DNA of 64,000 nt from assembly GCF_001423425.1 (NCBI RefSeq), contig NZ_LMNX01000001.1, positions 1,355,001 to 1,419,000 of the forward strand, in the 5' to 3' direction. Shown here piece after piece: positions 1 to 64,000 of the stretch. Position 1 is the first letter of the stretch, and the number at the start of each line of letters is the position of its first letter. The stretch is from Rhizobium sp. Leaf306. GTDB taxonomy: Bacteria; Pseudomonadota; Alphaproteobacteria; Rhizobiales; Rhizobiaceae. The notes below the pieces were generated by a model. It worked only from the letters and a program-made list of their open reading frames with translations, had not been told where the DNA came from and did not search any database. A program made the translations under genes and the position numbers.

Positions 1-1884
1 GCCGATGGCCGTCGCGCGCCGGACCGGCGCGAAATTTCCATGCGCTGGCTTTCCGGAACGTTCCTGACCGGCATTACATCGTCTCTCCTGATGGGCGTCG
101 CGCTGTTTGCAGCGCTCGATGGCCGCCAGCAGCTTGCCACGCCTGCCGAAGCCTCTGCCGCGGTCCCTTCAGATCATGACGACGACATCACGTCGCGCGG
201 CAAGCGTCTGCTCGGTGGCAATATCGTCGCCATGCCCACCGACCGGCGGATCATGGAAGTGTCCACCGTCGTTCACGAGGGCAATAAGGAAGTCGTGCGC
301 CGCCGGCCCTTCGCGCATGTGAAGATGAACCTTGCGGTCAACAACGTCGCGCCGGAAGCCTATCCGAAATTCGATCCGCTCAGCATCTTCTCTTCCAGCG
401 AAGCGCCGCCGCCGCCCAACAGCCGCACCGGCGTGATCTACGGATCCAACGTGGAATCCGATGTCAGCCTGCAGACGGTGCCCTTCCCGGTCAAGGGCGG
501 CACCTATGCCTATGCGGCGCCGATGACGCTCGAGGAAGTGGAAGAAAACGTCCGATCCAACGGCTCCGTGCTAACGTCAGGCAATACCCAGCTCTCGGCA
601 CTCTATTATGTCGACCCGCAGCGCTTCTCCTCCGAAGATGAGGATGTCGACCTGACATCGGGTCTGGCGGCCCGCATTGTCGAGCAGAACATGTCGGTCT
701 CGACGCCCGAACCGTTTACGGCGCGCAGCCGCGAATATGCAGATGATATCATCCCGGTCCGTCAGCCGACCACGATCGCCCAGGCGATGACCTCCGTCGG
801 CTACCCCGATACAAAGGCCCGCGAAATCGCCGGCTACCTCAAGTCGCGGATCGGCAGCGAGGATGTGGCCGCCGGCGACGTGATCCGCATCGGCGTGATC
901 CAGGAGGGCCAGATGGTCCTCGTCGTGCGCGCTAGCATCTATCGCCGCGGCAATCACCAGATCACGGTTGCCGCCGACGACAAGGGCCATTTCATCGACG
1001 GCAAGGAACCGCAGATGCTGGATGCGGTCGCATCCGCGTTCAGCGAGCAACCGGCCATCGTCGCCGGCCGCGAATTGCCCGACGTCTATGACGGCATCTA
1101 TCGCGCTGCCCTCTCCTACGGCATGAACAGTGACATGACGTCCCTGCTCGTCAAGCTTCTGGCTAGCAATGTGGATCTTCAGGCGCAGCTGCGCCCCTCC
1201 GACATGATCGAAGCCTTCTTCTCCGTCGCGGACGAAAAGGGCCAAGCCAGCCGGGATTCGGAACTTCTCTATGTAAACGCCCGGTTCGGCGACACGACCA
1301 CCCGGTTTTACCGGTTCCAGGATCAGGATGACGGTTCGGTCGATTACTTCGATCAGGACGGCCGCAGTGTCCGTCAGTTCCTGTTGCGCAATCCCGTCCC
1401 GAACGGACGGTTCACGTCAGGCTTCGGCATGCGCAACCATCCGATCCTTGGCCGTGCCTTGATGCATACCGGTTCCGACTGGGCGGCCCCGCGCGGCACG
1501 CCGATCATCGCCACCGGCAACGGCACCGTCGAAAAGGCGGGCTGGGACAGCGGCGGTTACGGCAACCAGACGCTTGTGCGCCATGCCAATGGTTACGTCT
1601 CGTCCTACAATCACCAGAGCGCGATCGCCAAGGGTGTGCGCGAAGGCGCCAAGGTCACGCAGGGTCAGGTAATCGGCTATGTCGGCTCGACCGGCCAGTC
1701 GACCGGCGCCCATCTCCATTACGAACTCGTGGTCAACGGCACCAAGGTCGATCCGATGAAGGTGCGCCTGCCCGGCGGCAAGTCGCTCGACGGCAAGGCG
1801 CTGGCGCGGTTCGAGGAAGAGCGCACCCGCATCGATGCGCTGCTGAAGAGCACATCGAAGCCGGCCGAAGTCGCCAGCCGCTAA
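1..1884 (+). CDS. M23 family peptidoglycan metallopeptidase, 5' end outside window
   Basis: Zinc endopeptidase that should cut peptidoglycan cross-links in the periplasm. Numbering from the ATG at base 40, a membrane anchor covers about residues 8-28, a long alpha/beta stalk follows, and the C-terminal M23 (LytM) domain carries the zinc motif HTGSD (His476, Asp480) and HLH (His558-His560). The reading frame stays open leftward to base 1 and reads ADGRRAPDRREIS before that ATG, so the real start probably lies outside the window and base 40 is only an internal Met. The stop is followed at once by a bidirectional terminator shared with clpB. Family assignment is firm; the exact substrate is not visible. 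Confidence 0.9.
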   Translation, partial: ADGRRAPDRREISMRWLSGTFLTGITSSLLMGVALFAALDGRQQLATPAEASAAVPSDHDDDITSRGKRLLGGNIVAMPTDRRIMEVSTVVHEGNKEVVRRRPFAHVKMNLAVNNVAPEAYPKFDPLSIFSSSEAPPPPNSRTGVIYGSNVESDVSLQTVPFPVKGGTYAYAAPMTLEEVEENVRSNGSVLTSGNTQLSALYYVDPQRFSSEDEDVDLTSGLAARIVEQNMSVSTPEPFTARSREYADDIIPVRQPTTIAQAMTSVGYPDTKAREIAGYLKSRIGSEDVAAGDVIRIGVIQEGQMVLVVRASIYRRGNHQITVAADDKGHFIDGKEPQMLDAVASAFSEQPAIVAGRELPDVYDGIYRAALSYGMNSDMTSLLVKLLASNVDLQAQLRPSDMIEAFFSVADEKGQASRDSELLYVNARFGDTTTRFYRFQDQDDGSVDYFDQDGRSVRQFLLRNPVPNGRFTSGFGMRNHPILGRALMHTGSDWAAPRGTPIIATGNGTVEKAGWDSGGYGNQTLVRHANGYVSSYNHQSAIAKGVREGAKVTQGQVIGYVGSTGQSTGAHLHYELVVNGTKVDPMKVRLPGGKSLDGKALARFEEERTRIDALLKSTSKPAEVASR

Positions 1885-1900
1885 TCTTGCCCCGATACGA

Positions 1901-1936
1901 AAAAGGCCGCCCCGTTTCCGGTGCGGCCTCATTTTT
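1901..1936. terminator. Bidirectional intrinsic terminator between the M23 peptidase gene and clpB
   Basis: An inverted repeat GGCCGC ... GCGGCC has A5 on its left and a T-rich tail (TCATTTTT) on its right, so it can stop transcripts from both converging genes. Confidence 0.8.
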
Positions 1937-1952
1937 CGATCGCGGTTTGCGT

Positions 1953-4553
<2,601 letters not shown>

Positions 4554-4660
4554 AAGATAAACCTCCTGAATCGCCCCGCCCTCCATGGAGGCACGGACCG
4601 ATGATTGAGATGGGGCTCCCTTTAAAGGCGAACCCGGCCGGCCAACCGGCCTTGGTGAAG

Positions 4661-4689
4661 ATATGGGAGCGCGATTTTGTGATTTAAAG
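4661..4689 (-). promoter_or_regulatory. Putative sigma32 (RpoH) heat-shock promoter of clpB
   Basis: On the minus strand CTTTAAA is followed after 15 bp by CCCATAT; with the preceding base the -10 reads TCCCATAT, 7 of 8 positions of CCCCATNT. The -35 differs from CTTGAAA at one base. The target gene, clpB, is a classic RpoH member. Seen by eye, not mapped. Confidence 0.65.
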
Positions 4690-4890
4690 ACGCGGAGAAG
4701 AGGATTTAGGCGATATTGGCGCGGCGTCGATCGAGCCGGGATCGCGCGATGTCGTCGAGCCGACAACTCGCCGCCGCACCCGGGTAAGACCGGCGACGTA
4801 ACAGGTGCAAAACGTGCAAGGGACAGGATCCAAGGCGAGCCAGGTGCAGCATGGCGATCTCCCGCACGAGCATTCGGCTACCCCTCAAAG

Positions 4891-4919
4891 AAAAACTCCG
4901 GCCTTTCGACCGGAGTTTT
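4891..4919 (-). terminator. Intrinsic terminator of the DUF4167 gene
   Basis: AAAAACTCCGG CCTTTCGA CCGGAGTTTT: a perfect stem with A5 on one side and T4 on the other, about 30 bp past the DUF4167 stop. It could act in both directions and separates this gene from the clpB promoter region (4554-4890), in which I see nothing else. Confidence 0.8.
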
Positions 4920-4947
4920 CATATCAATCGTACAGTGTCAGACCGGC

Positions 4948-5955
4948 TTATTCGCCAGCTTCTGCCAAGGCCGGCTTGTCGTCACCGTCGCCGGCATCTC
5001 CGCCGTCTGCCGCATCGGCATCCTTGCGGGTCTGGCGACGTGGACGGTTACCTGCCGTGCGGCGACGGCGTGGCGTGGCTTCCGTCTGCGATTCCTCTTC
5101 GACCGAAACCTCGACCGGCGTGCCCTCGATATCAGGCTGCGGGCCGGATCCATCGACCACAGGCGCAACGGCTACCGGAGCTTCGGTGACCTGAGGCGCG
5201 CGCTGTCTGGTCCGTGTCGGAGCGACCGGCTGTTCGGCAGCCGGTGCAGCAGGCTGCTCCATCGGCTGCTCGCTGCCCTGTTCAGGTGCGCGCTCTGCAC
5301 GGTCCTGACGCTCTGGGCGGTCGGGACGTTCCGGGCGACGCTCGCGGCGCTCGTTTCGGTCACGCCGGTTTTCGCGCGGCTGCTGGTCCTGGCCGGACTG
5401 GCTGCCCTGGTTGTGCCCAGAGTTTTGACCCGGGTTCTGTCCAGAGTTTTGACCGGAATTCTGGCCTGAGTGCTGTCCAGAGTTCTGGCTGGAATTATGC
5501 TCGCGGCGTGGCTGCTCGTCCATCATCGGCTGTGGTGCGTAGCCCATATCGTCGCCGTCACCCTGATCCATATCGTCTTGATCGATCGAGTTGCCGTCGC
5601 GGTCCTGGTATTCGCCACGCTCCTGATGCTGGAAACGGTCCTGCATCTGTGCCTGCGCTGCAGCAATGATGCGGTAATAGTGTTCCGCATGCTGCAGGTA
5701 GTTTTCGGCCATGACACGGTCGCCTGCGCTTTGCGCATCACGAGCAAGCGTCGAGTATTTTTCGGCGATGTGCTGAGCGGTGCCGCGGATTTTTACATCC
5801 GGGCCGGAGCTGTCATAGGACCGGCTGAGCGGGTTGCCGCCCTTGCGATTGAAATTGTTGTTTCCACCGCCGCTGCCGCCGCCGCCGCCATTGCTGCTGC
5901 CGCCATTGTTGCTGCCACGCCCCCGACCGCGCTTGTTTTGCTGTCCTGGCCTCAT
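4948..5955 (-). CDS. DUF4167 domain protein
   Basis: Conserved alphaproteobacterial protein of unknown function. The N-terminus MRPGQQNKRGRGR is the usual start of DUF4167, so I chose the ATG at 5955 over an in-frame GTG at 5997. After a Gly/Asn/Ser-rich stretch, a compact conserved segment (around IRGTAQHIAEKYSTLARDA) is the DUF4167 core. The rest is low complexity: an SGQN-type repeat block, an Arg/Glu/Asp/Pro tract and a Lys/Arg/Ala tail. The basic, disordered character suggests nucleic-acid or ribosome association, which is inference. It lies directly downstream of prmC in the same direction, across a 314-bp gap. Confidence 0.85.
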   Translation of the reverse strand: MRPGQQNKRGRGRGSNNGGSSNGGGGGSGGGNNNFNRKGGNPLSRSYDSSGPDVKIRGTAQHIAEKYSTLARDAQSAGDRVMAENYLQHAEHYYRIIAAAQAQMQDRFQHQERGEYQDRDGNSIDQDDMDQGDGDDMGYAPQPMMDEQPRREHNSSQNSGQHSGQNSGQNSGQNPGQNSGHNQGSQSGQDQQPRENRRDRNERRERRPERPDRPERQDRAERAPEQGSEQPMEQPAAPAAEQPVAPTRTRQRAPQVTEAPVAVAPVVDGSGPQPDIEGTPVEVSVEEESQTEATPRRRRTAGNRPRRQTRKDADAADGGDAGDGDDKPALAEAGE

Positions 5956-6269
5956 ATATCGTTCACCAACTCTCTGTCTTCGCTGATAAAAGGCCACGCG
6001 GCCCGCCGGTCATCGCCGGAACAGGACTTCGCGTGCCATGCGCAGGTCGACCAAGGCGGCCTGCCGCTTTCAAAGTCAAATTACCTGATCACGCACTGGA
6101 TCTGCTCAACCTGCTCGGTCTTCGAAAAGAGCCGGTTCTACGGTTGACCTTTTAGCGAGAACGAATCGTTGTTCACTCCCAGCCGCCCCGATGCGTGATT
6201 TACGCTAACTCGCTTCCTGAAGGATTCCAAGCCCTTTCTTTTGCTTTGCAACATCGAAAGCCTGGATAA
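5956..6269. other. Intergenic gap between prmC and the DUF4167 gene
   Basis: I see no credible gene, RNA or strong hairpin in these 314 bases; they should hold the DUF4167 promoter, but no convincing -35/-10 pair stands out. Confidence 0.5.
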
Positions 6270-7184
6270 TCAAGGGCCACCTCTCGTAAAGACAAGCACG
6301 CGATCGTTGTTACCATAATCACGTCTTGCTTGCGTCAAGATGAAGCCTGCATCCTCAAAGATACGTGTCACCGTGTCTCGCTGATCGAACCCGATCTCGA
6401 CGCCGATCGACCCTTCGTCCTTGGGAAACGAGCCGTCTTCCTGTGGACCGCGCAGTTCGAGAAAGTGCTCGGCCTGCGATGCGATTGCCCGGTAGGCATC
6501 CAGGCCATCGGGTCCGCCGTCCAACGCTGCCGGCGGATCGAAATCGCGAACTTCCGGCTCTAGTTCAGGAATGACATCGCTTCTGATATAGGGCGGGTTT
6601 GACACGATTATGTCGAAACGCCCGTCAATTGCGTCAAACCAATGACTTCTGACGCCCTGAAACCGCTCACCAAGATCAAGACGTTGCGCATTACGCGTCG
6701 CCGTCGAAAGCGCATCCTCGGAAATATCGGAGCCGACGCCCGTCGCTTGCGGAACCTCGCTCAACAGCGCCAGAATGATGGCGCCGGTCCCGGTGCCAAG
6801 ATCGAGCACGCGGGCATGGCCCTTTTCCGCAACGATCCGTCTGAGCACGGGCAGCATGCATTCGACCAGGAGTTCGGTATCCGGCCGCGGCTCCAGCGTC
6901 TCTTTCGAGAGCAACAGGTCCAGCCCGTGAAACGCCCGCATTCCTAGAATACGGTGAACCGGCTCGTGACCCAGCCGCCTGGCCACCGCGTCCGCAATCC
7001 GGGCCATGTCGAGGGCATCGACAACACGGTCGCCATCAACGAACACCTCGGTCGAGGAAAGTCCCAGCAAGCCGCCGATCAGAAGCCTTGCCTCGATGGC
7101 CGCATCGGCGATCCCTGCTGCGGCAAGCTGCGCCCTTGCATCCGCCACCACCGCCTTCAGCACAGACGCCGGTTGCTCGCTCAT
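6270..7184 (-). CDS. prmC: Peptide chain release factor N5-glutamine methyltransferase PrmC
   Basis: Methylates the glutamine of the GGQ loop in release factors RF1 and RF2, using S-adenosylmethionine. The 304-residue protein has the helical N-terminal substrate domain, then a class I methyltransferase fold with motif [12 protein letters not shown] and the catalytic NPPY (in SNPPYIRSD). Its start overlaps the stop of prfA, which encodes its substrate RF1, by 4 bp (ATGA), so the two are translationally coupled. Length and motifs are normal. Confidence 0.96.
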
Positions 7185-8263
7185 CCGTGCTGCTCGCCAA
7201 GCTGCGCCAGCTGTCCGGCCTGATAATCCGAAATCAGCGCATCGACGACTTCGTCGATCTCGCCGATCATCATCCGGTCGAGCTTGTAGAGCGTCAGGTT
7301 GATACGGTGGTCGGTCACACGTCCTTGAGGGAAATTGTAGGTGCGGATGCGCTCCGAACGGTCGCCCGAGCCGACCTGGCTCTTGCGGTCCGCAGAGCGT
7401 TCGCTGTCGGCTTTCTGCCGCTCCATGTCGTAGAGCCTCGAGCGCAGGACCTGCATGGCTTTTGCACGGTTCTGGTGCTGCGATTTCTCCGAACTGGTGA
7501 CAACCAGCCCCGTCGGCAGGTGGGTGATGCGAACGGCAGAGTCGGTGGTGTTGACGTGCTGGCCGCCGGCGCCGGATGCCCGCATCGTATCGATGCGGAT
7601 ATCGTCCGCCTTGATCTCGATGTCGATCTCTTCCGCTTCGGGCAAAACTGCGACTGTCGCAGCCGAGGTATGGATGCGCCCCTGCGTTTCCGTATCGGGC
7701 ACCCGCTGCACCCGGTGCACGCCGCTTTCGAATTTCAGCTTGGAAAACACGCCGCGGCCGGTCACGGTGGCGATGACTTCGCGGAAACCGCCCGCTTCGC
7801 CGTCGCTGGCAGACAGCACTTCCACCTTCCAGCCATGGGCACTCGCGTAACGCTCGTACATGCGAAACAGGTCGCCGGCAAACAGCGCCGCCTCGTTGCC
7901 GCCGGTGCCGGCGCGGATTTCCAGGATGGCGCTGCGCTCGTCGGCCGCATCCTTGGGAAGGAGAAGGATCTGCATGTCCTTTTCCAGCTGCTCGATGCGT
8001 TCTTCCGCATCCGGCAGCTCCATCTCGGCCAGCTCGCGCATCTCGCGGTCGGTCGCCTTGTCGACAAGCATCGCACGCAGGTCAGCGACCTCAGCCAGGG
8101 TCTTTTCGTATTCACGGATCTTGGTGACCACCGGCTGCAGTTCGGAATATTCCGATGCCAGCTTCACATAGACATCGGCAGCCGGACCCTCCGACATGCG
8201 CGCCTCGATCTCGCCGAACCGGCGTTCCAGTTCGCGCATCTTTTCGACAGGAAGCTTCGCCAC
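7181..8263 (-). CDS. prfA: Peptide chain release factor 1
   Basis: Recognises UAA and UAG stop codons in the ribosomal A site and releases the nascent chain. The product is 360 residues from a GTG start at 8263 (first residues [16 protein letters not shown]), the usual RF1 length; longer in-frame readings run into ptsP and are rejected. A GGAG-type ribosome site precedes the GTG. The catalytic GGQ occurs in [15 protein letters not shown]. It is followed by prmC with a 4-bp overlap and preceded by ptsP, all in one direction. Confidence 0.97.
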
Positions 8264-8295
8264 CCAATCACTCCACTCTTGTTCTTTGTGTTTTT

Positions 8296-10563
8296 CTATA
8301 CGGGAATGTTGTTGGTTTCCGCAAACCGCAACAGCAAATTGCGGATCGGCTCGTCCGAGCGCACGTCGTCCAGCGCGGCGTCGAGCTCCTCGGCCAGCTG
8401 CCCCGCATCGAGACCGAGCAGCATTGCCTTCACCGGCCCGATCGAGGTTGCCGCCATCGACACCGAGCGGAAACCGACGCCGATCAGCGCCATGGCCGAA
8501 AGCGGCTTGCCGGCCATCTCGCCGCACAGCGTCACCGGCGTGCGGTTCTTATCCCCCGCGCGGGCGATGTCGCGCAGAATGCGCAGGAACGGCTTGCCCA
8601 GAATATCGAACCGGTCGGAGACGCGGGCATTGCCCCGGTCGGCGGCCATGGCGAACTGGAACAGATCGTTCGAGCCGACAGAGACGAAATCCACTTCCGC
8701 CATCAGTTCATCCAGCTGCCACATCAGCGACGGCACTTCCAGCATCGCGCCGAACTGCAGCTTGCGCGGCAGGCTGTGGCCGAATTTGGAGAGATGCTGG
8801 ACTTCCTTCTGGAACAGCTCGCGCACCGCGCGGATCTCGGAAACCTCGGTGATCATCGGCAGCATCATGCGCAGCTCGGCACCCGCCGATGCCCGCAGCA
8901 GCGCGCGCATCTGGGTGCGCAGCAGGCCCGGCCGATCGAGAGACAGGCGGATCGCCCGCCATCCCAGCGCCGGGTTTTCCTCTTCCTGGCTACGAAGGTA
9001 GGACACGACCTTGTCGCCACCGATATCGAGCGTGCGGAACGTCACCGGAAGGCCAGCCGCCTGGCGGATCACGGCGCGATAGAACGCCTCCTGTTCCTCA
9101 AGCTTCGGCATGGTCGAGGCGATCATGAACTGCAGCTCGGTGCGGAACAGGCCGATACCCTGCGCACCGGATTCGGCAAGCTGCGGCAGATCCACCAGCA
9201 GGCCGGCATTCATGTTGAGGCTGATCGCCTTGCCATCCTTGGTCACCGGCTCGACCGAGCGCAGTGCCTTGAACTGCTCCTGGCGCCGGGCCCGCAGCTT
9301 GACCTTTTCCTCATAGGCCTTCTGCAGATCCGCCATCGGGCGCACATGCACCTGGCCGTCGTCACCGTCGATGATGATGGGATCGCCGTTTTCGGCAAGC
9401 GCAACCAAGCCCGTCGCCTGGCCGACAACCGGAATACCCATGGCGCGGGCCACGATCACCACATGGCTGGTGACCGCACCTTCTTCCAGCACCAGCCCGC
9501 GCAGGTTCTCGCGCGGATAATCGAGCAGTTCGGCAGCGCCCATGGCGCGCGCAAGAATGATCGCATCGAGCGGGAAGTTCTCGTCCGTTGCTCGGCCGGA
9601 ATAGCCGGTCAGCTGGCGCAGCAACCGGTTGGCCAGATCGTCGAAATCATGCATCCGCTCGCGCAGATAAGGGTCGGTCAGGCGCATCATCCGCGCCTTG
9701 GTGTCGCTCTGCACCTTTTCGACCGCAGCTTCCGCCGTCAGTCCGTTATGGATCGCCTCTTCCATGCGGCGCACCCATCCCTGGTCATGCGCAAACATGC
9801 GGTAGGTCTCGAGAACCTCGCGGTGCTCGCCCTCCTGCGCCACGTCGCGGCGCTGCAGCATGTCGTCGATCGAGATCCGGAGCGATCCGAGCGCTTCGGC
9901 CAGACGGAGGATTTCCTTGTCCGAATCCTCGTTGAGAAGATTGGTAACGACGATGCGCGGCTCGTGCAGCACGACATGGCCGAGCCCGATGCCCTCGTTA
10001 TAGCCGTTGGCCGCGATCGTGACGGCACGGGTGAGGTCCAGCTCCAGCCCCGGTGCCGTGATCTTTTTGAGGTCACCTGTCGCGATCATCTCGGCGATCA
10101 CCATCGCCGTCGTCTCAAGCGCCTCGACCTCGTCTTCGCGGTAGTTGCGGCTGGCCTTGTTCTGCACGACGAGAACGCCAAGCGTGCGGCCGGCGCGCAG
10201 GATCGGCACGCCAAGGAAGGAGTGGTAGATCTCTTCGCCGGTTTCCGGCAGGTAGCGGAAGGCGGGATGCGCCTGCGCATCGGAAAGATTGAGCGGCTGT
10301 GCCGACGCGGCGATCGTGCCGACCAGGCCCTGCCCCATCTTCAGCTGCGATGTATGGACAGCCTCCTTGTTGAGGCCTTCGGTGGCGTAAAGCTCGAGCA
10401 CGCCGTCGGAGCGCAACACATAGACGGAGCAAACCTCCGCCACCATGTTGCTGGCAATCTGGCGCACGATGCGATCAAGCCGCTCCTGCGGCTCAAGTGG
10501 CTCGGCCATCAACTCGCGGAGCCGCTTCAGAAGAACGCGCGGCCCGGCCGACATGTCTCTCAT
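8296..10563 (-). CDS. ptsP: Phosphoenolpyruvate-protein phosphotransferase, nitrogen PTS (EI-Ntr)
   Basis: First enzyme of the regulatory nitrogen PTS; it passes phosphate from phosphoenolpyruvate to NPr. The 755-residue product begins [15 protein letters not shown]. It has an N-terminal GAF sensor domain (about residues 20-160), the phospho-histidine domain with the active-site motif [15 protein letters not shown], and a C-terminal PEP-utilising barrel ([16 protein letters not shown] near the end). The GAF domain separates it from ordinary sugar EI. The start at 10563 is chosen from several Met codons because it gives the family N-terminus. The lysC - ptsP - prfA order is typical of rhizobia. 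Confidence 0.95.
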
Positions 10564-10644
10564 CGGCATCATTGCTCCCGAATGCATCTTTAATCCGGAA
10601 GTGGCCGCGCGAGTTTCACACCCACGCGGCAAACCGGTTGACGA

Positions 10645-11919
10645 TCAAGTCTTATCGAGACCGTAGGCGGAATGCAAAGACCGAACTGCAAGTTCCGAAT
10701 AGTCACCGGCGATCAGGATCGAAATCTTGATTTCCGAGGTGGTGATGGCCTTGATGTTGATCGACTTTTCGGCAAGTGCCTTGAAAGCGGTCGCGGCCAC
10801 GCCTGCATGGCTGCGCATGCCGATGCCGATCACCGACACCTTGGCGAGACCCGATTCGCTCTGCACGACGTCGAAGCCGATCTTTTCCTTGTTGTCTTCG
10901 AGAACGCTGATGGCCTTCGCCACGTCCCCATAAGGCACGGTGAAGGTCATGTCGGTCTTTGATCCGTCCTCGGAAATGTTCTGGACGATCATGTCGACAT
11001 TGATGTGATTTTCAGCCAGCGGGCCGAAGATGGCGGCAGAAACGCCTGGCCGGTCGGAGAGACGACGCAGGGAGATCTGCGCTTCATCCTTGGCGTAGGC
11101 GATGCCGGTGACGACTTCCTGTTCCACGATCTCTTCCTCGTCGCAAATCAAAGTACCGGGCGGGTTGATGAGGTCGCCCATGCCCGGTGCATCGGGATCC
11201 TCGAAACTGGAGCGCACGAAGGTGCGAACCTTGTGAACCATGGCAAGTTCTACTGAGCGCACCTGCAACACTTTGGCGCCGAGCGATGCCATTTCGAGCA
11301 TTTCCTCGAACGAAATCTTCTTCAGGCGCCGCGCCTTGGGCACGATGCGCGGGTCCGTCGTATAGACGCCATCGACATCCGTATAGATGTCACAACGATC
11401 GGCCTTGAGAGCGGCAGCAATCGCCACCGCCGATGTGTCGGAACCGCCGCGACCCAGCGTCGCGATCCGGTTGTCCGGGCCGATGCCCTGGAAGCCGGCA
11501 ACGACGGCCACCTGGCCCTCGCCCATCCGCTTGATGATGTCGGAACCGTCGATTTCCTGAATGCGTGCCGCGCCATGCGCATTGTCGGTGCGGATCGGCA
11601 ACTGCCAGCCCTGCCAGGAGCGAGCGTTTATTCCCATCGACTGCAGCGCGATCGCCAGCAGACCTGATGTCACCTGCTCGCCGGATGCGACGACGGCATC
11701 GTATTCGCGCGCATCGTAAAAGGGAGAGTCAGCGCCATTGACCTTCGGCGTGTCCTGTACCCAGCCCACCAGCTCGTTGGTCTTGCCCGACATGGCGGAA
11801 ACGACGACGGCCACTTCATGGCCCGCGTCGACCTCGCGTTTCACATGGCGTGCCACATTGTGGATACGGTCAAGATTGGCGACGGACGTGCCGCCGAACT
11901 TCATCACGATGCGAGCCAT
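10645..11919 (-). CDS. lysC: Aspartate kinase
   Basis: Catalyses ATP-dependent phosphorylation of aspartate, the first step towards lysine, threonine and methionine. The 424-residue protein opens with the kinase motif MARIVMKFGGTSVAN, carries the FTTDPRIVPKARRL-like substrate loop (seen as YTTDPRIVPKARRL), and ends with paired ACT regulatory domains (VSVIGIGMRSHAGVA), so feedback inhibition by lysine and/or threonine is expected. The start at 11919 is chosen over an upstream Met because it gives the conserved N-terminus. It lies 81 bp upstream of ptsP. Confidence 0.97.
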   Translation of the reverse strand: MARIVMKFGGTSVANLDRIHNVARHVKREVDAGHEVAVVVSAMSGKTNELVGWVQDTPKVNGADSPFYDAREYDAVVASGEQVTSGLLAIALQSMGINARSWQGWQLPIRTDNAHGAARIQEIDGSDIIKRMGEGQVAVVAGFQGIGPDNRIATLGRGGSDTSAVAIAAALKADRCDIYTDVDGVYTTDPRIVPKARRLKKISFEEMLEMASLGAKVLQVRSVELAMVHKVRTFVRSSFEDPDAPGMGDLINPPGTLICDEEEIVEQEVVTGIAYAKDEAQISLRRLSDRPGVSAAIFGPLAENHINVDMIVQNISEDGSKTDMTFTVPYGDVAKAISVLEDNKEKIGFDVVQSESGLAKVSVIGIGMRSHAGVAATAFKALAEKSINIKAITTSEIKISILIAGDYSELAVRSLHSAYGLDKT

Positions 11920-12136
11920 TCGACAAAAACCACTGTTTCGTCCCGGCACGAACCGCTGGAACGTCTGCTTCCCGTTTCTCTGCTATCCGGGCCTCAAGGC
12001 CTGGAGTCACAAAGTTGCGGGGGTCTCATATCGAAAAGGGGCTGGCGGTGCAATGGCCGGAACAGGCCAGAACGGTACGCCCGGCAAAAACCGGAGGCAG
12101 TATTTCGCGATTATCCGCGGAAAATCGCCGAACATG

Positions 12137-12159
12137 AAAAGGGCCGCTTTCGCGGCCCC
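12137..12159 (-). terminator. Intrinsic terminator after the SH3-domain gene
   Basis: Minus-strand GGGCCGC GAAA GCGGCCC followed by TTTT, about 55 bp beyond the stop at 12213. The rest of the 293-bp gap up to lysC shows no gene and should hold the lysC promoter. Confidence 0.8.
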
Positions 12160-12212
12160 CGACTATCATCAACTGTAACCATTCACGGCGGAGCTCGTCT
12201 ACGCTTGTCGCC

Positions 12213-13106
12213 TTAGCGATTGCGGCAACCCGGGCCGACGCACTGCTCAGTTTCACCCTGCGGGGCGCGACGGTCGTTGTTGCGCTCTGCACGCGGTTCC
12301 TGACGACGTTCTTCTCTGCGTTCGTCATTGCGCTCGGCACGCGGCGGCGGGCGGCGATCGTCCCTGCGGTCATCGCCACGATCCATGCGCGGCGGTGGTG
12401 GGCGACGGTCGTCGTCGCGATCAATCCGCGGTGGTGGACGGCGGTCATCCCGGTCGCGGTCGATACGCGGTGGTGGAGGACGACGGTCGTCGTCACGATC
12501 GATACGCGGCGGTGGGCGACGATCGTCCCGGTCTCGGTCGACGCGTGGCGGGTCGCGGCGGTCGCCGCGATCACGGTCCCAACCGGGACGGTTGTCCCAG
12601 CGGTCACGATCGCGGTCGCGGTCCCAACCCGGAGGCGGTGGCGGCGGACGCCTGTCACGATCCCAACGCGGCGGTGGCGGCGGCTGACGATCGGCGCGCC
12701 AATTGTAATCGCGCCAGCGATCACGTTCGCGATAGAAATTGCGCTCTCTGTAATGGCGGCCCCAGTAGTCGTTGACTTCGAAGGTCACCGTCGGGATGCC
12801 GAGACCCTGATAGTAGTCGGGCGCGACATAGACGCGGTTCGAACGGTACGCCGCCTGGACATAGTTTCCCGACACCCAGCCACGACCGCCGTAGAACGAA
12901 ACGTCGCACCAGTTCACGCTGCTCATGCAGCCGTTGATGCTAACGGTCGCACTGACCGGGATCACTGTGACCGCCGGATAGGCGGTGCTTGGACCAGACC
13001 GCATGTTCACGTTCGCGGTTGCGAATCCCTGCACGGCAGCCGAAGCAATCGACGGCGCCAGCATCAAGGCGCCGAGAGCGGCTACCCGTAAAAGTAACTT
13101 TTTCAC
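12213..13106 (-). CDS. Secreted SH3-domain protein with long Arg/Asp/Pro repeat tail
   Basis: Predicted exported protein of 297 residues. The start is a GTG at 13106, fixed by a perfect AGGAGG 6 bp upstream and by the signal peptide that follows (KKLLLRVAALGALMLAPSIASAA). A bacterial SH3 domain covers roughly residues 25-90 (ATANVNMRSGPSTAYPAV; WCDVSFYGGRGWVSGNY), which usually binds cell-wall peptides. The C-terminal half is almost only R, D and P, built from units such as RDDRRPPPRIDRD, and ends with a Cys pair (CVGPGC). The tail is probably disordered and strongly charged; its role is not known to me. Terminator downstream at 12137-12159. Confidence 0.85.
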   Translation of the reverse strand: MKKLLLRVAALGALMLAPSIASAAVQGFATANVNMRSGPSTAYPAVTVIPVSATVSINGCMSSVNWCDVSFYGGRGWVSGNYVQAAYRSNRVYVAPDYYQGLGIPTVTFEVNDYWGRHYRERNFYRERDRWRDYNWRADRQPPPPPRWDRDRRPPPPPPGWDRDRDRDRWDNRPGWDRDRGDRRDPPRVDRDRDDRRPPPRIDRDDDRRPPPPRIDRDRDDRRPPPRIDRDDDRRPPPPRMDRGDDRRDDRRPPPRAERNDERREERRQEPRAERNNDRRAPQGETEQCVGPGCRNR

Positions 13107-13397
13107 CTGTTTCCTCCTGGAAAACATAAGCGGTCGGAATTGCTTCCGTTTTGCGCCCCGTAATTTTCAGCCTAAATGCTCGGAACGACCTATTGTTCCA
13201 GTTGTCGGCTGAATGGCGAATGAATGATGTATTTGACTGTCATTCACCCTTTTTCTCCTCGCCGTAAGCAACGGTTCATCCCGCCCGCTCACTGGAAAAC
13301 AATGACTAAGCTGTCGCGCGACCTCCGCGGCGATGTCACCCCTTGACATCAACCCGGGATCGTCCGACTTCAGGCCCTAGTACGAGAGGATGACGAT

Positions 13398-14144
13398 ATG
13401 ACCGAAACCACACGCAGCACAGTCGATAAGGACCAGGTTGAATGGTTCTCGAAAATGGCAGCCGAGTGGTGGAACCCGACAGGGAAGTTTCGGCCTCTCC
13501 ACAAGTTCAATCCGGTCCGCCTCTCCTATCTCCGCGACCGGATTTGCGAGCATTTCGGCCGTGACCCCAACGGTCACCAGCCGCTTGCCGGTCTTCGCAT
13601 CCTCGATATCGGATGTGGCGGCGGTCTGTTGTCGGAGCCGATGGCCCGCATGGGTGCGACCGTTGTCGGCGCGGACCCGTCAGAAAAGAACATCGGCATC
13701 GCTTCCACCCACGCCGCTGAGACCGGCGTCACCGTCGATTATCGCGCAGTCACCGCCGAAGACCTGGCCGCATCCGGCGAGCTGTTCGACGTGGTCATGA
13801 ACATGGAAGTAGTCGAACACGTCGCTGACGTCGATTTTTTCATCACGACTTGCGCGTCGCTGGTGAAGCCAGGCGGCCTGATGTTCGTGGCGACCATCAA
13901 CCGCACGCTGAAAGCCGGCGCGCTGGCGATCTTTGCTGCGGAAAACATTCTCCGCTGGTTGCCGCGCGGCACCCATCAGTACGACAAGCTTGTGCGCCCG
14001 GAAGAGATCGAAAAGCCGCTGTCAAAAAGCGGCATGGAGATCATTCACCGCACCGGCGTGTTCTTCAACCCGCTCAGCGACCGCTGGAACCTGTCATCCG
14101 ACATGGACGTCAATTACATGCTGCTGGCGCGGCGTCCGGGCTGA
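13398..14144 (+). CDS. ubiG: Ubiquinone biosynthesis O-methyltransferase UbiG
   Basis: Performs both O-methylations in ubiquinone synthesis. The 248-residue protein has the UbiG N-terminus ([20 protein letters not shown]) and SAM motif I LDIGCGGG at about residues 69-76, with [13 protein letters not shown] as the following acidic segment. It is divergent from the SH3 gene and close to lysC, a familiar rhizobial neighbourhood. The 291-bp gap upstream holds both divergent promoters, but I cannot place them. Confidence 0.96.
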
Positions 14145-14147
14145 CCT

Positions 14148-15233
14148 TCAGTTCTTGACGACAGCCGTGACGGGTGTTGCGGCGTCGACGGATCCACCCT
14201 TGCGGTGCAAAAGCGAGGCCCAACGGGGCCGCTCGAACAGGAAGTTGCCGATCCCTGTCGCCCTGACAATCGCGTAGACGATGAGCGAGCTCACGATCGA
14301 CACGATCATCACCGAAACGCTCAGCAGTCCCGTATCGGTAAACAGTCCGGTCTTGAGCGCCACTGCCCTGAACAGAGACATCGGAATGGTAAAGGCGAGG
14401 TAGACGACAAGCGAATGCTTGCCGAGCCAGACCAGCCAGCGCGAGAACGGCAGTTGGACGACGAGGCCGCAAGCGATGCAAAGCGCCAGCGTTCCAGCGA
14501 CAGCAAGCACGAAATGCATCCCTGGCAACACCGCAGACCCCATCTGCATCCCGACCGGTTGAACCGCATAGCCGGATGAAAACACGAGCACTCCGTTGAC
14601 CAGCGCCCAGACGCACAGCGCAGCCCAGGCTCTCGCCGGATAGCGCTGGCAGAGATCGACCAGCTTCAGAATAGCGGGACCCGTCAGGAAGCCGAGATAG
14701 AAGAAGACGAAATACGCGGCAAACTGCGTCACCACGTAGCTCGCCGAGTGCGGCGACCAGACCTCAAGGCCGATCGCGACCGGAAGAACCACCCAGGCCG
14801 GGACAGACAGCTGGTAGAACAGCTTCGTCACCAGTCCGAAAATGGCAAGCAGATAGACGAACCACAAAACGCCGTAGGGCTGGACCATCGCAAACGCCAG
14901 CTCCTTCAGCATCTTGCTGAGATCGAGCTCGTAGACCCCGATCTTGAGGCCAAGCATGATCGTGACCCAGAGCACGTAGAAATAAAGGTAATGGACCACC
15001 CGGCGGTCGACGAACTGCAACCACGGGCGGGCGATAACCTGCGACAGGAACAGACCCGAGATCAGGAAGAATTCCGGCATCCGGAATGGAGTGGCGAAAC
15101 CGATGACATAGTGCAGAAAGCCGACCTGCCCGGTATATTCGCCGGTATTGTAGGCCGAGTACATCATCACAACCAGGATGATCGAGACACCTTTGGCGGC
15201 GTCGACCCACGCTAAACGATCAATCTTTTCCAT
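14148..15233 (-). CDS. Membrane acyltransferase, acyltransferase-3 family
   Basis: Polytopic inner-membrane protein of 361 residues that should transfer an acyl group (acetyl or succinyl) to a surface or periplasmic carbohydrate. The N-terminus MEKIDRLAWVDAAKGVSIILV is the typical opening of the family (R-x-x-x-x-D-xx-KG), followed by about ten hydrophobic segments. The frame extends upstream to 15293, but the Met at 15233 gives the family start. The gene converges on ubiG with only 3 bp between stops. The substrate is not visible; OpgC-like glucan modification is one possibility. Confidence 0.85.
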   Translation of the reverse strand: MEKIDRLAWVDAAKGVSIILVVMMYSAYNTGEYTGQVGFLHYVIGFATPFRMPEFFLISGLFLSQVIARPWLQFVDRRVVHYLYFYVLWVTIMLGLKIGVYELDLSKMLKELAFAMVQPYGVLWFVYLLAIFGLVTKLFYQLSVPAWVVLPVAIGLEVWSPHSASYVVTQFAAYFVFFYLGFLTGPAILKLVDLCQRYPARAWAALCVWALVNGVLVFSSGYAVQPVGMQMGSAVLPGMHFVLAVAGTLALCIACGLVVQLPFSRWLVWLGKHSLVVYLAFTIPMSLFRAVALKTGLFTDTGLLSVSVMIVSIVSSLIVYAIVRATGIGNFLFERPRWASLLHRKGGSVDAATPVTAVVKN

Positions 15234-15382
15234 GCTGCAGAGCACTTTCTGTCTGATCAAGGTTACGGGGACGCCCTTGCGCTGCGATCGCAACGATCCG
15301 GCCTGTTTGGTCTAAATCCAGAGGGTCATGTCGAATGCGATGTTGGTCGACGTCTGCCAATTCGTCGCCGGAGTGTGGTCCT

Positions 15383-15456
15383 TGGAGAACTGGGCAGGAT
15401 TTGAACCTGCATGTACGGGCTTGCGGGCCCGCTCCATTTCAGTCTGGCACCAGTTC
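15383..15456 (-). tRNA. tRNA-like gene with abnormal D and anticodon arms
   Basis: The minus strand holds a 74-nt element ending in an encoded CCA. The acceptor stem is perfect (GAACTGG / CCAGTTC, 7 bp, discriminator T). The T arm is perfect and canonical (GCAGG, loop TTCAAAT, CCTGC), and U8 and A14 are present. The middle is unusual: the D stem is only 3 bp (CCA/TGG) with no GG in its loop, and the anticodon stem GCGGG(C)/(G)CCCGT closes a loop of 6 or 8 nt without U33, so no normal anticodon can be assigned. A 7-bp hairpin (15461-15485) sits just upstream. It may be a divergent tRNA, a decayed tRNA, or a tRNA-like RNA with another job. The rest of the 366-bp gap 15234-15599 shows nothing else. 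Confidence 0.6.
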
Positions 15457-15599
15457 ATCACGGACGGCTTTCGGCAGCCCGTCCGCAGAGATAGCGCAGT
15501 CAGGTTAGAGTTCGGTAAACCGGCATGGTAAAGATGCATGTCTTGGAAGAAATACTTACAAGATACTTCCGACATCGCTAATGAACTTGAAGACCGGCG

Positions 15600-16028
15600 T
15601 CAGTTGCCGTCTTCCGGGAGCGTCGGCAAGGGGGCGATGTCGATGCCCTCATCAATCAGCTCGCGCACGTCGTCGAAACTTGCCTTGCCGATAATCCCGC
15701 GCGCATCGGCCTCGCCGTAATGGATCTTGCGCGCCTCTTCCGGAAATTTCTCGCCGACATCTTCGGAACTGGCGCGGATACCGGCGACGGCTTCCTTGAG
15801 CTTCGCCATCACCTCATGGCGCGCCATATTCATCGCCAACTCCTGCTTGGCTTCCTTCTTCCGTGCTGTCGAAACGGAGGGCGCCATCAGGGATTTTGAG
15901 ATCGCGGTGGAATTGCAGACCGGACAGGTTAAAAAGCCGCTTTCCACCTGGCGGTCGAAATCGGCGCTTTGGGCAAACCAGCCTTCAAACGCATGTCCGT
16001 TCTCGCAGCCGAGCGAATATTTAATCAC
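15600..16028 (-). CDS. DUF1178 family protein
   Basis: Small conserved protein of 142 residues, function unknown. The N-terminus MIKYSLGCENGHAFEGWF and the downstream LTCPVCNSTAISKSLMAP contain a Cys/His set (C8, H12, CPVC) that looks like a zinc ribbon, the hallmark of DUF1178. Its ATG overlaps the stop of the upstream nitrilase-family gene by 4 bp, so the two are co-translated. Confidence 0.92.
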   Translation of the reverse strand: MIKYSLGCENGHAFEGWFAQSADFDRQVESGFLTCPVCNSTAISKSLMAPSVSTARKKEAKQELAMNMARHEVMAKLKEAVAGIRASSEDVGEKFPEEARKIHYGEADARGIIGKASFDDVRELIDEGIDIAPLPTLPEDGN

Positions 16029-16885
16029 GCCGCCTCTTCCCCGTCACCGCGGTCGGGGACGACCGCCACGGAAAACTCCCGGGCATTCTTGAGGTTGGGG
16101 ATCTTCTGGCGTGCCGCCCGGACCTGGTCGAGATCGATCTCGGCGATCAGGACCTCTTCGCCGGTGCCGCCAGCCATCGCCAGAACCTTGCCCCAGGGAT
16201 CGACGATCATCGAATGACCGAAGGTTTCGCGGCCATCTTCGTGGGTGCCGCCCTGTGCCGCAGCAATCAGGAACGTCCCGTTCTCGATGGCGCGGGCCCG
16301 AAGCAGGATTTCCCAATGCGCCTCGCCCGTCTGGCGGGTAAAGGCAGCCGGAACCGTGAGAATTTCGGCGCCGGCCAAGGCCTCAGCCCGAAACAGCTGC
16401 GGAAACCGCACATCGTAGCAGATCGCGAAACCGAGCCTGCCGAAACCGAGGTCGGCGACCCGCGCTTCGTTGCCGGGTTCATAGGCCGAACTTTCGCGCC
16501 AGCTTTCGCCATTGTCGAGATCGACATCGAACATGTGGATCTTGTCGTAGCTGCAGACGGTTGCGCCGTCTGGCGAAAACAGGAAAGCGCGGTTGGCGAT
16601 CTTCCCGTCGTCGCGGGCAATGGCGGTCGAGCCGATATGCAGGAAGACACCAAGCTCTTTTGCGAGATCGCGCGCAGTCGAGACTATCACATCATCCGCC
16701 TCGCCCCGCAATACTTCGCGGGCCGCCTTGCGGTCACGCTGCAGCATGCCGGTCATTTCGGGGGTCTGAATATAGGTCGCGCCATTGGCTGCAGCGTCAC
16801 GGACAAGACGCGCCATGTCGGCCGCATTCCTGACCGGATCGACGCCCGAACACATCTGGATCGCTGCAACCTTGACCGCGGTCAT
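16025..16885 (-). CDS. Carbon-nitrogen hydrolase, nitrilase superfamily
   Basis: Hydrolyses a C-N bond in an amide-type metabolite. The 286-residue protein shows the Glu-Lys-Cys triad in order: Glu43 in QTPEMTG, Lys115 in YDKIHMFD and Cys156 in GFAICYDVRFP. It resembles the Nit1/Nit2 (omega-amidase or deaminated glutathione amidase) branch, but the substrate cannot be fixed from the sequence. It sits in a compact minus-strand run grxC - this gene - DUF1178. Confidence 0.93.
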   Translation of the reverse strand: MTAVKVAAIQMCSGVDPVRNAADMARLVRDAAANGATYIQTPEMTGMLQRDRKAAREVLRGEADDVIVSTARDLAKELGVFLHIGSTAIARDDGKIANRAFLFSPDGATVCSYDKIHMFDVDLDNGESWRESSAYEPGNEARVADLGFGRLGFAICYDVRFPQLFRAEALAGAEILTVPAAFTRQTGEAHWEILLRARAIENGTFLIAAAQGGTHEDGRETFGHSMIVDPWGKVLAMAGGTGEEVLIAEIDLDQVRAARQKIPNLKNAREFSVAVVPDRGDGEEAA

Positions 16886-16897
16886 CGAAAAATCTCC

Positions 16898-17155
16898 TCA
16901 GGCCGCCAGAAGCGGATCGAGCTTGCCGGCACGGTCGAGCGCATGCAGGTCGTCGCAACCGCCGACATGCCGACCATCGATGAAGATCTGCGGGAATGTC
17001 GAACCGCCGTTCGACTTCTGCACCATTTCGGCGCGCAGTTCCTTGGAATAGGTCGCGTCATGCTCGGTAAAGGCAACGCCCTTGGATTCGAGCAGCGCCT
17101 TGGCGCGGGCGCAGTAACCGCAATATTCGCGGGTGTAAATGATCACATCTGCCAT
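16898..17155 (-). CDS. grxC: Glutaredoxin 3
   Basis: Glutathione-dependent thiol-disulfide oxidoreductase of 85 residues with the active site CGYC (Cys12-Cys15), the TFPQIFI cis-proline segment and the GGCDD glutathione-binding motif. The start at 17155 follows a GGAG site; a Met four codons upstream is less likely. It lies 12 bp upstream of the nitrilase-family gene, probably in the same transcript. Confidence 0.95.
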   Translation of the reverse strand: MADVIIYTREYCGYCARAKALLESKGVAFTEHDATYSKELRAEMVQKSNGGSTFPQIFIDGRHVGGCDDLHALDRAGKLDPLLAA

Positions 17156-17211
17156 GATTTTCTCCACGTACTGTCAGGACTTTGTGCAGCGCGTCACAAT
17201 TGCCGTCTCTG

Positions 17212-18015
17212 TCATATAGGCCCGGCAATGGCCATTGCAAAGGTCAAAACCGTCACCTCGGCAGCCCCTGCCCGCTTCAGCGCCCGGGTTGCGGAAGACA
17301 CTGTCGCGCCGGTCGTGAACACGTCGTCGACCAGTACGATATGCTTGCCGAACACGTCCTGTTCGCGACCCGCGGCCACCTTGAACGCGGCGCGGACGTT
17401 CTCCTCGCGGCCCCGCGCGGTCAACCCCACCTGACGCCGCGTGCTCTTCGTGCGCAGCAATGTTGCTGCAAGAAAGGGCTTTTCGGATTGAGCGGCGAGA
17501 TGCCGCCCGAGCTCGGCTGCCTGATTGAACCGGCGCCAGAACATCCGCGAGCGATGAAGTGGCACAGGGAGAATAGCGTCGCAATCGGCCACATGGGTCT
17601 CGCAAGCGCGCAGCATCCACCCGGCCATCATTGCGGCGAGGTCGGTGCGATCCCTATATTTCAGCGCATGGACGAGCGAGCGTGCCGCACCTTCGTGGAT
17701 TGCCACAGCCCGCAGGCGGTCGAACACCGGGGGATTCGCGATCGCTTCCGGCGAGACCAGCAATTGCTCATCCAAAGCGGGATCGGAAGGATCATAGGAG
17801 AACGGAAGGCCTAGAACCTCGCAGTAAGGACGTTCGATGAAGCGCAGACCGCTCCAGCACTGTGCACAGAAACCGCGATGGCTGCCGGTGATCACCCCGC
17901 ATCCGGGACAGGCTGGCGGGTAGGCGACGTCGCCTATCCGACGTGTCCAGACGGACGCGGCCGATACCATGCTCCTTAGCGATCGCAAGGCGTGGGACGA
18001 AGACATGCTTGACAT
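17212..18015 (-). CDS. comF: ComF family phosphoribosyltransferase-like protein
   Basis: ComF/GntX-type protein linked in other bacteria to DNA uptake. An N-terminal zinc-finger-like Cys set (CPGCG, CAQCW) is followed by a type I phosphoribosyltransferase domain with the PRPP-binding loop VLVDDVFTTGATV. I took the Met at 18015 (267 residues); Met codons at 18006 and 17970 are also possible and none has a well-spaced ribosome site. The gene diverges from the methyltransferase at 18064. Confidence 0.88.
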   Translation of the reverse strand: MSSMSSSHALRSLRSMVSAASVWTRRIGDVAYPPACPGCGVITGSHRGFCAQCWSGLRFIERPYCEVLGLPFSYDPSDPALDEQLLVSPEAIANPPVFDRLRAVAIHEGAARSLVHALKYRDRTDLAAMMAGWMLRACETHVADCDAILPVPLHRSRMFWRRFNQAAELGRHLAAQSEKPFLAATLLRTKSTRRQVGLTARGREENVRAAFKVAAGREQDVFGKHIVLVDDVFTTGATVSSATRALKRAGAAEVTVLTFAMAIAGPI

Positions 18016-18063
18016 TAATCGACGGAGAGCGACTTTGCGACCCGCGGAAATTGAGTGGAAAAC

Positions 18064-18942
18064 ATGGACATCATTTTTGACGCCGAACTGGTCGAAGCAC
18101 GGCGCCGGCGTGCGATTGCCGCTGGCGACCACAACGCGGCGTTTTTGCTGGATATAGCCGGACGCGAACTGGCCGAGCGGCTGTCCGTGGTCGAACGGCA
18201 GTTCGAACAGGGTGTCGAGTTGCATGGCGGTACCGGCACTGCAGCCCGCGAAGCGAAAGCAACCGGCAAGATCGACAACATGGTCCGGGTCGAGAGCGAT
18301 CCTACCTTCGCCGTCTCTGGCGAAGACATCACGGTCGCACCGCTCGACGATGTGCCGCTTGAGCCGGATACGGTCAATCTCATCGTCTCACCGCTCGCCC
18401 TTCACTTGATCAACGATCTTCCCGGCACGCTGGTCCGCATCCGCCGGGCGCTGAAACCGGATGGGCTGTTCCTTGCCGCCATTCCCGGATCCGGCACGCT
18501 TGCCGAGCTGCGCGATGTACTTCTGTCGGCCGAGGTGGAAATGACCGGGGGCGCTAGCCCGCGTGTCATTCCGTTTGCGGACGTGCGCGACGTCGGCGGG
18601 CTACTGCAGCGGACGGGTTTTGCCCTGCCCGTGATCGATGCGGAAACCTATACGGTGCGCTACGACAACCTGTTTGCACTGATGCGGGACTTGCGCGGCA
18701 TGGGCATGACCAATGCGCTCGCTGGCCGCAGCCGCAAGCCGCTGACGAAGAGCTTTTTCCTGAAAGCCGCCGAGCTTTATGCCGAACGCTACTCGGATCC
18801 GGATGGGCGCATCCGGGCCACGTTTTCGATCATCTACGCATCGGGATGGGCGCCGCATGAAAGCCAGCAAAAGCCCCTGAAGCCGGGATCGGCCAAGATG
18901 CGGCTGGAAGATGCGCTGCGCGGATCGCAGAACGAAAACTGA
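18064..18942 (+). CDS. SAM-dependent methyltransferase-fold protein, NDUFAF5/BioC-like
   Basis: Class I methyltransferase fold protein of 292 residues. The opening DIIFDAELVEARRRRA and the segment LSPLALHLINDLPGTL (seen as SPLALHLINDLPGTLVRIRR) match the bacterial relatives of mitochondrial NDUFAF5, a complex I assembly factor. BioC-like methyltransferases share the fold, so the reaction is uncertain. The ATG at 18064 is preferred to a GTG nine bases earlier. Confidence 0.82.
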   Translation: MDIIFDAELVEARRRRAIAAGDHNAAFLLDIAGRELAERLSVVERQFEQGVELHGGTGTAAREAKATGKIDNMVRVESDPTFAVSGEDITVAPLDDVPLEPDTVNLIVSPLALHLINDLPGTLVRIRRALKPDGLFLAAIPGSGTLAELRDVLLSAEVEMTGGASPRVIPFADVRDVGGLLQRTGFALPVIDAETYTVRYDNLFALMRDLRGMGMTNALAGRSRKPLTKSFFLKAAELYAERYSDPDGRIRATFSIIYASGWAPHESQQKPLKPGSAKMRLEDALRGSQNEN

Positions 18943-18969
18943 TAGATCAGGGTAACGATCGGGGGAGGG

Positions 18970-19143
18970 TCAGGTAATCGGCTTGTCGACCTTGCCGCCG
19001 AGGAAGCTGAACATATTGCTGAGCGCCGAGGAAAAAGCGCCGAAACCGGCGAGCAAGGCGGCCGATATGATCGCGATGATCAGGCCGTACTCGACAGCCG
19101 TCGCCCCACATTCATCGCGCATGAAGGAACGCAGGAGACGCAT
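18970..19143 (-). CDS. Flp family type IVb pilin
   Basis: 57-residue pilin precursor, shorter than most gene-finding cut-offs. It reads MRLLRSFMRDECGATAVEYG and continues as a hydrophobic helix LIIAIISAALLAGFG. This is the Flp signature: short basic leader, prepilin cleavage after the Gly before ATAVEYGL (Glu5/Tyr6 of the mature pilin), then a membrane helix. AAAGGG lies upstream of the ATG. No Tad secretion genes are near, so this is an orphan copy that depends on a tad locus elsewhere. Confidence 0.88.
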   Translation of the reverse strand: MRLLRSFMRDECGATAVEYGLIIAIISAALLAGFGAFSSALSNMFSFLGGKVDKPIT

Positions 19144-19204
19144 GACTTGCCCTTTATCCGGTAAACCGCTGATCTGTCGCCCGACTATAGCGACTAATCG
19201 TTAA

Positions 19205-19525
19205 TTAGCAGCCATCGTTTGCGCCGTAGCCCTGTACGATGCAGACGGAGCCCGGCGTGTCCTGAAGTACGCTACGGCGGATCGTGTAGGTTTTCGTGCC
19301 CTTCTCGACCGGCTTGATCGAGCCGGTGGTGATCATGTCGAAGTCCTGCTTGACCGTTGCCAGCCGCTGCTGGTCATCGTGACCGGCGAGCATCGGCGTC
19401 ACGATCAGCGCAAGCGCAACCGCAGCGGTGCCAAACAGCAGAGCAATATTGAGGGCGCCGGTCCTACCGGATCTGTGCTTTGCCCGCTGGCGGGCCTGCA
19501 CAGTTTTCCAGAATTCGTCTTCCAT
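19205..19525 (-). CDS. Hypothetical single-span membrane protein
   Basis: Not recognised. The 106-residue protein has a basic N-terminus (ARQRAKHRSGRTG), one membrane helix at about residues 24-46, and a C-terminal soluble part containing TTGSIKP and a final Cys pair (SVCIVQGYGANDGC) that could form a disulfide in the periplasm. It shares the strand of the Flp pilin, 61 bp upstream of its start; whether they are functionally linked is unknown. Confidence 0.7.
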   Translation of the reverse strand: MEDEFWKTVQARQRAKHRSGRTGALNIALLFGTAAVALALIVTPMLAGHDDQQRLATVKQDFDMITTGSIKPVEKGTKTYTIRRSVLQDTPGSVCIVQGYGANDGC

Positions 19526-19636
19526 CGCTGAAAAGCCTCGTCAACGCAGTCACTGATCCCCCTGACGATGCCACGATGGGCTGAATTAAAGGTTAACAGG
19601 CTCTGAATTCGACTGCGCTAATTCGATTGATCTCGA

Positions 19637-20053
19637 TCAGACAAGATCCTGAATGATCGGGATCAGAGGCTCGTCGGCGGGCGGCATCGGATAGTCCCGA
19701 AGCGCGTTCGGCATGACCCACTTGATCGCCTGCCCCTCGCGCCCGTGCGGAATGCCCTCGAAACGGCGACAGACATAGAGCGGCATCAACAGATGGAAGG
19801 TTTCATAAGTGTGGCTCGCAAATGTCAGCGGCGCGAGGCAGGCTTCCTTCGTCTGGATCCCGAGCTCCTCGTCGAGTTCACGGATCAACGTCTCCTCGGG
19901 CGTTTCGCCAGGCTCCACCTTACCCCCCGGAAACTCCCAGAGCCCGGCCAGCGACTTGCCCTCAGGGCGCTGCGCAAGCAGGATGCGGCCATCGGCATCG
20001 ATCAGCGCGCAGGCTGCAACGAGAAGAATTTTCCTCGACATGAGATCGGTCAC
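19637..20053 (-). CDS. mutT: 8-oxo-dGTP diphosphatase MutT (Nudix hydrolase)
   Basis: Removes oxidised dGTP from the nucleotide pool. The 138-residue protein has a complete Nudix box: G, then EPGETPEE, then RELDEELGI (RE-x2-EE-x-G). The GTG start at 20053 overlaps the stop of the upstream GNAT gene (GTGA), indicating coupling; a Met four codons further in is the alternative. Confidence 0.93.
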   Translation of the reverse strand: MTDLMSRKILLVAACALIDADGRILLAQRPEGKSLAGLWEFPGGKVEPGETPEETLIRELDEELGIQTKEACLAPLTFASHTYETFHLLMPLYVCRRFEGIPHGREGQAIKWVMPNALRDYPMPPADEPLIPIIQDLV

Positions 20054-20829
20054 CCTTTGCGCCAGTAGCGGTATTCATAGACCTTGCGAAAGCCGAACTG
20101 GCGATAGAGGGCAATCGCCGGTTCGTTGTCTGCCTCCACCTGCAGCCATGCCGAACGGGCGCCGCTGACGCGGGCCCAGCGCAGTGCCGAGGCAAGTATT
20201 TCCGAGCCGATGCCCTGCCGCCGAACCGTTTGCGACACGGCAAACGACATGACGCCCGCAAGATCGTTGTCCTGCACGCAAAGCGCCACGGCGACGGCGC
20301 CGTGACGTGGGCTTTCCTTGATGAAGAAGCCCGATTGCGGCTTGATGGAACTGAGGATCTCCGCCAGTGCCGGCTTCAGCGCTGCGTCGTCCTGCCCCAC
20401 TGCAATGCAGGCATCGACGAAACGGCCGATATCGTGGCTGGGAAGATGACCAAGCGTCGGCGGCAGCGGAAGGTGGGCGAGATCGCCGATCATCACATCT
20501 GCGGTCTCGAACATCTGCCAGCCATCATCTTCCAGATGACGGATCAGGTGCGGCGGTGCAAGCGGCGTTTCACGCACCACCAGCGACCGCCCGTAATCCG
20601 CGAAACGCTTTCTGGCCTTCGAGAGCCGCAGGTCCATGTCCCGGTAATCGGACGGGTCGAGCGGCACGATGCAGTTCAACCGCTTGGACGGATGGCTCCC
20701 CGTCAGCCGAACCTGCCAGCTGCCGTCATAGACCACGGACGCCGCGGGCCAGGCCCGGAAGCCGACCGCTTCCAGCCTTCGAACCAGGGGCAGATCGGCT
20801 TGAACGGGAGATGCGGTCATATCCGTCAT
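20050..20829 (-). CDS. GNAT family N-acetyltransferase
   Basis: Acetyl-CoA-dependent acyltransferase of 259 residues, target unknown. The C-terminal GNAT motif A is visible as VRRQGIGSEILASALRWA, followed by ADNEPAIALYRQFGFRKVYEYRYW, the usual end of the fold. The N-terminal half is a second, degenerate GNAT-like domain. It is coupled to argJ upstream (1-bp stop/start overlap) and mutT downstream (4-bp overlap). Confidence 0.85.
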   Translation of the reverse strand: MTDMTASPVQADLPLVRRLEAVGFRAWPAASVVYDGSWQVRLTGSHPSKRLNCIVPLDPSDYRDMDLRLSKARKRFADYGRSLVVRETPLAPPHLIRHLEDDGWQMFETADVMIGDLAHLPLPPTLGHLPSHDIGRFVDACIAVGQDDAALKPALAEILSSIKPQSGFFIKESPRHGAVAVALCVQDNDLAGVMSFAVSQTVRRQGIGSEILASALRWARVSGARSAWLQVEADNEPAIALYRQFGFRKVYEYRYWRKG

Positions 20830-22070
20830 CAGCTCCGGTAATCTCCGTTGATGGCGACGTATTCCTTCGTGAGGTCGCAGGTCCAGACCGTGGCGGTGCC
20901 GGAGCCAAGGCCGAGTTCGACCTTTACCGGAATGTCCTGTCCCTTCATCACGTTGGACGCGGCCTCTTCCGAATAGGCAGGATCGCGTTCGCCATTGACG
21001 GCAACGCGGACATCGCCGAACCAGATCGCCAGCTTGTCGCGGTCCGCCGCTTCGCCGGCCTTGCCGACGGCCATGACGATACGGCCCCAGTTGGCGTCTT
21101 CGCCGGCGGCCGCGGTCTTGACCAGCGGCGAATTGGCGATCGACAGCGCGATCGTCTTGGCGCTAGCATCGCTTTCAGCGCCCGTGACCGTGATCTCGAG
21201 CATCTTGGTGGCGCCTTCGCCATCGCGCGCAACCTGGATCGCCAGGTCCTTCAGAAGCGCGTTCAACGCATCCCGGAAAGACGACAGCGCCGGATCGGCG
21301 GGATCGGTGATCTGCGCCTGGCCGTCTGCAGCAGCAGCCCCCGTTGCAAACAGCATCAGCGTATCGGACGTGGACGTATCGCTATCGACCGTCATGGAAT
21401 TGAAGCTTGGCTCGACGCCTGCAGAGAGAAGCGACTGCAGCACCGAAGACGAGATATCGGCGTCGGTGACGACGAAAGACAGCATCGTCGCCATGTCAGG
21501 CGCGATCATGCCAGCACCCTTGGCAATGCCGTTGATCGTAACCGCGACGCCGCCGATCTCCGCCATGCGGGTCGCGACCTTCGGATAGGTATCCGTGGTC
21601 ATGATCGCCTTGGCAGCCTCCTGCCAGAAATCGCCCGTGGCCGACCCGTGCATATCGCCAAGCACGCCTGCAAATTTCGTGGCATCGAGCGGTTCGCCGA
21701 TGACGCCTGTCGATGCGAGGTAAATTTCATTCTCGCTGCATCCGACAGCAGCCGCTGCCGATTGTGCGGTAAGTTCCGTTGCCTGGCGGCCCTTGGCGCC
21801 GGTAAACGCGTTGGCATTGCCGGAATTGACCACCACGGCCCGCGCGGTGCCATGGGCTAAGTTCGCGCGGCAGAAATCCACCGGTGCCGACGGGCATTTC
21901 GACTTGGTGAACACGCCGGCCACCGCTGCCGGTGCGTCGAACACCATCAACAGCACGTCGGTACGGTTCTTGTATTTGATGCCGGCGGCAGCTGTCGCCA
22001 TGCGGACGCCGCGCAGGGCCGGCATTTCGGGATAGGACTTCGGGGCGAGCGGCGAGACGGAAGAGGACAT
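20829..22070 (-). CDS. argJ: Bifunctional glutamate N-acetyltransferase / amino-acid acetyltransferase ArgJ
   Basis: Transfers acetyl groups from N-acetylornithine to glutamate in the arginine pathway and, in bifunctional forms, also uses acetyl-CoA. The 413-residue precursor has the self-cleavage site ATML (Thr195 becomes the nucleophile of the beta chain) in [11 protein letters not shown], plus the oxyanion pair TGVIGEP. Length and motifs are normal. It follows the parvulin gene across a strong terminator and starts the argJ - GNAT - mutT run. Confidence 0.96.
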
Positions 22071-22092
22071 CTGAACAACCTGGCTGAATAGG

Positions 22093-22116
22093 AAAGGGCC
22101 CGGATATACCGGGCCC
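22093..22116 (-). terminator. Intrinsic terminator after the parvulin gene
   Basis: Minus-strand GGGCCCGG TATAT CCGGGCCC then TTT, 12 bp past the stop at 22128. An 8-bp perfect GC stem that should isolate argJ. Confidence 0.8.
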
Positions 22117-22127
22117 AGATGCGAATT

Positions 22128-23006
22128 TTACTGCTGTGCCGGTGCCGGCGCTTCTGCACCGTCCTGCATCTTGCTCACGTCCTCGTAGCCCTTCTTCAGG
22201 CCCTCATCCATGATCTCGATCTTCTGGTCGGCCTTCGCCTTTTCGATAATGGCGACATACTTGTCGCGCATCACGAGCTGCTTGACCTGGTCCTCGACCT
22301 GGTCGAGTGCCGGCGGAGCGGCTTCGCGCTTGTCGAGAAGCTTGATGACGTGGAAACCGAACTGGGTCTTGACCGGGGTCTTGGTGTAGGCGCCCTTTTC
22401 GAGGGCAAACGCGGCCTGCTCGAATTCCGGAACCATGCGGCCCTGGGCAAACCAGCCGAGATCGCCACCTTCGTCCTTGTTCGAATCCTGCGACTTTTCC
22501 TTGGCAATGGCTGCGAAATCGCCACCCTTGTCGAGGTCGGCAATCACGGCCTTTGCTTCATCCTCGGTCTTTACCAGGATATGGGCAGCATTGACCTCTT
22601 CCTGCTTCGGGATCGACGCGATTTCCTTGTCGTAGCGTGCCTTTACTTCTTCGGGCGTCGTGGCATCGACCACGTGCTTGCGGAAGTAGGCGTTGTGCAG
22701 CTCGCGATCGCCGATATAGGCCATGCGCTTCTTGTAGTCCTCGGTGTTACCAAGGCCTTCGGCGGCAGCACCGCTTGCCAGAAGCTTCACGTCGATTGCG
22801 CCGGAAAGGGCCGCAACCTTCTTCTGTTCTTCGGGAAGCTGGGCCAGCTGCGGGTCGAGGTTCTGGACCGCGACGTCGAGTTCGGCCTGAGTGATGTTCA
22901 GGCTGCCCACCTTGGCGACGACCGTATCGTCAGCGGCGAAAGCCGGGGCCTGGACGAAGATCGCAGCGGCAAGAGCAGCCGATACGAGAAGTTTGTGGCG
23001 CAGCAT
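22128..23006 (-). CDS. Periplasmic parvulin-type peptidyl-prolyl isomerase
   Basis: Assists folding of exported proteins. From the ATG at 23006 the 292-residue precursor has a signal peptide (MLRHKLLVSAALAAAIFVQA, cleaved near AFA-ADD), a SurA-like N-terminal chaperone part, and a PpiC rotamase domain with AHILVKTEDEAKAV, GDLGWFAQGRMVPEFEQAAF and VKTQFGFHVIKL. The tail is Gln/Ala-rich. A longer in-frame start at 23075 lacks a signal peptide at its end and is rejected. It is divergent from secA across a 261-bp promoter region, a common rhizobial layout. Confidence 0.94.
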   Translation of the reverse strand: MLRHKLLVSAALAAAIFVQAPAFAADDTVVAKVGSLNITQAELDVAVQNLDPQLAQLPEEQKKVAALSGAIDVKLLASGAAAEGLGNTEDYKKRMAYIGDRELHNAYFRKHVVDATTPEEVKARYDKEIASIPKQEEVNAAHILVKTEDEAKAVIADLDKGGDFAAIAKEKSQDSNKDEGGDLGWFAQGRMVPEFEQAAFALEKGAYTKTPVKTQFGFHVIKLLDKREAAPPALDQVEDQVKQLVMRDKYVAIIEKAKADQKIEIMDEGLKKGYEDVSKMQDGAEAPAPAQQ

Positions 23007-23267
23007 CGAGTTACCTTTCGATTGGTGAACCGGATCCAGAACGTCTGGCACCGGCCGGAAAACCTTCACAAACACCGGATTGTGGCCATTCTGTATCGGC
23101 CGTCACCGTTGACATAATTCGGACCCCCTCTTATCTGTCACGCAACTTCGCGTCCAGAAGCTTTGCGGGCGCCACGGGTTGAATTGTCAGAGGCGCCGCC
23201 GGCCGACAAGCTCAATCGTGGTCTCGACGAGTGACATCAGGGACTGACATCAGAAAGGGCCATTCGT

Positions 23268-25979
23268 ATGGTCAGCTTTGGCGGCATTGCCCGCAAACTG
23301 TTCGGATCTGCAAACGAGCGCCGCGTGCGGGGCTACAAGCCGATGCTCGAGAAGATCAATGCAATCGAGGAAGCCACCAAGGCGCTCACCGATGAGCAGC
23401 TCGCCAACAAGACGGCGGAGTTCCGCCAGATGCTGGCAGACGGCAAGACGCTGGAGGATATCCAGATCCCTGCCTTTGCGGTGCTTCGCGAAGCGGCCCT
23501 CCGCGTTCTCGGCATGCGACCCTTCGACGTCCAGCTGACCGGCGGCATGATCCTTCACGACGGCGCAATCGCCGAGATGAAGACCGGCGAAGGCAAGACG
23601 CTGGTGGGAACCCTGCCCGTCTACCTCAATGCACTGTCGGGCAAGGGCGTGCATGTGGTGACCGTCAACGATTATCTCGCACAGCGCGACGCTAGCATCA
23701 TGAGCCGCCTCTACGGGTTCCTTGGCCTTTCGACCGGTGTCATCGTCCACGGCCTGTCGGACGACGAACGCCGCGAGGCCTATGCCTGCGACATCACCTA
23801 TGCGACGAACAACGAGCTCGGCTTCGATTATCTTCGCGATAACATGAAATACGAGCGCGGCCAGATGGTGCAGCGCGGCCACAACTTCGCGATCGTCGAC
23901 GAAGTCGATTCGATCCTGGTCGACGAAGCCCGCACCCCGCTGATCATCTCAGGCCCGCTGGACGACCGTTCCGATCTCTACAACACGATCGACGCCTACA
24001 TTCCGTTGCTGTCTCCGGAAGATTACGAAATCGACGAAAAGCAGCGCTCGGCCAACTTCTCCGAAGAGGGAACCGAAAAGCTCGAAGGCCTGCTGCGTCA
24101 GGCCGGCCTGCTGAAGGGCGAATCGCTCTACGACGTCGAGAACGTGGCGATCGTGCACCACATCAACAACGCGCTGAAGGCCCACAAGCTCTTCACCCGC
24201 GACAAGGACTATATCGTCCGCAACGACGAGATCGTCATCATCGACGAGTTTACCGGCCGCATGATGCCGGGCCGCCGCTATTCCGAAGGTCAGCATCAGG
24301 CGCTGGAAGCCAAGGAAAAGGTGCAGATCCAGCCGGAGAACCAGACGCTCTCCTCGATTACCTTCCAGAATTACTTCCGCATGTACGACAAGCTTGCCGG
24401 CATGACCGGTACGGCGCAGACGGAAGCGGAAGAATTCGGCAACATCTACAAGCTGGAAGTGGTGGAGGTTCCGACCAACCTGCCGATCCAGCGTATCGAC
24501 GAGGACGACGAAGTCTATCGGACGTTTGAGGAAAAGTTCAAAGCGATCATCGTGGAGATCAAGGCCGCCAGCGAACGCAACCAGCCGGTTCTGGTCGGTA
24601 CGACCTCGATCGAAAAGTCCGAACTTCTGGCAACCATGCTGCGCGAGTCCGGTTTTGAGAAATTCCACGTTCTGAACGCCCGCTACCACGAGCAGGAAGC
24701 CTATATCGTGTCGCAGGCCGGCGTGCCCGGTGCCGTCACGATCGCCACCAACATGGCCGGTCGCGGTACCGACATTCAGCTCGGCGGCAATATCGACATG
24801 CGCCTTGAGCGCGAGCTCGAAGGCATCGAGGACGAGGGCGAACGCGCTGCCAAGGAGGCTGCCGTCCGTGCCGAGGTGAAAGAACTCAAGGGCAAGGCTC
24901 TGGCAGCCGGTGGCCTCTACGTGATCGCCACGGAACGCCACGAAAGCCGCCGCATCGACAACCAGTTGCGTGGCCGTTCCGGCCGCCAGGGTGACCCGGG
25001 CCGCTCGAAGTTCTACCTGTCGCTCCAGGACGATCTGATGCGCATCTTCGGTTCCGACCGGATGGATTCGATGCTGCAAAAGCTTGGTCTCAAGGAAGGC
25101 GAAGCGATCGTCCACCCCTGGATCAACAAGGCGCTCGAGCGGGCCCAGAAAAAGGTCGAGGCGCGTAACTTCGACATCCGCAAGAACCTTCTGAAATACG
25201 ACGACGTCACCAACGACCAGCGCAAGGTGATCTTCGAGCAGCGCATCGAGATGATGGATTCGGAAGACGTGTCCGAGACCATCGAGGACATGCGCAACGA
25301 AGTGATCGAGGTTCTCGTTGCCAAGCACATCCCTGAGCGGGCCTATGCCGAACAGTGGAGCGTCAAGGAACTGCGCGAAGACGTTGATCGCCTGCTGAAC
25401 CTTGATCTTCCGATCGAGGACTGGGCGACCGAAGAGGGTATCGGCGAAACCGATATCCGCGAGCGGATCACTGCCGCCGCTGAAGCTTCCGTCAAGGATC
25501 GCCGAGAGCGGTTTGGTGCCGACGTGATGAACTACGTCGAACGCTCCGTGGTGTTGCAGACGCTGGACGCCCTGTGGCGCGAGCATATCGTCAATCTCGA
25601 CCACCTGCGCTCCGTCATCGGGTTCCGCGGCTATGCGCAGCGCGATCCGTTGCAGGAATACAAGGCGGAAGCCTTCGAGCTGTTCCAGGCGCTGCTTGCG
25701 AACCTGCGCGAAGCCGTGACCGCCCAGATGATGCGCGTCGAGCTTGTGCAGAACCCCGAGCCGCCGGTACCGCCATCGGTGTTCGAGGAGCATCATTTCG
25801 ACCCGACGACCGGCGAAGACCAGGTGTCGGGCGCAGACGGCAGCGACTTCCTCGCAACGCCTGCCGATCGTCATCCCGAAGACCAGTCTACCTGGGGCCG
25901 CGTCGGCCGCAACGAGGCTTGCCCCTGTGGTTCGGGCAAGAAATACAAGCACTGCCACGGCGCCTTCGAACAGGCCTGA
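23268..25979 (+). CDS. secA: Preprotein translocase ATPase SecA
   Basis: Motor of the Sec pathway; drives precursor proteins through SecYEG. The 903-residue protein has Walker [13 protein letters not shown]-like [12 protein letters not shown], the preprotein cross-linking domain, the second nucleotide-binding domain ([15 protein letters not shown]), and the C-terminal SecB/zinc motif [14 protein letters not shown]. Full length, ATG preceded by AAAGGG. Followed by an intrinsic terminator. Confidence 0.98.
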
Positions 25980-26005
25980 TCGGGCAACACCAGTGTTATC
26001 GATAG

Positions 26006-26033
26006 AACGCCGCCTTCGGGCGGCGTTTTTCGT
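26006..26033 (+). terminator. Intrinsic terminator of secA
   Basis: ACGCCGCC TTCG GGCGGCGT followed by TTTT, about 27 bp past the secA stop: a GC stem with a TTCG tetraloop. Confidence 0.9.
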
Positions 26034-26149
26034 TTGCGGGATCGTCGCCCTCGTAACGTTCGGGTCGGCTGAGCCAACCGTTTCTTAACCCTGCTGTGGC
26101 AGATTTGCGAGCATGGCTCCTGTAGCGTAACGAGTATTGCGTGCCCATC

Positions 26150-27562
26150 ATGGCGGTGATCGAAACAGCGGAAAGACTGCTTCCGGCCGGTTTGCGTGCC
26201 AGAGTCGCACCGCTGACGGGCAGGATCAGAGCCACTGTCACCGAAAACAGCGATACGGCGCGGGCGCAACGCCAGGCCATGACCGCGTTTGCGATCCGCA
26301 TTTTCAGCGCCGCTATCGCCTTCCTGTCCCAGATCGTCATGGCCAGGCTGATGGGCGAGTTCGAATACGGGTTGTTCGCCTTCGTCTGGGTGATCGTCAT
26401 CCTCGTCGGCAATCTCTCCTGCCTCGGCTTTCACACCTCGATCATCCGCTTCATCCACCAGCATTCGGCAGAGGGTGAAAACGGCGAGATCCGCGGCTTG
26501 AGCCTTGCCGCCTGCCTTGTCGCGCTCGTCACCTCGACCGTGATCGGCGGCCTCGGCTTTGCCTTTCTCTGGGCGTTCGGCAGCAGCATCGAGCCCTACT
26601 ACATCGTGCCGGTTTCGATCGCTCTTTTCATCATTCCGATGATCGGCATCGGCGACATCCTCGACGGGATTGCCCGTACCCATGGCTGGACGATATCGGC
26701 GCTGGCGCCAACCTACATCCTCAGGCCCATCCTGATCCTCACTTTCATGGCGGCAGCCGTCCTGTCCGATGCGCCGCGCGATGCGCAGACCGCCATGCTG
26801 GCGGCGCTTGCCGCCACATACGCCACAACGTTTGCGCATCTGACGCAGCTCATACTTCGGCTGAAAGGCAGCTACGGCAATGCATCGCGGCGCTACCGGC
26901 TTGGCTCATGGATCCGATACTCGATCCCGCTATTTGTGGTCGACGGCATCGGCTTCCTGCTGACCAATGCGGACGTGGTCGTGGTCGGCATCTTTCTGCC
27001 GCCGGACGATGTCGGGATCTATTTTGCGGCGTCGAAAACGATCGTCCTCGTGCAGTTCGTCTACTTCTCCATCAAGGCGGCCGCGGCTCCCCGTTTCGCC
27101 GCCATCATGGCGGAAGGCGACATGACGGCGTTGGCCACATTCGCGGGCCAGACCGTCCGCTGGACCTTCTGGCCGTCGCTCGTCGTCGGGTTGACCACGC
27201 TTGCTGCGGGTGAACTGCTTCTGTCGCTGTTCGGCGACGCTTTCACTTCAGGCTATATCCTGATGGTGATCCTGTTTGCTGGCATTCTGTCCAAGTCGCT
27301 CGTCGGCCCCGGAGAAGTTCTGCTCAGCATGGCGGGCAGGCAAAAGCTCTGCGTTGCAGTCTATACGGCAACGCTTGCCGGCAGCATCGTCCTCAATGTC
27401 GTGCTGATACCACATTATGGGCTGGTCGGTGCGGCGATGGCGACCGCCGGCGCCATGATGATCGAGGCGACGTTGCTGCACATAGCAGTACGCCGCACGC
27501 TCGGAATCGTGCTATTCGCTTTTTCCGATCCACTGCCCAGACCCTCGTTCAAGGTTCGATAG
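26150..27562 (+). CDS. Polysaccharide flippase / oligosaccharide translocase (MATE-like)
   Basis: Inner-membrane protein with about 12-14 predicted helices, related to Wzx-type flippases that move lipid-linked sugars to the periplasm. An N-terminal cytoplasmic stretch precedes the first helix pair (AIRIFSAAIAFLSQIVMARLMG; the ARLMG-x-x-EYG segment is typical), and a second half shows DDVGIYFAASKTIVLVQF. I chose the ATG at 26150; a GTG at 26141 is in frame and neither has a clear ribosome site. The GNAT/BioF2-like gene begins 5 bp after its stop, suggesting one envelope-polysaccharide transcript. Confidence 0.85.
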   Translation: MAVIETAERLLPAGLRARVAPLTGRIRATVTENSDTARAQRQAMTAFAIRIFSAAIAFLSQIVMARLMGEFEYGLFAFVWVIVILVGNLSCLGFHTSIIRFIHQHSAEGENGEIRGLSLAACLVALVTSTVIGGLGFAFLWAFGSSIEPYYIVPVSIALFIIPMIGIGDILDGIARTHGWTISALAPTYILRPILILTFMAAAVLSDAPRDAQTAMLAALAATYATTFAHLTQLILRLKGSYGNASRRYRLGSWIRYSIPLFVVDGIGFLLTNADVVVVGIFLPPDDVGIYFAASKTIVLVQFVYFSIKAAAAPRFAAIMAEGDMTALATFAGQTVRWTFWPSLVVGLTTLAAGELLLSLFGDAFTSGYILMVILFAGILSKSLVGPGEVLLSMAGRQKLCVAVYTATLAGSIVLNVVLIPHYGLVGAAMATAGAMMIEATLLHIAVRRTLGIVLFAFSDPLPRPSFKVR

Positions 27563-27567
27563 ACACA

Positions 27568-28845
27568 ATGGCTCTTCCCCCGAACAGGAGCGAAAAGGAA
27601 TACGACGACGTCACAATGCCGAACGTCGCGTCGCGTCTTCGTGCAGACCGCCCGGATGCCGATACGCGGGTAGAAATCGGCCGGCCCGGCCGCGAATTTT
27701 GCCTCTATCCGGCAGGTCTCGGTTACGATCTGCAGGAAGAACTCGAATTTTTGTCTCACCGCGCGATGGAACCCAACATCTTCTTCTCGGCGCGGCTTCT
27801 TGCCCCCGCCATGCCGCGCATCGATGACCGCCAGGTGAGACTGGCGCTTATCCGTGACGAAGGCGAAAGCCATAGCCGCCTTCGCCTTTTGATGCCGTTT
27901 ACCGTGGAGAAACCTGGCTTTGCCATGGGTGCCCCGATCATCCGCGTCTGGTCCAATCCGTTCGGCCCGCTCGGTACGCCACTGGTGGATGCCGAAGATG
28001 CGGCCGAAACCATCGACAACCTCCTGGAGGCCCTGACTGCCCGGGAAGCAAAACTTCCCTCCGTTCTCGTTCTGCCGGATGTGCGCTTAGGCGGCCGCTT
28101 TGCCCAGCTTGCGCGCGCCGTTGCCATCGGCCGCGACCTGCCCGTTGCCGTCACCGACAGCTTCCGCCGGCCGATGCTGGAAAGCCTTCAGGACGGCGAA
28201 ACCTATATGAAGGCCTCCGTCTCGCCGCACCACTACCGCGAGATGCAGCGCCAGTGGCGGAAGCTCGGACAGCTGGGAAGGCTCGAATACGCCGTCGCCC
28301 GTCAGCCCGAAGAGGTGCGCCAGCGGATGGAGGAATTCCTGGCGCTGGAATCGACCGGCTGGAAAGGCCGCAAACGTTCGGCCCTGATCAACGACCGCTA
28401 CCGCGCAGCCTTTGCCCGCGAAGCGATCACCAATCTTGCCGAAGTGGATGCCGTGCGGATCCACACGATCAATCTCGACGGCCGCGCGATCGCCTCGATC
28501 GTGATCTTCCTGATGGCCGGCGAGGCCTATACCTGGAAGACCGCCTATGACGAGAGCCTGAGCCGCTATTCGCCAGGCAAGCTATTGATCATGAAGCTGA
28601 CCGACTGGCACCTGGATGACGCCAACATCCTGCGCACCGACAGCTGCGCCGTGCCCGACCATCCGATCATGAGCAGGCTATGGGAAGAGCGCGAGGAAAT
28701 GGGAACGCTGGTGATCGGCCTTGCCCGCAACAGCGACCGCGACGTGAGACAGGTGGCGACACAGCTTCACCTCTACCGCAACACCCGCAACATGGCGCGT
28801 CTGCTGCGCGAAAAGATCCTAGCGATTGCCGGACGCAATGCCTGA
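27568..28845 (+). CDS. GNAT-like protein of the BioF2/CelD (acetyltransf_6) family
   Basis: 425-residue cytoplasmic protein. The C-terminal half holds the family core: MEEFLALESTGWKGRKRSA, the LDGRAIASIVIF strand and KTAYDESLSRYSPGKLL. Such proteins occur beside exopolysaccharide genes (CelD-like), which fits the flippase just upstream. The acyl acceptor is unknown. Last host protein gene before the tRNA and the prophage. Confidence 0.83.
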   Translation: MALPPNRSEKEYDDVTMPNVASRLRADRPDADTRVEIGRPGREFCLYPAGLGYDLQEELEFLSHRAMEPNIFFSARLLAPAMPRIDDRQVRLALIRDEGESHSRLRLLMPFTVEKPGFAMGAPIIRVWSNPFGPLGTPLVDAEDAAETIDNLLEALTAREAKLPSVLVLPDVRLGGRFAQLARAVAIGRDLPVAVTDSFRRPMLESLQDGETYMKASVSPHHYREMQRQWRKLGQLGRLEYAVARQPEEVRQRMEEFLALESTGWKGRKRSALINDRYRAAFAREAITNLAEVDAVRIHTINLDGRAIASIVIFLMAGEAYTWKTAYDESLSRYSPGKLLIMKLTDWHLDDANILRTDSCAVPDHPIMSRLWEEREEMGTLVIGLARNSDRDVRQVATQLHLYRNTRNMARLLREKILAIAGRNA

Positions 28846-28927
28846 CATCGCGGTTTGCAGCGATCCGAATAGTTCTTCTTGCATCCGCCGCCGAGGCCAT
28901 GTTAGAGGCCTTCACCATACCCTCCGT

Positions 28928-29012
28928 GCCCCATTGGCGGAACTGGTAGACGCGCTCGACTCAAAATCGAGTTCCGAAAGGAGTGCTGGTTCGATTCCGG
29001 CATGGGGCACCA
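28928..29012 (+). tRNA. tRNA-Leu (anticodon CAA)
   Basis: Complete 85-nt class II tRNA: acceptor GCCCCAT/ATGGGGC, anticodon stem CTCGA/TCGAG with loop CTCAAAA (anticodon CAA), long variable arm, T loop TTCGATT, discriminator A and encoded CCA. It borders the prophage integrase gene, so it is the likely attachment site. Confidence 0.97.
28975..29012. other. Putative attL within the 3' half of tRNA-Leu
   Basis: Inferred from the integrase gene lying 92 bp beyond the tRNA and pointing towards it. Integrases of this type recombine in the anticodon-to-T-arm part of tRNA genes. The exact core cannot be read without attR. Confidence 0.4.
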
Positions 29013-29103
29013 CGCACTTTTTTGACCATTGTTTTTACAGTGAAATTTGGTGCTAAACGTCCAGAAAACTTAAACTGCCTGAAAAAGCTGGACACTTTTG
29101 TTC

Positions 29104-30198
29104 TTACTTTCCCCCCTCGCTCCTTTCATCGATGTCGTCGAACAGGCTGATCGCGCTCTCCGCCAGTAGCTTCTGATTTGCCGCCTTCGTGTATCGCGAC
29201 ACCTCTTTCGATGTCGTATGACCGGTCACCGACATGATCTGTTTCTCGGTGGCGCCTCTCTCAGCTAGCCTCGCTGATGCGGATTTTCGCAGACCATGCG
29301 CGCTGCAATGGGGAAGGCCCGCATCATTGCACTGCTTGCGAAACCAGTTGCCAAACCCTGCAGCGGTGAAGCCTTTGTTGCATTCGGTCACGAGGAACGT
29401 GAGATCGCCGACAGGCGATGCATCAATGATCTTCTGCAGCTTCGGATGAACTGGGATCTCCAGCGTAATCGGCTTTTTCTTCCGGCCTTTGAACTGCGTA
29501 AACTTTAAACTGCCGTTGCTGACGTGCTGCCTGCCGAACAGGATGATGTCGCTACGACGCTGACCGGTGTAGAGCATCAGCGCCAACGCGAGCCGAGGCT
29601 TCGTGCCGATCTTGTGCTTCTCCTCAAACTTCGCAATCTCGTCTTCAGTCCACGAATGATAGCCGTCGCCTTGCTGAGCGAAGAAGGACACATCTCTCGC
29701 AGGGTTAGTCAGCATCAGTTCGACGTCGCTTTTGCAGGCCCACGCGAATATCGCGCGCAGCGCTTTGGTCCGGCTGTTAGCCGCTTCCGGCTTCTCTGCC
29801 TTGCGGTCTCTCAAAACTCGGACGGCTTTTGCAGTGATGGCAGCGATCGGCATGTCTTCAAAAAGACGCGAGCTGTCCTTCTTCAGAGGCTCGGCCCACA
29901 TGTGCTCGATGATCAGCTTACGGACGTGGCGCGTCCTCTGGTCCAAGCGCTTGTATTCGGCCGACTGGAAGTACTGCTCGCAGAGCCAACGAAGGGAATT
30001 TTTCGTGGATAGCTTCGGGCCCCTCGCCTCTTCGAGCGCTGTGCCATTCACAGCGATGTAATAGGCCTCGTTGAACTCGTCGCTTCCCGGCACGCCAGGA
30101 AGCCGGATCTTCTTCTGGCCGCGCTTGCGGAAATAGAAGCGCAGGACGCCATCCGTGCGATCCTCAATCACGTACTTCTTTGCAAACTTCTTTGGCAT
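29104..30198 (-). CDS. int: Tyrosine recombinase / phage integrase
   Basis: 364-residue site-specific recombinase that inserts and excises the prophage. The catalytic domain shows Arg I in YTGQRRSDI, the HGLRKSAS (HxxR) box, TGHTTSKEV and the nucleophile Tyr in SRYTKAA. The N-terminal arm-binding region is rich in Lys/Arg (FYFRKRGQKKIRLPG). The Met at 30198 overlaps the stop of the Xis-like gene by 1 bp, so I prefer it to the Met six codons upstream. Confidence 0.95.
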   Translation of the reverse strand: MPKKFAKKYVIEDRTDGVLRFYFRKRGQKKIRLPGVPGSDEFNEAYYIAVNGTALEEARGPKLSTKNSLRWLCEQYFQSAEYKRLDQRTRHVRKLIIEHMWAEPLKKDSSRLFEDMPIAAITAKAVRVLRDRKAEKPEAANSRTKALRAIFAWACKSDVELMLTNPARDVSFFAQQGDGYHSWTEDEIAKFEEKHKIGTKPRLALALMLYTGQRRSDIILFGRQHVSNGSLKFTQFKGRKKKPITLEIPVHPKLQKIIDASPVGDLTFLVTECNKGFTAAGFGNWFRKQCNDAGLPHCSAHGLRKSASARLAERGATEKQIMSVTGHTTSKEVSRYTKAANQKLLAESAISLFDDIDERSEGGK

Positions 30199-30446
30199 CA
30201 CACTTCCACGGACCAATCGTCTGCGTCGTCAGGATCTCCACCAGGCAGACGCGTGAACGCCCGGTCAAGTGCCACGCGGTCCCAGATCGTCCGGGCGTTG
30301 GCCTTCTTTGGTTTCGGCATTCTTCCATCGCCCACCATTTCGTCAAATAGGCTGGAAGATACGCCGATGTACGCCGCAGCCTGGTCACGTGCCAAGCCGC
30401 GTGGTGGGAGGGAGATCGGCAGAACTTCTGCGCGCTGTGCTCTCAT
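30198..30446 (-). CDS. AlpA/Xis-like helix-turn-helix DNA-binding protein
   Basis: 82-residue protein with a MerR-type winged helix: LARDQAAAYIGVSSSLFDEM, DGRMPKP, then TIWDRVALDRAF. This is the pattern of AlpA-type excisionase/regulator proteins (residues about 18-65). Its stop overlaps the integrase start, so it probably sets the direction of recombination or regulates int. Confidence 0.85.
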   Translation of the reverse strand: MRAQRAEVLPISLPPRGLARDQAAAYIGVSSSLFDEMVGDGRMPKPKKANARTIWDRVALDRAFTRLPGGDPDDADDWSVEV

Positions 30447-30480
30447 CTGTCCCCGTCCCTTCTCGTTTCGGGTGGTGGGT

Positions 30481-30582
30481 TCAGAACAGCCAACCGCTCG
30501 GCGGATCGTCCTTGTGGTCCCGATAGTGCATGACTGCCAGAACGATCACGGCAGCAATCACAATCGCATAGTCGATCCACAC
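30481..30582 (-). CDS. Predicted 33-residue membrane peptide
   Basis: Short reading frame from GTG: a hydrophobic helix (DYAIVIAAVIVLAVMHY) followed by a charged tail (RDHKDDPPSGWLF). A GAGGAG ribosome site sits 8 bp before the GTG and overlaps the stop of the PP-loop gene, which suggests coupling. No family recognised. Confidence 0.5.
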   Translation of the reverse strand: MWIDYAIVIAAVIVLAVMHYRDHKDDPPSGWLF

Positions 30583-30593
30583 CCTGATTCTCC

Positions 30594-31487
30594 TCACGCT
30601 GCGTCATCAAAAGTCACCTCACAGCTTTCTTCGCAGCCGCCGCCTACATCGAGGTCAAGCCCGCGAAAGAAGTCCATCTGATTGATTTGAGCGTCGTCGT
30701 CTGCCGGCGCGAAGTTTCCCGTCGCGGCAAGGCGACGAATATCTTCCACCTTGAGGCGGTTACGAAAGAACCGCTTTTCTTCGTTGCGCGGGTTGGCTCC
30801 GGATAACGGATAGAGCTTTTCCATTCGCTCTGGAAAATCGAATGCTTCCGGCGTTTCGGCCATGATCGTCAGGTGCTTGCGAAGAGACTTCTTCCAGCAC
30901 CATTTGCAGTTGCCTTGGTAACCCTTGAGTTCCAGCCGGAAGGACTGCCGGATCCAGAAGGCGTTCACGTCCTCTTTCGTGTGGGGGAACCGCTTGATGA
31001 GCGGATATACCAAGCGCGCTGTCGCGGCCTTCGGGTTCATCCGGTCTATCTCGTCGACGCGTATGCCAATCGCAGTATCATAGGTGCCGGCCTTCCAGCT
31101 GATCGAGCGGCAATATGCCGTGATGGCCCGCTCTTTCAGTTCGCGCGTACAGTGGATGAAGCCGGGACCGGGAATGCCATGCTTCGCTATCATCGCCTCG
31201 AACACTGACCCATCGCGGCAGGCTGTCCCAAAATCGACGACGCGGGCTGTCACCCCCTTACCTTGCTGCGGGTCCGTGACCGCTTCGACCCAAACGACGT
31301 TCCATCCCCATGCCTCGTCGCAGCGCTGGACGAACTCAAGCGTCTGCTCGTTCTCCTGGCCGGTGTTTGCGAAGACAGTGACGATCTCGTCGTATTGGCC
31401 GGCAAGACGCTCATGGATGAGCTTTGTCATCCGTCCGGACGTTTCACCGCCAGAAAAGCTTATTAGGAGCCTCCGTTGATCGGTCAT
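30594..31487 (-). CDS. PP-loop ATPase, PAPS-reductase-like phage protein
   Basis: 297-residue member of the adenine-nucleotide alpha-hydrolase superfamily. The ATP pyrophosphatase P-loop SGGETS lies at residues 12-17, FANTGQEN at 39-46, and GIRVDE at 141-146. Three cysteines in family-like positions (Cys113 in HCTREL; Cys194 and Cys197 in NCKWCW) could hold a metal or Fe-S centre. PAPS reductases, DndC and tRNA thiolases share this fold, so the chemistry is adenylation of some substrate; reduction of PAPS in a phage is unlikely to be the real job. It lies in the leftward early operon with int and xis. Confidence 0.82.
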   Translation of the reverse strand: MTDQRRLLISFSGGETSGRMTKLIHERLAGQYDEIVTVFANTGQENEQTLEFVQRCDEAWGWNVVWVEAVTDPQQGKGVTARVVDFGTACRDGSVFEAMIAKHGIPGPGFIHCTRELKERAITAYCRSISWKAGTYDTAIGIRVDEIDRMNPKAATARLVYPLIKRFPHTKEDVNAFWIRQSFRLELKGYQGNCKWCWKKSLRKHLTIMAETPEAFDFPERMEKLYPLSGANPRNEEKRFFRNRLKVEDIRRLAATGNFAPADDDAQINQMDFFRGLDLDVGGGCEESCEVTFDDAA

Positions 31488-31552
31488 GGGTTGCCCTCAC
31501 GCGTTTTCGGCGCGTAAAACATGGAAAAAGAGGCGGACGAAGAGGAGAAGAA

Positions 31553-31828
31553 ATGCTTTCTGCAGCAGACAAAGAGACGCTGAAAGACGCCGTGCACGTC
31601 GTAATCAGCGGGCAAGTCGGTGACGCACCGTTTAACGTGGAGTGGATCAGGCGCCGAGTCGTTAACCGGGCTGGACTGGAAATGTATATCTCTAATGACG
31701 ACGATGCCGCGAAGATTATCGAGGAGACAATGGACGAAATTCTCACGCAAAAACGGGCATTTCCGAACGTCTCGGAAGTTGATCCTGGTACTCAGGGCGA
31801 GCGGCGCTGGGTAGTTGCGTCCCACTGA
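31553..31828 (+). CDS. Hypothetical small phage protein, opposite to its neighbours
   Basis: 91 residues, start MLSAADKETLKDAVHVVISG at 31553 after a good GGAG site; the longer open frame to 31424 lacks support and overlaps the PP-loop gene. Predicted mostly helical and acidic (MYISNDDDAAKIIEETMDEIL). No family recognised. It is the only rightward gene in the leftward int-to-repressor arm. Confidence 0.6.
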   Translation: MLSAADKETLKDAVHVVISGQVGDAPFNVEWIRRRVVNRAGLEMYISNDDDAAKIIEETMDEILTQKRAFPNVSEVDPGTQGERRWVVASH

Positions 31829-31893
31829 TTTAGTCATTTTTCCGCCCCCGCAAATGCGTCGAGGGTGATGGGGTCTTTGTGTCGGTCATCGAA

Positions 31894-32232
31894 TTAAACC
31901 TCCTGACAGACAAGAGCAGCCCGACGCGCTTCCCATTGGCGTAGGATGTTCCGTTTGTGGGTTACGAGTTCAAGGTGATCCTGCTCCGGACGCACGCAAA
32001 GGCGGTTACGGCAGGAATGGTCGATCTCTTTCTTTCCGGGGATGTAGCCATGTTCGTTTGTCCACATGACCAGGTGCACGGCGACGGTCTGCCCGCCTAA
32101 TGACATGCGCGGGTAGCCAGCGCCTCGACCCACCTTACCGGACGTCGGACCGGTCCAGATCCAGCATCCAGTTTTCTCGTCGATGCGGACTCGCTGCATG
32201 ATTTTGTCTCTGATCTGGTCTCGCCGGCTCAT
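31894..32232 (-). CDS. HNH endonuclease (HNH_3-like)
   Basis: 112-residue nuclease-like protein. It shows WIWTGPT, then His53 (AVHLVMW), the DH pair in EIDHSCRN, Cys74 and Cys79 (probable zinc), and NILRQW near the end, the order seen in small phage HNH nucleases. The start at 32232 overlaps the upstream stop (ATGA). It could be a free-standing homing-type nuclease or a regulator of phage DNA processing. Confidence 0.82.
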   Translation of the reverse strand: MSRRDQIRDKIMQRVRIDEKTGCWIWTGPTSGKVGRGAGYPRMSLGGQTVAVHLVMWTNEHGYIPGKKEIDHSCRNRLCVRPEQDHLELVTHKRNILRQWEARRAALVCQEV

Positions 32233-32741
32233 GGAGCATCCTTCCATTCCCGAAAGCGTCCGAGTAAGGCCTCCCAGCGCCTGGCGGCGGCGGGGTGCGT
32301 GTTGAGTTCAGAGCGGGATTCGATTGCCAAGACCTTGCGAACGCTGTTGGCGAAACGCTCTCGGTCTTCGGACGGGATGCCGTGCTTCTTCAGCATGAAT
32401 TGCTTGAACTGAGCGTCCTCGCAGATCCTTCCGCATTCCTTCGCCAGGTCCGGGCGTGGCTGGTCCTGGAGCTTCTGCAGCTCGCGGATCTTCCGGAACG
32501 CCTCTGCCAGCATGCAGAGCAGGAACAGGATGTCCGCGTGTGCGTGCAGGAGAAAGTTGCGGTCCTGATACCCGCACTCTGCCGTCAGCGTCACAAGGGC
32601 GATTGCCGGCTGAGTGGGTAGCAAGCGAGCCGTCAGCTGCTCGCCATGACCGGTGCTGTCGATAGCTCTCCAGTCCGTGCTGGCCTCGCCGTGGCGCGCG
32701 CGGATCGTGTCGAGGCGCTCTTTGTCCTGGGCGCTGCCCAT
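32229..32741 (-). CDS. Hypothetical phage protein
   Basis: 170 residues, largely helical, with a long central Leu/Arg/Lys-rich helix (ILFLLCMLAEAFRKIRELQK). It shares overlaps with both neighbours (1 bp upstream, 4 bp downstream), so it is part of a coupled early operon. No family recognised. Confidence 0.7.
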   Translation of the reverse strand: MGSAQDKERLDTIRARHGEASTDWRAIDSTGHGEQLTARLLPTQPAIALVTLTAECGYQDRNFLLHAHADILFLLCMLAEAFRKIRELQKLQDQPRPDLAKECGRICEDAQFKQFMLKKHGIPSEDRERFANSVRKVLAIESRSELNTHPAAARRWEALLGRFREWKDAP

Positions 32742-32986
32742 CAGCCCAAACTCCGGCTGGCTGCGAAGTCAAAGCCGGCAAGATCGTTGACGGCCGACAC
32801 GACGAGCGCGGCGATCATTAGAACCTTGTCGTTGTCGCGCATGCCGTTGCTGTCGACAGTCAGCACGTCGGCGCCGTCATCGTCGAGGATTACGCCGATG
32901 TCCTCGTCGGACAGGCGCAAGGGAAGCTTGACGCCCTGGTCGGCGAATGCGGCGCGAACTGCATTGGCGGCTGGAAGATCCGTCAT
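32741..32986 (-). CDS. Hypothetical small acidic phage protein
   Basis: 81 residues with an Asp-rich middle (LSDEDIGVILDDDGADVLTV) and an amphipathic end. Not recognised. Overlaps the downstream gene by 1 bp. Confidence 0.6.
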   Translation of the reverse strand: MTDLPAANAVRAAFADQGVKLPLRLSDEDIGVILDDDGADVLTVDSNGMRDNDKVLMIAALVVSAVNDLAGFDFAASRSLG

Positions 32987-32988
32987 GT

Positions 32989-33279
32989 TCAGGCCTCCCG
33001 CTGCGCCAGGCGCGAGAGTAGAAGGTCACGCAACGTGCGGTCTGCCTGAAGGCATCCGCAAAGGCTCAGCGCATGGAACAGCGCTGCTTCAAGCGACCGC
33101 GTACCTTCGGCGATCGATGCCTCGTCGGTCGCGCGGCTGGACAGCATTGCGAACCTGCCGGCGGCATCGTTCAGATTGTCGGCGACTGCACCAAGCTCCC
33201 GCTGGAAGAAGGATGCCGGGTGGGTCTCGACGGCACGAAGTGCGGGGCGAACCGGAAGGCGGTGGATTGTCGCGCTCAT
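32989..33279 (-). CDS. Hypothetical phage protein
   Basis: 96 residues from the Met at 33279 (MSATIHRLPVRPALRAVETH), predicted helical. The start overlaps the stop of the upstream gene by 4 bp, which decides it over the longer frame to 33348. Not recognised. Confidence 0.6.
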   Translation of the reverse strand: MSATIHRLPVRPALRAVETHPASFFQRELGAVADNLNDAAGRFAMLSSRATDEASIAEGTRSLEAALFHALSLCGCLQADRTLRDLLLSRLAQREA

Positions 33280-33689
33280 ACGACCTCCTGCGCATATCGA
33301 GTTTCGATCTCCATGACGCGCTGGCCAGCCAACGCAGCCGCGGCGCAAATGCCGATGACCGAGATCACGACAGCGAAAGCAATGATGAAGCGCGCTGGAA
33401 GGCGATCGAGGCGGGCGTGCGCAGATCCGGTGATAGCGATGGTCGTCGGACGAACGCCCGGATCATCGACGATGAAGGGCACGTTGCGGCGTTCGGCAGC
33501 GTGGCGGCGGACCATCTCCGCTTCCACTTCCAGCCGCATCTCTATCGCAATCTCAGCCGATATGCCCCAACGTTCGTCGCTGGCAATCTCGGCTGTCCAG
33601 AATGCGAGTTCCTCGTCCAGCTGCAGCATCGTCATCTGTGACAATGGCAGTGTGTCGGGCATGTGCTGAGGGTTTTTGACGGCTGACAT
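33276..33689 (-). CDS. Hypothetical phage protein with C-terminal membrane helix
   Basis: 137 residues. The first half is a charged helical region (MTMLQLDEELAFWTAEIAS); residues about 101-122 form one membrane helix (FIIAFAVVISVIGICAAAAL) near the C-terminus, so it may be tail-anchored in the inner membrane. Function unknown; coupled to the next gene. Confidence 0.6.
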   Translation of the reverse strand: MSAVKNPQHMPDTLPLSQMTMLQLDEELAFWTAEIASDERWGISAEIAIEMRLEVEAEMVRRHAAERRNVPFIVDDPGVRPTTIAITGSAHARLDRLPARFIIAFAVVISVIGICAAAALAGQRVMEIETRYAQEVV

Positions 33690-33763
33690 TGTGGCCTCCG
33701 ATCCGTTTCGGATGCCGTCTGCGCGGCTTAAGCCGGGGGTACACAGACGGGCACCGAAGCGGA

Positions 33764-34000
33764 TCAGGCGGCGCGCTTGGCCGGAACAGAAACGCGCCGC
33801 TGATAGGTGCTGGCGGCGACTGCATAGGCGCGTGCATCGTCAGCAACGTCGTTCAGTTCGCTGGAGGTGATGCCGAGGCTGTTCTTGAGATCACTCTCGG
33901 TGCAGCCTTCGCCAAGGCGGCGCATGGCTTCGCCGACGCATTCAACCTGCTCCTGGCGGTTGCGGCAAAGTGGGTAAGCATTGTGGTTGTGAAAGGTCAT
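33764..34000 (-). CDS. Hypothetical phage protein, first gene of the leftward early operon
   Basis: 78 residues from the Met at 34000, fixed by AGGAGA 9 bp upstream. The region CTESDLKNSLGITSSELNDV looks like a helix-turn-helix, so it may be an early regulator. It directly follows the leftward promoter and operators at 34057-34124. Confidence 0.65.
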   Translation of the reverse strand: MTFHNHNAYPLCRNRQEQVECVGEAMRRLGEGCTESDLKNSLGITSSELNDVADDARAYAVAASTYQRRVSVPAKRAA

Positions 34001-34056
34001 ATGGTTCTCTCCTGATGATGATGGCGAACCTCCAAAGAGGTCTGCCGACCGGACAG

Positions 34057-34085
34057 AATATGCATTTCGCATAGTTTTGCGTCAA
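34057..34085 (-). promoter_or_regulatory. Putative leftward early promoter (PL-like)
   Basis: TTGACG, 17 bp, CATATT on the minus strand; the -10 overlaps the operator at 34059-34073. Repressor bound there would block it, as at lambda PL. Confidence 0.55.
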
Positions 34086-34124
34086 GCTCTAAATATGCGT
34101 AATGCATATTATGCGCTGCGCGTA
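34059..34124. promoter_or_regulatory. Three 15-bp operators, left cluster
   Basis: Imperfect palindromes TATGCATTTCGCATA (34059-34073), TATGCGTAATGCATA (34094-34108) and TATGCGCTGCGCGTA (34110-34124) share the half-site TATGC. The same motif occurs three times on the other side of the repressor gene. Confidence 0.75.
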
Positions 34125-34184
34125 GAAATTAGCGGTCTTGATCTGAGATGGTAAGACCGATGCAGTGACCGATATCAGCCACTG

Positions 34185-34811
34185 TTACATCTTGAGGATA
34201 GACATGCGGACCCGCCCGATAATCGTGGGCGTGTTGTCAGGAAAAATTGGCTCAAGTTCAGCGTTCGTCGAAACCGGTTCGAAGCGGTCGGGAGCTGGCC
34301 GGTATCGCTTGTAAGTGGCGTCTCCGTTCTCATCGGCGATCACATAACAGCCATTAGGGACGAGGGTTTTGTCGGCGCGATTGACGATGATGATCGAGGT
34401 AGGAGGTGAAATGCGATCCATCGACTCGCCTGACACCTCAAGTGCTATCCAGTCTCCTATCGGCAGCTGGCCGACAGTAACCGTGCCCATTGCTTCATCG
34501 ATCACGTCATCGCGCTGGAGAGCTCCTGCGCTGACAGTTGTGAGAATGGGGATATCGATTGCTTTGTCGGAAATGATTTCGTCCGCTTCCCCTGGTCCAG
34601 GTCCTACGCCCCGTAAAAGCCAGTCGAGAGACACTTTGTAACGTCTCGCATACTGCTTTGCATTTCGGACAACGCCTCGGCTGCCGTTTTCGTGGCCCGC
34701 GTAGGTCGGGTATTTCATGCCAAGGGACTGCGCCGCCACCGTGGCGCTCGCATAGCCTGCGTGCTCGCGAGCAAGCTTCAAACGCTTGCCGATTTCTACT
34801 GTGTCGCTCAT
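34185..34811 (-). CDS. Lambda CI-like repressor, XRE domain plus S24 peptidase
   Basis: Maintains lysogeny. The 208-residue protein has an N-terminal XRE helix-turn-helix (residues 6-65, GKRLKLAREHAGYASATVAA) and a LexA/CI-type self-cleavage domain: cleavage pair Ala95-Gly96 in TTVSAGAL, nucleophile Ser130 in VSGESMD and general base Lys168 in ATYKRY. Autocleavage stimulated by RecA during DNA damage would induce the prophage. It is flanked on both sides by clusters of the same 15-bp palindrome and diverges from a Cro-like gene. Confidence 0.93.
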   Translation of the reverse strand: MSDTVEIGKRLKLAREHAGYASATVAAQSLGMKYPTYAGHENGSRGVVRNAKQYARRYKVSLDWLLRGVGPGPGEADEIISDKAIDIPILTTVSAGALQRDDVIDEAMGTVTVGQLPIGDWIALEVSGESMDRISPPTSIIIVNRADKTLVPNGCYVIADENGDATYKRYRPAPDRFEPVSTNAELEPIFPDNTPTIIGRVRMSILKM

Positions 34812-34814
34812 GTG

Positions 34815-34876
34815 TGTGCGTTTCGCATATTTGGATATGCGTTAGGCATTGACATAGCATCTATGCGTAAAGCATA
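34815..34876. promoter_or_regulatory. Three 15-bp operators, right cluster between repressor and cro
   Basis: TGTGCGTTTCGCATA (34815-34829), TATGCGTTAGGCATT (34836-34850) and TATGCGTAAAGCATA (34862-34876). Together with the left cluster this gives six sites of one consensus, TATGC-N5-GCATA, as in lambda OL/OR. Confidence 0.78.
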
Positions 34877-34878
34877 AG
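34849..34878 (+). promoter_or_regulatory. Putative rightward early promoter (PR-like)
   Basis: TTGACA is followed after 18 bp by CATAAG (17-bp spacing gives GCATAA). The -35 touches the middle operator and the -10 lies inside the third one. Confidence 0.55.
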
Positions 34879-35064
34879 ATGGGTATGTTCACGCCCAGCA
34901 GCATCATCCAGTTTCGGACAGAACGAGGCCTAAGCCAGCGAGAGATGGCGGAGTTGTTGGGCGTTGATCAGGGAACGGTCTCCAAAATGGAGACCGGGAA
35001 GATACGACCTAGTGGCCCTGTCGAGCGCCTCTTATCCCTCCTTTCGAGGGAGGCGGCAGAGTGA
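34879..35064 (+). CDS. Cro-like XRE-family regulator
   Basis: 61-residue protein that is one helix-turn-helix domain: IIQFRTERGLSQREMAELLG then DQGTVSKMETGKI. Expected to repress the CI-like gene and favour lytic growth. Two Met codons are possible (34879 and 34885); neither has a ribosome site, and the second coincides with the predicted transcript start, so the message may be leaderless. Confidence 0.87.
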   Translation: MGMFTPSSIIQFRTERGLSQREMAELLGVDQGTVSKMETGKIRPSGPVERLLSLLSREAAE

Positions 35065-35120
35065 TTTCAGGCCAAAATTCATACGGTGGCAGCTCCTCCT
35101 CCCGCTTGTCCACCGAACCA

Positions 35121-35207
35121 CGCGCCAGGGTGAGTTCCCTGACCTGGCGCGATCTCCGGCCGAGGCAGACTTTGTCTTGCGGACCGTCTCGGCCGGTTTC
35201 TTTTCTT
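35121..35207 (+). terminator. Tandem strong hairpins after cro (tR1-like)
   Basis: First stem CGCGCCAGG/CCTGGCGCG (35121-35151, 9 bp). Second stem CCGGCCGAG/CTCGGCCGG (35156-35196, 9 bp) followed by TTTCTTTTCTT, which qualifies as an intrinsic terminator. Placed where lambda has tR1, they would limit transcription of the next operon. No other gene is visible in 35065-35330. Confidence 0.7.
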
Positions 35208-35266
35208 GAGCTTCGTGCATGCGGTCCCCCGTGATCTGATGCGCTGAACTTCGCACTTTCGAATGC

Positions 35267-35309
35267 TTCCCACGATGGGAAACGCGCGGGACTTTTCCCG
35301 GCGCGGGAA
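35267..35309. promoter_or_regulatory. Two palindromes TTCCC-N5-GGGAA
   Basis: TTCCCACGATGGGAA (35267-35281) and TTCCCGGCGCGGGAA (35295-35309), same half-site, centres 28 bp apart, just upstream of the gene at 35331. They differ from the CI/Cro operators, so a second regulator is implied. Confidence 0.6.
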
Positions 35310-35330
35310 AACTGTGTCTGGAGAAACCCC

Positions 35331-35837
35331 ATGCAGGATACGTTGACGAACGCCTGGTTCCATCAGCTGAAAGCCGCCAACCGTCTGCTGATCAAGAAGA
35401 ACGGCGGCATTGAAGCTGCAGCGGAAACTTGCTCGCTTTCAAAAAGCCAGGTTGGCCGCTGCAATGCCGATTCCGACACTGAGCTACTGCCGATCCCGGC
35501 TGTGCTGCGGCTTGAAGCCGAATGCGGCGATCCTTGCGTCACGCGGGTTATGGCCGGTCTGCACGGCTGCAAGCTCACAGACCCGGAAGAGAAGAACCGC
35601 GACGGCACGTGCCTGGTGCGCGGCTCCCTCGCGATCGGCGCTGCGGCGAACGAGTATCAGCGCAACGCCTCCATTGCCTATTCCGACCTGCAGGTGAGCG
35701 CAGCGGAAGCGCGGCAGGGCATGCGCGATCTTGAGAAGGTCGTCGAGGAAGCGACCGAACAGATGCGGCGGTATGCTGGGATTGTTGCCAAGGGCGGCGA
35801 TGCTTCGCCGGCTCTGAAGATCGTCGGCGGGGAATGA
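35331..35837 (+). CDS. Putative CII-like phage regulatory protein
   Basis: 168 residues. The N-terminal half looks like a helix-turn-helix (LIKKNGGIEAAAETCSLSKS) followed by a conserved LPIPAVLRLEAECGDPCVTR segment, the pattern of phage proteins annotated as CII family regulators. The C-terminal part is a long helix (DLEKVVEEATEQMRRYAGIV) suited to oligomerisation. It opens the rightward operon and lies directly after two palindromes it may bind. Confidence 0.65.
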   Translation: MQDTLTNAWFHQLKAANRLLIKKNGGIEAAAETCSLSKSQVGRCNADSDTELLPIPAVLRLEAECGDPCVTRVMAGLHGCKLTDPEEKNRDGTCLVRGSLAIGAAANEYQRNASIAYSDLQVSAAEARQGMRDLEKVVEEATEQMRRYAGIVAKGGDASPALKIVGGE

Positions 35838-35841
35838 TTCC

Positions 35842-36171
35842 ATGGCCCGCACCGCGTTCAAGCTTGTCGGCGTGATGATCAACGTGCCTGAGAAGGCGAA
35901 GATGACGCTCGATCGGCAGGCGGCGGAACGTGGTGTTGCCTCGTCGATCTGGGCTGGTCAGGTGTTCGACCTCGGCTTTGCGGCGGTCTGCGCGCGCGAG
36001 AAAGGGATGCCGGTCACTGACGCGGATCTCGACGCGATCGTCGGCGCTACGCTGCTGCTGTGGGAGCGCGGCGAATGGGATAGTGCATCAATAGCCAAGG
36101 GGCTTGGTGTCTCGGAGGCCACTGTCTCCCGCGTTCTCGACGGCTGGCGCAGCTATCGGAGGGCGTCATGA
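35842..36171 (+). CDS. Hypothetical protein with C-terminal helix-turn-helix
   Basis: 109 residues. DSASIAKGLGVSEATVSRVL near the end is a clear helix-turn-helix. It begins 4 bp after the preceding stop and its own stop overlaps the next start. Probably a second regulator of the operon; exact role unknown. Confidence 0.65.
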   Translation: MARTAFKLVGVMINVPEKAKMTLDRQAAERGVASSIWAGQVFDLGFAAVCAREKGMPVTDADLDAIVGATLLLWERGEWDSASIAKGLGVSEATVSRVLDGWRSYRRAS

Positions 36172-36386
36172 CCAAGTCCCCCATAAGCCGTGCCTTTGAA
36201 GAGCGGCTGCACCAGGCGCAGCTCAGGAATTTTCGCGCCTTTGTCAGGCACACCGATTCGGTCAATGCCGGCGATTTCGCGGACGGCGTCCAGGCCCGTG
36301 AAGAGCCGGCCTACGAACGCTATGCGCGGCAAATGATCGAAGGCGGCATTTGCTGGCGCGATCCGCATGCGAGGCGACCAACATGA
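36168..36386 (+). CDS. Hypothetical small phage protein
   Basis: 72 residues, charged and helical (AFEERLHQAQLRNFRAFVRH). Overlaps both neighbours by 4 bp (ATGA). Not recognised. Confidence 0.6.
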   Translation: MTKSPISRAFEERLHQAQLRNFRAFVRHTDSVNAGDFADGVQAREEPAYERYARQMIEGGICWRDPHARRPT

Positions 36387-37837
36387 CTGAGCTTACGATC
36401 CGTGACAGCTCGGAATTGGTTGCCTGCATAGAAACGGCGCGGGCGTTGCTGGATGCCGGTGATGTCGAACGCGCGCTCAAACTTTCGTCCGTGGCCTATG
36501 ACCAGGCCAAGGCTGTTGCCGGTTCCGCGGAACGCGTGAAGACCTCGCGCGACCTGGTCGACAAGGCGCGGCGCATGCAGGCGGAAGCGCTGAAGATCGA
36601 AAGCCTCTGCTATGTCGCCATGGCGGATGCCGTCGACGACGCGCAGGCGAAGGGGCAAATCGCCCGACCGGGTCGCCCATCAAATATTCCCGGCGAGAAT
36701 GTTTTCACTCTCCAGGATGTCGGCTTGGACGCCAAGCATCTGCATGAGGCCCGCAAGCTGCGCGACCACGTGCGCGACGAGCCGGACTTCGTGGAGCGCG
36801 TCATCGAGGTGCGGCTGTCCGAAGGGCTGGAGCCGAGCCGCGCGGCACTGAAGAAGGCGGCGCGGCACGCGACCGGCACCAAGACAGCAACCAAGGAAGA
36901 GCGCGGCCACGATCTCTACGAGACGCCGAGCGAAGCCATGCGGACGCTGCTGGCGCTGGAAAGCTTCAGCCTGAATGTGGTTGAGCCGAGCGTCGGCAAA
37001 GGTGCGATCCTGCGTCCGCTTGAGACGGCGGGCTACGAGGTGACCATCTCCGACCTCGTCGATCGCGGCGTCACGACGCAGCATGGCGAGTGTCAGGGCG
37101 TTGGCGACTTCCTTCTTTCCGTCGGTCAAGATGGCGGCTGCGACATCGTCACGAACCCGCCCTATGGCGTGGCGAATGCGTATGTCGCTCACGCTCTACG
37201 CGCTCACAAGCCGCGCAAGATGGCGATGCTGCTGAACCTCAACTTTCTTTGCGGTTTCGACGATGCCGACAGGTGCTTCGTGATGGACGAATGCCCGCCA
37301 TCGCGGGTTTACGTCTTCACCCGGCGATTGCCGATGATGCACCGCGACGGCTGGGAAGGCGACAAGGCTAGCTCTCAGATGAATACGGCTTGGTTCATCT
37401 GGGAGCGGAACGATGACGCCAGCTATGGCGTCGGACATCCGCAGCTCATCCGTGTTGACTGGAAGGCATTCGAGACGGCTGACCCACTGACGCCGGGCGC
37501 CGGCGGGTTCGTTTCACCGCTGCGCTTCGATGCGCCGGATGACGAGTTTACCCGCATCACGCCTCGCAAGACGCTGGAAGAGCGCTGCGACGAAGAAACT
37601 GCGCGCGCGCTGGTGTGGATGGCAGAGAACCCCGGCTTTGACGCGGCACGGCTGCGGCGCGGGATTGGCGTGCGACCATCGGTTGCCGATGCGCTGATTG
37701 CGGACCTCGCGGCGAAGGGTCTGATCTGGGCCGGCCACGATGATGACGGGTGGCAGATCTCTCCGGCTGGAATGTCTGCACTCAACGCCACGGCTGCGGT
37801 GCTGCTCGGCGCGACACTCGACGAGGTGGCGGCATGA
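36383..37837 (+). CDS. Phage DNA adenine methyltransferase-like protein with N-terminal helical domain
   Basis: 484 residues. The core is a gamma-type N6-adenine methyltransferase: DLYETPSEA (177-185), SAM motif I EPSVGKGAI (201-209) and catalytic NPPY (258-261). The first 165 residues are helical and Lys/Arg/Ala-rich, unlike a minimal phage Dam; residues after about 400 look like a winged helix (ARALVWMAENPGFDAARLRR). No partner restriction gene is near, so it is an orphan methylase that may protect phage DNA or mark the origin. The start at 36383 overlaps the upstream stop; earlier codons in frame are rejected. Confidence 0.82.
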   Translation: MTELTIRDSSELVACIETARALLDAGDVERALKLSSVAYDQAKAVAGSAERVKTSRDLVDKARRMQAEALKIESLCYVAMADAVDDAQAKGQIARPGRPSNIPGENVFTLQDVGLDAKHLHEARKLRDHVRDEPDFVERVIEVRLSEGLEPSRAALKKAARHATGTKTATKEERGHDLYETPSEAMRTLLALESFSLNVVEPSVGKGAILRPLETAGYEVTISDLVDRGVTTQHGECQGVGDFLLSVGQDGGCDIVTNPPYGVANAYVAHALRAHKPRKMAMLLNLNFLCGFDDADRCFVMDECPPSRVYVFTRRLPMMHRDGWEGDKASSQMNTAWFIWERNDDASYGVGHPQLIRVDWKAFETADPLTPGAGGFVSPLRFDAPDDEFTRITPRKTLEERCDEETARALVWMAENPGFDAARLRRGIGVRPSVADALIADLAAKGLIWAGHDDDGWQISPAGMSALNATAAVLLGATLDEVAA

Positions 37838-38151
37838 ACCCCGACTTTTCCCCCGCGATGCTGCGCGGCTTCGTTAATGCGCGGATCCAGATGGCCGGCT
37901 TTCGCGCGGCATTTCCAGACGAACGCAAGAGCGCCCGCCGCAAGGAACTGAGCTTCGACGAGGCCTGCGCCGCTGAGCGCGCTCACCTCATTCGCCGTGC
38001 GGACATCACACCGGAGCAGCTGGATCTGGTCCTGTCCGGTCGCCGTATTTCGCCGGCTCCGCGCGAGCGGCTTTGGAAGGCACTGGACGCGGACCCCGGC
38101 CGGTTCGGCATCCGCCTCGTTGGCATGACCGAACAGGAGATTGTTCGATGA
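37834..38151 (+). CDS. Hypothetical phage protein, possible DNA-binding
   Basis: 105 residues from the Met that overlaps the methyltransferase stop (ATGA). The segment ITPEQLDLVLSGRRISPAPR resembles a helix-turn-helix. Not recognised beyond that. Confidence 0.6.
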   Translation: MNPDFSPAMLRGFVNARIQMAGFRAAFPDERKSARRKELSFDEACAAERAHLIRRADITPEQLDLVLSGRRISPAPRERLWKALDADPGRFGIRLVGMTEQEIVR

Positions 38152-38432
38152 TCCCCGAAATCGATCGCGACCGTTTGGCAATGGACACACGCGACTGGCT
38201 GAAGTCGACAGGCCTTTCAACGCGCAACGCCTCATCTGCGCATGAAGGACTGAACCCGGCGATGATCTCGCGCGCGTGCAGCTGTCAGGTTTTGTCGGCA
38301 GCAAGCCACCTCGCGCTATGCACGGCGATGGGTGTCGATCCTTCCGACTATCTCGTCTTCCATGATCGAGGCCAGCGAAATCAGGCTGTTACAGCATCTG
38401 CGCAACGTGAAACACCGAGGGCGGTCCCTTGA
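38148..38432 (+). CDS. Hypothetical phage protein with Cro/CI-like fold hints
   Basis: 94 residues. LNPAMISRACSCQVLSAASH and LALCTAMGVDPSDYLVF look like the recognition helix and following helices of small phage DNA-binding proteins. The start overlaps the previous stop by 4 bp. Confidence 0.55.
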   Translation: MIPEIDRDRLAMDTRDWLKSTGLSTRNASSAHEGLNPAMISRACSCQVLSAASHLALCTAMGVDPSDYLVFHDRGQRNQAVTASAQRETPRAVP

Positions 38433-38716
38433 ACCCCATCCTCGATATTCTGGCGGACCTGCAAAACGACCGGGCGCGGGCTGTGTGGCTTTCGACCATT
38501 CCGCTCGGCGTCATCCAGCGCGACCACGCCGACATCGCGGCTGTTCTTGGAGCTGCCGGCTTCTCCGGCGGGCTGGTCTATCTCGCAGCGCTCGTCGCTC
38601 ACGTCAATTCGGTGCGGCTGGAGGACGGGTCGATCCCGATCGAGACGCGCCAGATCACGGACTATTCCCGCAAACTGATGTGGGGCGCCGTCAAGCAGGG
38701 GGAAATGGTGGAATGA
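38429..38716 (+). CDS. Hypothetical phage protein with TTG start
   Basis: 95 residues beginning at a TTG that overlaps the upstream stop (TTGA) and is preceded by GAGGG. Contains a hydrophobic helical middle (ADIAAVLGAAGFSGGLVYLA). Not recognised. Confidence 0.55.
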   Translation: MNPILDILADLQNDRARAVWLSTIPLGVIQRDHADIAAVLGAAGFSGGLVYLAALVAHVNSVRLEDGSIPIETRQITDYSRKLMWGAVKQGEMVE

Positions 38717-39960
38717 CATCTGAGCCCCGTCTTTCGATCATACCGGGATGGATCGTTACGGACCCGCGCCTGAAGGGCAAGGATCTGCAAGTGATCTGCA
38801 TGCTGGGAAGGAACGCCAACACCCGCCACGGCTGGTGTCGGCGAAGCCAGGTGAAGCTTGCTGAGGCGCTGTCGTGCTCGCGCTCGACAGTCCAGGCGGC
38901 GATTGATCGTCTTGTGGAAATTGGTGCGCTGGAGCGCAAGAAGGTAGAAAGCGCGAGCGGTCGTGACAGCGCTCACTGGTATCGAGTCATCTATGATTCA
39001 GCCGTCGATAGCTCTGCATTTGACGCATGGGACGCCGACGACAAAGAGGAATTTGATCCTAATTCCTCTGCTTCAGCTGGTGCGCCCCCTGCCGGTATAC
39101 CGGCACCCCCTGCCGGTCCAGAGTCGGCACCCCCTGCCGGTTCTGGACCGGCACCTATTAACGCCTCTACTTTAACGCCTCCTGCTAAACGAGAAGAGAG
39201 AGAGCGCGCGAGCGAAGACGATGAAGGGGAAGAAAATCCCAAAGCGCTGGAACGGCGTTTTCGGAAATGGTGGTCGTCATGGCCGACATACGCCATCGAC
39301 GCTGAGATGCCGACACGGCGTGCCTGGCAGGATCTGGCGCCGGAGCAGCGCAAGGCCTGCGAGGAACGGACCCCTGACTATCTCGCTGCGGCCAAGGCCA
39401 GCGGTCGCAAGTTCTCCAAGGCTGCGGCGACCTATCTCTCGGAACGGGCGTGGGAGCGCCTCGACGACAGGCCTGCAGCAGCGGCGACGCCTGAGAGGCA
39501 CAATCCATATTCGCGCGCCTGGAGCGCGCTGCGCCTTGCAGAGCTATCGAAACCGCCTGTCCATCTGACGCTCACGCCATTGGAAGCGCAGATCATCGAA
39601 GCGAAGCCTGAGAAGGATGCGGTGATCTGGCGCGACAAGCGCGAAAAAGCCGGATGGCCAGAGGCCGTTAAGCTGAACGATGGGGCACGTGAGCGTCGCC
39701 CGGTGTTCGTTAATCCGCGCATTGTCTCGATCTCTTCGAGCTTCGACAAGGTCGCAGTCGGCGGCGAGATCTGGGACGCTTGGAAGCGGCTGCATGCCGA
39801 TCGTTGCTGGCCGTGGCTGCCAGAGCCGAACGGGTTGCCGTTCGTGCAGTTCCCGGCCTTGCCGGAAGGCATTGAAGATCCTGATGAGGCGGTGGCTGCT
39901 GCCCTTCGCGAGTTCCAGAAGAAGCTGATCGAGGTACGGGACCATGACCATGCAGCATAA
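38713..39960 (+). CDS. Putative phage replication initiator with winged-helix N-terminus
   Basis: 415 residues from the Met overlapping the previous stop. Residues about 10-95 form a winged helix (WIVTDPRLKGKDLQVICML; GRNANTRHGWCRRSQVKLAE; SCSRSTVQAAIDRLVEIGAL), as in lambda O-type and other phage replication proteins. A Pro/Ala/Gly linker built of APPAG units (about residues 123-150) follows, then an acidic stretch and a conserved C-terminal domain with RRFRKWWSSWPTYAID and RAWQDLAPEQRKACEERTP. The linker-coding DNA contains direct repeats that may be the origin. The role is inferred from the winged helix and position. Confidence 0.7.
   Translation: MTSEPRLSIIPGWIVTDPRLKGKDLQVICMLGRNANTRHGWCRRSQVKLAEALSCSRSTVQAAIDRLVEIGALERKKVESASGRDSAHWYRVIYDSAVDSSAFDAWDADDKEEFDPNSSASAGAPPAGIPAPPAGPESAPPAGSGPAPINASTLTPPAKREERERASEDDEGEENPKALERRFRKWWSSWPTYAIDAEMPTRRAWQDLAPEQRKACEERTPDYLAAAKASGRKFSKAAATYLSERAWERLDDRPAAAATPERHNPYSRAWSALRLAELSKPPVHLTLTPLEAQIIEAKPEKDAVIWRDKREKAGWPEAVKLNDGARERRPVFVNPRIVSISSSFDKVAVGGEIWDAWKRLHADRCWPWLPEPNGLPFVQFPALPEGIEDPDEAVAAALREFQKKLIEVRDHDHAA
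39082..39182. other. Candidate phage replication origin: three 15-bp direct repeats plus AT-richer stretch
   Basis: GCGCCCCCTGCCGGT (39082-39096), GCACCCCCTGCCGGT (39103-39117) and GCACCCCCTGCCGGT (39127-39141), with inverted ACCGGCA elements beside them, then an A/T-richer segment (39154-39182) with TTAACGCC twice. In lambda the origin iterons lie inside the initiator gene in the same arrangement. The repeats also encode APPAG, so protein-level repetition is the alternative. Confidence 0.45.
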
Positions 39961-40639
39961 AATCACGGGCAAGAAGATCAGCTACAAGCCAATGATCGCT
40001 TCAGACCTGACGAACTCGGAACGGCGAAGGATCGACGACGGGAAGGTTAAGGCCGAACGGGCTCGCAACGCGCATCATAATCTCGTGCGGATGGCACGAA
40101 AAGATGTTGTCGGTTTCGATTCACGGGCTCGTTGGATCGTTGGCACCTGCCGTTCTGGAACAGAGCAGGCGATAGGTGAGGAGCTGAAAGAGCAGAGGAT
40201 CAAGACCTGGTGCCCGCTCGAACACTTCAGGACTAGACCTCGGAGAGGGCTGAAGCCTGTGGATATCTTCAGACCATTCTTCAGAGGGTATCTCTTTGTG
40301 CAGGTTGTTCCGTGCCACGAAGCGTTTGCTGGAGTGCTATGCGCATCGCGTTTGAACAGCCTTATGGGGCGTGATGGCGAGCCTTTCCTGATGCCTCCGA
40401 AGTTGATGGATGCTCTGATGCTATCGGTGCAGAAAAATGATTTGAAACAGGATGATGAGAGGCCTTTGCCAGTTCACAAAGGGGACAGGATTACCATCCG
40501 TTCGGGTCCATTCGTGGACTTCCAAACGACGGTCAGGAAGGTGATCGGAGAGCGATGGAAGCTACAGGCTGAGGTGAACATATTCGGCCGCATGACGCCA
40601 ATTGAGCTGGACATTGACTCTGTCGCGCTCTCGCCGTAA
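39944..40639 (+). CDS. Phage NusG/RfaH-family transcription antitermination protein
   Basis: 231 residues. After a basic N-terminal extension (1-60) comes a NusG N-terminal domain (about 62-135): RWIVGTCRSGTEQAIGEEL, KTWCPLEHF and the hallmark FRPFFRGYLFVQV. A KOW domain follows (about 178-215, HKGDRITIRSGPFVDFQTTV). NusG binds the RNA polymerase clamp; specialised paralogues such as RfaH act at particular operons. Last gene before the late operon, it occupies the place of lambda Q and is followed by hairpins and an intrinsic terminator. It overlaps the end of the initiator gene by 17 bp. A Met two codons in is the alternative start. Confidence 0.85.
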   Translation: MTMQHKITGKKISYKPMIASDLTNSERRRIDDGKVKAERARNAHHNLVRMARKDVVGFDSRARWIVGTCRSGTEQAIGEELKEQRIKTWCPLEHFRTRPRRGLKPVDIFRPFFRGYLFVQVVPCHEAFAGVLCASRLNSLMGRDGEPFLMPPKLMDALMLSVQKNDLKQDDERPLPVHKGDRITIRSGPFVDFQTTVRKVIGERWKLQAEVNIFGRMTPIELDIDSVALSP

Positions 40640-40651
40640 CGATTCGAACAA

Positions 40652-40678
40652 GCCGATGGTGAGTCTATCTCCATCGGC
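40652..40678 (+). other. Stem-loop after the NusG-like gene
   Basis: GCCGATGG, 11-nt loop, CCATCGGC: a perfect 8-bp stem starting 13 bp after the stop, with no T run. A second, smaller stem GCCTC/GAGGC lies at 40750-40765. Together they form a structured leader of the late transcript. Confidence 0.55.
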
Positions 40679-40810
40679 ATACGGGATGACCGGAGCGTCT
40701 GATGCTGCCCTTTCGGGTATTGATGTTCTCCTCTGGCCCCAGCCTTGAAGCCTCTCGAGTGAGGCACCGATTCAGGGCAAGTGCTACAGCTATGAGATGA
40801 CGAATGATGA

Positions 40811-40832
40811 GGCGGCCGGAAGGTCGCCTTTT
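40811..40832 (+). terminator. Intrinsic terminator just before the late genes (tR'-like)
   Basis: GGCGGCC GGAA GGTCGCC followed by TTTT: 7 bp including one G-T pair, with a GNRA-type loop. It ends 13 bp before the ATG of the late HNH gene, so late transcription must read through it. Confidence 0.7.
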
Positions 40833-40845
40833 GTCGTGTTAGAGT

Positions 40846-41214
40846 ATGCCTCGTCTTAAGTCCCTGCCACCTCGACTGACCTCGATGCCGCCTCGTCTTG
40901 GACGTGCTGTCGGTGATGAAAAGGCCAGACGGAGAGAGCGCGAGATCAACACGCCGAACCGCAGCTGGTATCACAGCGCACGTTGGAAGAAGCTGCGGCT
41001 CAAGGTTTTCGAACGTGACAGCTACACGTGCAAGCAGACCGCAGCGCTCTGTCTCGGCCAGCATCCCGCTCCTAACAGTCCAGTCTGCGACCACGTCAAG
41101 CCGCATCACTGGGACGAGCAGTTGTTCTGGGACATCGACAACCTGCAGACCGTGACCAAAGCCTACCACGACAGCGAGAAGCAGAAGCAGGAGCGGGCAC
41201 AGCCCGGATGGTGA
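40846..41214 (+). CDS. Late HNH endonuclease of the packaging module
   Basis: 122 residues with the packaging-HNH pattern: WYHSARWKKLRLKVFERD, Cys37-type knuckle YTCKQ ... LC, DHVKPHHWDEQLFWDIDNLQ and a final HDSEK. Such HNH proteins sit next to terminase genes in HK97-like phages and are needed with TerL for cos cleavage. No ribosome site precedes the ATG; the terminator hairpin is directly upstream. Confidence 0.88.
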   Translation: MPRLKSLPPRLTSMPPRLGRAVGDEKARRREREINTPNRSWYHSARWKKLRLKVFERDSYTCKQTAALCLGQHPAPNSPVCDHVKPHHWDEQLFWDIDNLQTVTKAYHDSEKQKQERAQPGW

Positions 41215-41215
41215 G

Positions 41216-41394
41216 ATGGCAACAGCGAACGTCGATGCTGCTGAGGTCATGAGCAGCTTGACCCTGACGTTCACACTGACGCGCACCTATCGGGCTCGCA
41301 TGTGGATTGCACTCGTCTGATCCTCCTCGCAGGCTTGATCCTTGGCACGTCGATCGTAATCGTCGAGGCGGACAACGACCAGGCCGAGACCTGA
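41216..41394 (+). other. Small membrane-protein frame split by an apparent -1 frameshift
   Basis: Frame one (41216-41320) encodes 34 residues ending TRTYRARMWIALV. The -1 frame continues as LILLAGLILGTSIVIVEAD until 41394. Read together they give one small protein with a membrane helix, as found in this position in related phages. Separately, neither makes sense. It may be a mutation, a programmed shift or a sequence error. Confidence 0.4.
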
Positions 41395-41485
41395 CCCCAC
41401 CCCGTCGACCGGGAGGGGGGGGGTCGAAAGTCTGGAACCCCTCTGCCTCCTGCACCCGCGTCCCCCGCATTCAGGGAATTTTTTT

Positions 41486-41975
41486 ATGTCGGATGAGAAT
41501 TTCGACCTCTTCGGAATGCCTTTCGTGGACAAGCCCTCGAAGCGAGGCCGTCCCGCTCATGAGGTCAGCAAAAAAAAATCGCAATCGCGTCAGTATGTTA
41601 TTGGCAATGGGCTGGACAAACCCTCGGATTGCGTCGGCTCTGGGCGTCACTTTGCCGACGTTGCACAAGTATTATTTTTACGAGCTTCGCGGTCGTGAGG
41701 TCGCTCGGGATCGGATGGAGCTCCGGCGGATCGAGCTGGCATGGGAGCTCTCCGAGAAAGGTAACGTTGGCGCTCTGAAGGAATTCGGCAAGCTGATGGA
41801 GCGTAGCGATCGCATGGAGATCGAACGCGAGTTGGCATCGACGCCAAAGGACACCAAGCCTGCGCCAACCGAGCGGGTTGGCAAGAAAATTCTCACCGAG
41901 CGCCAGGCGATCGATGCGGACGCCGATCTAATGGCAGAGCTGGAGCAGGAAGCTCAACAGCATGCACGTCACTGA
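41486..41975 (+). CDS. Terminase small subunit, reading frame interrupted at an A9 run
   Basis: DNA-recognition subunit of the packaging motor. Translation from the ATG at 41486 reads MSDENFDLFGMPFVDKPSKR and GRPAHEVSKK, typical of this family's N-terminus, then leaves frame at nine A's (41570-41578). The rest, RNRVSMLLAMGWTNPRIASA and LGVTLPTLHKYYFYELRGR (helix-turn-helix), then the C-terminal helix, is in the +1 frame and ends at 41975, overlapping terL by 14 bp. Skipping one A joins both parts into about 162 residues. An unbroken frame exists from 41307, but its N-terminus has no family features. Confidence 0.75.
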
Positions 41976-43668
41976 AGATCTGCCGCGGTTCGCCTGTCCC
42001 GATTGGTGGGAGAGACTGCAGGCTGGCCAGACGCCCATGGCTGACGTTCCCTTGAACGAAGCCAAGGCAGCGAAGGCGGTTGCATTCTTCAATCGTCTGC
42101 GCCTGCCTGACATTGCTGGTAACCCTCCGCTGTCAGAAGCGTGCGGTGACTGGTTTCGTGAGATCCTTTGCGCATTCCTCGCAAGCGAAGATCCGGAGAC
42201 AAAACGTATCCTGGTCCGTGAGCTGCTTTGCATGGTCCCGAAGAAAAACTCCAAGACGACTTACGTTGCGGCTTTGGGGCTGACGGCACTTTTTATGGAG
42301 GAAGCGCCAAATCGACAGATGCTGATTGTTGCGCCAAGCCAGAACATCTCCACGCGCTGCTTTGAGCAGGCACAAGGCATGATCCGGATCGACCCGCGCT
42401 TGAAAAGCATCTTCGACGTGCAGGACAGCGACAAGCGGATCACGCGTATTAAAACCGGCACGAAGCTGGACGTGAAGACGTTCGACACGGGTATCATCAC
42501 CGGTGAGATACCAATCCTCACAATCATCGACGAGCTGCACGAGCTGGGGAAGAAGAACAAAGCCGCGGCTGTCATGCAGCAGATCAGAGGCGGTGGCATC
42601 ACGATGCAAGGCGGTCAGGTTCTCATGATCACCACGCAATCTGATGAGGCTCCAACCGGGATCTGGAAGATAGAACTGGACAAGGCGCGGGCAATTCGGG
42701 ACGGCAAAGGAGGTGGCGCGCCGATTATGCTTCCTGTCCTCTATGAGTTTCCTTTCGAGAAGCAGGTGGATCAGGAATACTGGCGCGATAAGAGAAACTG
42801 GGGCGCCGTGCTTCCAAACCTCGGCCGGTCGATTGATCCCGAACTTCTCGTTGATGACTACGAAAACAACGGGAAGGTTAATCTCGAAGCCGAACAGATA
42901 TGGACCAGCCAGCATCTGAATATTCAGATCGGGGTCGGGATCGGGGGCGACGGATGGTCAGGGGCGGTTCACTGGTCCGACTGCGTCGATCCGAAACTTT
43001 CGGGGCTAGATGACCTTCTGCACCGATCGGAAGTTTGCACCATCGGCATTGACTGGGGCGGCGCGGACGATCTCGCAGCGCTGTATGTCATCGGACGAGA
43101 GAAGGTGACCAAGCGATGGCTTGGGTGGGGGCAGGCCTGGGCCCGCCAAAGTGTCTTTGAGAGGCGTAAGGGGATCTCGTCGCGCCTAAGAGAATTTCAG
43201 GCATTGGGCGAACTGATCATCTCCAAGAGCAGCGAGGACCAAGCTGCATCCGCGGCCGATATCTGTCGGCGCATTGCCGATACAGGGCTTTTGCCTGAGG
43301 CGAGAGGCATCGGACTGGACTCGGCGGGCATCGCGTTGCTGTTGGATGCACTTGAGGCAAGGAACCTTGAAGCACCTCAGCTCGAAGCTGTCGCACAGGG
43401 ATGGAAACTCCAGACCGCAATTTCTTCTGTGCCGCTCAAGTTGGAAGATAAAAGGTTCATGCACGGCGACCAAGCCCTCATGGCGTGGGCAGTTGGAAAT
43501 GCCAAACAGACCCTCCGCGGCAGTAACTACGTTGTGACCAAGGAAATTTCAGGGGCGGCAAAAATCGACCCTCTGATGGCACTATTCAATGCTGCCATGT
43601 TGATGTTCCTCAACCCTGAAGCAATCGGCCGCTCTGTCTACGAGACGCGCGGAATAAGGATGATCTGA
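41962..43668 (+). CDS. Terminase large subunit (HK97-like)
   Basis: ATPase-nuclease that packages phage DNA. The 568-residue protein has a Walker A-type P-loop VPKKNSKT (92-99), Walker B LTIIDELHE (186-194), and a C-terminal RNase H-like nuclease with the acidic motif GIDWGGADDLAAL. Full length and intact. It overlaps the small subunit gene. Confidence 0.96.
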   Translation: MHVTEDLPRFACPDWWERLQAGQTPMADVPLNEAKAAKAVAFFNRLRLPDIAGNPPLSEACGDWFREILCAFLASEDPETKRILVRELLCMVPKKNSKTTYVAALGLTALFMEEAPNRQMLIVAPSQNISTRCFEQAQGMIRIDPRLKSIFDVQDSDKRITRIKTGTKLDVKTFDTGIITGEIPILTIIDELHELGKKNKAAAVMQQIRGGGITMQGGQVLMITTQSDEAPTGIWKIELDKARAIRDGKGGGAPIMLPVLYEFPFEKQVDQEYWRDKRNWGAVLPNLGRSIDPELLVDDYENNGKVNLEAEQIWTSQHLNIQIGVGIGGDGWSGAVHWSDCVDPKLSGLDDLLHRSEVCTIGIDWGGADDLAALYVIGREKVTKRWLGWGQAWARQSVFERRKGISSRLREFQALGELIISKSSEDQAASAADICRRIADTGLLPEARGIGLDSAGIALLLDALEARNLEAPQLEAVAQGWKLQTAISSVPLKLEDKRFMHGDQALMAWAVGNAKQTLRGSNYVVTKEISGAAKIDPLMALFNAAMLMFLNPEAIGRSVYETRGIRMI

Positions 43669-43672
43669 GCCG

Positions 43673-44932
43673 ATGGGCATCATGGATTTGTTTCGCGGCA
43701 AAGAGGCTGCCCCAGCATCAACCGGTCGCGCCGAGGTCATGGCGTCCGGAGCAGGTTATGTGTCGCTCGATGATCCTCGCCTAATCGAGTTCCTTCGTGA
43801 TGGCATGATGACGGCGACCGGTTTCACGGTAAACCCGGAAACTGCCCTCCGAAACCCGTCAATGTTCAGGGCTTGCAGCCTCATCTCAAACTCGATTGGC
43901 ATGCTGCCCCTGCATTTGATTGTTCAGGAGACTAAAGAGAAGGCAAAAGAACACCCGCTTTACCGCGTGTTGCATCGCCGACCGAACAGCTTCCAGAGTG
44001 CTTTCGACTTCCGCGCCTGCATGCAGATGCGTGCGCTGGTCCACAAAAACAGCTTTGCACGCATCTTGCGATCGACGAGCATCCGGACAGGCAAGCCGAT
44101 CGTGTCGGGTTTGGTACCGCTCGATGCGCGCAAAATGTCCGTCAGCTTGAACGCCAGCTGGCGCATGGAATACCTCTACGAGCCAAGCAACGGGCCGAAA
44201 GTTCGATACCAGGCTGAAGACATTTTCCATCTCCGCGGTGCGTCGATCGACGGATTGAATGGCTTTTCGCTGATCGAGCAGGCGAAAGAGGCAATCGGCC
44301 TTGCGCTGAGTGCCGAGCTTGCCGCAGGCCGGATGTTCAAGAACGGAACGCTGGTTGGTGGCGCATTGTCACATCCCGGAAAGCTTGGAGATGACGCCTA
44401 CAATCGGCTGAAAGACAGCCTCTCGGAAAAAGAGGGAGCCGAGAACGCCGGCAAGAACCTGATCCTTGAAGAAGGCATGGAGTGGAAGGCCTACGGGTCG
44501 AACGCCAAAGACTCCCAAATGACGGAGCTGCGCAAGCTTCAGATTGAGGAAATTGCTCGCGTTTCTGGCGTTCCGCGGCCGCTGCTGATGGTCGACGAGA
44601 CGAGCTGGGGCTCCGGCATAGAAGCGCTGGGGCAGTTCTTCGTCGCGTATGCGCTGAACCCGTGGTTCGAAGCCTGGCAGCAAGCTGTCGAGCGATGCCT
44701 GCTCGATGATGAGGAGGTCGAACTCTACGAGGCCAAGTTCAATCCGGGAGCCCTGCTGCGCGGATCTCTGAAAGACCAGGCTGACTATCTCTCGAAAGCG
44801 CTCGGCGCTGGCGGGCATCAGCCGTGGATCCACTACGACGAAGCTCGCGACACGATGGATCTGCCGGAGCGTGAAAAGCCGATTAATCCCATGACGCAGC
44901 CAAACAGCGGACCGCCGCCGGCTGCACAATAA
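43673..44932 (+). CDS. Portal protein (HK97 family)
   Basis: 419 residues; forms the dodecameric ring through which DNA enters the head. Typical features: NPSMFRACSLISNSIGMLPL, the KNSFARILR segment, FHLRGASIDGLNGFSLIEQA and VSGVPRPLLMVDETSWGSGI. The C-terminus is Pro-rich. Start 4 bp after terL. Confidence 0.95.
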   Translation: MGIMDLFRGKEAAPASTGRAEVMASGAGYVSLDDPRLIEFLRDGMMTATGFTVNPETALRNPSMFRACSLISNSIGMLPLHLIVQETKEKAKEHPLYRVLHRRPNSFQSAFDFRACMQMRALVHKNSFARILRSTSIRTGKPIVSGLVPLDARKMSVSLNASWRMEYLYEPSNGPKVRYQAEDIFHLRGASIDGLNGFSLIEQAKEAIGLALSAELAAGRMFKNGTLVGGALSHPGKLGDDAYNRLKDSLSEKEGAENAGKNLILEEGMEWKAYGSNAKDSQMTELRKLQIEEIARVSGVPRPLLMVDETSWGSGIEALGQFFVAYALNPWFEAWQQAVERCLLDDEEVELYEAKFNPGALLRGSLKDQADYLSKALGAGGHQPWIHYDEARDTMDLPEREKPINPMTQPNSGPPPAAQ

Positions 44933-44986
44933 ATATCGGCCAGCACTACGGCTGCAGACGCGACTACCCCGAAACAGGATTCGATC

Positions 44987-45940
44987 ATGACAAACAAGCC
45001 GCTTCCTAAGCCGGTCAAGCCGGCTGCTGTCCAGATGGCCGGTTCATCGGTCCGCAAGCCGCCGCGTGGTGCTGTCACCAAGCCGCAGGCTAAAGGCCGT
45101 TTCGGTGCGCTGCCGGTACCGGCAAACCGGGAAGTCTCTGCCTACACCAAGCCCAACGTCTTTGATCGCTGGACTGACGACGCGGCCGGGGTTCGCTCGC
45201 TGGAGATGGGCGACAACGTCATAACCATGTTCGACATCATCGGCGAAGACTACTGGTCGGGGGGCGGTATTACCGCAAAGAAGGTCGCGGCGCAGCTGAA
45301 GGCAATTGGGCCGAAGCCGATTGAGATCCAGATCAACAGCCCTGGCGGCGATATGTTCGAAGGGATCACAATCTTCAATATTCTGCGGGAACATCCCCAG
45401 CCGATCACCGTCAAGGTCATGGGCATGGCCGCCTCGGCCGCGTCCGTCATCGCAATGGCAGGCGACACGATCGAGATTGGCGCTGCATCCTTCCTGATGA
45501 TCCACAATTGTTGGGTGCTTGCGCAGGGCAATCGCCACGATATGCGCGAGACTGCGGACTGGCTTGAACCTTTCGACCAGGCGATGGTCGATCTCTACGC
45601 TGCCCGATCAAAGCAGGACGCGAAGAAGATCGCGAAATGGATGGACGATGAAACGTTCATGTCGGGATCGCAGGCCATCAGCCAAGGCTTTGCCGACGCG
45701 CTTTTGCCGGCCGACAGCATGAAGATCGACGACGAGGCGAAAGCACGCGACGAGGATCTCAACGAAATTCGGGCGATGGAGCTTTCCCTCGTCTCGGCGG
45801 GCATGACGCGCACCGATGCGCGCGCTCGCCTCACCAAGATCAAAGGCACGCCAGGCGCTGCCTTTGAAGACACGCCAGGCGCTGTCGCAGACGATTGGTC
45901 CGGTCTTGCCGGGCTGCTTTCTTCCATCCGGTCAAACTAG
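44987..45940 (+). CDS. Head maturation protease, ClpP-related
   Basis: 317 residues. A basic 50-residue N-terminal extension precedes a ClpP fold: INSPGGDMFEG (oxyanion), nucleophile Ser150 in VMGMAASAAS and His173 in FLMIHNCW. It trims the capsid protein N-terminus during head maturation. Placed between portal and capsid as in HK97. Confidence 0.93.
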   Translation: MTNKPLPKPVKPAAVQMAGSSVRKPPRGAVTKPQAKGRFGALPVPANREVSAYTKPNVFDRWTDDAAGVRSLEMGDNVITMFDIIGEDYWSGGGITAKKVAAQLKAIGPKPIEIQINSPGGDMFEGITIFNILREHPQPITVKVMGMAASAASVIAMAGDTIEIGAASFLMIHNCWVLAQGNRHDMRETADWLEPFDQAMVDLYAARSKQDAKKIAKWMDDETFMSGSQAISQGFADALLPADSMKIDDEAKARDEDLNEIRAMELSLVSAGMTRTDARARLTKIKGTPGAAFEDTPGAVADDWSGLAGLLSSIRSN

Positions 45941-45949
45941 GAGATCCCT

Positions 45950-47200
45950 ATGACCATGAAATTTGCTCCGGGCGCTTTCGCGCTCGCGCGTCCGCGCGCC
46001 GTACTGACAATGCCTCGCGCCGACGCAACCGATCCCAAGGCCATGCTGGCCCAGATCAACGCCGCCTTCGAGGAGTTCAAGAAGGCGAACGAAGAGAACA
46101 TGAAGGGCAAGGCGGATGTCGTCGTTGCTGAGAAGGTCGAGCGCATCAACGCCTCCATCACCGAGATGGAGAAGAACATGCAGAAGGCCGTCGACGATCT
46201 GAATGCCAAGGTCGCTGCAGCTGGCTCCGGCAACATCATCGGCGATATCCCGGGCGATCCGGAATACACTAAGGCGTTCAAGGCGCATATGCGCAAGGGT
46301 GACGTCTCGGCGGCCATGACTAAGGGCACTGCCGAAGACGGCGGCTATCTGGCTCCGATCGAATGGGATCGCACGATCACCGGCCGCCTGAAGCGGATCT
46401 CGGCAATTCGTGCCAATGCTCGTGTGCAGTCGATCACCGGTGCTGGCTTCAAGAAGCTGTTCACCGATCGTGCGGTCGGCTCTGGCTGGGTGGGTGAAAC
46501 CGCCTCGCGGCCGGCAACCACGACGCCGCAGTTCGGTCAGCTCGACTTCATCCCTGGCGAGATCTACGCGAATCCGGCGATCTCTCAGCAGATGCTCGAC
46601 GATGCTGCCATCGATCTGGAAGTCTGGCTTTCCGACGAGGTTGACACCGAGTTCTCCCGTCAGGAAGGCATTGCCTTCGTCGGCGGTGACGGGGTCAATA
46701 AGCCGAATGGCATCCTGACTTACGTGACTGGCGCCGCCAATGCCGCCAAGCACCCATGGGGCGCCATCCAGGTGCAGAACTCCGGCGCTGCCGCCGGCGT
46801 GACGCTCGATGCCATGATCGACCTGATTGCAAGCCTGCCGGAGGAACTTTCGCAGAACGCGAAGTTCTTCATGAACCGGCTGTCGGTTGCCGCTTATCGC
46901 AAGATCAAGGATGCCAACGGCAACTACATCTGGCAGCCGAGCCCTGCTGTCGGTCAGCCGTCGACGCTGTTCGAAGCGCCAATCGTGCAGGTGCCGGACA
47001 TGCCAGTCGTAGCGGCCGGCAACATCGCCGCTCTCTACGGCGACATGGAAGCGACTTACCTGGTCGTCGACCGTGTCGGCATCCGTGTCCTTCGCGACCC
47101 CTACACCAACAAGCCGTTCGTGCACTTCTACACGACGAAACGCGTTGGCGGCGGCGTCTACAACCCCGAGCCAATGCGCGCCCTCAAGATCGGCGTCTGA
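45950..47200 (+). CDS. Major capsid protein (HK97 fold)
   Basis: 416 residues. An N-terminal scaffold-like delta region with coiled coil (INAAFEEFKKANEENMKGK) runs to about residue 95 and should be removed by the protease. Then come GTAEDGGYLAPIEWDR, the E-loop region, GEIYANPAISQQMLDDAAID and the shell domain ending near GGGVYNPEPMRALKIGV, a standard HK97-family end. Confidence 0.96.
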   Translation: MTMKFAPGAFALARPRAVLTMPRADATDPKAMLAQINAAFEEFKKANEENMKGKADVVVAEKVERINASITEMEKNMQKAVDDLNAKVAAAGSGNIIGDIPGDPEYTKAFKAHMRKGDVSAAMTKGTAEDGGYLAPIEWDRTITGRLKRISAIRANARVQSITGAGFKKLFTDRAVGSGWVGETASRPATTTPQFGQLDFIPGEIYANPAISQQMLDDAAIDLEVWLSDEVDTEFSRQEGIAFVGGDGVNKPNGILTYVTGAANAAKHPWGAIQVQNSGAAAGVTLDAMIDLIASLPEELSQNAKFFMNRLSVAAYRKIKDANGNYIWQPSPAVGQPSTLFEAPIVQVPDMPVVAAGNIAALYGDMEATYLVVDRVGIRVLRDPYTNKPFVHFYTTKRVGGGVYNPEPMRALKIGV

Positions 47201-47208
47201 TCCAGGCG

Positions 47209-47230
47209 GCGGGCGTCACATAACGCCCGC
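47209..47230 (+). terminator. Stem-loop directly after the capsid gene
   Basis: GCGGGCGT CACATA ACGCCCGC, an 8-bp perfect stem 9 bp past the capsid stop, without a T run. It is more likely to protect the 3' end of the abundant capsid message or terminate partially than to stop transcription fully. Confidence 0.4.
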
Positions 47231-47269
47231 TACCACTTTGCTTCAGCCCAGATATCAAAGGAGGCCACC

Positions 47270-47662
47270 ATGGCCACGACGAAAGAAACCACCGCGCCAG
47301 CCGCAGCCAAGCAGGCGCCCGAAGCAAACCATCACAATGAGACGGTTTCTGTCACGAACAGCGGCAATAACGCGCCTGTAGCCACGCCGGTGGAGAGCGT
47401 GACGTCCACTGAGACTGTGGCGACGGAACAGGCAGCAAACATCGCACCGGCGACCGAGGTCGATCCTTCCGGTGCACCCGTCCAGATCGTTCCGGACGTC
47501 GATCTCTCGCATCCGGCCATCGACGCCGATCCGCGCAAGGGCACGACGGTTGCTCAGAACCGTATCGACTTCAACGATCCTACCCTCACCCCCGGCGAGG
47601 CTGTTGCGAACATGCTTCGCGCTCAGGGTGTCGAAGTCATCACCGACCCCTCCAGCAAGTAA
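47270..47662 (+). CDS. Hypothetical structural protein, low-complexity N-terminus
   Basis: 130 residues, start after AAGGAGG. The first 80 residues are Ala/Thr/Pro/Glu-rich and probably disordered (KETTAPAAAKQAPEANHHNE); the end (DFNDPTLTPGEAVANMLRAQ) is ordered. Position after the capsid suggests a head accessory or decoration protein; not recognised. Confidence 0.65.
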   Translation: MATTKETTAPAAAKQAPEANHHNETVSVTNSGNNAPVATPVESVTSTETVATEQAANIAPATEVDPSGAPVQIVPDVDLSHPAIDADPRKGTTVAQNRIDFNDPTLTPGEAVANMLRAQGVEVITDPSSK

Positions 47663-47672
47663 GGTCGCTTCC

Positions 47673-47969
47673 ATGGCAAACGTCGTCGTCCTGACTACCG
47701 GCCCGCTCTACACTCTGGACGAGGTGAAGGCGCATCTTCGCGTCGATGGCAGCGACGACGACGTTACCATTGAAGCATACATGGATGCCGCTCAGGAATC
47801 CGTGCTGCAGTACTGCAACCTGGCTCTCGTTCCCCCTGGTAAGGAAAACACGTTCAAAGTCGCAGCGCTGATGTACGTCGCGGCGATGTATGAGAACCGA
47901 ACGGGTCTCGATGGGCTTCCGCAGTCGGCGCAGTTGCTCGTGAACCCTTACCGTTGGCTTCGGGTGTAG
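47673..47969 (+). CDS. Head-tail connector protein (gp6-like)
   Basis: 98 residues with LYTLDEVKAHLRVDGSDDD and DDVTIEAYMDAAQESVLQYC, the signature of HK97 gp6-like connectors that extend the portal channel. The start at 47673 gives the family N-terminus; the longer frame upstream is noise. Confidence 0.9.
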   Translation: MANVVVLTTGPLYTLDEVKAHLRVDGSDDDVTIEAYMDAAQESVLQYCNLALVPPGKENTFKVAALMYVAAMYENRTGLDGLPQSAQLLVNPYRWLRV

Positions 47970-47971
47970 CG

Positions 47972-48313
47972 ATGGAAGCTGGCAAGCTGGACCGGCGTGT
48001 TGCATTCGACGCGCCGAAGAAGGTTAAAGATGGTCATGGCGGCATCAAGAACGGCTTTGCCGACGAGGCCGACGCGACAAAGGTTTGGGCGAACTTCCGT
48101 TACCTTCTTGGCGGCGAGACTGTCCAGGCTGCCCGTCTAGCCGGTCGTCAGCCTATCGTTGTGACGGTGCGCAGCAGCTCGCAGAGCAAGGCTGTCGACA
48201 CTTCCTGGCGCATGCGCGACAGCGATGGCGAGATCTACAATATCCGCTCCGGACCGGTTCCCTCAGATGACCGGCTTTATCTGGAATTCACTGTCGAAGG
48301 CGGCGTGGCATGA
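47972..48313 (+). CDS. Head closure / head-tail adaptor protein
   Basis: 113 residues: MEAGKLDRRVAFDAP, then VWANFRYLLGGETVQAARLA and WRMRDSDGEIYNIRS, the pattern of SPP1 gp16 / HK97 gp7-like head closure proteins. Stop overlaps the next start (ATGA). Confidence 0.88.
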   Translation: MEAGKLDRRVAFDAPKKVKDGHGGIKNGFADEADATKVWANFRYLLGGETVQAARLAGRQPIVVTVRSSSQSKAVDTSWRMRDSDGEIYNIRSGPVPSDDRLYLEFTVEGGVA

Positions 48314-48720
48314 GTGTTTCAGTCGCCTTTCAGGACATCGTGCTTTCGCTGTTGTCAAACGACGGGGCAGTGTCTGCAATTGTCGGCGACAGGATCATTG
48401 ACGGTCCCGATGCAAAGACGCCTTTCCCTTACGTGAGCTTCGGGGCGACGGACACGGAACGTCTTGATGCTGAATGCATCCCCGGTCGCGACGAGACGAT
48501 GCAAATCGACTGTTGGTCACGCGATGACGGACGGCTCAACCCTTGCAAGGCACTCGTCAACGCGGTTGAGGCTGCGCTTCACGAGAAAGACGGAACCCTC
48601 AGCGTCGGCGCTCTGATCTCGCTGAATGTCGTTTTGTCGCGATGCTTCATCGATCCTGATGGCATCACGGCTCATGGTGTCGTGCAAATCACGGCCGAAA
48701 TTGAAGACCCTCGCAACTAA
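48310..48720 (+). CDS. DUF3168 tail terminator / completion protein
   Basis: 136 residues with ALSLLSNDGAVSAIVGDRI-like opening (VLSLLSNDGAVSAIVGDRI), FPYVSFGATDTERLDAEC and IDCWSRDDGRLNPCKALVNA, typical of DUF3168, which caps the tail tube where it meets the head. Confidence 0.9.
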   Translation: MSVSVAFQDIVLSLLSNDGAVSAIVGDRIIDGPDAKTPFPYVSFGATDTERLDAECIPGRDETMQIDCWSRDDGRLNPCKALVNAVEAALHEKDGTLSVGALISLNVVLSRCFIDPDGITAHGVVQITAEIEDPRN

Positions 48721-48729
48721 GGACTGGCA

Positions 48730-48939
48730 ATGGCTCGCGTTCGTTTTCTCAAAGACTTTGACTATCGGCCGACTGGCAACAGTCTCACCGCATACCTCGC
48801 GGGCATGGAAGAAACCGTAAAGCGGGAATGTGCCGATCAGGCTATCGCTGAAGGCAAGGCGGTTGAGCTGCCGGCCGCAACAAGGGGTAAGCCAAATGGC
48901 GAAAATCCTGAACCTGGCTCGACTGGACAGGAAGCTTAA
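48730..48939 (+). CDS. Hypothetical small tail-module protein
   Basis: 69 residues, MARVRFLKDFDYRPTGNSLT opening and acidic, Pro-rich end. This compact form precedes gp10-like genes in many phages. Overlaps the next gene by 44 bp. Confidence 0.7.
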   Translation: MARVRFLKDFDYRPTGNSLTAYLAGMEETVKRECADQAIAEGKAVELPAATRGKPNGENPEPGSTGQEA

Positions 48940-49357
48940 GCGGCTCCCGACTGTAGCTCGGGAGCGCATCAGGCTAGGCATGGAAGAGGCGGCTGACGAA
49001 ATCGTCGCCATGATGAAAAGCCTAGTTCCGAAAGACAGCGGCACGCTGCGCGACAGCATCGGCTGGACGTGGGGAAAGGCACCTAAAGGCTCCATGGTCA
49101 TGGCGACGGCCAAGGGATCATTGGGAGCTGATCTCACGCTGACGATCTACGCCGGCAACAGCGATGCCTATTACGCCCGGTGGGTCGAATTCGGTACTGC
49201 AGGACATACCAACGCTGGGAAGTTCGCCGGTTCAGACAACCCTGGCACAAGGGCGCAACCGTTCTTCTACGTGAGCTGGCGCGCAAATAAACGAGCGGCA
49301 AAGCGCATCGTCAGGAAAGCCAGTCGAGACGCAGCCAAAAAAGTGGCTGCCGGCTGA
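48896..49357 (+). CDS. HK97 gp10-like tail component
   Basis: 153 residues. VPKDSGTLRDSIGW, YYARWVEFGTAGH and QPFFYVSWRANKRAAKRIVR are the conserved blocks of the gp10 family, a minor protein at the head-tail joint. The Met at 48896 is chosen over the longer frame because it gives the family N-terminus. Confidence 0.9.
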   Translation: MAKILNLARLDRKLKRLPTVARERIRLGMEEAADEIVAMMKSLVPKDSGTLRDSIGWTWGKAPKGSMVMATAKGSLGADLTLTIYAGNSDAYYARWVEFGTAGHTNAGKFAGSDNPGTRAQPFFYVSWRANKRAAKRIVRKASRDAAKKVAAG

Positions 49358-49430
49358 AACTATCAATTTTTCAATTCTGATCGCCTGCCGTTCGGTGGGT
49401 TCATTGGCATGCCATCAAAGGAGATCCACA

Positions 49431-49868
49431 ATGGCAGAAGCAACGGGTATTAAGGGCGGACGCATCAAGATCATGCTCGGCAACTCTGCCGTTCCAATTG
49501 TCTACGGCGTTCCATGCGGACTGACGCAGCGTTCGCTTACCTTCAACAAAGGTCTGGAAGAGTTTCAGCTTCCCGACTGTGACGACCCCGATCAGGTGTC
49601 CTGGATGGGCCGTGACGCGATCTCAATCTCGATGTCGATCGGCGGCGAAACTGTTATCGCCGAAGAAAGCGTTGAAACGTGGCTGGATGCTGTGGAGGAC
49701 GAGGACTCCACGCCGATCAAGGTCATTGCCGAGTTCCCGGCCAAAACGATCACGTGGACCGGTAAGGCGCACGTCGAAACGTTCGAAATCACGGGCATCA
49801 ACAACCGCCGCGCGACTGGCACCGTCTCCCTCCAGAGCGACGGCAAGATGACGCGAGTTGTCGTCTAA
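49431..49868 (+). CDS. Major tail tube protein
   Basis: 145 residues after AAGGAG. It has the GTA/siphovirus tube-protein pattern: TLTFNKGLEEFQLPDCDDPD-like segment, WMGRDAISISMSIGG and a beta-rich end (AHVETFEITGINNRRATGTV). Builds the flexible tail tube. Confidence 0.85.
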   Translation: MAEATGIKGGRIKIMLGNSAVPIVYGVPCGLTQRSLTFNKGLEEFQLPDCDDPDQVSWMGRDAISISMSIGGETVIAEESVETWLDAVEDEDSTPIKVIAEFPAKTITWTGKAHVETFEITGINNRRATGTVSLQSDGKMTRVVV

Positions 49869-50248
49869 TGCGGGACGCGCAGATAACACTGCCGTGGGCG
49901 GATGGTGACTACACCTTCCGCCTCGGCTGGGGCGAGTTGGAGCTGCTGCAGGAGGCGTGCGGTGCTGGCCCTTACGTGGTCCTGAACCGATTAATCGCCG
50001 ACGAATGGATGATGGGCGACGTTCTGCATACCATCCGTCTCGGACTGATTGGTGGCGGAATGGCTCCAACAGACGCCCTTAAAAAGGTTCGTGACTATGT
50101 CGAAAAGCGCCCACCCGTAGAGAATGTTCTCTATGCGCAGGGCATTCTGTCGGCTGGCCTAACCGGAGCTCCAGAGGAAGGCGCGCTGGGGGAGGACGTG
50201 GCCGGAAATCAGGACAGCAGCTCGACGACCTCCCAAACGGAAAGCTGA
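49868..50248 (+). CDS. Tail assembly chaperone, upstream frame (GTA-type)
   Basis: 126 residues. ITLPWADGDYTFRLGWGELE and LLQEACGAGPYVVLNRL match the gene-transfer-agent family of tail chaperones that coat the tape measure before tail assembly. Start overlaps the tube-protein stop by 1 bp. The -1 frame stays open across its 3' end and continues into the next frame, so a longer fusion by frameshift is likely, as for lambda gpG/gpGT. Confidence 0.87.
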   Translation: MRDAQITLPWADGDYTFRLGWGELELLQEACGAGPYVVLNRLIADEWMMGDVLHTIRLGLIGGGMAPTDALKKVRDYVEKRPPVENVLYAQGILSAGLTGAPEEGALGEDVAGNQDSSSTTSQTES

Positions 50249-50280
50249 GATTTGCGGCCATCTACGGCAATGGCGCCGTG

Positions 50281-50430
50281 ATGGGTTTTAGCCCGCAACA
50301 AGTGCGGGCTATGAGCATGTGGCAGTATTTTGCGGCGCTAGATGGATATCAGAAGGCGAACGGCGCCGAAGACGCCATGACCAAGGCCGAAGAAGACGAT
50401 CTTTGGGATTGGATTAATTCTAGCGACTAA
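50281..50430 (+). CDS. Tail assembly chaperone, downstream frame (T-like)
   Basis: 49 residues from the ATG: MGFSPQQVRAMSMWQYFAAL then DGYQKANGA and an acidic end. The SPxxVxAMSxWxxxAAxxG pattern is the downstream half of siphovirus chaperones. It is in the -1 frame of the preceding gene and lacks a ribosome site; the frame is open upstream through LDDLPNGKLRFAAIYGNGAV. Probably made only as a frameshift fusion. Confidence 0.75.
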   Translation: MGFSPQQVRAMSMWQYFAALDGYQKANGAEDAMTKAEEDDLWDWINSSD

Positions 50431-50743
50431 GCCTTGCGACCGATGAGCCGGCAGCCATCCGGTAACGATCACCATTGGAGCAATCGAGGACATACCCCCC
50501 TGATGCAACAGGCGTGACCATCTCGATGGTGCCGCAGCTATTTAGGATCGACTTCATTGCTTCGCGCGCAACAGCGTATTCCGCTGAGTCGGACCTGATC
50601 GACGTGCTTACTGCAAGGCTGGAGCTACCTCGGCTCGAAAACAGGGGCGAAAAGAGCCAATAGCCTCCCCCGCCAACGACAAGAAGAACTATCAACCAAG
50701 ATAGGACGATTTCTCGTTCTTCTCTTCTTTTTGCATCTGTCAC
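50420..50743 (-). CDS. Reverse-strand membrane protein (moron) between tail chaperone and tape measure
   Basis: 107 residues from a GTG with AGGTG upstream. A basic start (TDAKRREEREI) is followed by one strong membrane helix (VLSWLIVLLVVGGGGYWLF) and a soluble domain with two Cys (LNSCGTIEMV; YVLDCSNGDRYRM), placed outside by the positive-inside rule. It fills a 322-bp gap in an otherwise gap-free rightward operon, overlaps the chaperone end by 11 bp, and is the only leftward gene in the late region. Function unknown; the position recalls the HK97 superinfection-exclusion gene. Confidence 0.75.
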   Translation of the reverse strand: MTDAKRREEREIVLSWLIVLLVVGGGGYWLFSPLFSSRGSSSLAVSTSIRSDSAEYAVAREAMKSILNSCGTIEMVTPVASGGYVLDCSNGDRYRMAAGSSVARLSR

Positions 50744-50752
50744 AGGACACCT

Positions 50753-53700
50753 ATGGCAACCGATATTGAAAAATTGGTCGTACAACTTTCCGCTGACCTT
50801 AAGGGGTACCAGCGCGAAATGCAAAAGGCCGTAGGTGTCTCCAATCGACAGATGAAGGCTATCGAGACGCGCGCGAGCCAGCTTGACAAGAGGCTTGGTG
50901 CAATTGGCAAGAACGCCGCGGCAGGACTGATCGCGCCTCTGACAGGCGTCGCGGCTGCACTTTCCATTCGTGAAGTTACACGGTATGCCGATGCGTGGAC
51001 ATCTGCGAAGAACAGCCTCGCTGTTGCAGGTGTCACAGGGCAGCGGCAAACTCAAATTCTCGATCAGCTCTACCAGTCTGCGCAGGCGAACGCCGCCCCG
51101 GTGACAGCACTTGCTGACCTTTATGGCAAGGCCGCGCAAGCCTCCGATAACTTGGGCGCGTCTCAAGACGATCTGATCAAGTTCTCTGATGGCGTGGCTA
51201 CAGCTCTTCGCGTAGCAGGAACGAGTGCACCTGCTGCGTCGGGAGCTTTACAGCAGCTTGGCCAGCTTCTTGGTTCTGCCCGCGTGCAGGCGGAAGAGTT
51301 CAATTCCGTCAATGACGGTGCGCGCCCCATCCTTATTGCCGTCGCAAACGGTCTTGATGCAGCTGGCGGATCTGTCAGCAGGCTAAAGGAGCTTGTCAAC
51401 GACGGCGCAGTTTCTGGCCGGCAATTCTTTGAAGCCTTTATCAAAGGTTTGCCAACCATCCAAGGCATGGCGGCGAACGCGACGCAGACGATCGAACAGG
51501 GTTTTACCAAGGTCGACAACGCCTTCACACGTTACATTGGCTCGACCGACGAGAGCTTGGGTGCGACGCAGCGACTAGTCCAAGGTCTCAGTCTTCTTGC
51601 CGATAACTTCGACACGGTCGCGGATACGACGCTCACCGTTGCAAGTGTTATTGCCGGCGTTCTTGTCGGCCGCTCAATTGTCAAGATGATCAGCGGCCTT
51701 AAGGACGGGGCGACAGCCGCTCGCGCTCTGGTCGGGGCGTTGTCTCTCCTGAAATATGTCCGAAACGTACGTGATCTGGGGGCCGCCTTCTCTTTGCTTG
51801 GCCTCGCTGCTGGCCCGATTGGTGCTCTGGTGGGTGTCGCGGCGGTGGGCGCTGTGACCTATTTTGGCGGGAAAGCTGTAGAGACTACCGCTCGGACCGA
51901 GAGGCTCAAGCAGGAAATGGAGGCACTCGGGCTCAACGCGGAAAAGCTAGGTCCGTCCGTTGAGAGCGCCGCTACAGCTCTCGATAAGCTCGCGCCAGAT
52001 CAGCTTCGGGCTCGTCTTGCTGACGTAAACGCCGAACTAGATCGAATGAACGACCGTAGCTGGTCGAACATGTTGGGGTTTGGCGATGCTGATACGCTTG
52101 GTGATATCAAAGCTCAGATCACAGCTATAACCCGAGGTCGGGTGAATGACTTCGATCGCGACGCCGCAAAGCAATTGCGCACGTTGATCTCGCAGGCGGA
52201 AAACGGAGAGCTCACGCTCGAACAAGTCCGGACGCGACTGAACGAGATAGGCAAAGTCGACGTAAGTGCAGGTGTCGCAACGCTCATTGATAAGCTGAGA
52301 GAAGTTTTCCCGTACATGCGTAGCCTCCGGACAATGGCCGGCCAGCTCGGAGACGGCATTGCAAACGGGGCTGCTGGGCGCACTGTATATCCCGCGGCCG
52401 ACTATCAGGACCGCTTGGCCCAGGCAGAGACCACGCGCAGAGAAGGCGTTGGCAAGACGCTGCTCGACGAGGAAAAGCGTCGCGCCGCTCTGACAGATAG
52501 TCAGCGTGACCTTGAAGATGAGATGAAGCGCCTACGTGAGGCGATCGAGAAACAGGGCGGTATCGCAACGGATGCAGCCGTCCGAGCGCAGGCAGAGGCG
52601 AATCTTGCGTCAAAGGCATCGGCTACGGGCGGCGGAAGCCTCGACTTGCATCGGTTCCTCGCTGGCGGGAAAGACGCATCGCACATCAGCGGCCTGTCGT
52701 CGACGTTCGAAGGCAAGCTCGAAAGCCTTTTCGCGGCCCTGCCGAAAGAGCTGGCTGGACAGTTGAAGATCAACTCCGGCTACCGGTCGGTCGAGCGACA
52801 GCAGCAGCTGTGGCAGGACGCGCTAAAGAAATACGGGTCCGTGGCAGAGGCTCGCCGTTGGGTGGCTCCTCCCGGCAACAGCCAGCACAACAAGGGCAAC
52901 GCCGCGGATCTTGGATACAGTTCCGACGCGGCTCGCCAGTGGGCGCACTCCAATGCCAGCAAGTTCGGCTTGTCGTTCCCGCTGTCGAATGAGAACTGGC
53001 ATATCGAAGACGCGGATGCTCGCGCCGGTGTGGTGGCCGATAAGACCAAGCAGCTCGAAGAGCAGGGGCAGGCATATGACGACGTCATCGCGCGAGCCCG
53101 TGAGTTCGTTGCGGAGCAAGGCTTGGAAGGTACTGCTCTCGGAATGACAACTCAGGCGGCAAACCGTCTACGGTACGAACAGGAACTGCTCAACCAGGCT
53201 AAGCAGGCGGGACTCGAGCTTTCCCCAGCGCAGATCGATAGCATCAAGCAGCTTGCTGGTGAGATGGCGATTGCCGAAGAGAAAACGCGTCTCCTCACAC
53301 AGAGCCAAGACGAAATGCGCCGAGCTGCCGAAGAGTGGGCATCGGTCGGCAAGGATGTCACGAAGGGCTTCATCACCGATCTGATGAACGGCGCCACTGC
53401 AGCGGACGCGCTCAAGAACGCACTCTCACGAGTTGCGGACGTGCTGCTCGACCAGGTGCTGGACGCCATTTTCCAAGTCAACGGGGCAGGCAGTGGCGGC
53501 GGTGGGCTTGGTGGCCTCGGCGGCATCATCTCGTCGATCTTCGGTGGCGGGAAAAGCTCCTCGTTCCCGGCCGCTCCGGGCGGGGCGCTCTGGTCCGACG
53601 GTGGTTATACTGGCCCAGGCGGCAAGTATCAGCCTGCGGGTGTCGTGCATAAAGGCGAAGTCGTTTGGAGCAAGCGTGATGTGAGCAAGGCCGGCGGCGT

Positions 53701-53995
53701 GGCGGCGGTCGAAGCAATGCGTCTTGGTCAGAGAGGCTATGACGGTGGCGGACCCGTGGCACTTCGCGCACCGACGATGCCTGTGATCCGCAACGGTGGC
53801 CGAGGCGGGAACTTCAACGTCCGCAGTCAGGTCGATGTCAGTGTTAGCGACCAGGGCGAGCTTCGCGCCTTCGTGAAGAAGACGTCAGTCGAAACTGTCG
53901 ATGCGCGTACACCGCGTCATGTCGACGCCTTCAGCCGAAACGCGTTGCCGCAGCGGATGGCCGAGATCAATTCTAATCCCAGGAAGCGCGGATGA
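50753..53995 (+). CDS. Tail tape measure protein with VanY-type peptidase domain
   Basis: 1080 residues; sets tail length and travels into the cell with DNA. The N-terminal region (LVVQLSADLKGYQREMQKAV, VTRYADAWTSAKNSLAV) is the tape-measure core, with hydrophobic helices around residues 300-380 and long helical stretches after. Residues about 640-755 form an M15/VanY D-Ala-D-Ala carboxypeptidase-like domain: zinc motif SQHNKGNAAD (His712, Asp719) and ENWHIED (His750). It could open peptidoglycan during DNA entry. A Gly-rich C-terminus ends with the VHKGEVVWSKRDV segment. Confidence 0.93.
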   Translation: MATDIEKLVVQLSADLKGYQREMQKAVGVSNRQMKAIETRASQLDKRLGAIGKNAAAGLIAPLTGVAAALSIREVTRYADAWTSAKNSLAVAGVTGQRQTQILDQLYQSAQANAAPVTALADLYGKAAQASDNLGASQDDLIKFSDGVATALRVAGTSAPAASGALQQLGQLLGSARVQAEEFNSVNDGARPILIAVANGLDAAGGSVSRLKELVNDGAVSGRQFFEAFIKGLPTIQGMAANATQTIEQGFTKVDNAFTRYIGSTDESLGATQRLVQGLSLLADNFDTVADTTLTVASVIAGVLVGRSIVKMISGLKDGATAARALVGALSLLKYVRNVRDLGAAFSLLGLAAGPIGALVGVAAVGAVTYFGGKAVETTARTERLKQEMEALGLNAEKLGPSVESAATALDKLAPDQLRARLADVNAELDRMNDRSWSNMLGFGDADTLGDIKAQITAITRGRVNDFDRDAAKQLRTLISQAENGELTLEQVRTRLNEIGKVDVSAGVATLIDKLREVFPYMRSLRTMAGQLGDGIANGAAGRTVYPAADYQDRLAQAETTRREGVGKTLLDEEKRRAALTDSQRDLEDEMKRLREAIEKQGGIATDAAVRAQAEANLASKASATGGGSLDLHRFLAGGKDASHISGLSSTFEGKLESLFAALPKELAGQLKINSGYRSVERQQQLWQDALKKYGSVAEARRWVAPPGNSQHNKGNAADLGYSSDAARQWAHSNASKFGLSFPLSNENWHIEDADARAGVVADKTKQLEEQGQAYDDVIARAREFVAEQGLEGTALGMTTQAANRLRYEQELLNQAKQAGLELSPAQIDSIKQLAGEMAIAEEKTRLLTQSQDEMRRAAEEWASVGKDVTKGFITDLMNGATAADALKNALSRVADVLLDQVLDAIFQVNGAGSGGGGLGGLGGIISSIFGGGKSSSFPAAPGGALWSDGGYTGPGGKYQPAGVVHKGEVVWSKRDVSKAGGVAAVEAMRLGQRGYDGGGPVALRAPTMPVIRNGGRGGNFNVRSQVDVSVSDQGELRAFVKKTSVETVDARTPRHVDAFSRNALPQRMAEINSNPRKRG

Positions 53996-54630
53996 CACAG
54001 TCTCTCGACTACCTGTCGTTCTACCGGTGGGCGCCCTTCAAGTGGGAAATCAAGCGGAATGATCAGCTGAGCGGTTTGGGCTCGGGAAGAACGATCGGCG
54101 CCGAGCTGGCGCCGCCGCTCTGGATGGCACAGGTCAGCGCATTGCAGATGCGCAACACGATCGCGGAGGAGGTCGACGCGAAGATCAGAGCGCTACGCGG
54201 TCCGCAAGATCTGTTCATGATGACCAGCTCGCTGTTTCGCGGACCGCGTCTTGATCCTGCCGGCATCGCGCTCGGAAGCGCTGCTGTGTCGGTCGCGAGC
54301 ATTGTTGCCGGTGGAACGGGCCTCGCGCTTAAGGGGCTGCCGGCCGGCTACGTTCTGTCGATCGGCGACAAGGTACAGATCCAGTATAGCGGGGATCCTG
54401 AGCGATACGCGTTCTTCGAGTTCTCGCAGGCGGGTCTGGCGAACGGTGCAGGTGTGACACCGCAGATCCGCGTATTCCCCGCGTTGCCGGCAGGCGTAGC
54501 CGTCGACATGGCCGTCACCCTCATCAAGCCCGCTTGCCGCGTCTTCGTCGTTCCTGAGAGCTATAAGGTTGGGCAGGTGACAGGCGGCATCACATACGGC
54601 TGCAGCTTCCAGATCATGCAGAAGAAATAG
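53992..54630 (+). CDS. Distal tail / minor tail protein
   Basis: 212 residues overlapping the tape-measure stop by 4 bp. Aromatic start (LDYLSFYRWAPFKWEIKRND) then GDKVQIQYSGDPERYAFFEF. Position just after the tape measure suggests the distal tail ring (GTA gp12-like place); no family recognised with certainty. Confidence 0.65.
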   Translation: MTQSLDYLSFYRWAPFKWEIKRNDQLSGLGSGRTIGAELAPPLWMAQVSALQMRNTIAEEVDAKIRALRGPQDLFMMTSSLFRGPRLDPAGIALGSAAVSVASIVAGGTGLALKGLPAGYVLSIGDKVQIQYSGDPERYAFFEFSQAGLANGAGVTPQIRVFPALPAGVAVDMAVTLIKPACRVFVVPESYKVGQVTGGITYGCSFQIMQKK

Positions 54631-54632
54631 CC

Positions 54633-55259
54633 ATGCGCAACGTAGATCCTGATTTCATGGCCGCGTTAGCCGACGCGCCAGAGCGAGGCATCGTGCCGCG
54701 CAAGCTGGTGAGCGTCACCGCCCGCGAATTCGGCCATCCAACCGTCTTGGAGACAGTGTCCTTTTGGACCGGTGATGAGAACGTCGACATCACAGTCACG
54801 TCCGGCGTTGACAGCCAGCCATCGACGCGGCTGTTTTACGGCAGCGTCAACCTTGAGGTGGGGTCGATCCCGCGTGTTTCGGACCTGACCATCCAGACCG
54901 TCCCTGTCAGCATCAGCCAGCTTGCTGATCCCGTTCAGCAACTGGTCCGCGGCTACGATGTGCGACTGGGCAAGGTCGAGATCTGGGACATGCTTCTTGA
55001 TCCCGCAACGCGCTTGCCAGTTGGGGTGCCGCAGCTCGTGTTCCTCGGTGAGGTCGACGGCTCGCCGATCGACACGCCTTCGGTGGGTGGCGAAGGTCTG
55101 GTGACCATACGCTGCGTCTCCGATGCCATCTCGATGCTGACCCGCAAGAACTACACGAAGTCGTCCTACGAGGCGCAGAAGCTGCGCGGTGGCGACGAGT
55201 GGGGCAAGTACGCCAACACCGTCAAGACCTGGCGCATTCCATGGGGGCAGGCAGTATGA
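54633..55259 (+). CDS. Minor tail protein, DUF2163-like position
   Basis: 208 residues: MRNVDPDFMAALADAPERGI, LFYGSVNLEVGSIPRVSDLT, QLVFLGEVDGSPIDTP and LTRKNYTKSSYEAQ. Similar in layout to GTA gp13 / DUF2163 hub proteins of the baseplate. Begins 2 bp after the previous stop; its own stop overlaps the next start. Confidence 0.68.
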   Translation: MRNVDPDFMAALADAPERGIVPRKLVSVTAREFGHPTVLETVSFWTGDENVDITVTSGVDSQPSTRLFYGSVNLEVGSIPRVSDLTIQTVPVSISQLADPVQQLVRGYDVRLGKVEIWDMLLDPATRLPVGVPQLVFLGEVDGSPIDTPSVGGEGLVTIRCVSDAISMLTRKNYTKSSYEAQKLRGGDEWGKYANTVKTWRIPWGQAV

Positions 55260-55684
55260 TCGAGCTGCACCGCAAGCCGCTGTGGATTTCCGAGTTCCAC
55301 GCGCTCGTTGATGAAATCCGGCGCCAGCCATTTGACTGGCAAGGTCATGACTGCGTGCTGGGTCTTGGCGCCCGCACCGTCCAAGCTCTAACCGGCGTCC
55401 GCTTTGGTGAGGAGTATGCCGACCAGTTCAGCGATGCTGCATCTGCTTATCGGCTAATTCGAAAACTCGGCTTCGACGATATCGCGGATCTCCTGGCAAA
55501 CTATCTGCCGGAATACTATCATCCGTCTGAAGCGCAGATGGGTGATATCGTCACCATCCCTGTCGACACCCAGTTCAAGCACAGCCTCGGCGTGGTCAAC
55601 GGCGAGCGCGTCATCACGATGACAGAGACCGGGATCGGTACCGTCGATCGCCTTTCTGCAGACCGCGCATTCCGGGTCGGGTAA
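55256..55684 (+). CDS. DUF6950 / NlpC-P60-like tail peptidase
   Basis: 142 residues from the Met overlapping the previous stop (ATGA). FDWQGHDCVLGLGARTVQAL has the candidate catalytic Cys of the family, and HSLGVVNGERVITMTETGIG carries a His. Similar proteins at the tail tip (GTA gp14) digest peptidoglycan locally during infection. Confidence 0.85.
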   Translation: MIELHRKPLWISEFHALVDEIRRQPFDWQGHDCVLGLGARTVQALTGVRFGEEYADQFSDAASAYRLIRKLGFDDIADLLANYLPEYYHPSEAQMGDIVTIPVDTQFKHSLGVVNGERVITMTETGIGTVDRLSADRAFRVG

Positions 55685-55687
55685 TTC

Positions 55688-58600
55688 ATGAAAATTTTCG
55701 TTCTTGCTCTCAACGTCATAGGCTTCTGGCTTCTGGCGGACCAGGCGCATGCCGGCCCGGTGTTTGCCGCCATCCCGGCGCTGATCGCCTCGCTGGGTTC
55801 GGTTGGATCGCTAATTGCCAAAATTCTTCTGACGGTCGCGCTCAATCTCGCGTCGACGCTGCTTCAGAAGATGACGGCGAAGAAGCAGAAGCAGCAGGCC
55901 GTTGGCGTCAAGCTGGAAATCCAGATGGGCGACGACCTGCCTGTCTCGACGACGATCGGTCGATACGCGACGGCCGGCAAGCGCAAGTATGCTGGCACCT
56001 ATGGCGATATCGGCGGAACACCGAATGCAATGTTCGTCGACGTCATTGAGTTAGGCAACATGCCCGTGTCGGGTCTGCAGGGCCTGTGGATCGACGACGA
56101 GAAGTGCACGATCATGTGGGACGAAGAAACGTCTCGCGGCTTTCCGATCTATCAGTTCCAGGGCGCGCTCAGCAAAGATCACCACGCTTGGATCAAGTTC
56201 TACGACGGCACTCAGACGCAGCCGAACGCGTATCTGCGCGCGCGTTTTGGCGACCATCCGAACCGGCCGTTCCTTGATACGATGATCGGCCGTGGCTGCC
56301 CGTATGCAGTCATGACATTCCGCTTCAACCGCGACATGTTCGGCGGTGCGCCGACCTGCGTGTTCGAGCTGGGTCCGCTCAAGCTCTATGACATCAGGAA
56401 GGATTCAAGCGCAGGCGGCAATGGCCCGCACCGGTGGAATGCACCGGCGACCTGGGAGCCGTCCACCAACCTGCCGGTCATGATCTACAACATCATCCGC
56501 GGCCTGAAGTACAACGACCAGTGGATGTTCGGCGGTCAGGATCTGGCAGCCTCAAGGCTCCCTGCGTCCAACTGGATCGCAGCGGCGCAAGAGGCGTCGC
56601 GCCTCATCCGCATCACGGACCAGCCGAGCGAGCCGCAGTTCCGTGGCGGATACGAGATTACCGGCGATATGGAACCGCTCGATGTGATCGACGACCTGCG
56701 CGCGGGCTGCGCTGCCCGCATTGCTGAGAATGGCGGCTCGTTCAAGATTCACGTTGGCGCATTCGCGGCGGCCGTCTTTGCGATTTCCGACGCAGATATC
56801 ATCGTGACGGAAGATCAGAGCTTCGAGCCGTTCCCCGGTCTCGATGCCACGGTCAATGCGATCAAAGCCAGCTACCCGGAGCCCGACGAAAAGTGGGCAT
56901 CGAAAGATGCGCCTACGCTCTACCGTCCATCGTTGGAAATCGAAGACGGCAACCGCGTGCTGCCGGCTGACGTCCAGTTCCCGGCCGTGCCATACAAGCG
57001 CCAGGTCCAGCGCCTGATGCGCATGATGATCGAGGAAGAGCGCCGCTTCCGGACGCATCAGTTCTATCTGCCCCCGCAGGCATGGGTGCTAGAGCCGAAC
57101 GACGTCATCTCCTGGACGTCGGAACGCAACGGCTACGAGAACAAGAAATTCATCATCCTCGCAATCGAAGGCGAGATGACGCTCAATCAGCTCGTGACGA
57201 TCAAGGAAATCGACCCGGCCGATTATGATTGGTCGCCTGAATTCGAGCTGCCGACGTCCGAAGGCTGGATGGGCCGGATCGAGGCGCCCGTACAGGAAAT
57301 GGACGGTTGGTCTGTCGGGCCCGCATCGATCGCCGACAACGATGGCACCCCACGCCGCGTCGCTATCAAGATCGAATGCGCCAACGGCCTCGACGACGTC
57401 ATGAAGGTGTGGGTTCAGGTCCGTAACAGCGTGACCGGCGACGTCGTGTTCGACAGCGACCAGACGCCCTACGCGGACCCATATGAATGGTTGCTCTCGG
57501 GCGACTGGTGTCTGCCAGCCACCGACTACGAGGTTCGGGGGAAGTACGTTCCGTTCACGGCCCGCAAGACCAACTGGTCGGCCTGGCTCCCGGTCAGCAC
57601 ATTCGACACGCGCCTGACGTTCGAGGATCTTCAAGCAGAGATAGTCGGGAGTCTTGAAACCCTCAAGGCTTGGATCGACGACGATCTTTTTGTGAATGTC
57701 GGCGAGCAGGGGCAAGCCCTGCAGCAGGAAATCCAGGACCGTGTTGCAGCCGTGCAGGCGCAGGCGGACGCGCTTGCGGCTGAAGCATCAACACGCGCTG
57801 ATGCAATTGCTGAACAGGCCGACGCGATCGAGCAGGAGCAGCAGGCGCGGATCTCCGCCATCATCGAGCAGGCATCGCGGTTTCGCGGGGTGAGCGCTGA
57901 GATCGAGGCTCTTCGGGATTACATCGCTGAGAACGACTTCGCGCAATTCGACAAGGTCGAAAAGCTGCGGACGCTGCTGACGGCCCGAATTGGTCAGGTG
58001 GTTGCGACCTACGATGAGCAGATCACGATCGCTGTTTCGCAGACATCCGCCCTTGCACAGCGCACGACGACTCTCGAAGCGACGTCTTCCGGTTTGTCGG
58101 CTCAGGTGCTGTCGGTCGAAAGCGCAAGTGTCGGCCGCGATACAGCTCTTGCCGATCGCATCAATGCGCTGTCTGCCGGCACTGACAATCAGTTCGATCC
58201 GCTCCGGATGTGGGCGTTCGAAACCGATGTCATGGGTTGGACCGGCGACGTCGCGCCTGTCGTGTCCAGCGGCTATCTGCGCCCTGGCGATAGCGCTTCC
58301 CCTTATTCAGTCTCTCCGATCGCACTTGGTGTTGTTGCCAATACCTACAGGCAGATCCGTGCGCGCATTCGCAAAACCGGCAACCCGGTCTGGGAAGGTC
58401 AGGCCTGGTGGAACAGTATTGCTGACTTCGCCTGGAGTGACACCCGGCGCGTCACGATCGCCGCACCTTCCTTCGATGCCAACGGCCTGTCGAATATCAC
58501 GTTCGATATGCCGTGGACGGGAACAGTCGACCAGATCCGCATCGATCTCTCGGTTGCGCAGTCTGCCACGGACTATTTCGAGTTCGACTGGATCTCGATT

Positions 58601-60829
58601 GGATCACCGAGCCCCGGTGCGTCCCGAGCAGAGCTGTATGCCGAGCAGTCGGCCCGTGCGTCGGGCGACAGTGCCAACGCAGAGTCGATCACCGCCCTGC
58701 AAGCGCTCTTTTTGGACGTCAACGGCGATGTGACAGCGCTTGCCTCCGGCCTCTCGACGATCACCACGACCGTCGAAAATCTGGAAGGCAGCGTTGCCGC
58801 TCAGGCGCAGTCGCTGACGACGCTTAATACTCAGCTTGGTCAGAAAGCCAATGCCACGGCGCTGGCGCTGCTGTCTGCCCAGGTCGATGCCATGAACGGT
58901 GGCGGCGGCATCGTCATCCAAGGGCAGTCGACGACGGCGCTCCGCAATGAGCTGACGGATCTGCTCGCCGAGACAACGGATGCGGCCTTTGCCGCCTTCC
59001 TCGGTCAGCAGAATGTGCGCAACGCTCTGACGACGGCTTCGCAGACACTGACGACCCGCATCGAGGCGACGAACGACAGCGTCGATATCGTTGCAAAGGC
59101 CGTCACACTGGTTGAGGCGGCACTGCCGGGTAAAGCTAGCGCCTCGGCATTGCAGTCGCTCGAAGCTCGGGTCACAGCGACCGAAGGTTCGATCACGAGT
59201 AGCTCGACTGCGATCACGTCGTTGCAGAACTCGGTCGCCGGGAAGGCGGACGCGAGCGCGCTGCAATCGCTTCAGACCGTTGTCATCGAACAGGGTGACG
59301 ACCTCGAAGCACAAGCGCAGTCGATCGGTCAGATACAGGTCTCTTTGGACGGAAAGGCGTCCGCGACGGCGCTGTCGAGCCTACAGACGACGGTCAGCCA
59401 GCAAGGGACGGCACTCTCGTCTCAGGGTACCGCTATCACGTCGTTGCAGAACGGGCTCGACGGCAAGGCTTCTGCATCTGCCGTCAGCACTCTTCAGCAG
59501 ACGGTAACGAACCAAGGCAACGCAATATCGTCGCAAGGATCGGCGATCACCAACCTGCAGAACTCAGTCACCGGCAAAGCTGACGCTTCGGCTCTGCAGA
59601 CCTTGTCCAACACGGTAGGTCAGCTGGGTAACTCGATCAGTTCGCAGAGCTCGGCAATCACGTCGCTGCAGACCTCGCTCAACGGGAAAGCGTCTGCTTC
59701 GGCTTTGAGCAGTCTGCAGCAAACGGTCACGAGCCAGGGCGATGCGATCTCATCTCAGGGATCGGCGATCAATGGCTTGCAAAACGCGCTGGACGGTAAG
59801 GCATCGGCATCCGCTCTCAGCGGCTTGCAGCAGACTGTGGCGGGTCAGGGCAATACGATCACGTCGCAAGGGTCGGCAATCACGAGCTTGCAGAACTCTT
59901 TGAGCGGCAAGGCCGACAGCTCGGCGTTGCAGACGTTGTCGAGCGTTGTCGGTCAGCAGGGCAATGCGATCAGCTCGCAGGGCTCGGCGATCACCTCACT
60001 GCAAAATGCTCTCGGTGACAAAGCCAGCGTGTCAGCTCTCAGCAGCCTGTCAACGCTTGTGTCTGAGCAAGGCGGGCAGATCACTGCTCAAGCAACATCG
60101 CTCCAAGGGCTAAGTGCTGCGGTCGGTTCGTATTCGGCAGATGCACGCTTCAAGATGGAAGTCCAGGCGGGCCCTGGTGGCTATGTTCGAATTGGTGCGC
60201 GGGGGCGTGTTGATGCGAACAGTGACTATCGCGAGGCGTGGTTTTACCTCGATATCTCTTACGACGGAGCCAATCCGACACAGTTCCTGGTCGATGCGCA
60301 GCGCTTCGCTCTGATCGCCAACGGCGGCAAAAACGTGCCGTTCGCCGTCGACCAGAATGGTGCCTTTCTGCAATCGGCTTATATCCGCAACATCACGACG
60401 GACCAGATCACGTTCAAGGACGGATCTGTCCAAGACACTGCGGTGGCCCAGAACGCGGTTGCTGAGCGGCGCTTCTTCGCATCGGCCTCTACTGAAAACA
60501 TTCCATCCGTCTACACGAACATCGGATCGGTCTCGATCAACAAGGATGGCGTCGACTACCTCGAAGTTGATGCGGTGATCAGGTGTCAGGGGCAGGCAGG
60601 CAGTGTGCTCGACATTCGCCTTCGCGAAGGCACCGACAACAACGGTGTCGACGCCGATAGCTGGACATTCACCACCAACAACGAGTTCAGGGCAATCCGC
60701 CTCAAGTACATGGTCGATAGCGGAAGCGGCATCCGAACTTACTCCATCATCGCAAGGGTTCTCAGCGGTTCGGTGATTGCCGGCCGTCGCACCCTTGCCG
60801 CCAAACGGGACAAGAAATCCAATGCCTGA
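55688..60829 (+). CDS. Tail tip / host specificity protein (J-like) with tandem-repeat stalk
   Basis: 1713 residues. It opens with a signal-peptide-like helix (MKIFVLALNVIGFWLLADQA, HAGP) and a second hydrophobic stretch, then a tip-attachment hub (SKDHHAWIKFYDGTQTQPNA; LPVMIYNIIRGLKYNDQWMF). A central coiled coil (about 650-760) and a beta domain follow, then nine 37-residue repeats (1148-1480), a DUF1983-type module (MEVQAGPGGYVRIGARGRVD, VDQNGAFLQSAYIRNITTDQ) and a beta-sandwich end. This protein should determine receptor contact together with the fibre gene at 61043. Confidence 0.9.
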   Translation: MKIFVLALNVIGFWLLADQAHAGPVFAAIPALIASLGSVGSLIAKILLTVALNLASTLLQKMTAKKQKQQAVGVKLEIQMGDDLPVSTTIGRYATAGKRKYAGTYGDIGGTPNAMFVDVIELGNMPVSGLQGLWIDDEKCTIMWDEETSRGFPIYQFQGALSKDHHAWIKFYDGTQTQPNAYLRARFGDHPNRPFLDTMIGRGCPYAVMTFRFNRDMFGGAPTCVFELGPLKLYDIRKDSSAGGNGPHRWNAPATWEPSTNLPVMIYNIIRGLKYNDQWMFGGQDLAASRLPASNWIAAAQEASRLIRITDQPSEPQFRGGYEITGDMEPLDVIDDLRAGCAARIAENGGSFKIHVGAFAAAVFAISDADIIVTEDQSFEPFPGLDATVNAIKASYPEPDEKWASKDAPTLYRPSLEIEDGNRVLPADVQFPAVPYKRQVQRLMRMMIEEERRFRTHQFYLPPQAWVLEPNDVISWTSERNGYENKKFIILAIEGEMTLNQLVTIKEIDPADYDWSPEFELPTSEGWMGRIEAPVQEMDGWSVGPASIADNDGTPRRVAIKIECANGLDDVMKVWVQVRNSVTGDVVFDSDQTPYADPYEWLLSGDWCLPATDYEVRGKYVPFTARKTNWSAWLPVSTFDTRLTFEDLQAEIVGSLETLKAWIDDDLFVNVGEQGQALQQEIQDRVAAVQAQADALAAEASTRADAIAEQADAIEQEQQARISAIIEQASRFRGVSAEIEALRDYIAENDFAQFDKVEKLRTLLTARIGQVVATYDEQITIAVSQTSALAQRTTTLEATSSGLSAQVLSVESASVGRDTALADRINALSAGTDNQFDPLRMWAFETDVMGWTGDVAPVVSSGYLRPGDSASPYSVSPIALGVVANTYRQIRARIRKTGNPVWEGQAWWNSIADFAWSDTRRVTIAAPSFDANGLSNITFDMPWTGTVDQIRIDLSVAQSATDYFEFDWISIGSPSPGASRAELYAEQSARASGDSANAESITALQALFLDVNGDVTALASGLSTITTTVENLEGSVAAQAQSLTTLNTQLGQKANATALALLSAQVDAMNGGGGIVIQGQSTTALRNELTDLLAETTDAAFAAFLGQQNVRNALTTASQTLTTRIEATNDSVDIVAKAVTLVEAALPGKASASALQSLEARVTATEGSITSSSTAITSLQNSVAGKADASALQSLQTVVIEQGDDLEAQAQSIGQIQVSLDGKASATALSSLQTTVSQQGTALSSQGTAITSLQNGLDGKASASAVSTLQQTVTNQGNAISSQGSAITNLQNSVTGKADASALQTLSNTVGQLGNSISSQSSAITSLQTSLNGKASASALSSLQQTVTSQGDAISSQGSAINGLQNALDGKASASALSGLQQTVAGQGNTITSQGSAITSLQNSLSGKADSSALQTLSSVVGQQGNAISSQGSAITSLQNALGDKASVSALSSLSTLVSEQGGQITAQATSLQGLSAAVGSYSADARFKMEVQAGPGGYVRIGARGRVDANSDYREAWFYLDISYDGANPTQFLVDAQRFALIANGGKNVPFAVDQNGAFLQSAYIRNITTDQITFKDGSVQDTAVAQNAVAERRFFASASTENIPSVYTNIGSVSINKDGVDYLEVDAVIRCQGQAGSVLDIRLREGTDNNGVDADSWTFTTNNEFRAIRLKYMVDSGSGIRTYSIIARVLSGSVIAGRRTLAAKRDKKSNA
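59129..60127 (+). repeat. Nine tandem 111-bp (37-residue) repeats in the J-like gene
   Basis: Each unit begins GKAxxSALxxL and ends AITSLQNSL or similar; eight start with Gly-Lys and the ninth with Asp-Lys. All nine are exactly 37 residues, and no spacer separates them. They probably build a trimeric fibrous stalk. Confidence 0.85.
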
Positions 60830-60839
60830 CGAGGGACCG

Positions 60840-61043
60840 ATGAACACCATCACCATCACGACAGAGGTGCAGCTGCAGGAAGCGAAGGCGATGATCGACC
60901 ATTTGTCGCAGCGTAATCTGTTTCTCGCGCAATCACTCAAGCAGTCCTTTCAGATCGGCTTCAACTACGAGAAAGAGATTGCCGAACTGAAGGCACGTCT
61001 CGAAGCGGCCGACAGACCTGCGACGGTTGGGGAGTCTGAATAA
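60840..61043 (+). CDS. Hypothetical small coiled-coil tail protein
   Basis: 67 residues (MNTITITTEVQLQEAKAMID) with a helix rich in Glu/Lys/Leu at the end (EKEIAELKARLEAADRP). GAGGG precedes the ATG; a Met at 60822, inside the end of the J-like gene, is the alternative. Stop overlaps the fibre start. Confidence 0.65.
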   Translation: MNTITITTEVQLQEAKAMIDHLSQRNLFLAQSLKQSFQIGFNYEKEIAELKARLEAADRPATVGESE

Positions 61044-62317
61044 TGGCCCTTCAAACCACCTACAGCACCGGGACTGCGACGATTAATGCCGGCGAAATCA
61101 TCGTGACCGGCGTCGGTACCGGCTGGATGAACTTCGACCTTCGCCCCGGTGACCTGTTCTGGGCGGCCGGCCTATCAGTCCGGATCGCGAGCGTCGACAG
61201 CAACACGCAGCTGACGCTTGCTTACCCCTGGCCTGGAACATCGCGTAATGCCCAAAGCTATGAGGCGAGGGTCACGCCTGACGTCACTCGGGTGCTGGCC
61301 TCTGCCCGGGCAGTGCTCGATGCGCTGACGAACGGCGTGCTCTATGCCTTCTCCAGCCTCGTCGGAGCGGCTGATCGGCTTCCATACTTCACAGGTGCTG
61401 GCACGGCTGCGCTGGCGACATTTACTGCGGTCGGCCGTTCGATCGTCGGTGCGGCAAACCAGGCGGCGGCGAGAACGGCCCTGGGCCTTGCCAATATCGC
61501 GTCGTCCGGCTCGGCCGCAGATCTGACGGGCACGGTCCCTGACGGCGTCCTGCCTGCTCGTCTCTCAATGTCCGCCGGCTCGAACTCGATCACCGATGCC
61601 AACCTTGCAATGGACAACGGGCTTTATTCACACTCGTCCTCTGCGGCTAACCTGCCTGTAGCTGCAGCTGGCTACATCAACGTTGTCCGTACCTCGTCCA
61701 ACTACTTTCAGCAGTATTGGTATGAGCGGGACGGCAATCGAACCTACCGACGTCGCGTCACGGCCGGAGCATTCGGTGCATGGGAGCGGTGGTATAGCGC
61801 AGAAACTGAGCTAGACGTGCGTTACGCTCAAATTGCGGGTCCGGCGACAGACAAAGGACAGGCCCTAGGATCGGCGCTGCGGCGGTTCGCCAGTGCATAC
61901 GTCGGCTCAACGCTAAGCCTCGGCGGTGTGGCGGAAACTGTCGGCCCGAACCTGGTGCTCAATACCGTCGCCGGCGTTGCGCGCTGGTGCCGATGGCGCA
62001 CCGCTGACGTTGAACGCTGGATCGTGGGCGCCGACAACGCGGCAGAGAATGGCTCAAACAGCGGCTCAGACTTTCGCGTGCGGGCTTACACCGACGCAGG
62101 CGGCTTCAACGTTGATGCTCTGGTCATCTCGCGCGCGACCGGCGTCGTGACTTTTGGCGCTGCCCCGAAGCTTCCCTCTTACACAGTTGCGACCCTCCCG
62201 GCCGCGTCCGCCTACGTCCAAGGCGTGATCTACGTCTCGAATGGGACCGCAAGCAAGCGTCTCGCGATCTCGGATGGCACCAACTGGCGCTTTCCTGACG
62301 GCGCAATTGTCTCCTAA
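61043..62317 (+). CDS. Putative tail fibre / receptor-binding protein
   Basis: 424 residues. The N-terminal domain (TYSTGTATINAGEIIVTGVG) is a phage-fibre attachment type seen in many siphophages. A central collagen-poor, Ala/Gly-rich shaft holds AARTALGLANIASSG (fibre repeat motif), followed by a pyocin-knob-like piece (YINVVRTSSNYFQQYWYERD; YRRRVTAGAFGAWERWYSAE) and an end typical of endosialidase-free fibre tips. Receptor unknown. Confidence 0.82.
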   Translation: MALQTTYSTGTATINAGEIIVTGVGTGWMNFDLRPGDLFWAAGLSVRIASVDSNTQLTLAYPWPGTSRNAQSYEARVTPDVTRVLASARAVLDALTNGVLYAFSSLVGAADRLPYFTGAGTAALATFTAVGRSIVGAANQAAARTALGLANIASSGSAADLTGTVPDGVLPARLSMSAGSNSITDANLAMDNGLYSHSSSAANLPVAAAGYINVVRTSSNYFQQYWYERDGNRTYRRRVTAGAFGAWERWYSAETELDVRYAQIAGPATDKGQALGSALRRFASAYVGSTLSLGGVAETVGPNLVLNTVAGVARWCRWRTADVERWIVGADNAAENGSNSGSDFRVRAYTDAGGFNVDALVISRATGVVTFGAAPKLPSYTVATLPAASAYVQGVIYVSNGTASKRLAISDGTNWRFPDGAIVS

Positions 62318-62341
62318 CAATCAAACGAAGGAATGCCTAAA

Positions 62342-62827
62342 ATGGCTCTTACAGATACCAAAACCCCTTATGAGATTCTGATCCGCTTCGGCCTCGACGG
62401 TCTGCCGACCGGCGCGCATTGCCAGTACCTTCGCCGTGTCGTTCTCGATGGCGAAGTGCTGAAGGAAGAGGTCGGTCAGGCCGAGCCCCTCGATATCGCC
62501 GGCTTCCCCACCTCGGGCATCATGTCGAACACGGCCCGCGATGCCCTGGCACGCGTGACGGCGTTGGAAAGCGAAAAGTCTGGCCTCATCGAGCAGCTCG
62601 AGACAGCCGGCGAACGGGTGGCTGAATTGACTGCCGAGAAGGAGGCGCTTGCCACGCAGGTTCGCGAACTGCAGGCACAGATCGCAGGCCTCAATGATCG
62701 AGCGTCGGCCGCGGCGACTGAAAAGCAGATCGTCGATGCGCAGCTGGCTGCAGCCAACCAGGAACGTGACGGCCTCGCGGATCAGGTTCGCGACCTCAGC
62801 TCGAAGGCGAGCTTAGAATCCGAGTAA
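62342..62827 (+). CDS. Hypothetical tail-associated protein with long coiled coil
   Basis: 161 residues. The start at 62342 is preceded by AAGGA at good spacing, better than the Met at 62333. A short beta domain (PYEILIRFGLDGLPTGAHCQ) is followed by a coiled coil from about residue 65 to the end (ALARVTALESEKSGLIEQLE). Lying just after the fibre it may be a fibre chaperone or accessory fibre; inference only. Confidence 0.65.
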   Translation: MALTDTKTPYEILIRFGLDGLPTGAHCQYLRRVVLDGEVLKEEVGQAEPLDIAGFPTSGIMSNTARDALARVTALESEKSGLIEQLETAGERVAELTAEKEALATQVRELQAQIAGLNDRASAAATEKQIVDAQLAAANQERDGLADQVRDLSSKASLESE

Positions 62828-62914
62828 CGGCGGCGCATCTGGCGCCGTCACACTTAGACCGCGAAACATCGCCGCCGCTACGTTGAGACGCGGCAACTTC
62901 AAGGACAATCCGAC

Positions 62915-63646
62915 ATGAATTCGATTCTGCAAAAAACGCAGAAGCGCATGCTGCTGCTTGGCTTCTCGCTACCGAAATACGGCGCCGACGGTGATTACGG
63001 CAAAGAGGCTGACGATGCCTTCAATTCGGCGCTCGACGAGCTGGAGAAGCTGCGCGGTCTTATCGCTACGCCTCCAACCTCCCTGCCGCCACCTGTCCCA
63101 ACAACTTCAGTCGATACAAGGGATAAGGTGATCTCTTCGGCTTGGATGCCGGATGCCAAGATCATCGGCATCGTCTTCCACTGGACGGCCGGACAGAACA
63201 AGGCCAGCGATCTCGATCGGTCTCACTACCACGTCCTGATCGAAGGTGACGGCAAGCACGTCCGCGGCGTGCCGTCGATCGACCTCAACAGCCTTCCAAA
63301 AGCCAAGTCCGGGTATGCCGCTCACACGCTGAACTGCAACACCGGTTTTATCGGCGTGTCGCTTTGCGGCATGGCCGGCGCCATTGAGATCCCGTTCAGT
63401 GCCGGCAAGCAGCCGATTACGCGTGTCCAGTGGGATGAACTGGCAAACGTTCTGGCACAGCTATGCAAGCGCTACGGCATCAAGGTCAGCCGCAAGACAG
63501 TTCTCAGCCATGCCGAGGTGCAAACGAACCTCGGCATCAAGCAGAAAGGCAAGTGGGACATCGCCCGCCTGCCGTTTGACACCTCCATCCAAGGCGCAGT
63601 CGCAATCGGCGACCAGATGCGCGCCATGGTGCAATCCAAGCTTTAA
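62915..63646 (+). CDS. Endolysin, N-acetylmuramoyl-L-alanine amidase (amidase_2)
   Basis: 243 residues. A short N-terminal peptidoglycan-binding-like part (LGFSLPKYGADGDYGKEADD), a Pro linker (residues 52-64), then an amidase_2 domain: His89 in GIVFHWTAGQ, His199 in VLSHAEVQ and the KGKWDIARLP end with Asp215 near the zinc site. It cuts the amide bond between glycan and peptide at lysis. Adjacent to the holin-like gene. Confidence 0.85.
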   Translation: MNSILQKTQKRMLLLGFSLPKYGADGDYGKEADDAFNSALDELEKLRGLIATPPTSLPPPVPTTSVDTRDKVISSAWMPDAKIIGIVFHWTAGQNKASDLDRSHYHVLIEGDGKHVRGVPSIDLNSLPKAKSGYAAHTLNCNTGFIGVSLCGMAGAIEIPFSAGKQPITRVQWDELANVLAQLCKRYGIKVSRKTVLSHAEVQTNLGIKQKGKWDIARLPFDTSIQGAVAIGDQMRAMVQSKL

Positions 63647-63676
63647 ACCCAACCCCTCGAAACAAGGAACTTTCCT

Positions 63677-64000
63677 ATGATCCGCATCGATATGATCGCG
63701 GCGCGTTTCTTTGCGCTGCTCGCTATTTTGTTCGTTCTCGCAAACACGCTGCAGCCGGCGCATGCGCAGGAGGCTGCGCCCGTCGTCGCCACGTCCTCTG
63801 TCTGGTTCGACCTTTGGGCGATCGTTCAGCCGCTTGTCGTGCTTCTCGGCTCGATCGTGGGGCCCGTGCTGATCACGTGGATCTCGGCGCGTCTGATCTC
63901 GTTACTTAAGGTAGCTGACGAAAAGCAGCAGCTCGACATTCAAGCGAAACTTCGCCAAGGCCTTCACGACTCGGCCGCCAACGCTCTGAAGTTTGCACTT
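63677..64000 (+). CDS. Holin-like membrane protein, cut by the window end
   Basis: At least 108 residues from an ATG preceded by AAGGAA. A signal-like helix (MIRIDMIAARFFALLAILFV, then AHAQEAAP as a possible cleavage site) is followed by a second membrane helix (IVQPLVVLLGSIVGPVLITW) and a charged helix (KVADEKQQLDIQAKLRQGLH). The topology fits an LLH-type or signal-arrest holin working with the endolysin upstream. Truncated, so the family is not certain. Confidence 0.65.
   Translation, partial: MIRIDMIAARFFALLAILFVLANTLQPAHAQEAAPVVATSSVWFDLWAIVQPLVVLLGSIVGPVLITWISARLISLLKVADEKQQLDIQAKLRQGLHDSAANALKFAL

Follow-up and report, generated by a model that had tools for sequence, protein, structure and literature searches.

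In phage lambda the late operon is reached through a last early gene, Q, followed by a leader and the terminator tR', whereas in the lambda N system a hairpin in the leader RNA of nut (boxA/boxB) loads the antitermination complex, with boxA being read by host parts and N itself being a short disordered peptide. Among the NusG paralogues, RfaH provides protection from Rho in cells and couples ribosomes through its KOW domain, and LoaP of Bacillus velezensis recognizes a hairpin in the leader RNAs of dfn/mln. We know of no worked-out late switch for phages of alphaproteobacteria. According to the excerpted text of PMC12691694, LoaP is the only known RNA-associated bacterial NusG-like protein.

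The stretch of DNA analyzed here (the window; 64,000 nt, C1:1355001-1419000 of the 5.0-Mb genome of Rhizobium sp. Leaf306) carries a prophage-type locus in the chromosome, at which a phage NusG-like protein likely loads onto host RNA polymerase at a leader and would carry it past a predicted terminator into the late genes. An identical IMG/VR provirus would place the start of the locus near 29104, if the two are colinear. The genes that frame the argument are these.

28928-29012, tRNA-Leu, adjoining the predicted provirus start
29104-30216, integrase gene (phrog_1)
38332-39960, plus strand, replication initiation protein, the last gene 5' of the NusG-like gene (phrog_270, E 2.4e-37)
39944-40639, plus strand, NusG-family (NGN-KOW) protein, the proposed late antiterminator (PF02357, phrog_6386, AlphaFold2 model)
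40846-41214, plus strand, HNH endonuclease, the first late gene (phrog_589, E 4.9e-22)
41307-41975, ORF of unknown family (phrog_12540), TerS by position only
41962-43668, plus strand, TerL, late operon (phrog_9, E 1e-84)

Reading rightward, a CII-like regulator, a DNA methyltransferase, the replication initiator, the NusG-like gene and the leader are followed by HNH, the ORF of unknown family, TerL, portal and protease genes (Pfam and PHROGs). The frame of the replication initiator overlaps the start of the NusG-like gene by 17 nt, and a gap of 206 nt separates the NusG-like gene from the first late gene. The original prediction had likened this arrangement to that of lambda Q, and the succession of early gene, leader, terminator and late genes indeed recurs in phages with two TerL families. 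Unlike lambda Q, however, the protein belongs to the NusG paralogues, a consensus scan shows no apparent late promoter and the leader RNA covaries.

The NusG-like ORF encodes 231 residues and had been read as a full NGN-KOW protein of the RfaH type, of which the first part is borne out and the second is not. Its product matches Pfam NusG (PF02357) with 38.9 bits (cut-off 22.2) and phrog_6386, "transcription antiterminator," with an E-value of 6.3e-31 over residues 59-227; at E <= 1e-3 there was no other match in either PHROGs or Pfam, and none to a Q family. As a test for phage NusG, phrog_6386 proved useless, with 366 of 394 genomes of the family matching it at E <= 1e-12, host NusG included. 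An AlphaFold2 model (mean pLDDT 88.8, pTM 0.63) comprises an N-terminal helix (residues 24-51), an NGN fold and a β-barrel KOW domain (strands 182-229). Foldseek with this model ranked NusG chains at the top, with the first RfaH complex at position 18 and 8f5g, a NusG-like chain bound to RNA, at position 25; whole-chain TM-scores were low, the best query-normalized value being 0.41 among the 50 matches listed. What the phage protein has in common with RfaH acting at ops is that both are NGN-KOW paralogues on long operons, with an RNA polymerase-binding NGN fold. However, it scores only 37.1 bits where the RfaH family (NCBIfam TIGR01955) begins at 144.5, the α-helical C-terminal hairpin of RfaH is replaced in the model by a predicted NusG-like β-barrel, and the phage leader hairpin covaries as RNA. 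Membership of the LoaP family was rejected in the same way (NF033641, 30.9 bits against a cut-off of 125), as was that of housekeeping NusG (TIGR00922 equivalog, 61.8 against 135.7 bits). The host nusG is a separate gene (G000:C1:15535-16044), whose product shares 32% identity with the phage protein, and in a quick tree eight host NusG sequences group together (SH-aLRT 100) without the phage protein.

The intergenic leader contains the following features.

40652-40678, plus strand, 8-bp stem (GCCGATGG/CCATCGGC), 5' of the conserved element (from the sequence, its fold and the gap regions of relatives)
40731-40841, plus strand, class A leader element at its full covariance-model extent (108.4 bits to model R1)
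40742-40778, plus strand, P1 hairpin, GCCTTGA (40742-40748) with TCAGGGC (40772-40778), around P2 (covariation)
40750-40754 with 40761-40765, plus strand, P2 stem GCCTC/GAGGC (covariation)
40779-40794, plus strand, core motif past P1, family form CAGUGC-NNNN-GCUAUG (near-invariant)
40810-40832, plus strand, terminator-like hairpin with its stem at 40810-40829 and T's to 40832 (aligned and covarying in relatives)

Model R1 was trained on 24 sequences, with the element of the window among them. The conserved element spans 40742-40794 and is followed by the terminator stem, and across the family its anatomy is a P1 stem (GCYYUGA/UCARRGC), a variable P2, the core, a linker and a terminator stem (GGCGGCC/GGUCGCC) with T's. 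Both of the stems that had been picked out from the letters of the leader are present in the sequence, but the 8-bp stem falls outside the stretch conserved in blastn, and the small stem at 40750-40765 turns out to be just the tip (P2) of the larger conserved P1 hairpin. Within the core is a 2-bp mini-stem closed by a tetraloop, which is UACA in the window and GNRA in most relatives. The leader of the window folds more stably than shuffled versions of it (z -2.76; equalled by 1 of 200), single leaders have a mean z of -2.1 (range -4.35 to -0.72), and a consensus fold of 23 whole leaders gained little beyond the element. No Rfam covariance model matched 40500-41000 at E <= 1.

A recruitment-like site had been expected somewhere in 40640-40810, to be sought by comparing the leaders of related phages, and this comparison did reveal a shared element at 40742-40794 that is conserved, covaries and lies behind NusG-like genes. 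With a 401-nt blastn query running from the 3' end of the NusG-like gene across the leader into HNH, only ∼98 nt matched in PPF1, Rivra, phi2LM21 and phi3LM21 (76-85% identity; window 40735-40832 in PPF1 and Rivra), and each of these phages has, ending just 5' of the match, a gene whose annotation is NusG or antitermination protein. One plasmid record, the 50-kb S. medicae pMl3, which carries terminase and portal genes, gave a 76% match in the same gene order. A conserved intergenic stretch upstream of HNH and terminase might also be a packaging signal (cos or pac) beside the terminase genes, but a separate GC-rich region resembling the end of the Rivra record lies ∼600 nt downstream (41412-41490), and the leader stems covary as RNA. 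The linear PPF1 record ends 720 nt beyond the element and that of Rivra 602 nt beyond it, the latter being listed as circular with an opening that is maybe arbitrary. With this cos-like region so placed downstream, we regard a packaging function of the leader as extremely unlikely.

The association between element and gene was assessed more widely from 24 distinct elements obtained with nhmmer and by running the covariance model, blind to NusG, on the 394 genomes of the family, from which 52 matches were fetched. All 45 matches of at least 35.5 bits sit 48-137 nt 3' of a same-strand NusG-like ORF (E <= 2.1e-25), as against none of the seven matches at or below 33.9 bits; one of the 45 strong loci (G100) belonged to the training set, and the strong matches in the window, G289 and G171, which are known NusG loci, were left uncounted. 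Below ∼35 bits the E-values of the model are untrustworthy, with 277 of the 394 genomes matching at E <= 0.01. Where two or three strong matches were fetched from one genome (G377, G113 and G081), each was accompanied by its own NusG-like gene. A search of IMG/VR with the exact core pattern gave a similar picture, in that 74 of 80 among the matches listed have a NusG-like ORF ending 92-155 nt upstream and the remaining six have merely ∼38-246 nt of upstream DNA, although this set is not independent of the model, some contigs (e.g. L215 and L220) being already among its elements. At the level of the order, 2 of 397 genomes matched at E <= 1e-9, both of them from the family of the window.

Despite this tight linkage the two partners have diverged to different extents, the median identity across 61 loci being 62% for the leader (38-96%) against 26% for the protein (15-98%), with a correlation between the two identities of only 0.37. 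A leader far more conserved than the protein, and so loosely correlated with it, is what might be seen if the leader were an attenuator or processing site independent of the NusG-like protein, which would then act elsewhere, for example on host NusG. However, every testable strong element lies directly behind a NusG-like gene and the window's own genome holds no second strong site (22 model matches at E <= 10, one strong at 108.4 bits and the next at 32.1), and we consider such an independent role very unlikely. Control of a second host operon by the same system was likewise rejected, as the two weak own-genome matches that were fetched (L155 and L156) are without a NusG-like gene.

The association could partly reflect shared descent of one gene block, because a long upstream frame overlapping the start of the NusG-like gene is also constant, being found at all 45 genome loci. 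Downstream, a frame of at least 380 codons occurs within 4.5 kb at 44 of the 45 loci (L113 ends too early for TerL), and these frames are accounted for by TerL families. Two such families follow the leader, with matches to phrog_9 at 25 of the 45 loci and to phrog_15 at 20; among the 21 TerL proteins least like that of the window, 20 match phrog_15 and one phrog_9.

We used as the cautious set a plain MAFFT alignment of 24 elements, unfitted to the model, and compared it with shuffles that do not preserve relatedness. In this alignment 93.3% of the cells pair, both-side changes occur in 7 of 22 pairs (P1 2/7, P2 4/5, terminator stem 1/8), which 6 of 500 shuffles reach, and the covariation is 0.196 compared with 0.107 ± 0.010 in shuffles (0 of 500). 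The model-fitted alignment of 70 elements, which leans toward the model structure, has both-side changes in 18 of the 22 pairs (P1 6/7, P2 5/5, terminator stem 7/8), with 119 both-side cells compared with 29.6 ± 6.1 shuffled (0 of 500 as high) and a covariation of 0.274 compared with 0.116. Sliding the fitted alignment by 1-3 columns lowers the pairing to 28-51%.

Because the hairpin covaries, LoaP is a closer analogue of the phage system than RfaH. Both LoaP and the phage system have a NusG-family protein and a hairpin in the 5' leader, then a terminator and then a long operon, and the covarying P1/P2 hairpin corresponds to the RNA hairpin that precedes the terminator in LoaP-type leaders. 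In contrast to those of LoaP, the leader of the window combines P1/P2 with the core, its family has mostly GNRA or UAC-A/U/C loops rather than UNCG (0 of 70 mini-stem loops), and it lies in a phage, directly behind the gene of the protein itself and ahead of the structural genes.

The core behaves differently from P1 and P2 in that no pair of its mini-stem shows a both-side change among the 70 elements, and a longer mini-stem (P3) added no further pair of this kind. Given that it is near-invariant and without covariation, the core, as far as its sequence tells, might be recognized in either form, RNA or DNA. The same switch might then work by ops-like recruitment through the non-template DNA of the core, with polymerase pausing at GCTATG, the GC-NNNN-GC motif forming a small DNA hairpin and P1/P2 merely stabilizing the pause. 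The near-invariance of the core suits this as well as it suits RNA, RfaH-ops complexes are among the structural matches, and the core motif presumably resembles the ops hairpin. Yet P1 and P2 covary as RNA, the KOW domain is predicted to be non-RfaH-like, and the mini-stem loop alternates in an RNA-like manner between GNRA (41 of 70) and UAC-A/U/C (17 of 70), the others being GACA (3), UGCU (2) and 7 other readings; recruitment through DNA seems to us improbable.

The hairpin put forward as an intrinsic terminator at 40811-40832 does have a stem and T's that are conserved, and the ATG of HNH at 40846 is, as had been claimed, thirteen nt past the end of the T tract (40832), but the window terminator taken alone is not beyond chance. 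Its T tract is short (TTTT), the hairpin at 40810-40832 is absent from the listing of a consensus scan of 37800-42000, and that scan found 2 terminator-like sites compared with 2.8 in shuffles. The case for it is conservation, with the whole stem aligned, and covarying, in 56 of the 70 elements. Among the other 14, judged by eye, L131 has a shorter stem, eight (L051, L143, L147, L148, L149, L153, L154 and L158) have other DNA and then a later hairpin with T's, which in L149 includes a tRNA-Met between core and hairpin, L145 is doubtful, and L139, L142, L144 and L150 keep the core although no terminator stem could be seen within the ∼340 nt that follow it. Because these 14 are without a whole aligned terminator stem, the constant part is the core, not the terminator. 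The exceptions fit an antiterminator that acts far downstream, and weaken the idea that the terminator in the leader acts as the sole gate.

The last four of these loci would also suit a protein that does not override the leader terminator but chiefly shields the late mRNA from Rho and couples ribosomes via its KOW domain. A KOW phenylalanine, F214, is invariant among 30 homologues and, we assume, matches the residue of E. coli NusG that contacts Rho or S10. Against such a role stand the covarying stem of the 56 elements and, among the remainder, the shorter stem of L131 and the eight later T-tailed hairpins, and we hold it to be unlikely as the main function.

The element is not universal among NusG-like genes, because some carry other leaders. 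L293-L296 and L301, on which all statements about a second leader rest, share a different one (GACGAGCCG ... CGGCCC), L292 and L302 have a third type, and L298 and L300 have other leaders again, the classes B and C being assigned by eye. L299 and L303 resemble host nusG, with an rplK-like start next (by eye). The Agrobacterium vitis prophages L047, L049 and L050 have a NusG-like gene but no element; in L047 and L050 the late block seems lost, since no terminase was found in a scan of 7 neighboring frames out of 32. As NusG-like genes of relatives are followed by one or more further conserved types of leader, evolution may have re-paired the paralogue with new RNA addresses.

For the late antiterminator that we favor, the steps may be envisaged as follows. 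Early transcription would cross the replication and NusG-like genes and enter the leader, as no σ70-like promoter is listed between 38741 and 42000 in a consensus scan, although for an alphaproteobacterium such evidence is weak. As long as there is little of the protein, transcription would mostly halt at the terminator. Once it has accumulated, the protein would encounter the polymerase at the point where P1/P2 emerges from the exit channel and the core (CAGUGC-NNNN-GCUAUG) is being transcribed, its NGN domain binding the polymerase clamp, which is the usual contact of NusG. It would then prevent the pausing and termination that hairpins cause and remain on the polymerase along the late operon, giving processive antitermination. 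The higher conservation of the leader relative to the protein suggests that slowly evolving components of the host (RNA polymerase, NusA or S10) probably read part of it, with only part being read by the protein. An RNA site that is maybe read in part by conserved host factors recalls lambda N and nut, with the difference that here the phage supplies a NusG paralogue.

In phiLM21-like prophages a gene described as a "transcription antiterminator" closes the early region, with HNH as its neighbor (PMC12429752, seen as an excerpt). It occupies the same place, a likeness of position and name alone, and the excerpt mentions neither NusG nor a leader element for it. The words NusG, antitermination and antiterminator are absent from the main texts of PMC5537653 and PMC8631192, and neither this leader nor a late switch of a phage that depends on a NusG paralogue was found described in the open-licence literature as far as its available parts go. 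Since the literature found describes neither the switch nor the leader, we regard the locus as a known type of switch in a new variant, with a new RNA element. We lean toward the view that a family of Rhizobiaceae phages has its late genes switched on by a NusG paralogue together with a co-inherited leader RNA that is absent from Rfam.

If true, no earlier case of a NusG paralogue running the late switch of a phage would exist, and the protein would be the second RNA-addressed NusG paralogue, after LoaP. The interval 40742-40794 offers a specific place to test for recruitment, and comparing the proteins and leaders that nature has paired in dozens of loci, with a median protein identity of 26%, would reveal which contacts are fixed. 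It would also give the phages of alphaproteobacteria a late switch.

The NusG-like protein of the prophage, our proposed late antiterminator, carries an extra N-terminal stretch of 60 residues (window 39944-40123) upstream of its NGN domain, for which AlphaFold2 predicts a helix at residues 24-51. The alignment with host NusG begins only at residue 62.

Behind the NusG-like gene, two further leader types were seen at related loci. The second, common to L293, L294, L295, L296 and L301, occupies the place of the class A element, the conserved leader with the CAGUGC-NNNN-GCUAUG core, and reads GACGAGCCG ... GCGCC...CGGCCC, with a tentative consensus fold. The third, found in L292 and L302, reads GGAACTGCGC ... 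GTGCACGA.ACGCCCTCCAACCCTG. A GAYGGGTG motif, situated between the core and a later hairpin, is common to L145, L148, L153, L154, L158 and L297, the last of which has the motif and lacks the class A element. At two loci a tRNA gene also separates the NusG-like gene from the late genes.

tRNA genes in the interval from the NusG-like gene to the late genes
L149, 5995-6071: tRNA-Met (CAT), 3' of the class A core
L298, 5308-5385: tRNA-Met (CAT)

The NusG-like gene and leader pair is also present, together with terminase and portal genes, in the circular 50-kb record deposited as S. medicae plasmid pMl3 (L304), which looks like a phage or phage-plasmid deposited under that heading.

Between the first late gene, encoding an HNH protein, and the next gene lies a GC-rich stretch (window 41412-41490) that resembles the end of the record of the related phage Rivra, with GGTCGAAAGTCTGGAA followed by CGCACCCGCG-like bases and then a T run. 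Judged by this sequence resemblance, the stretch is likely to be the cos region.
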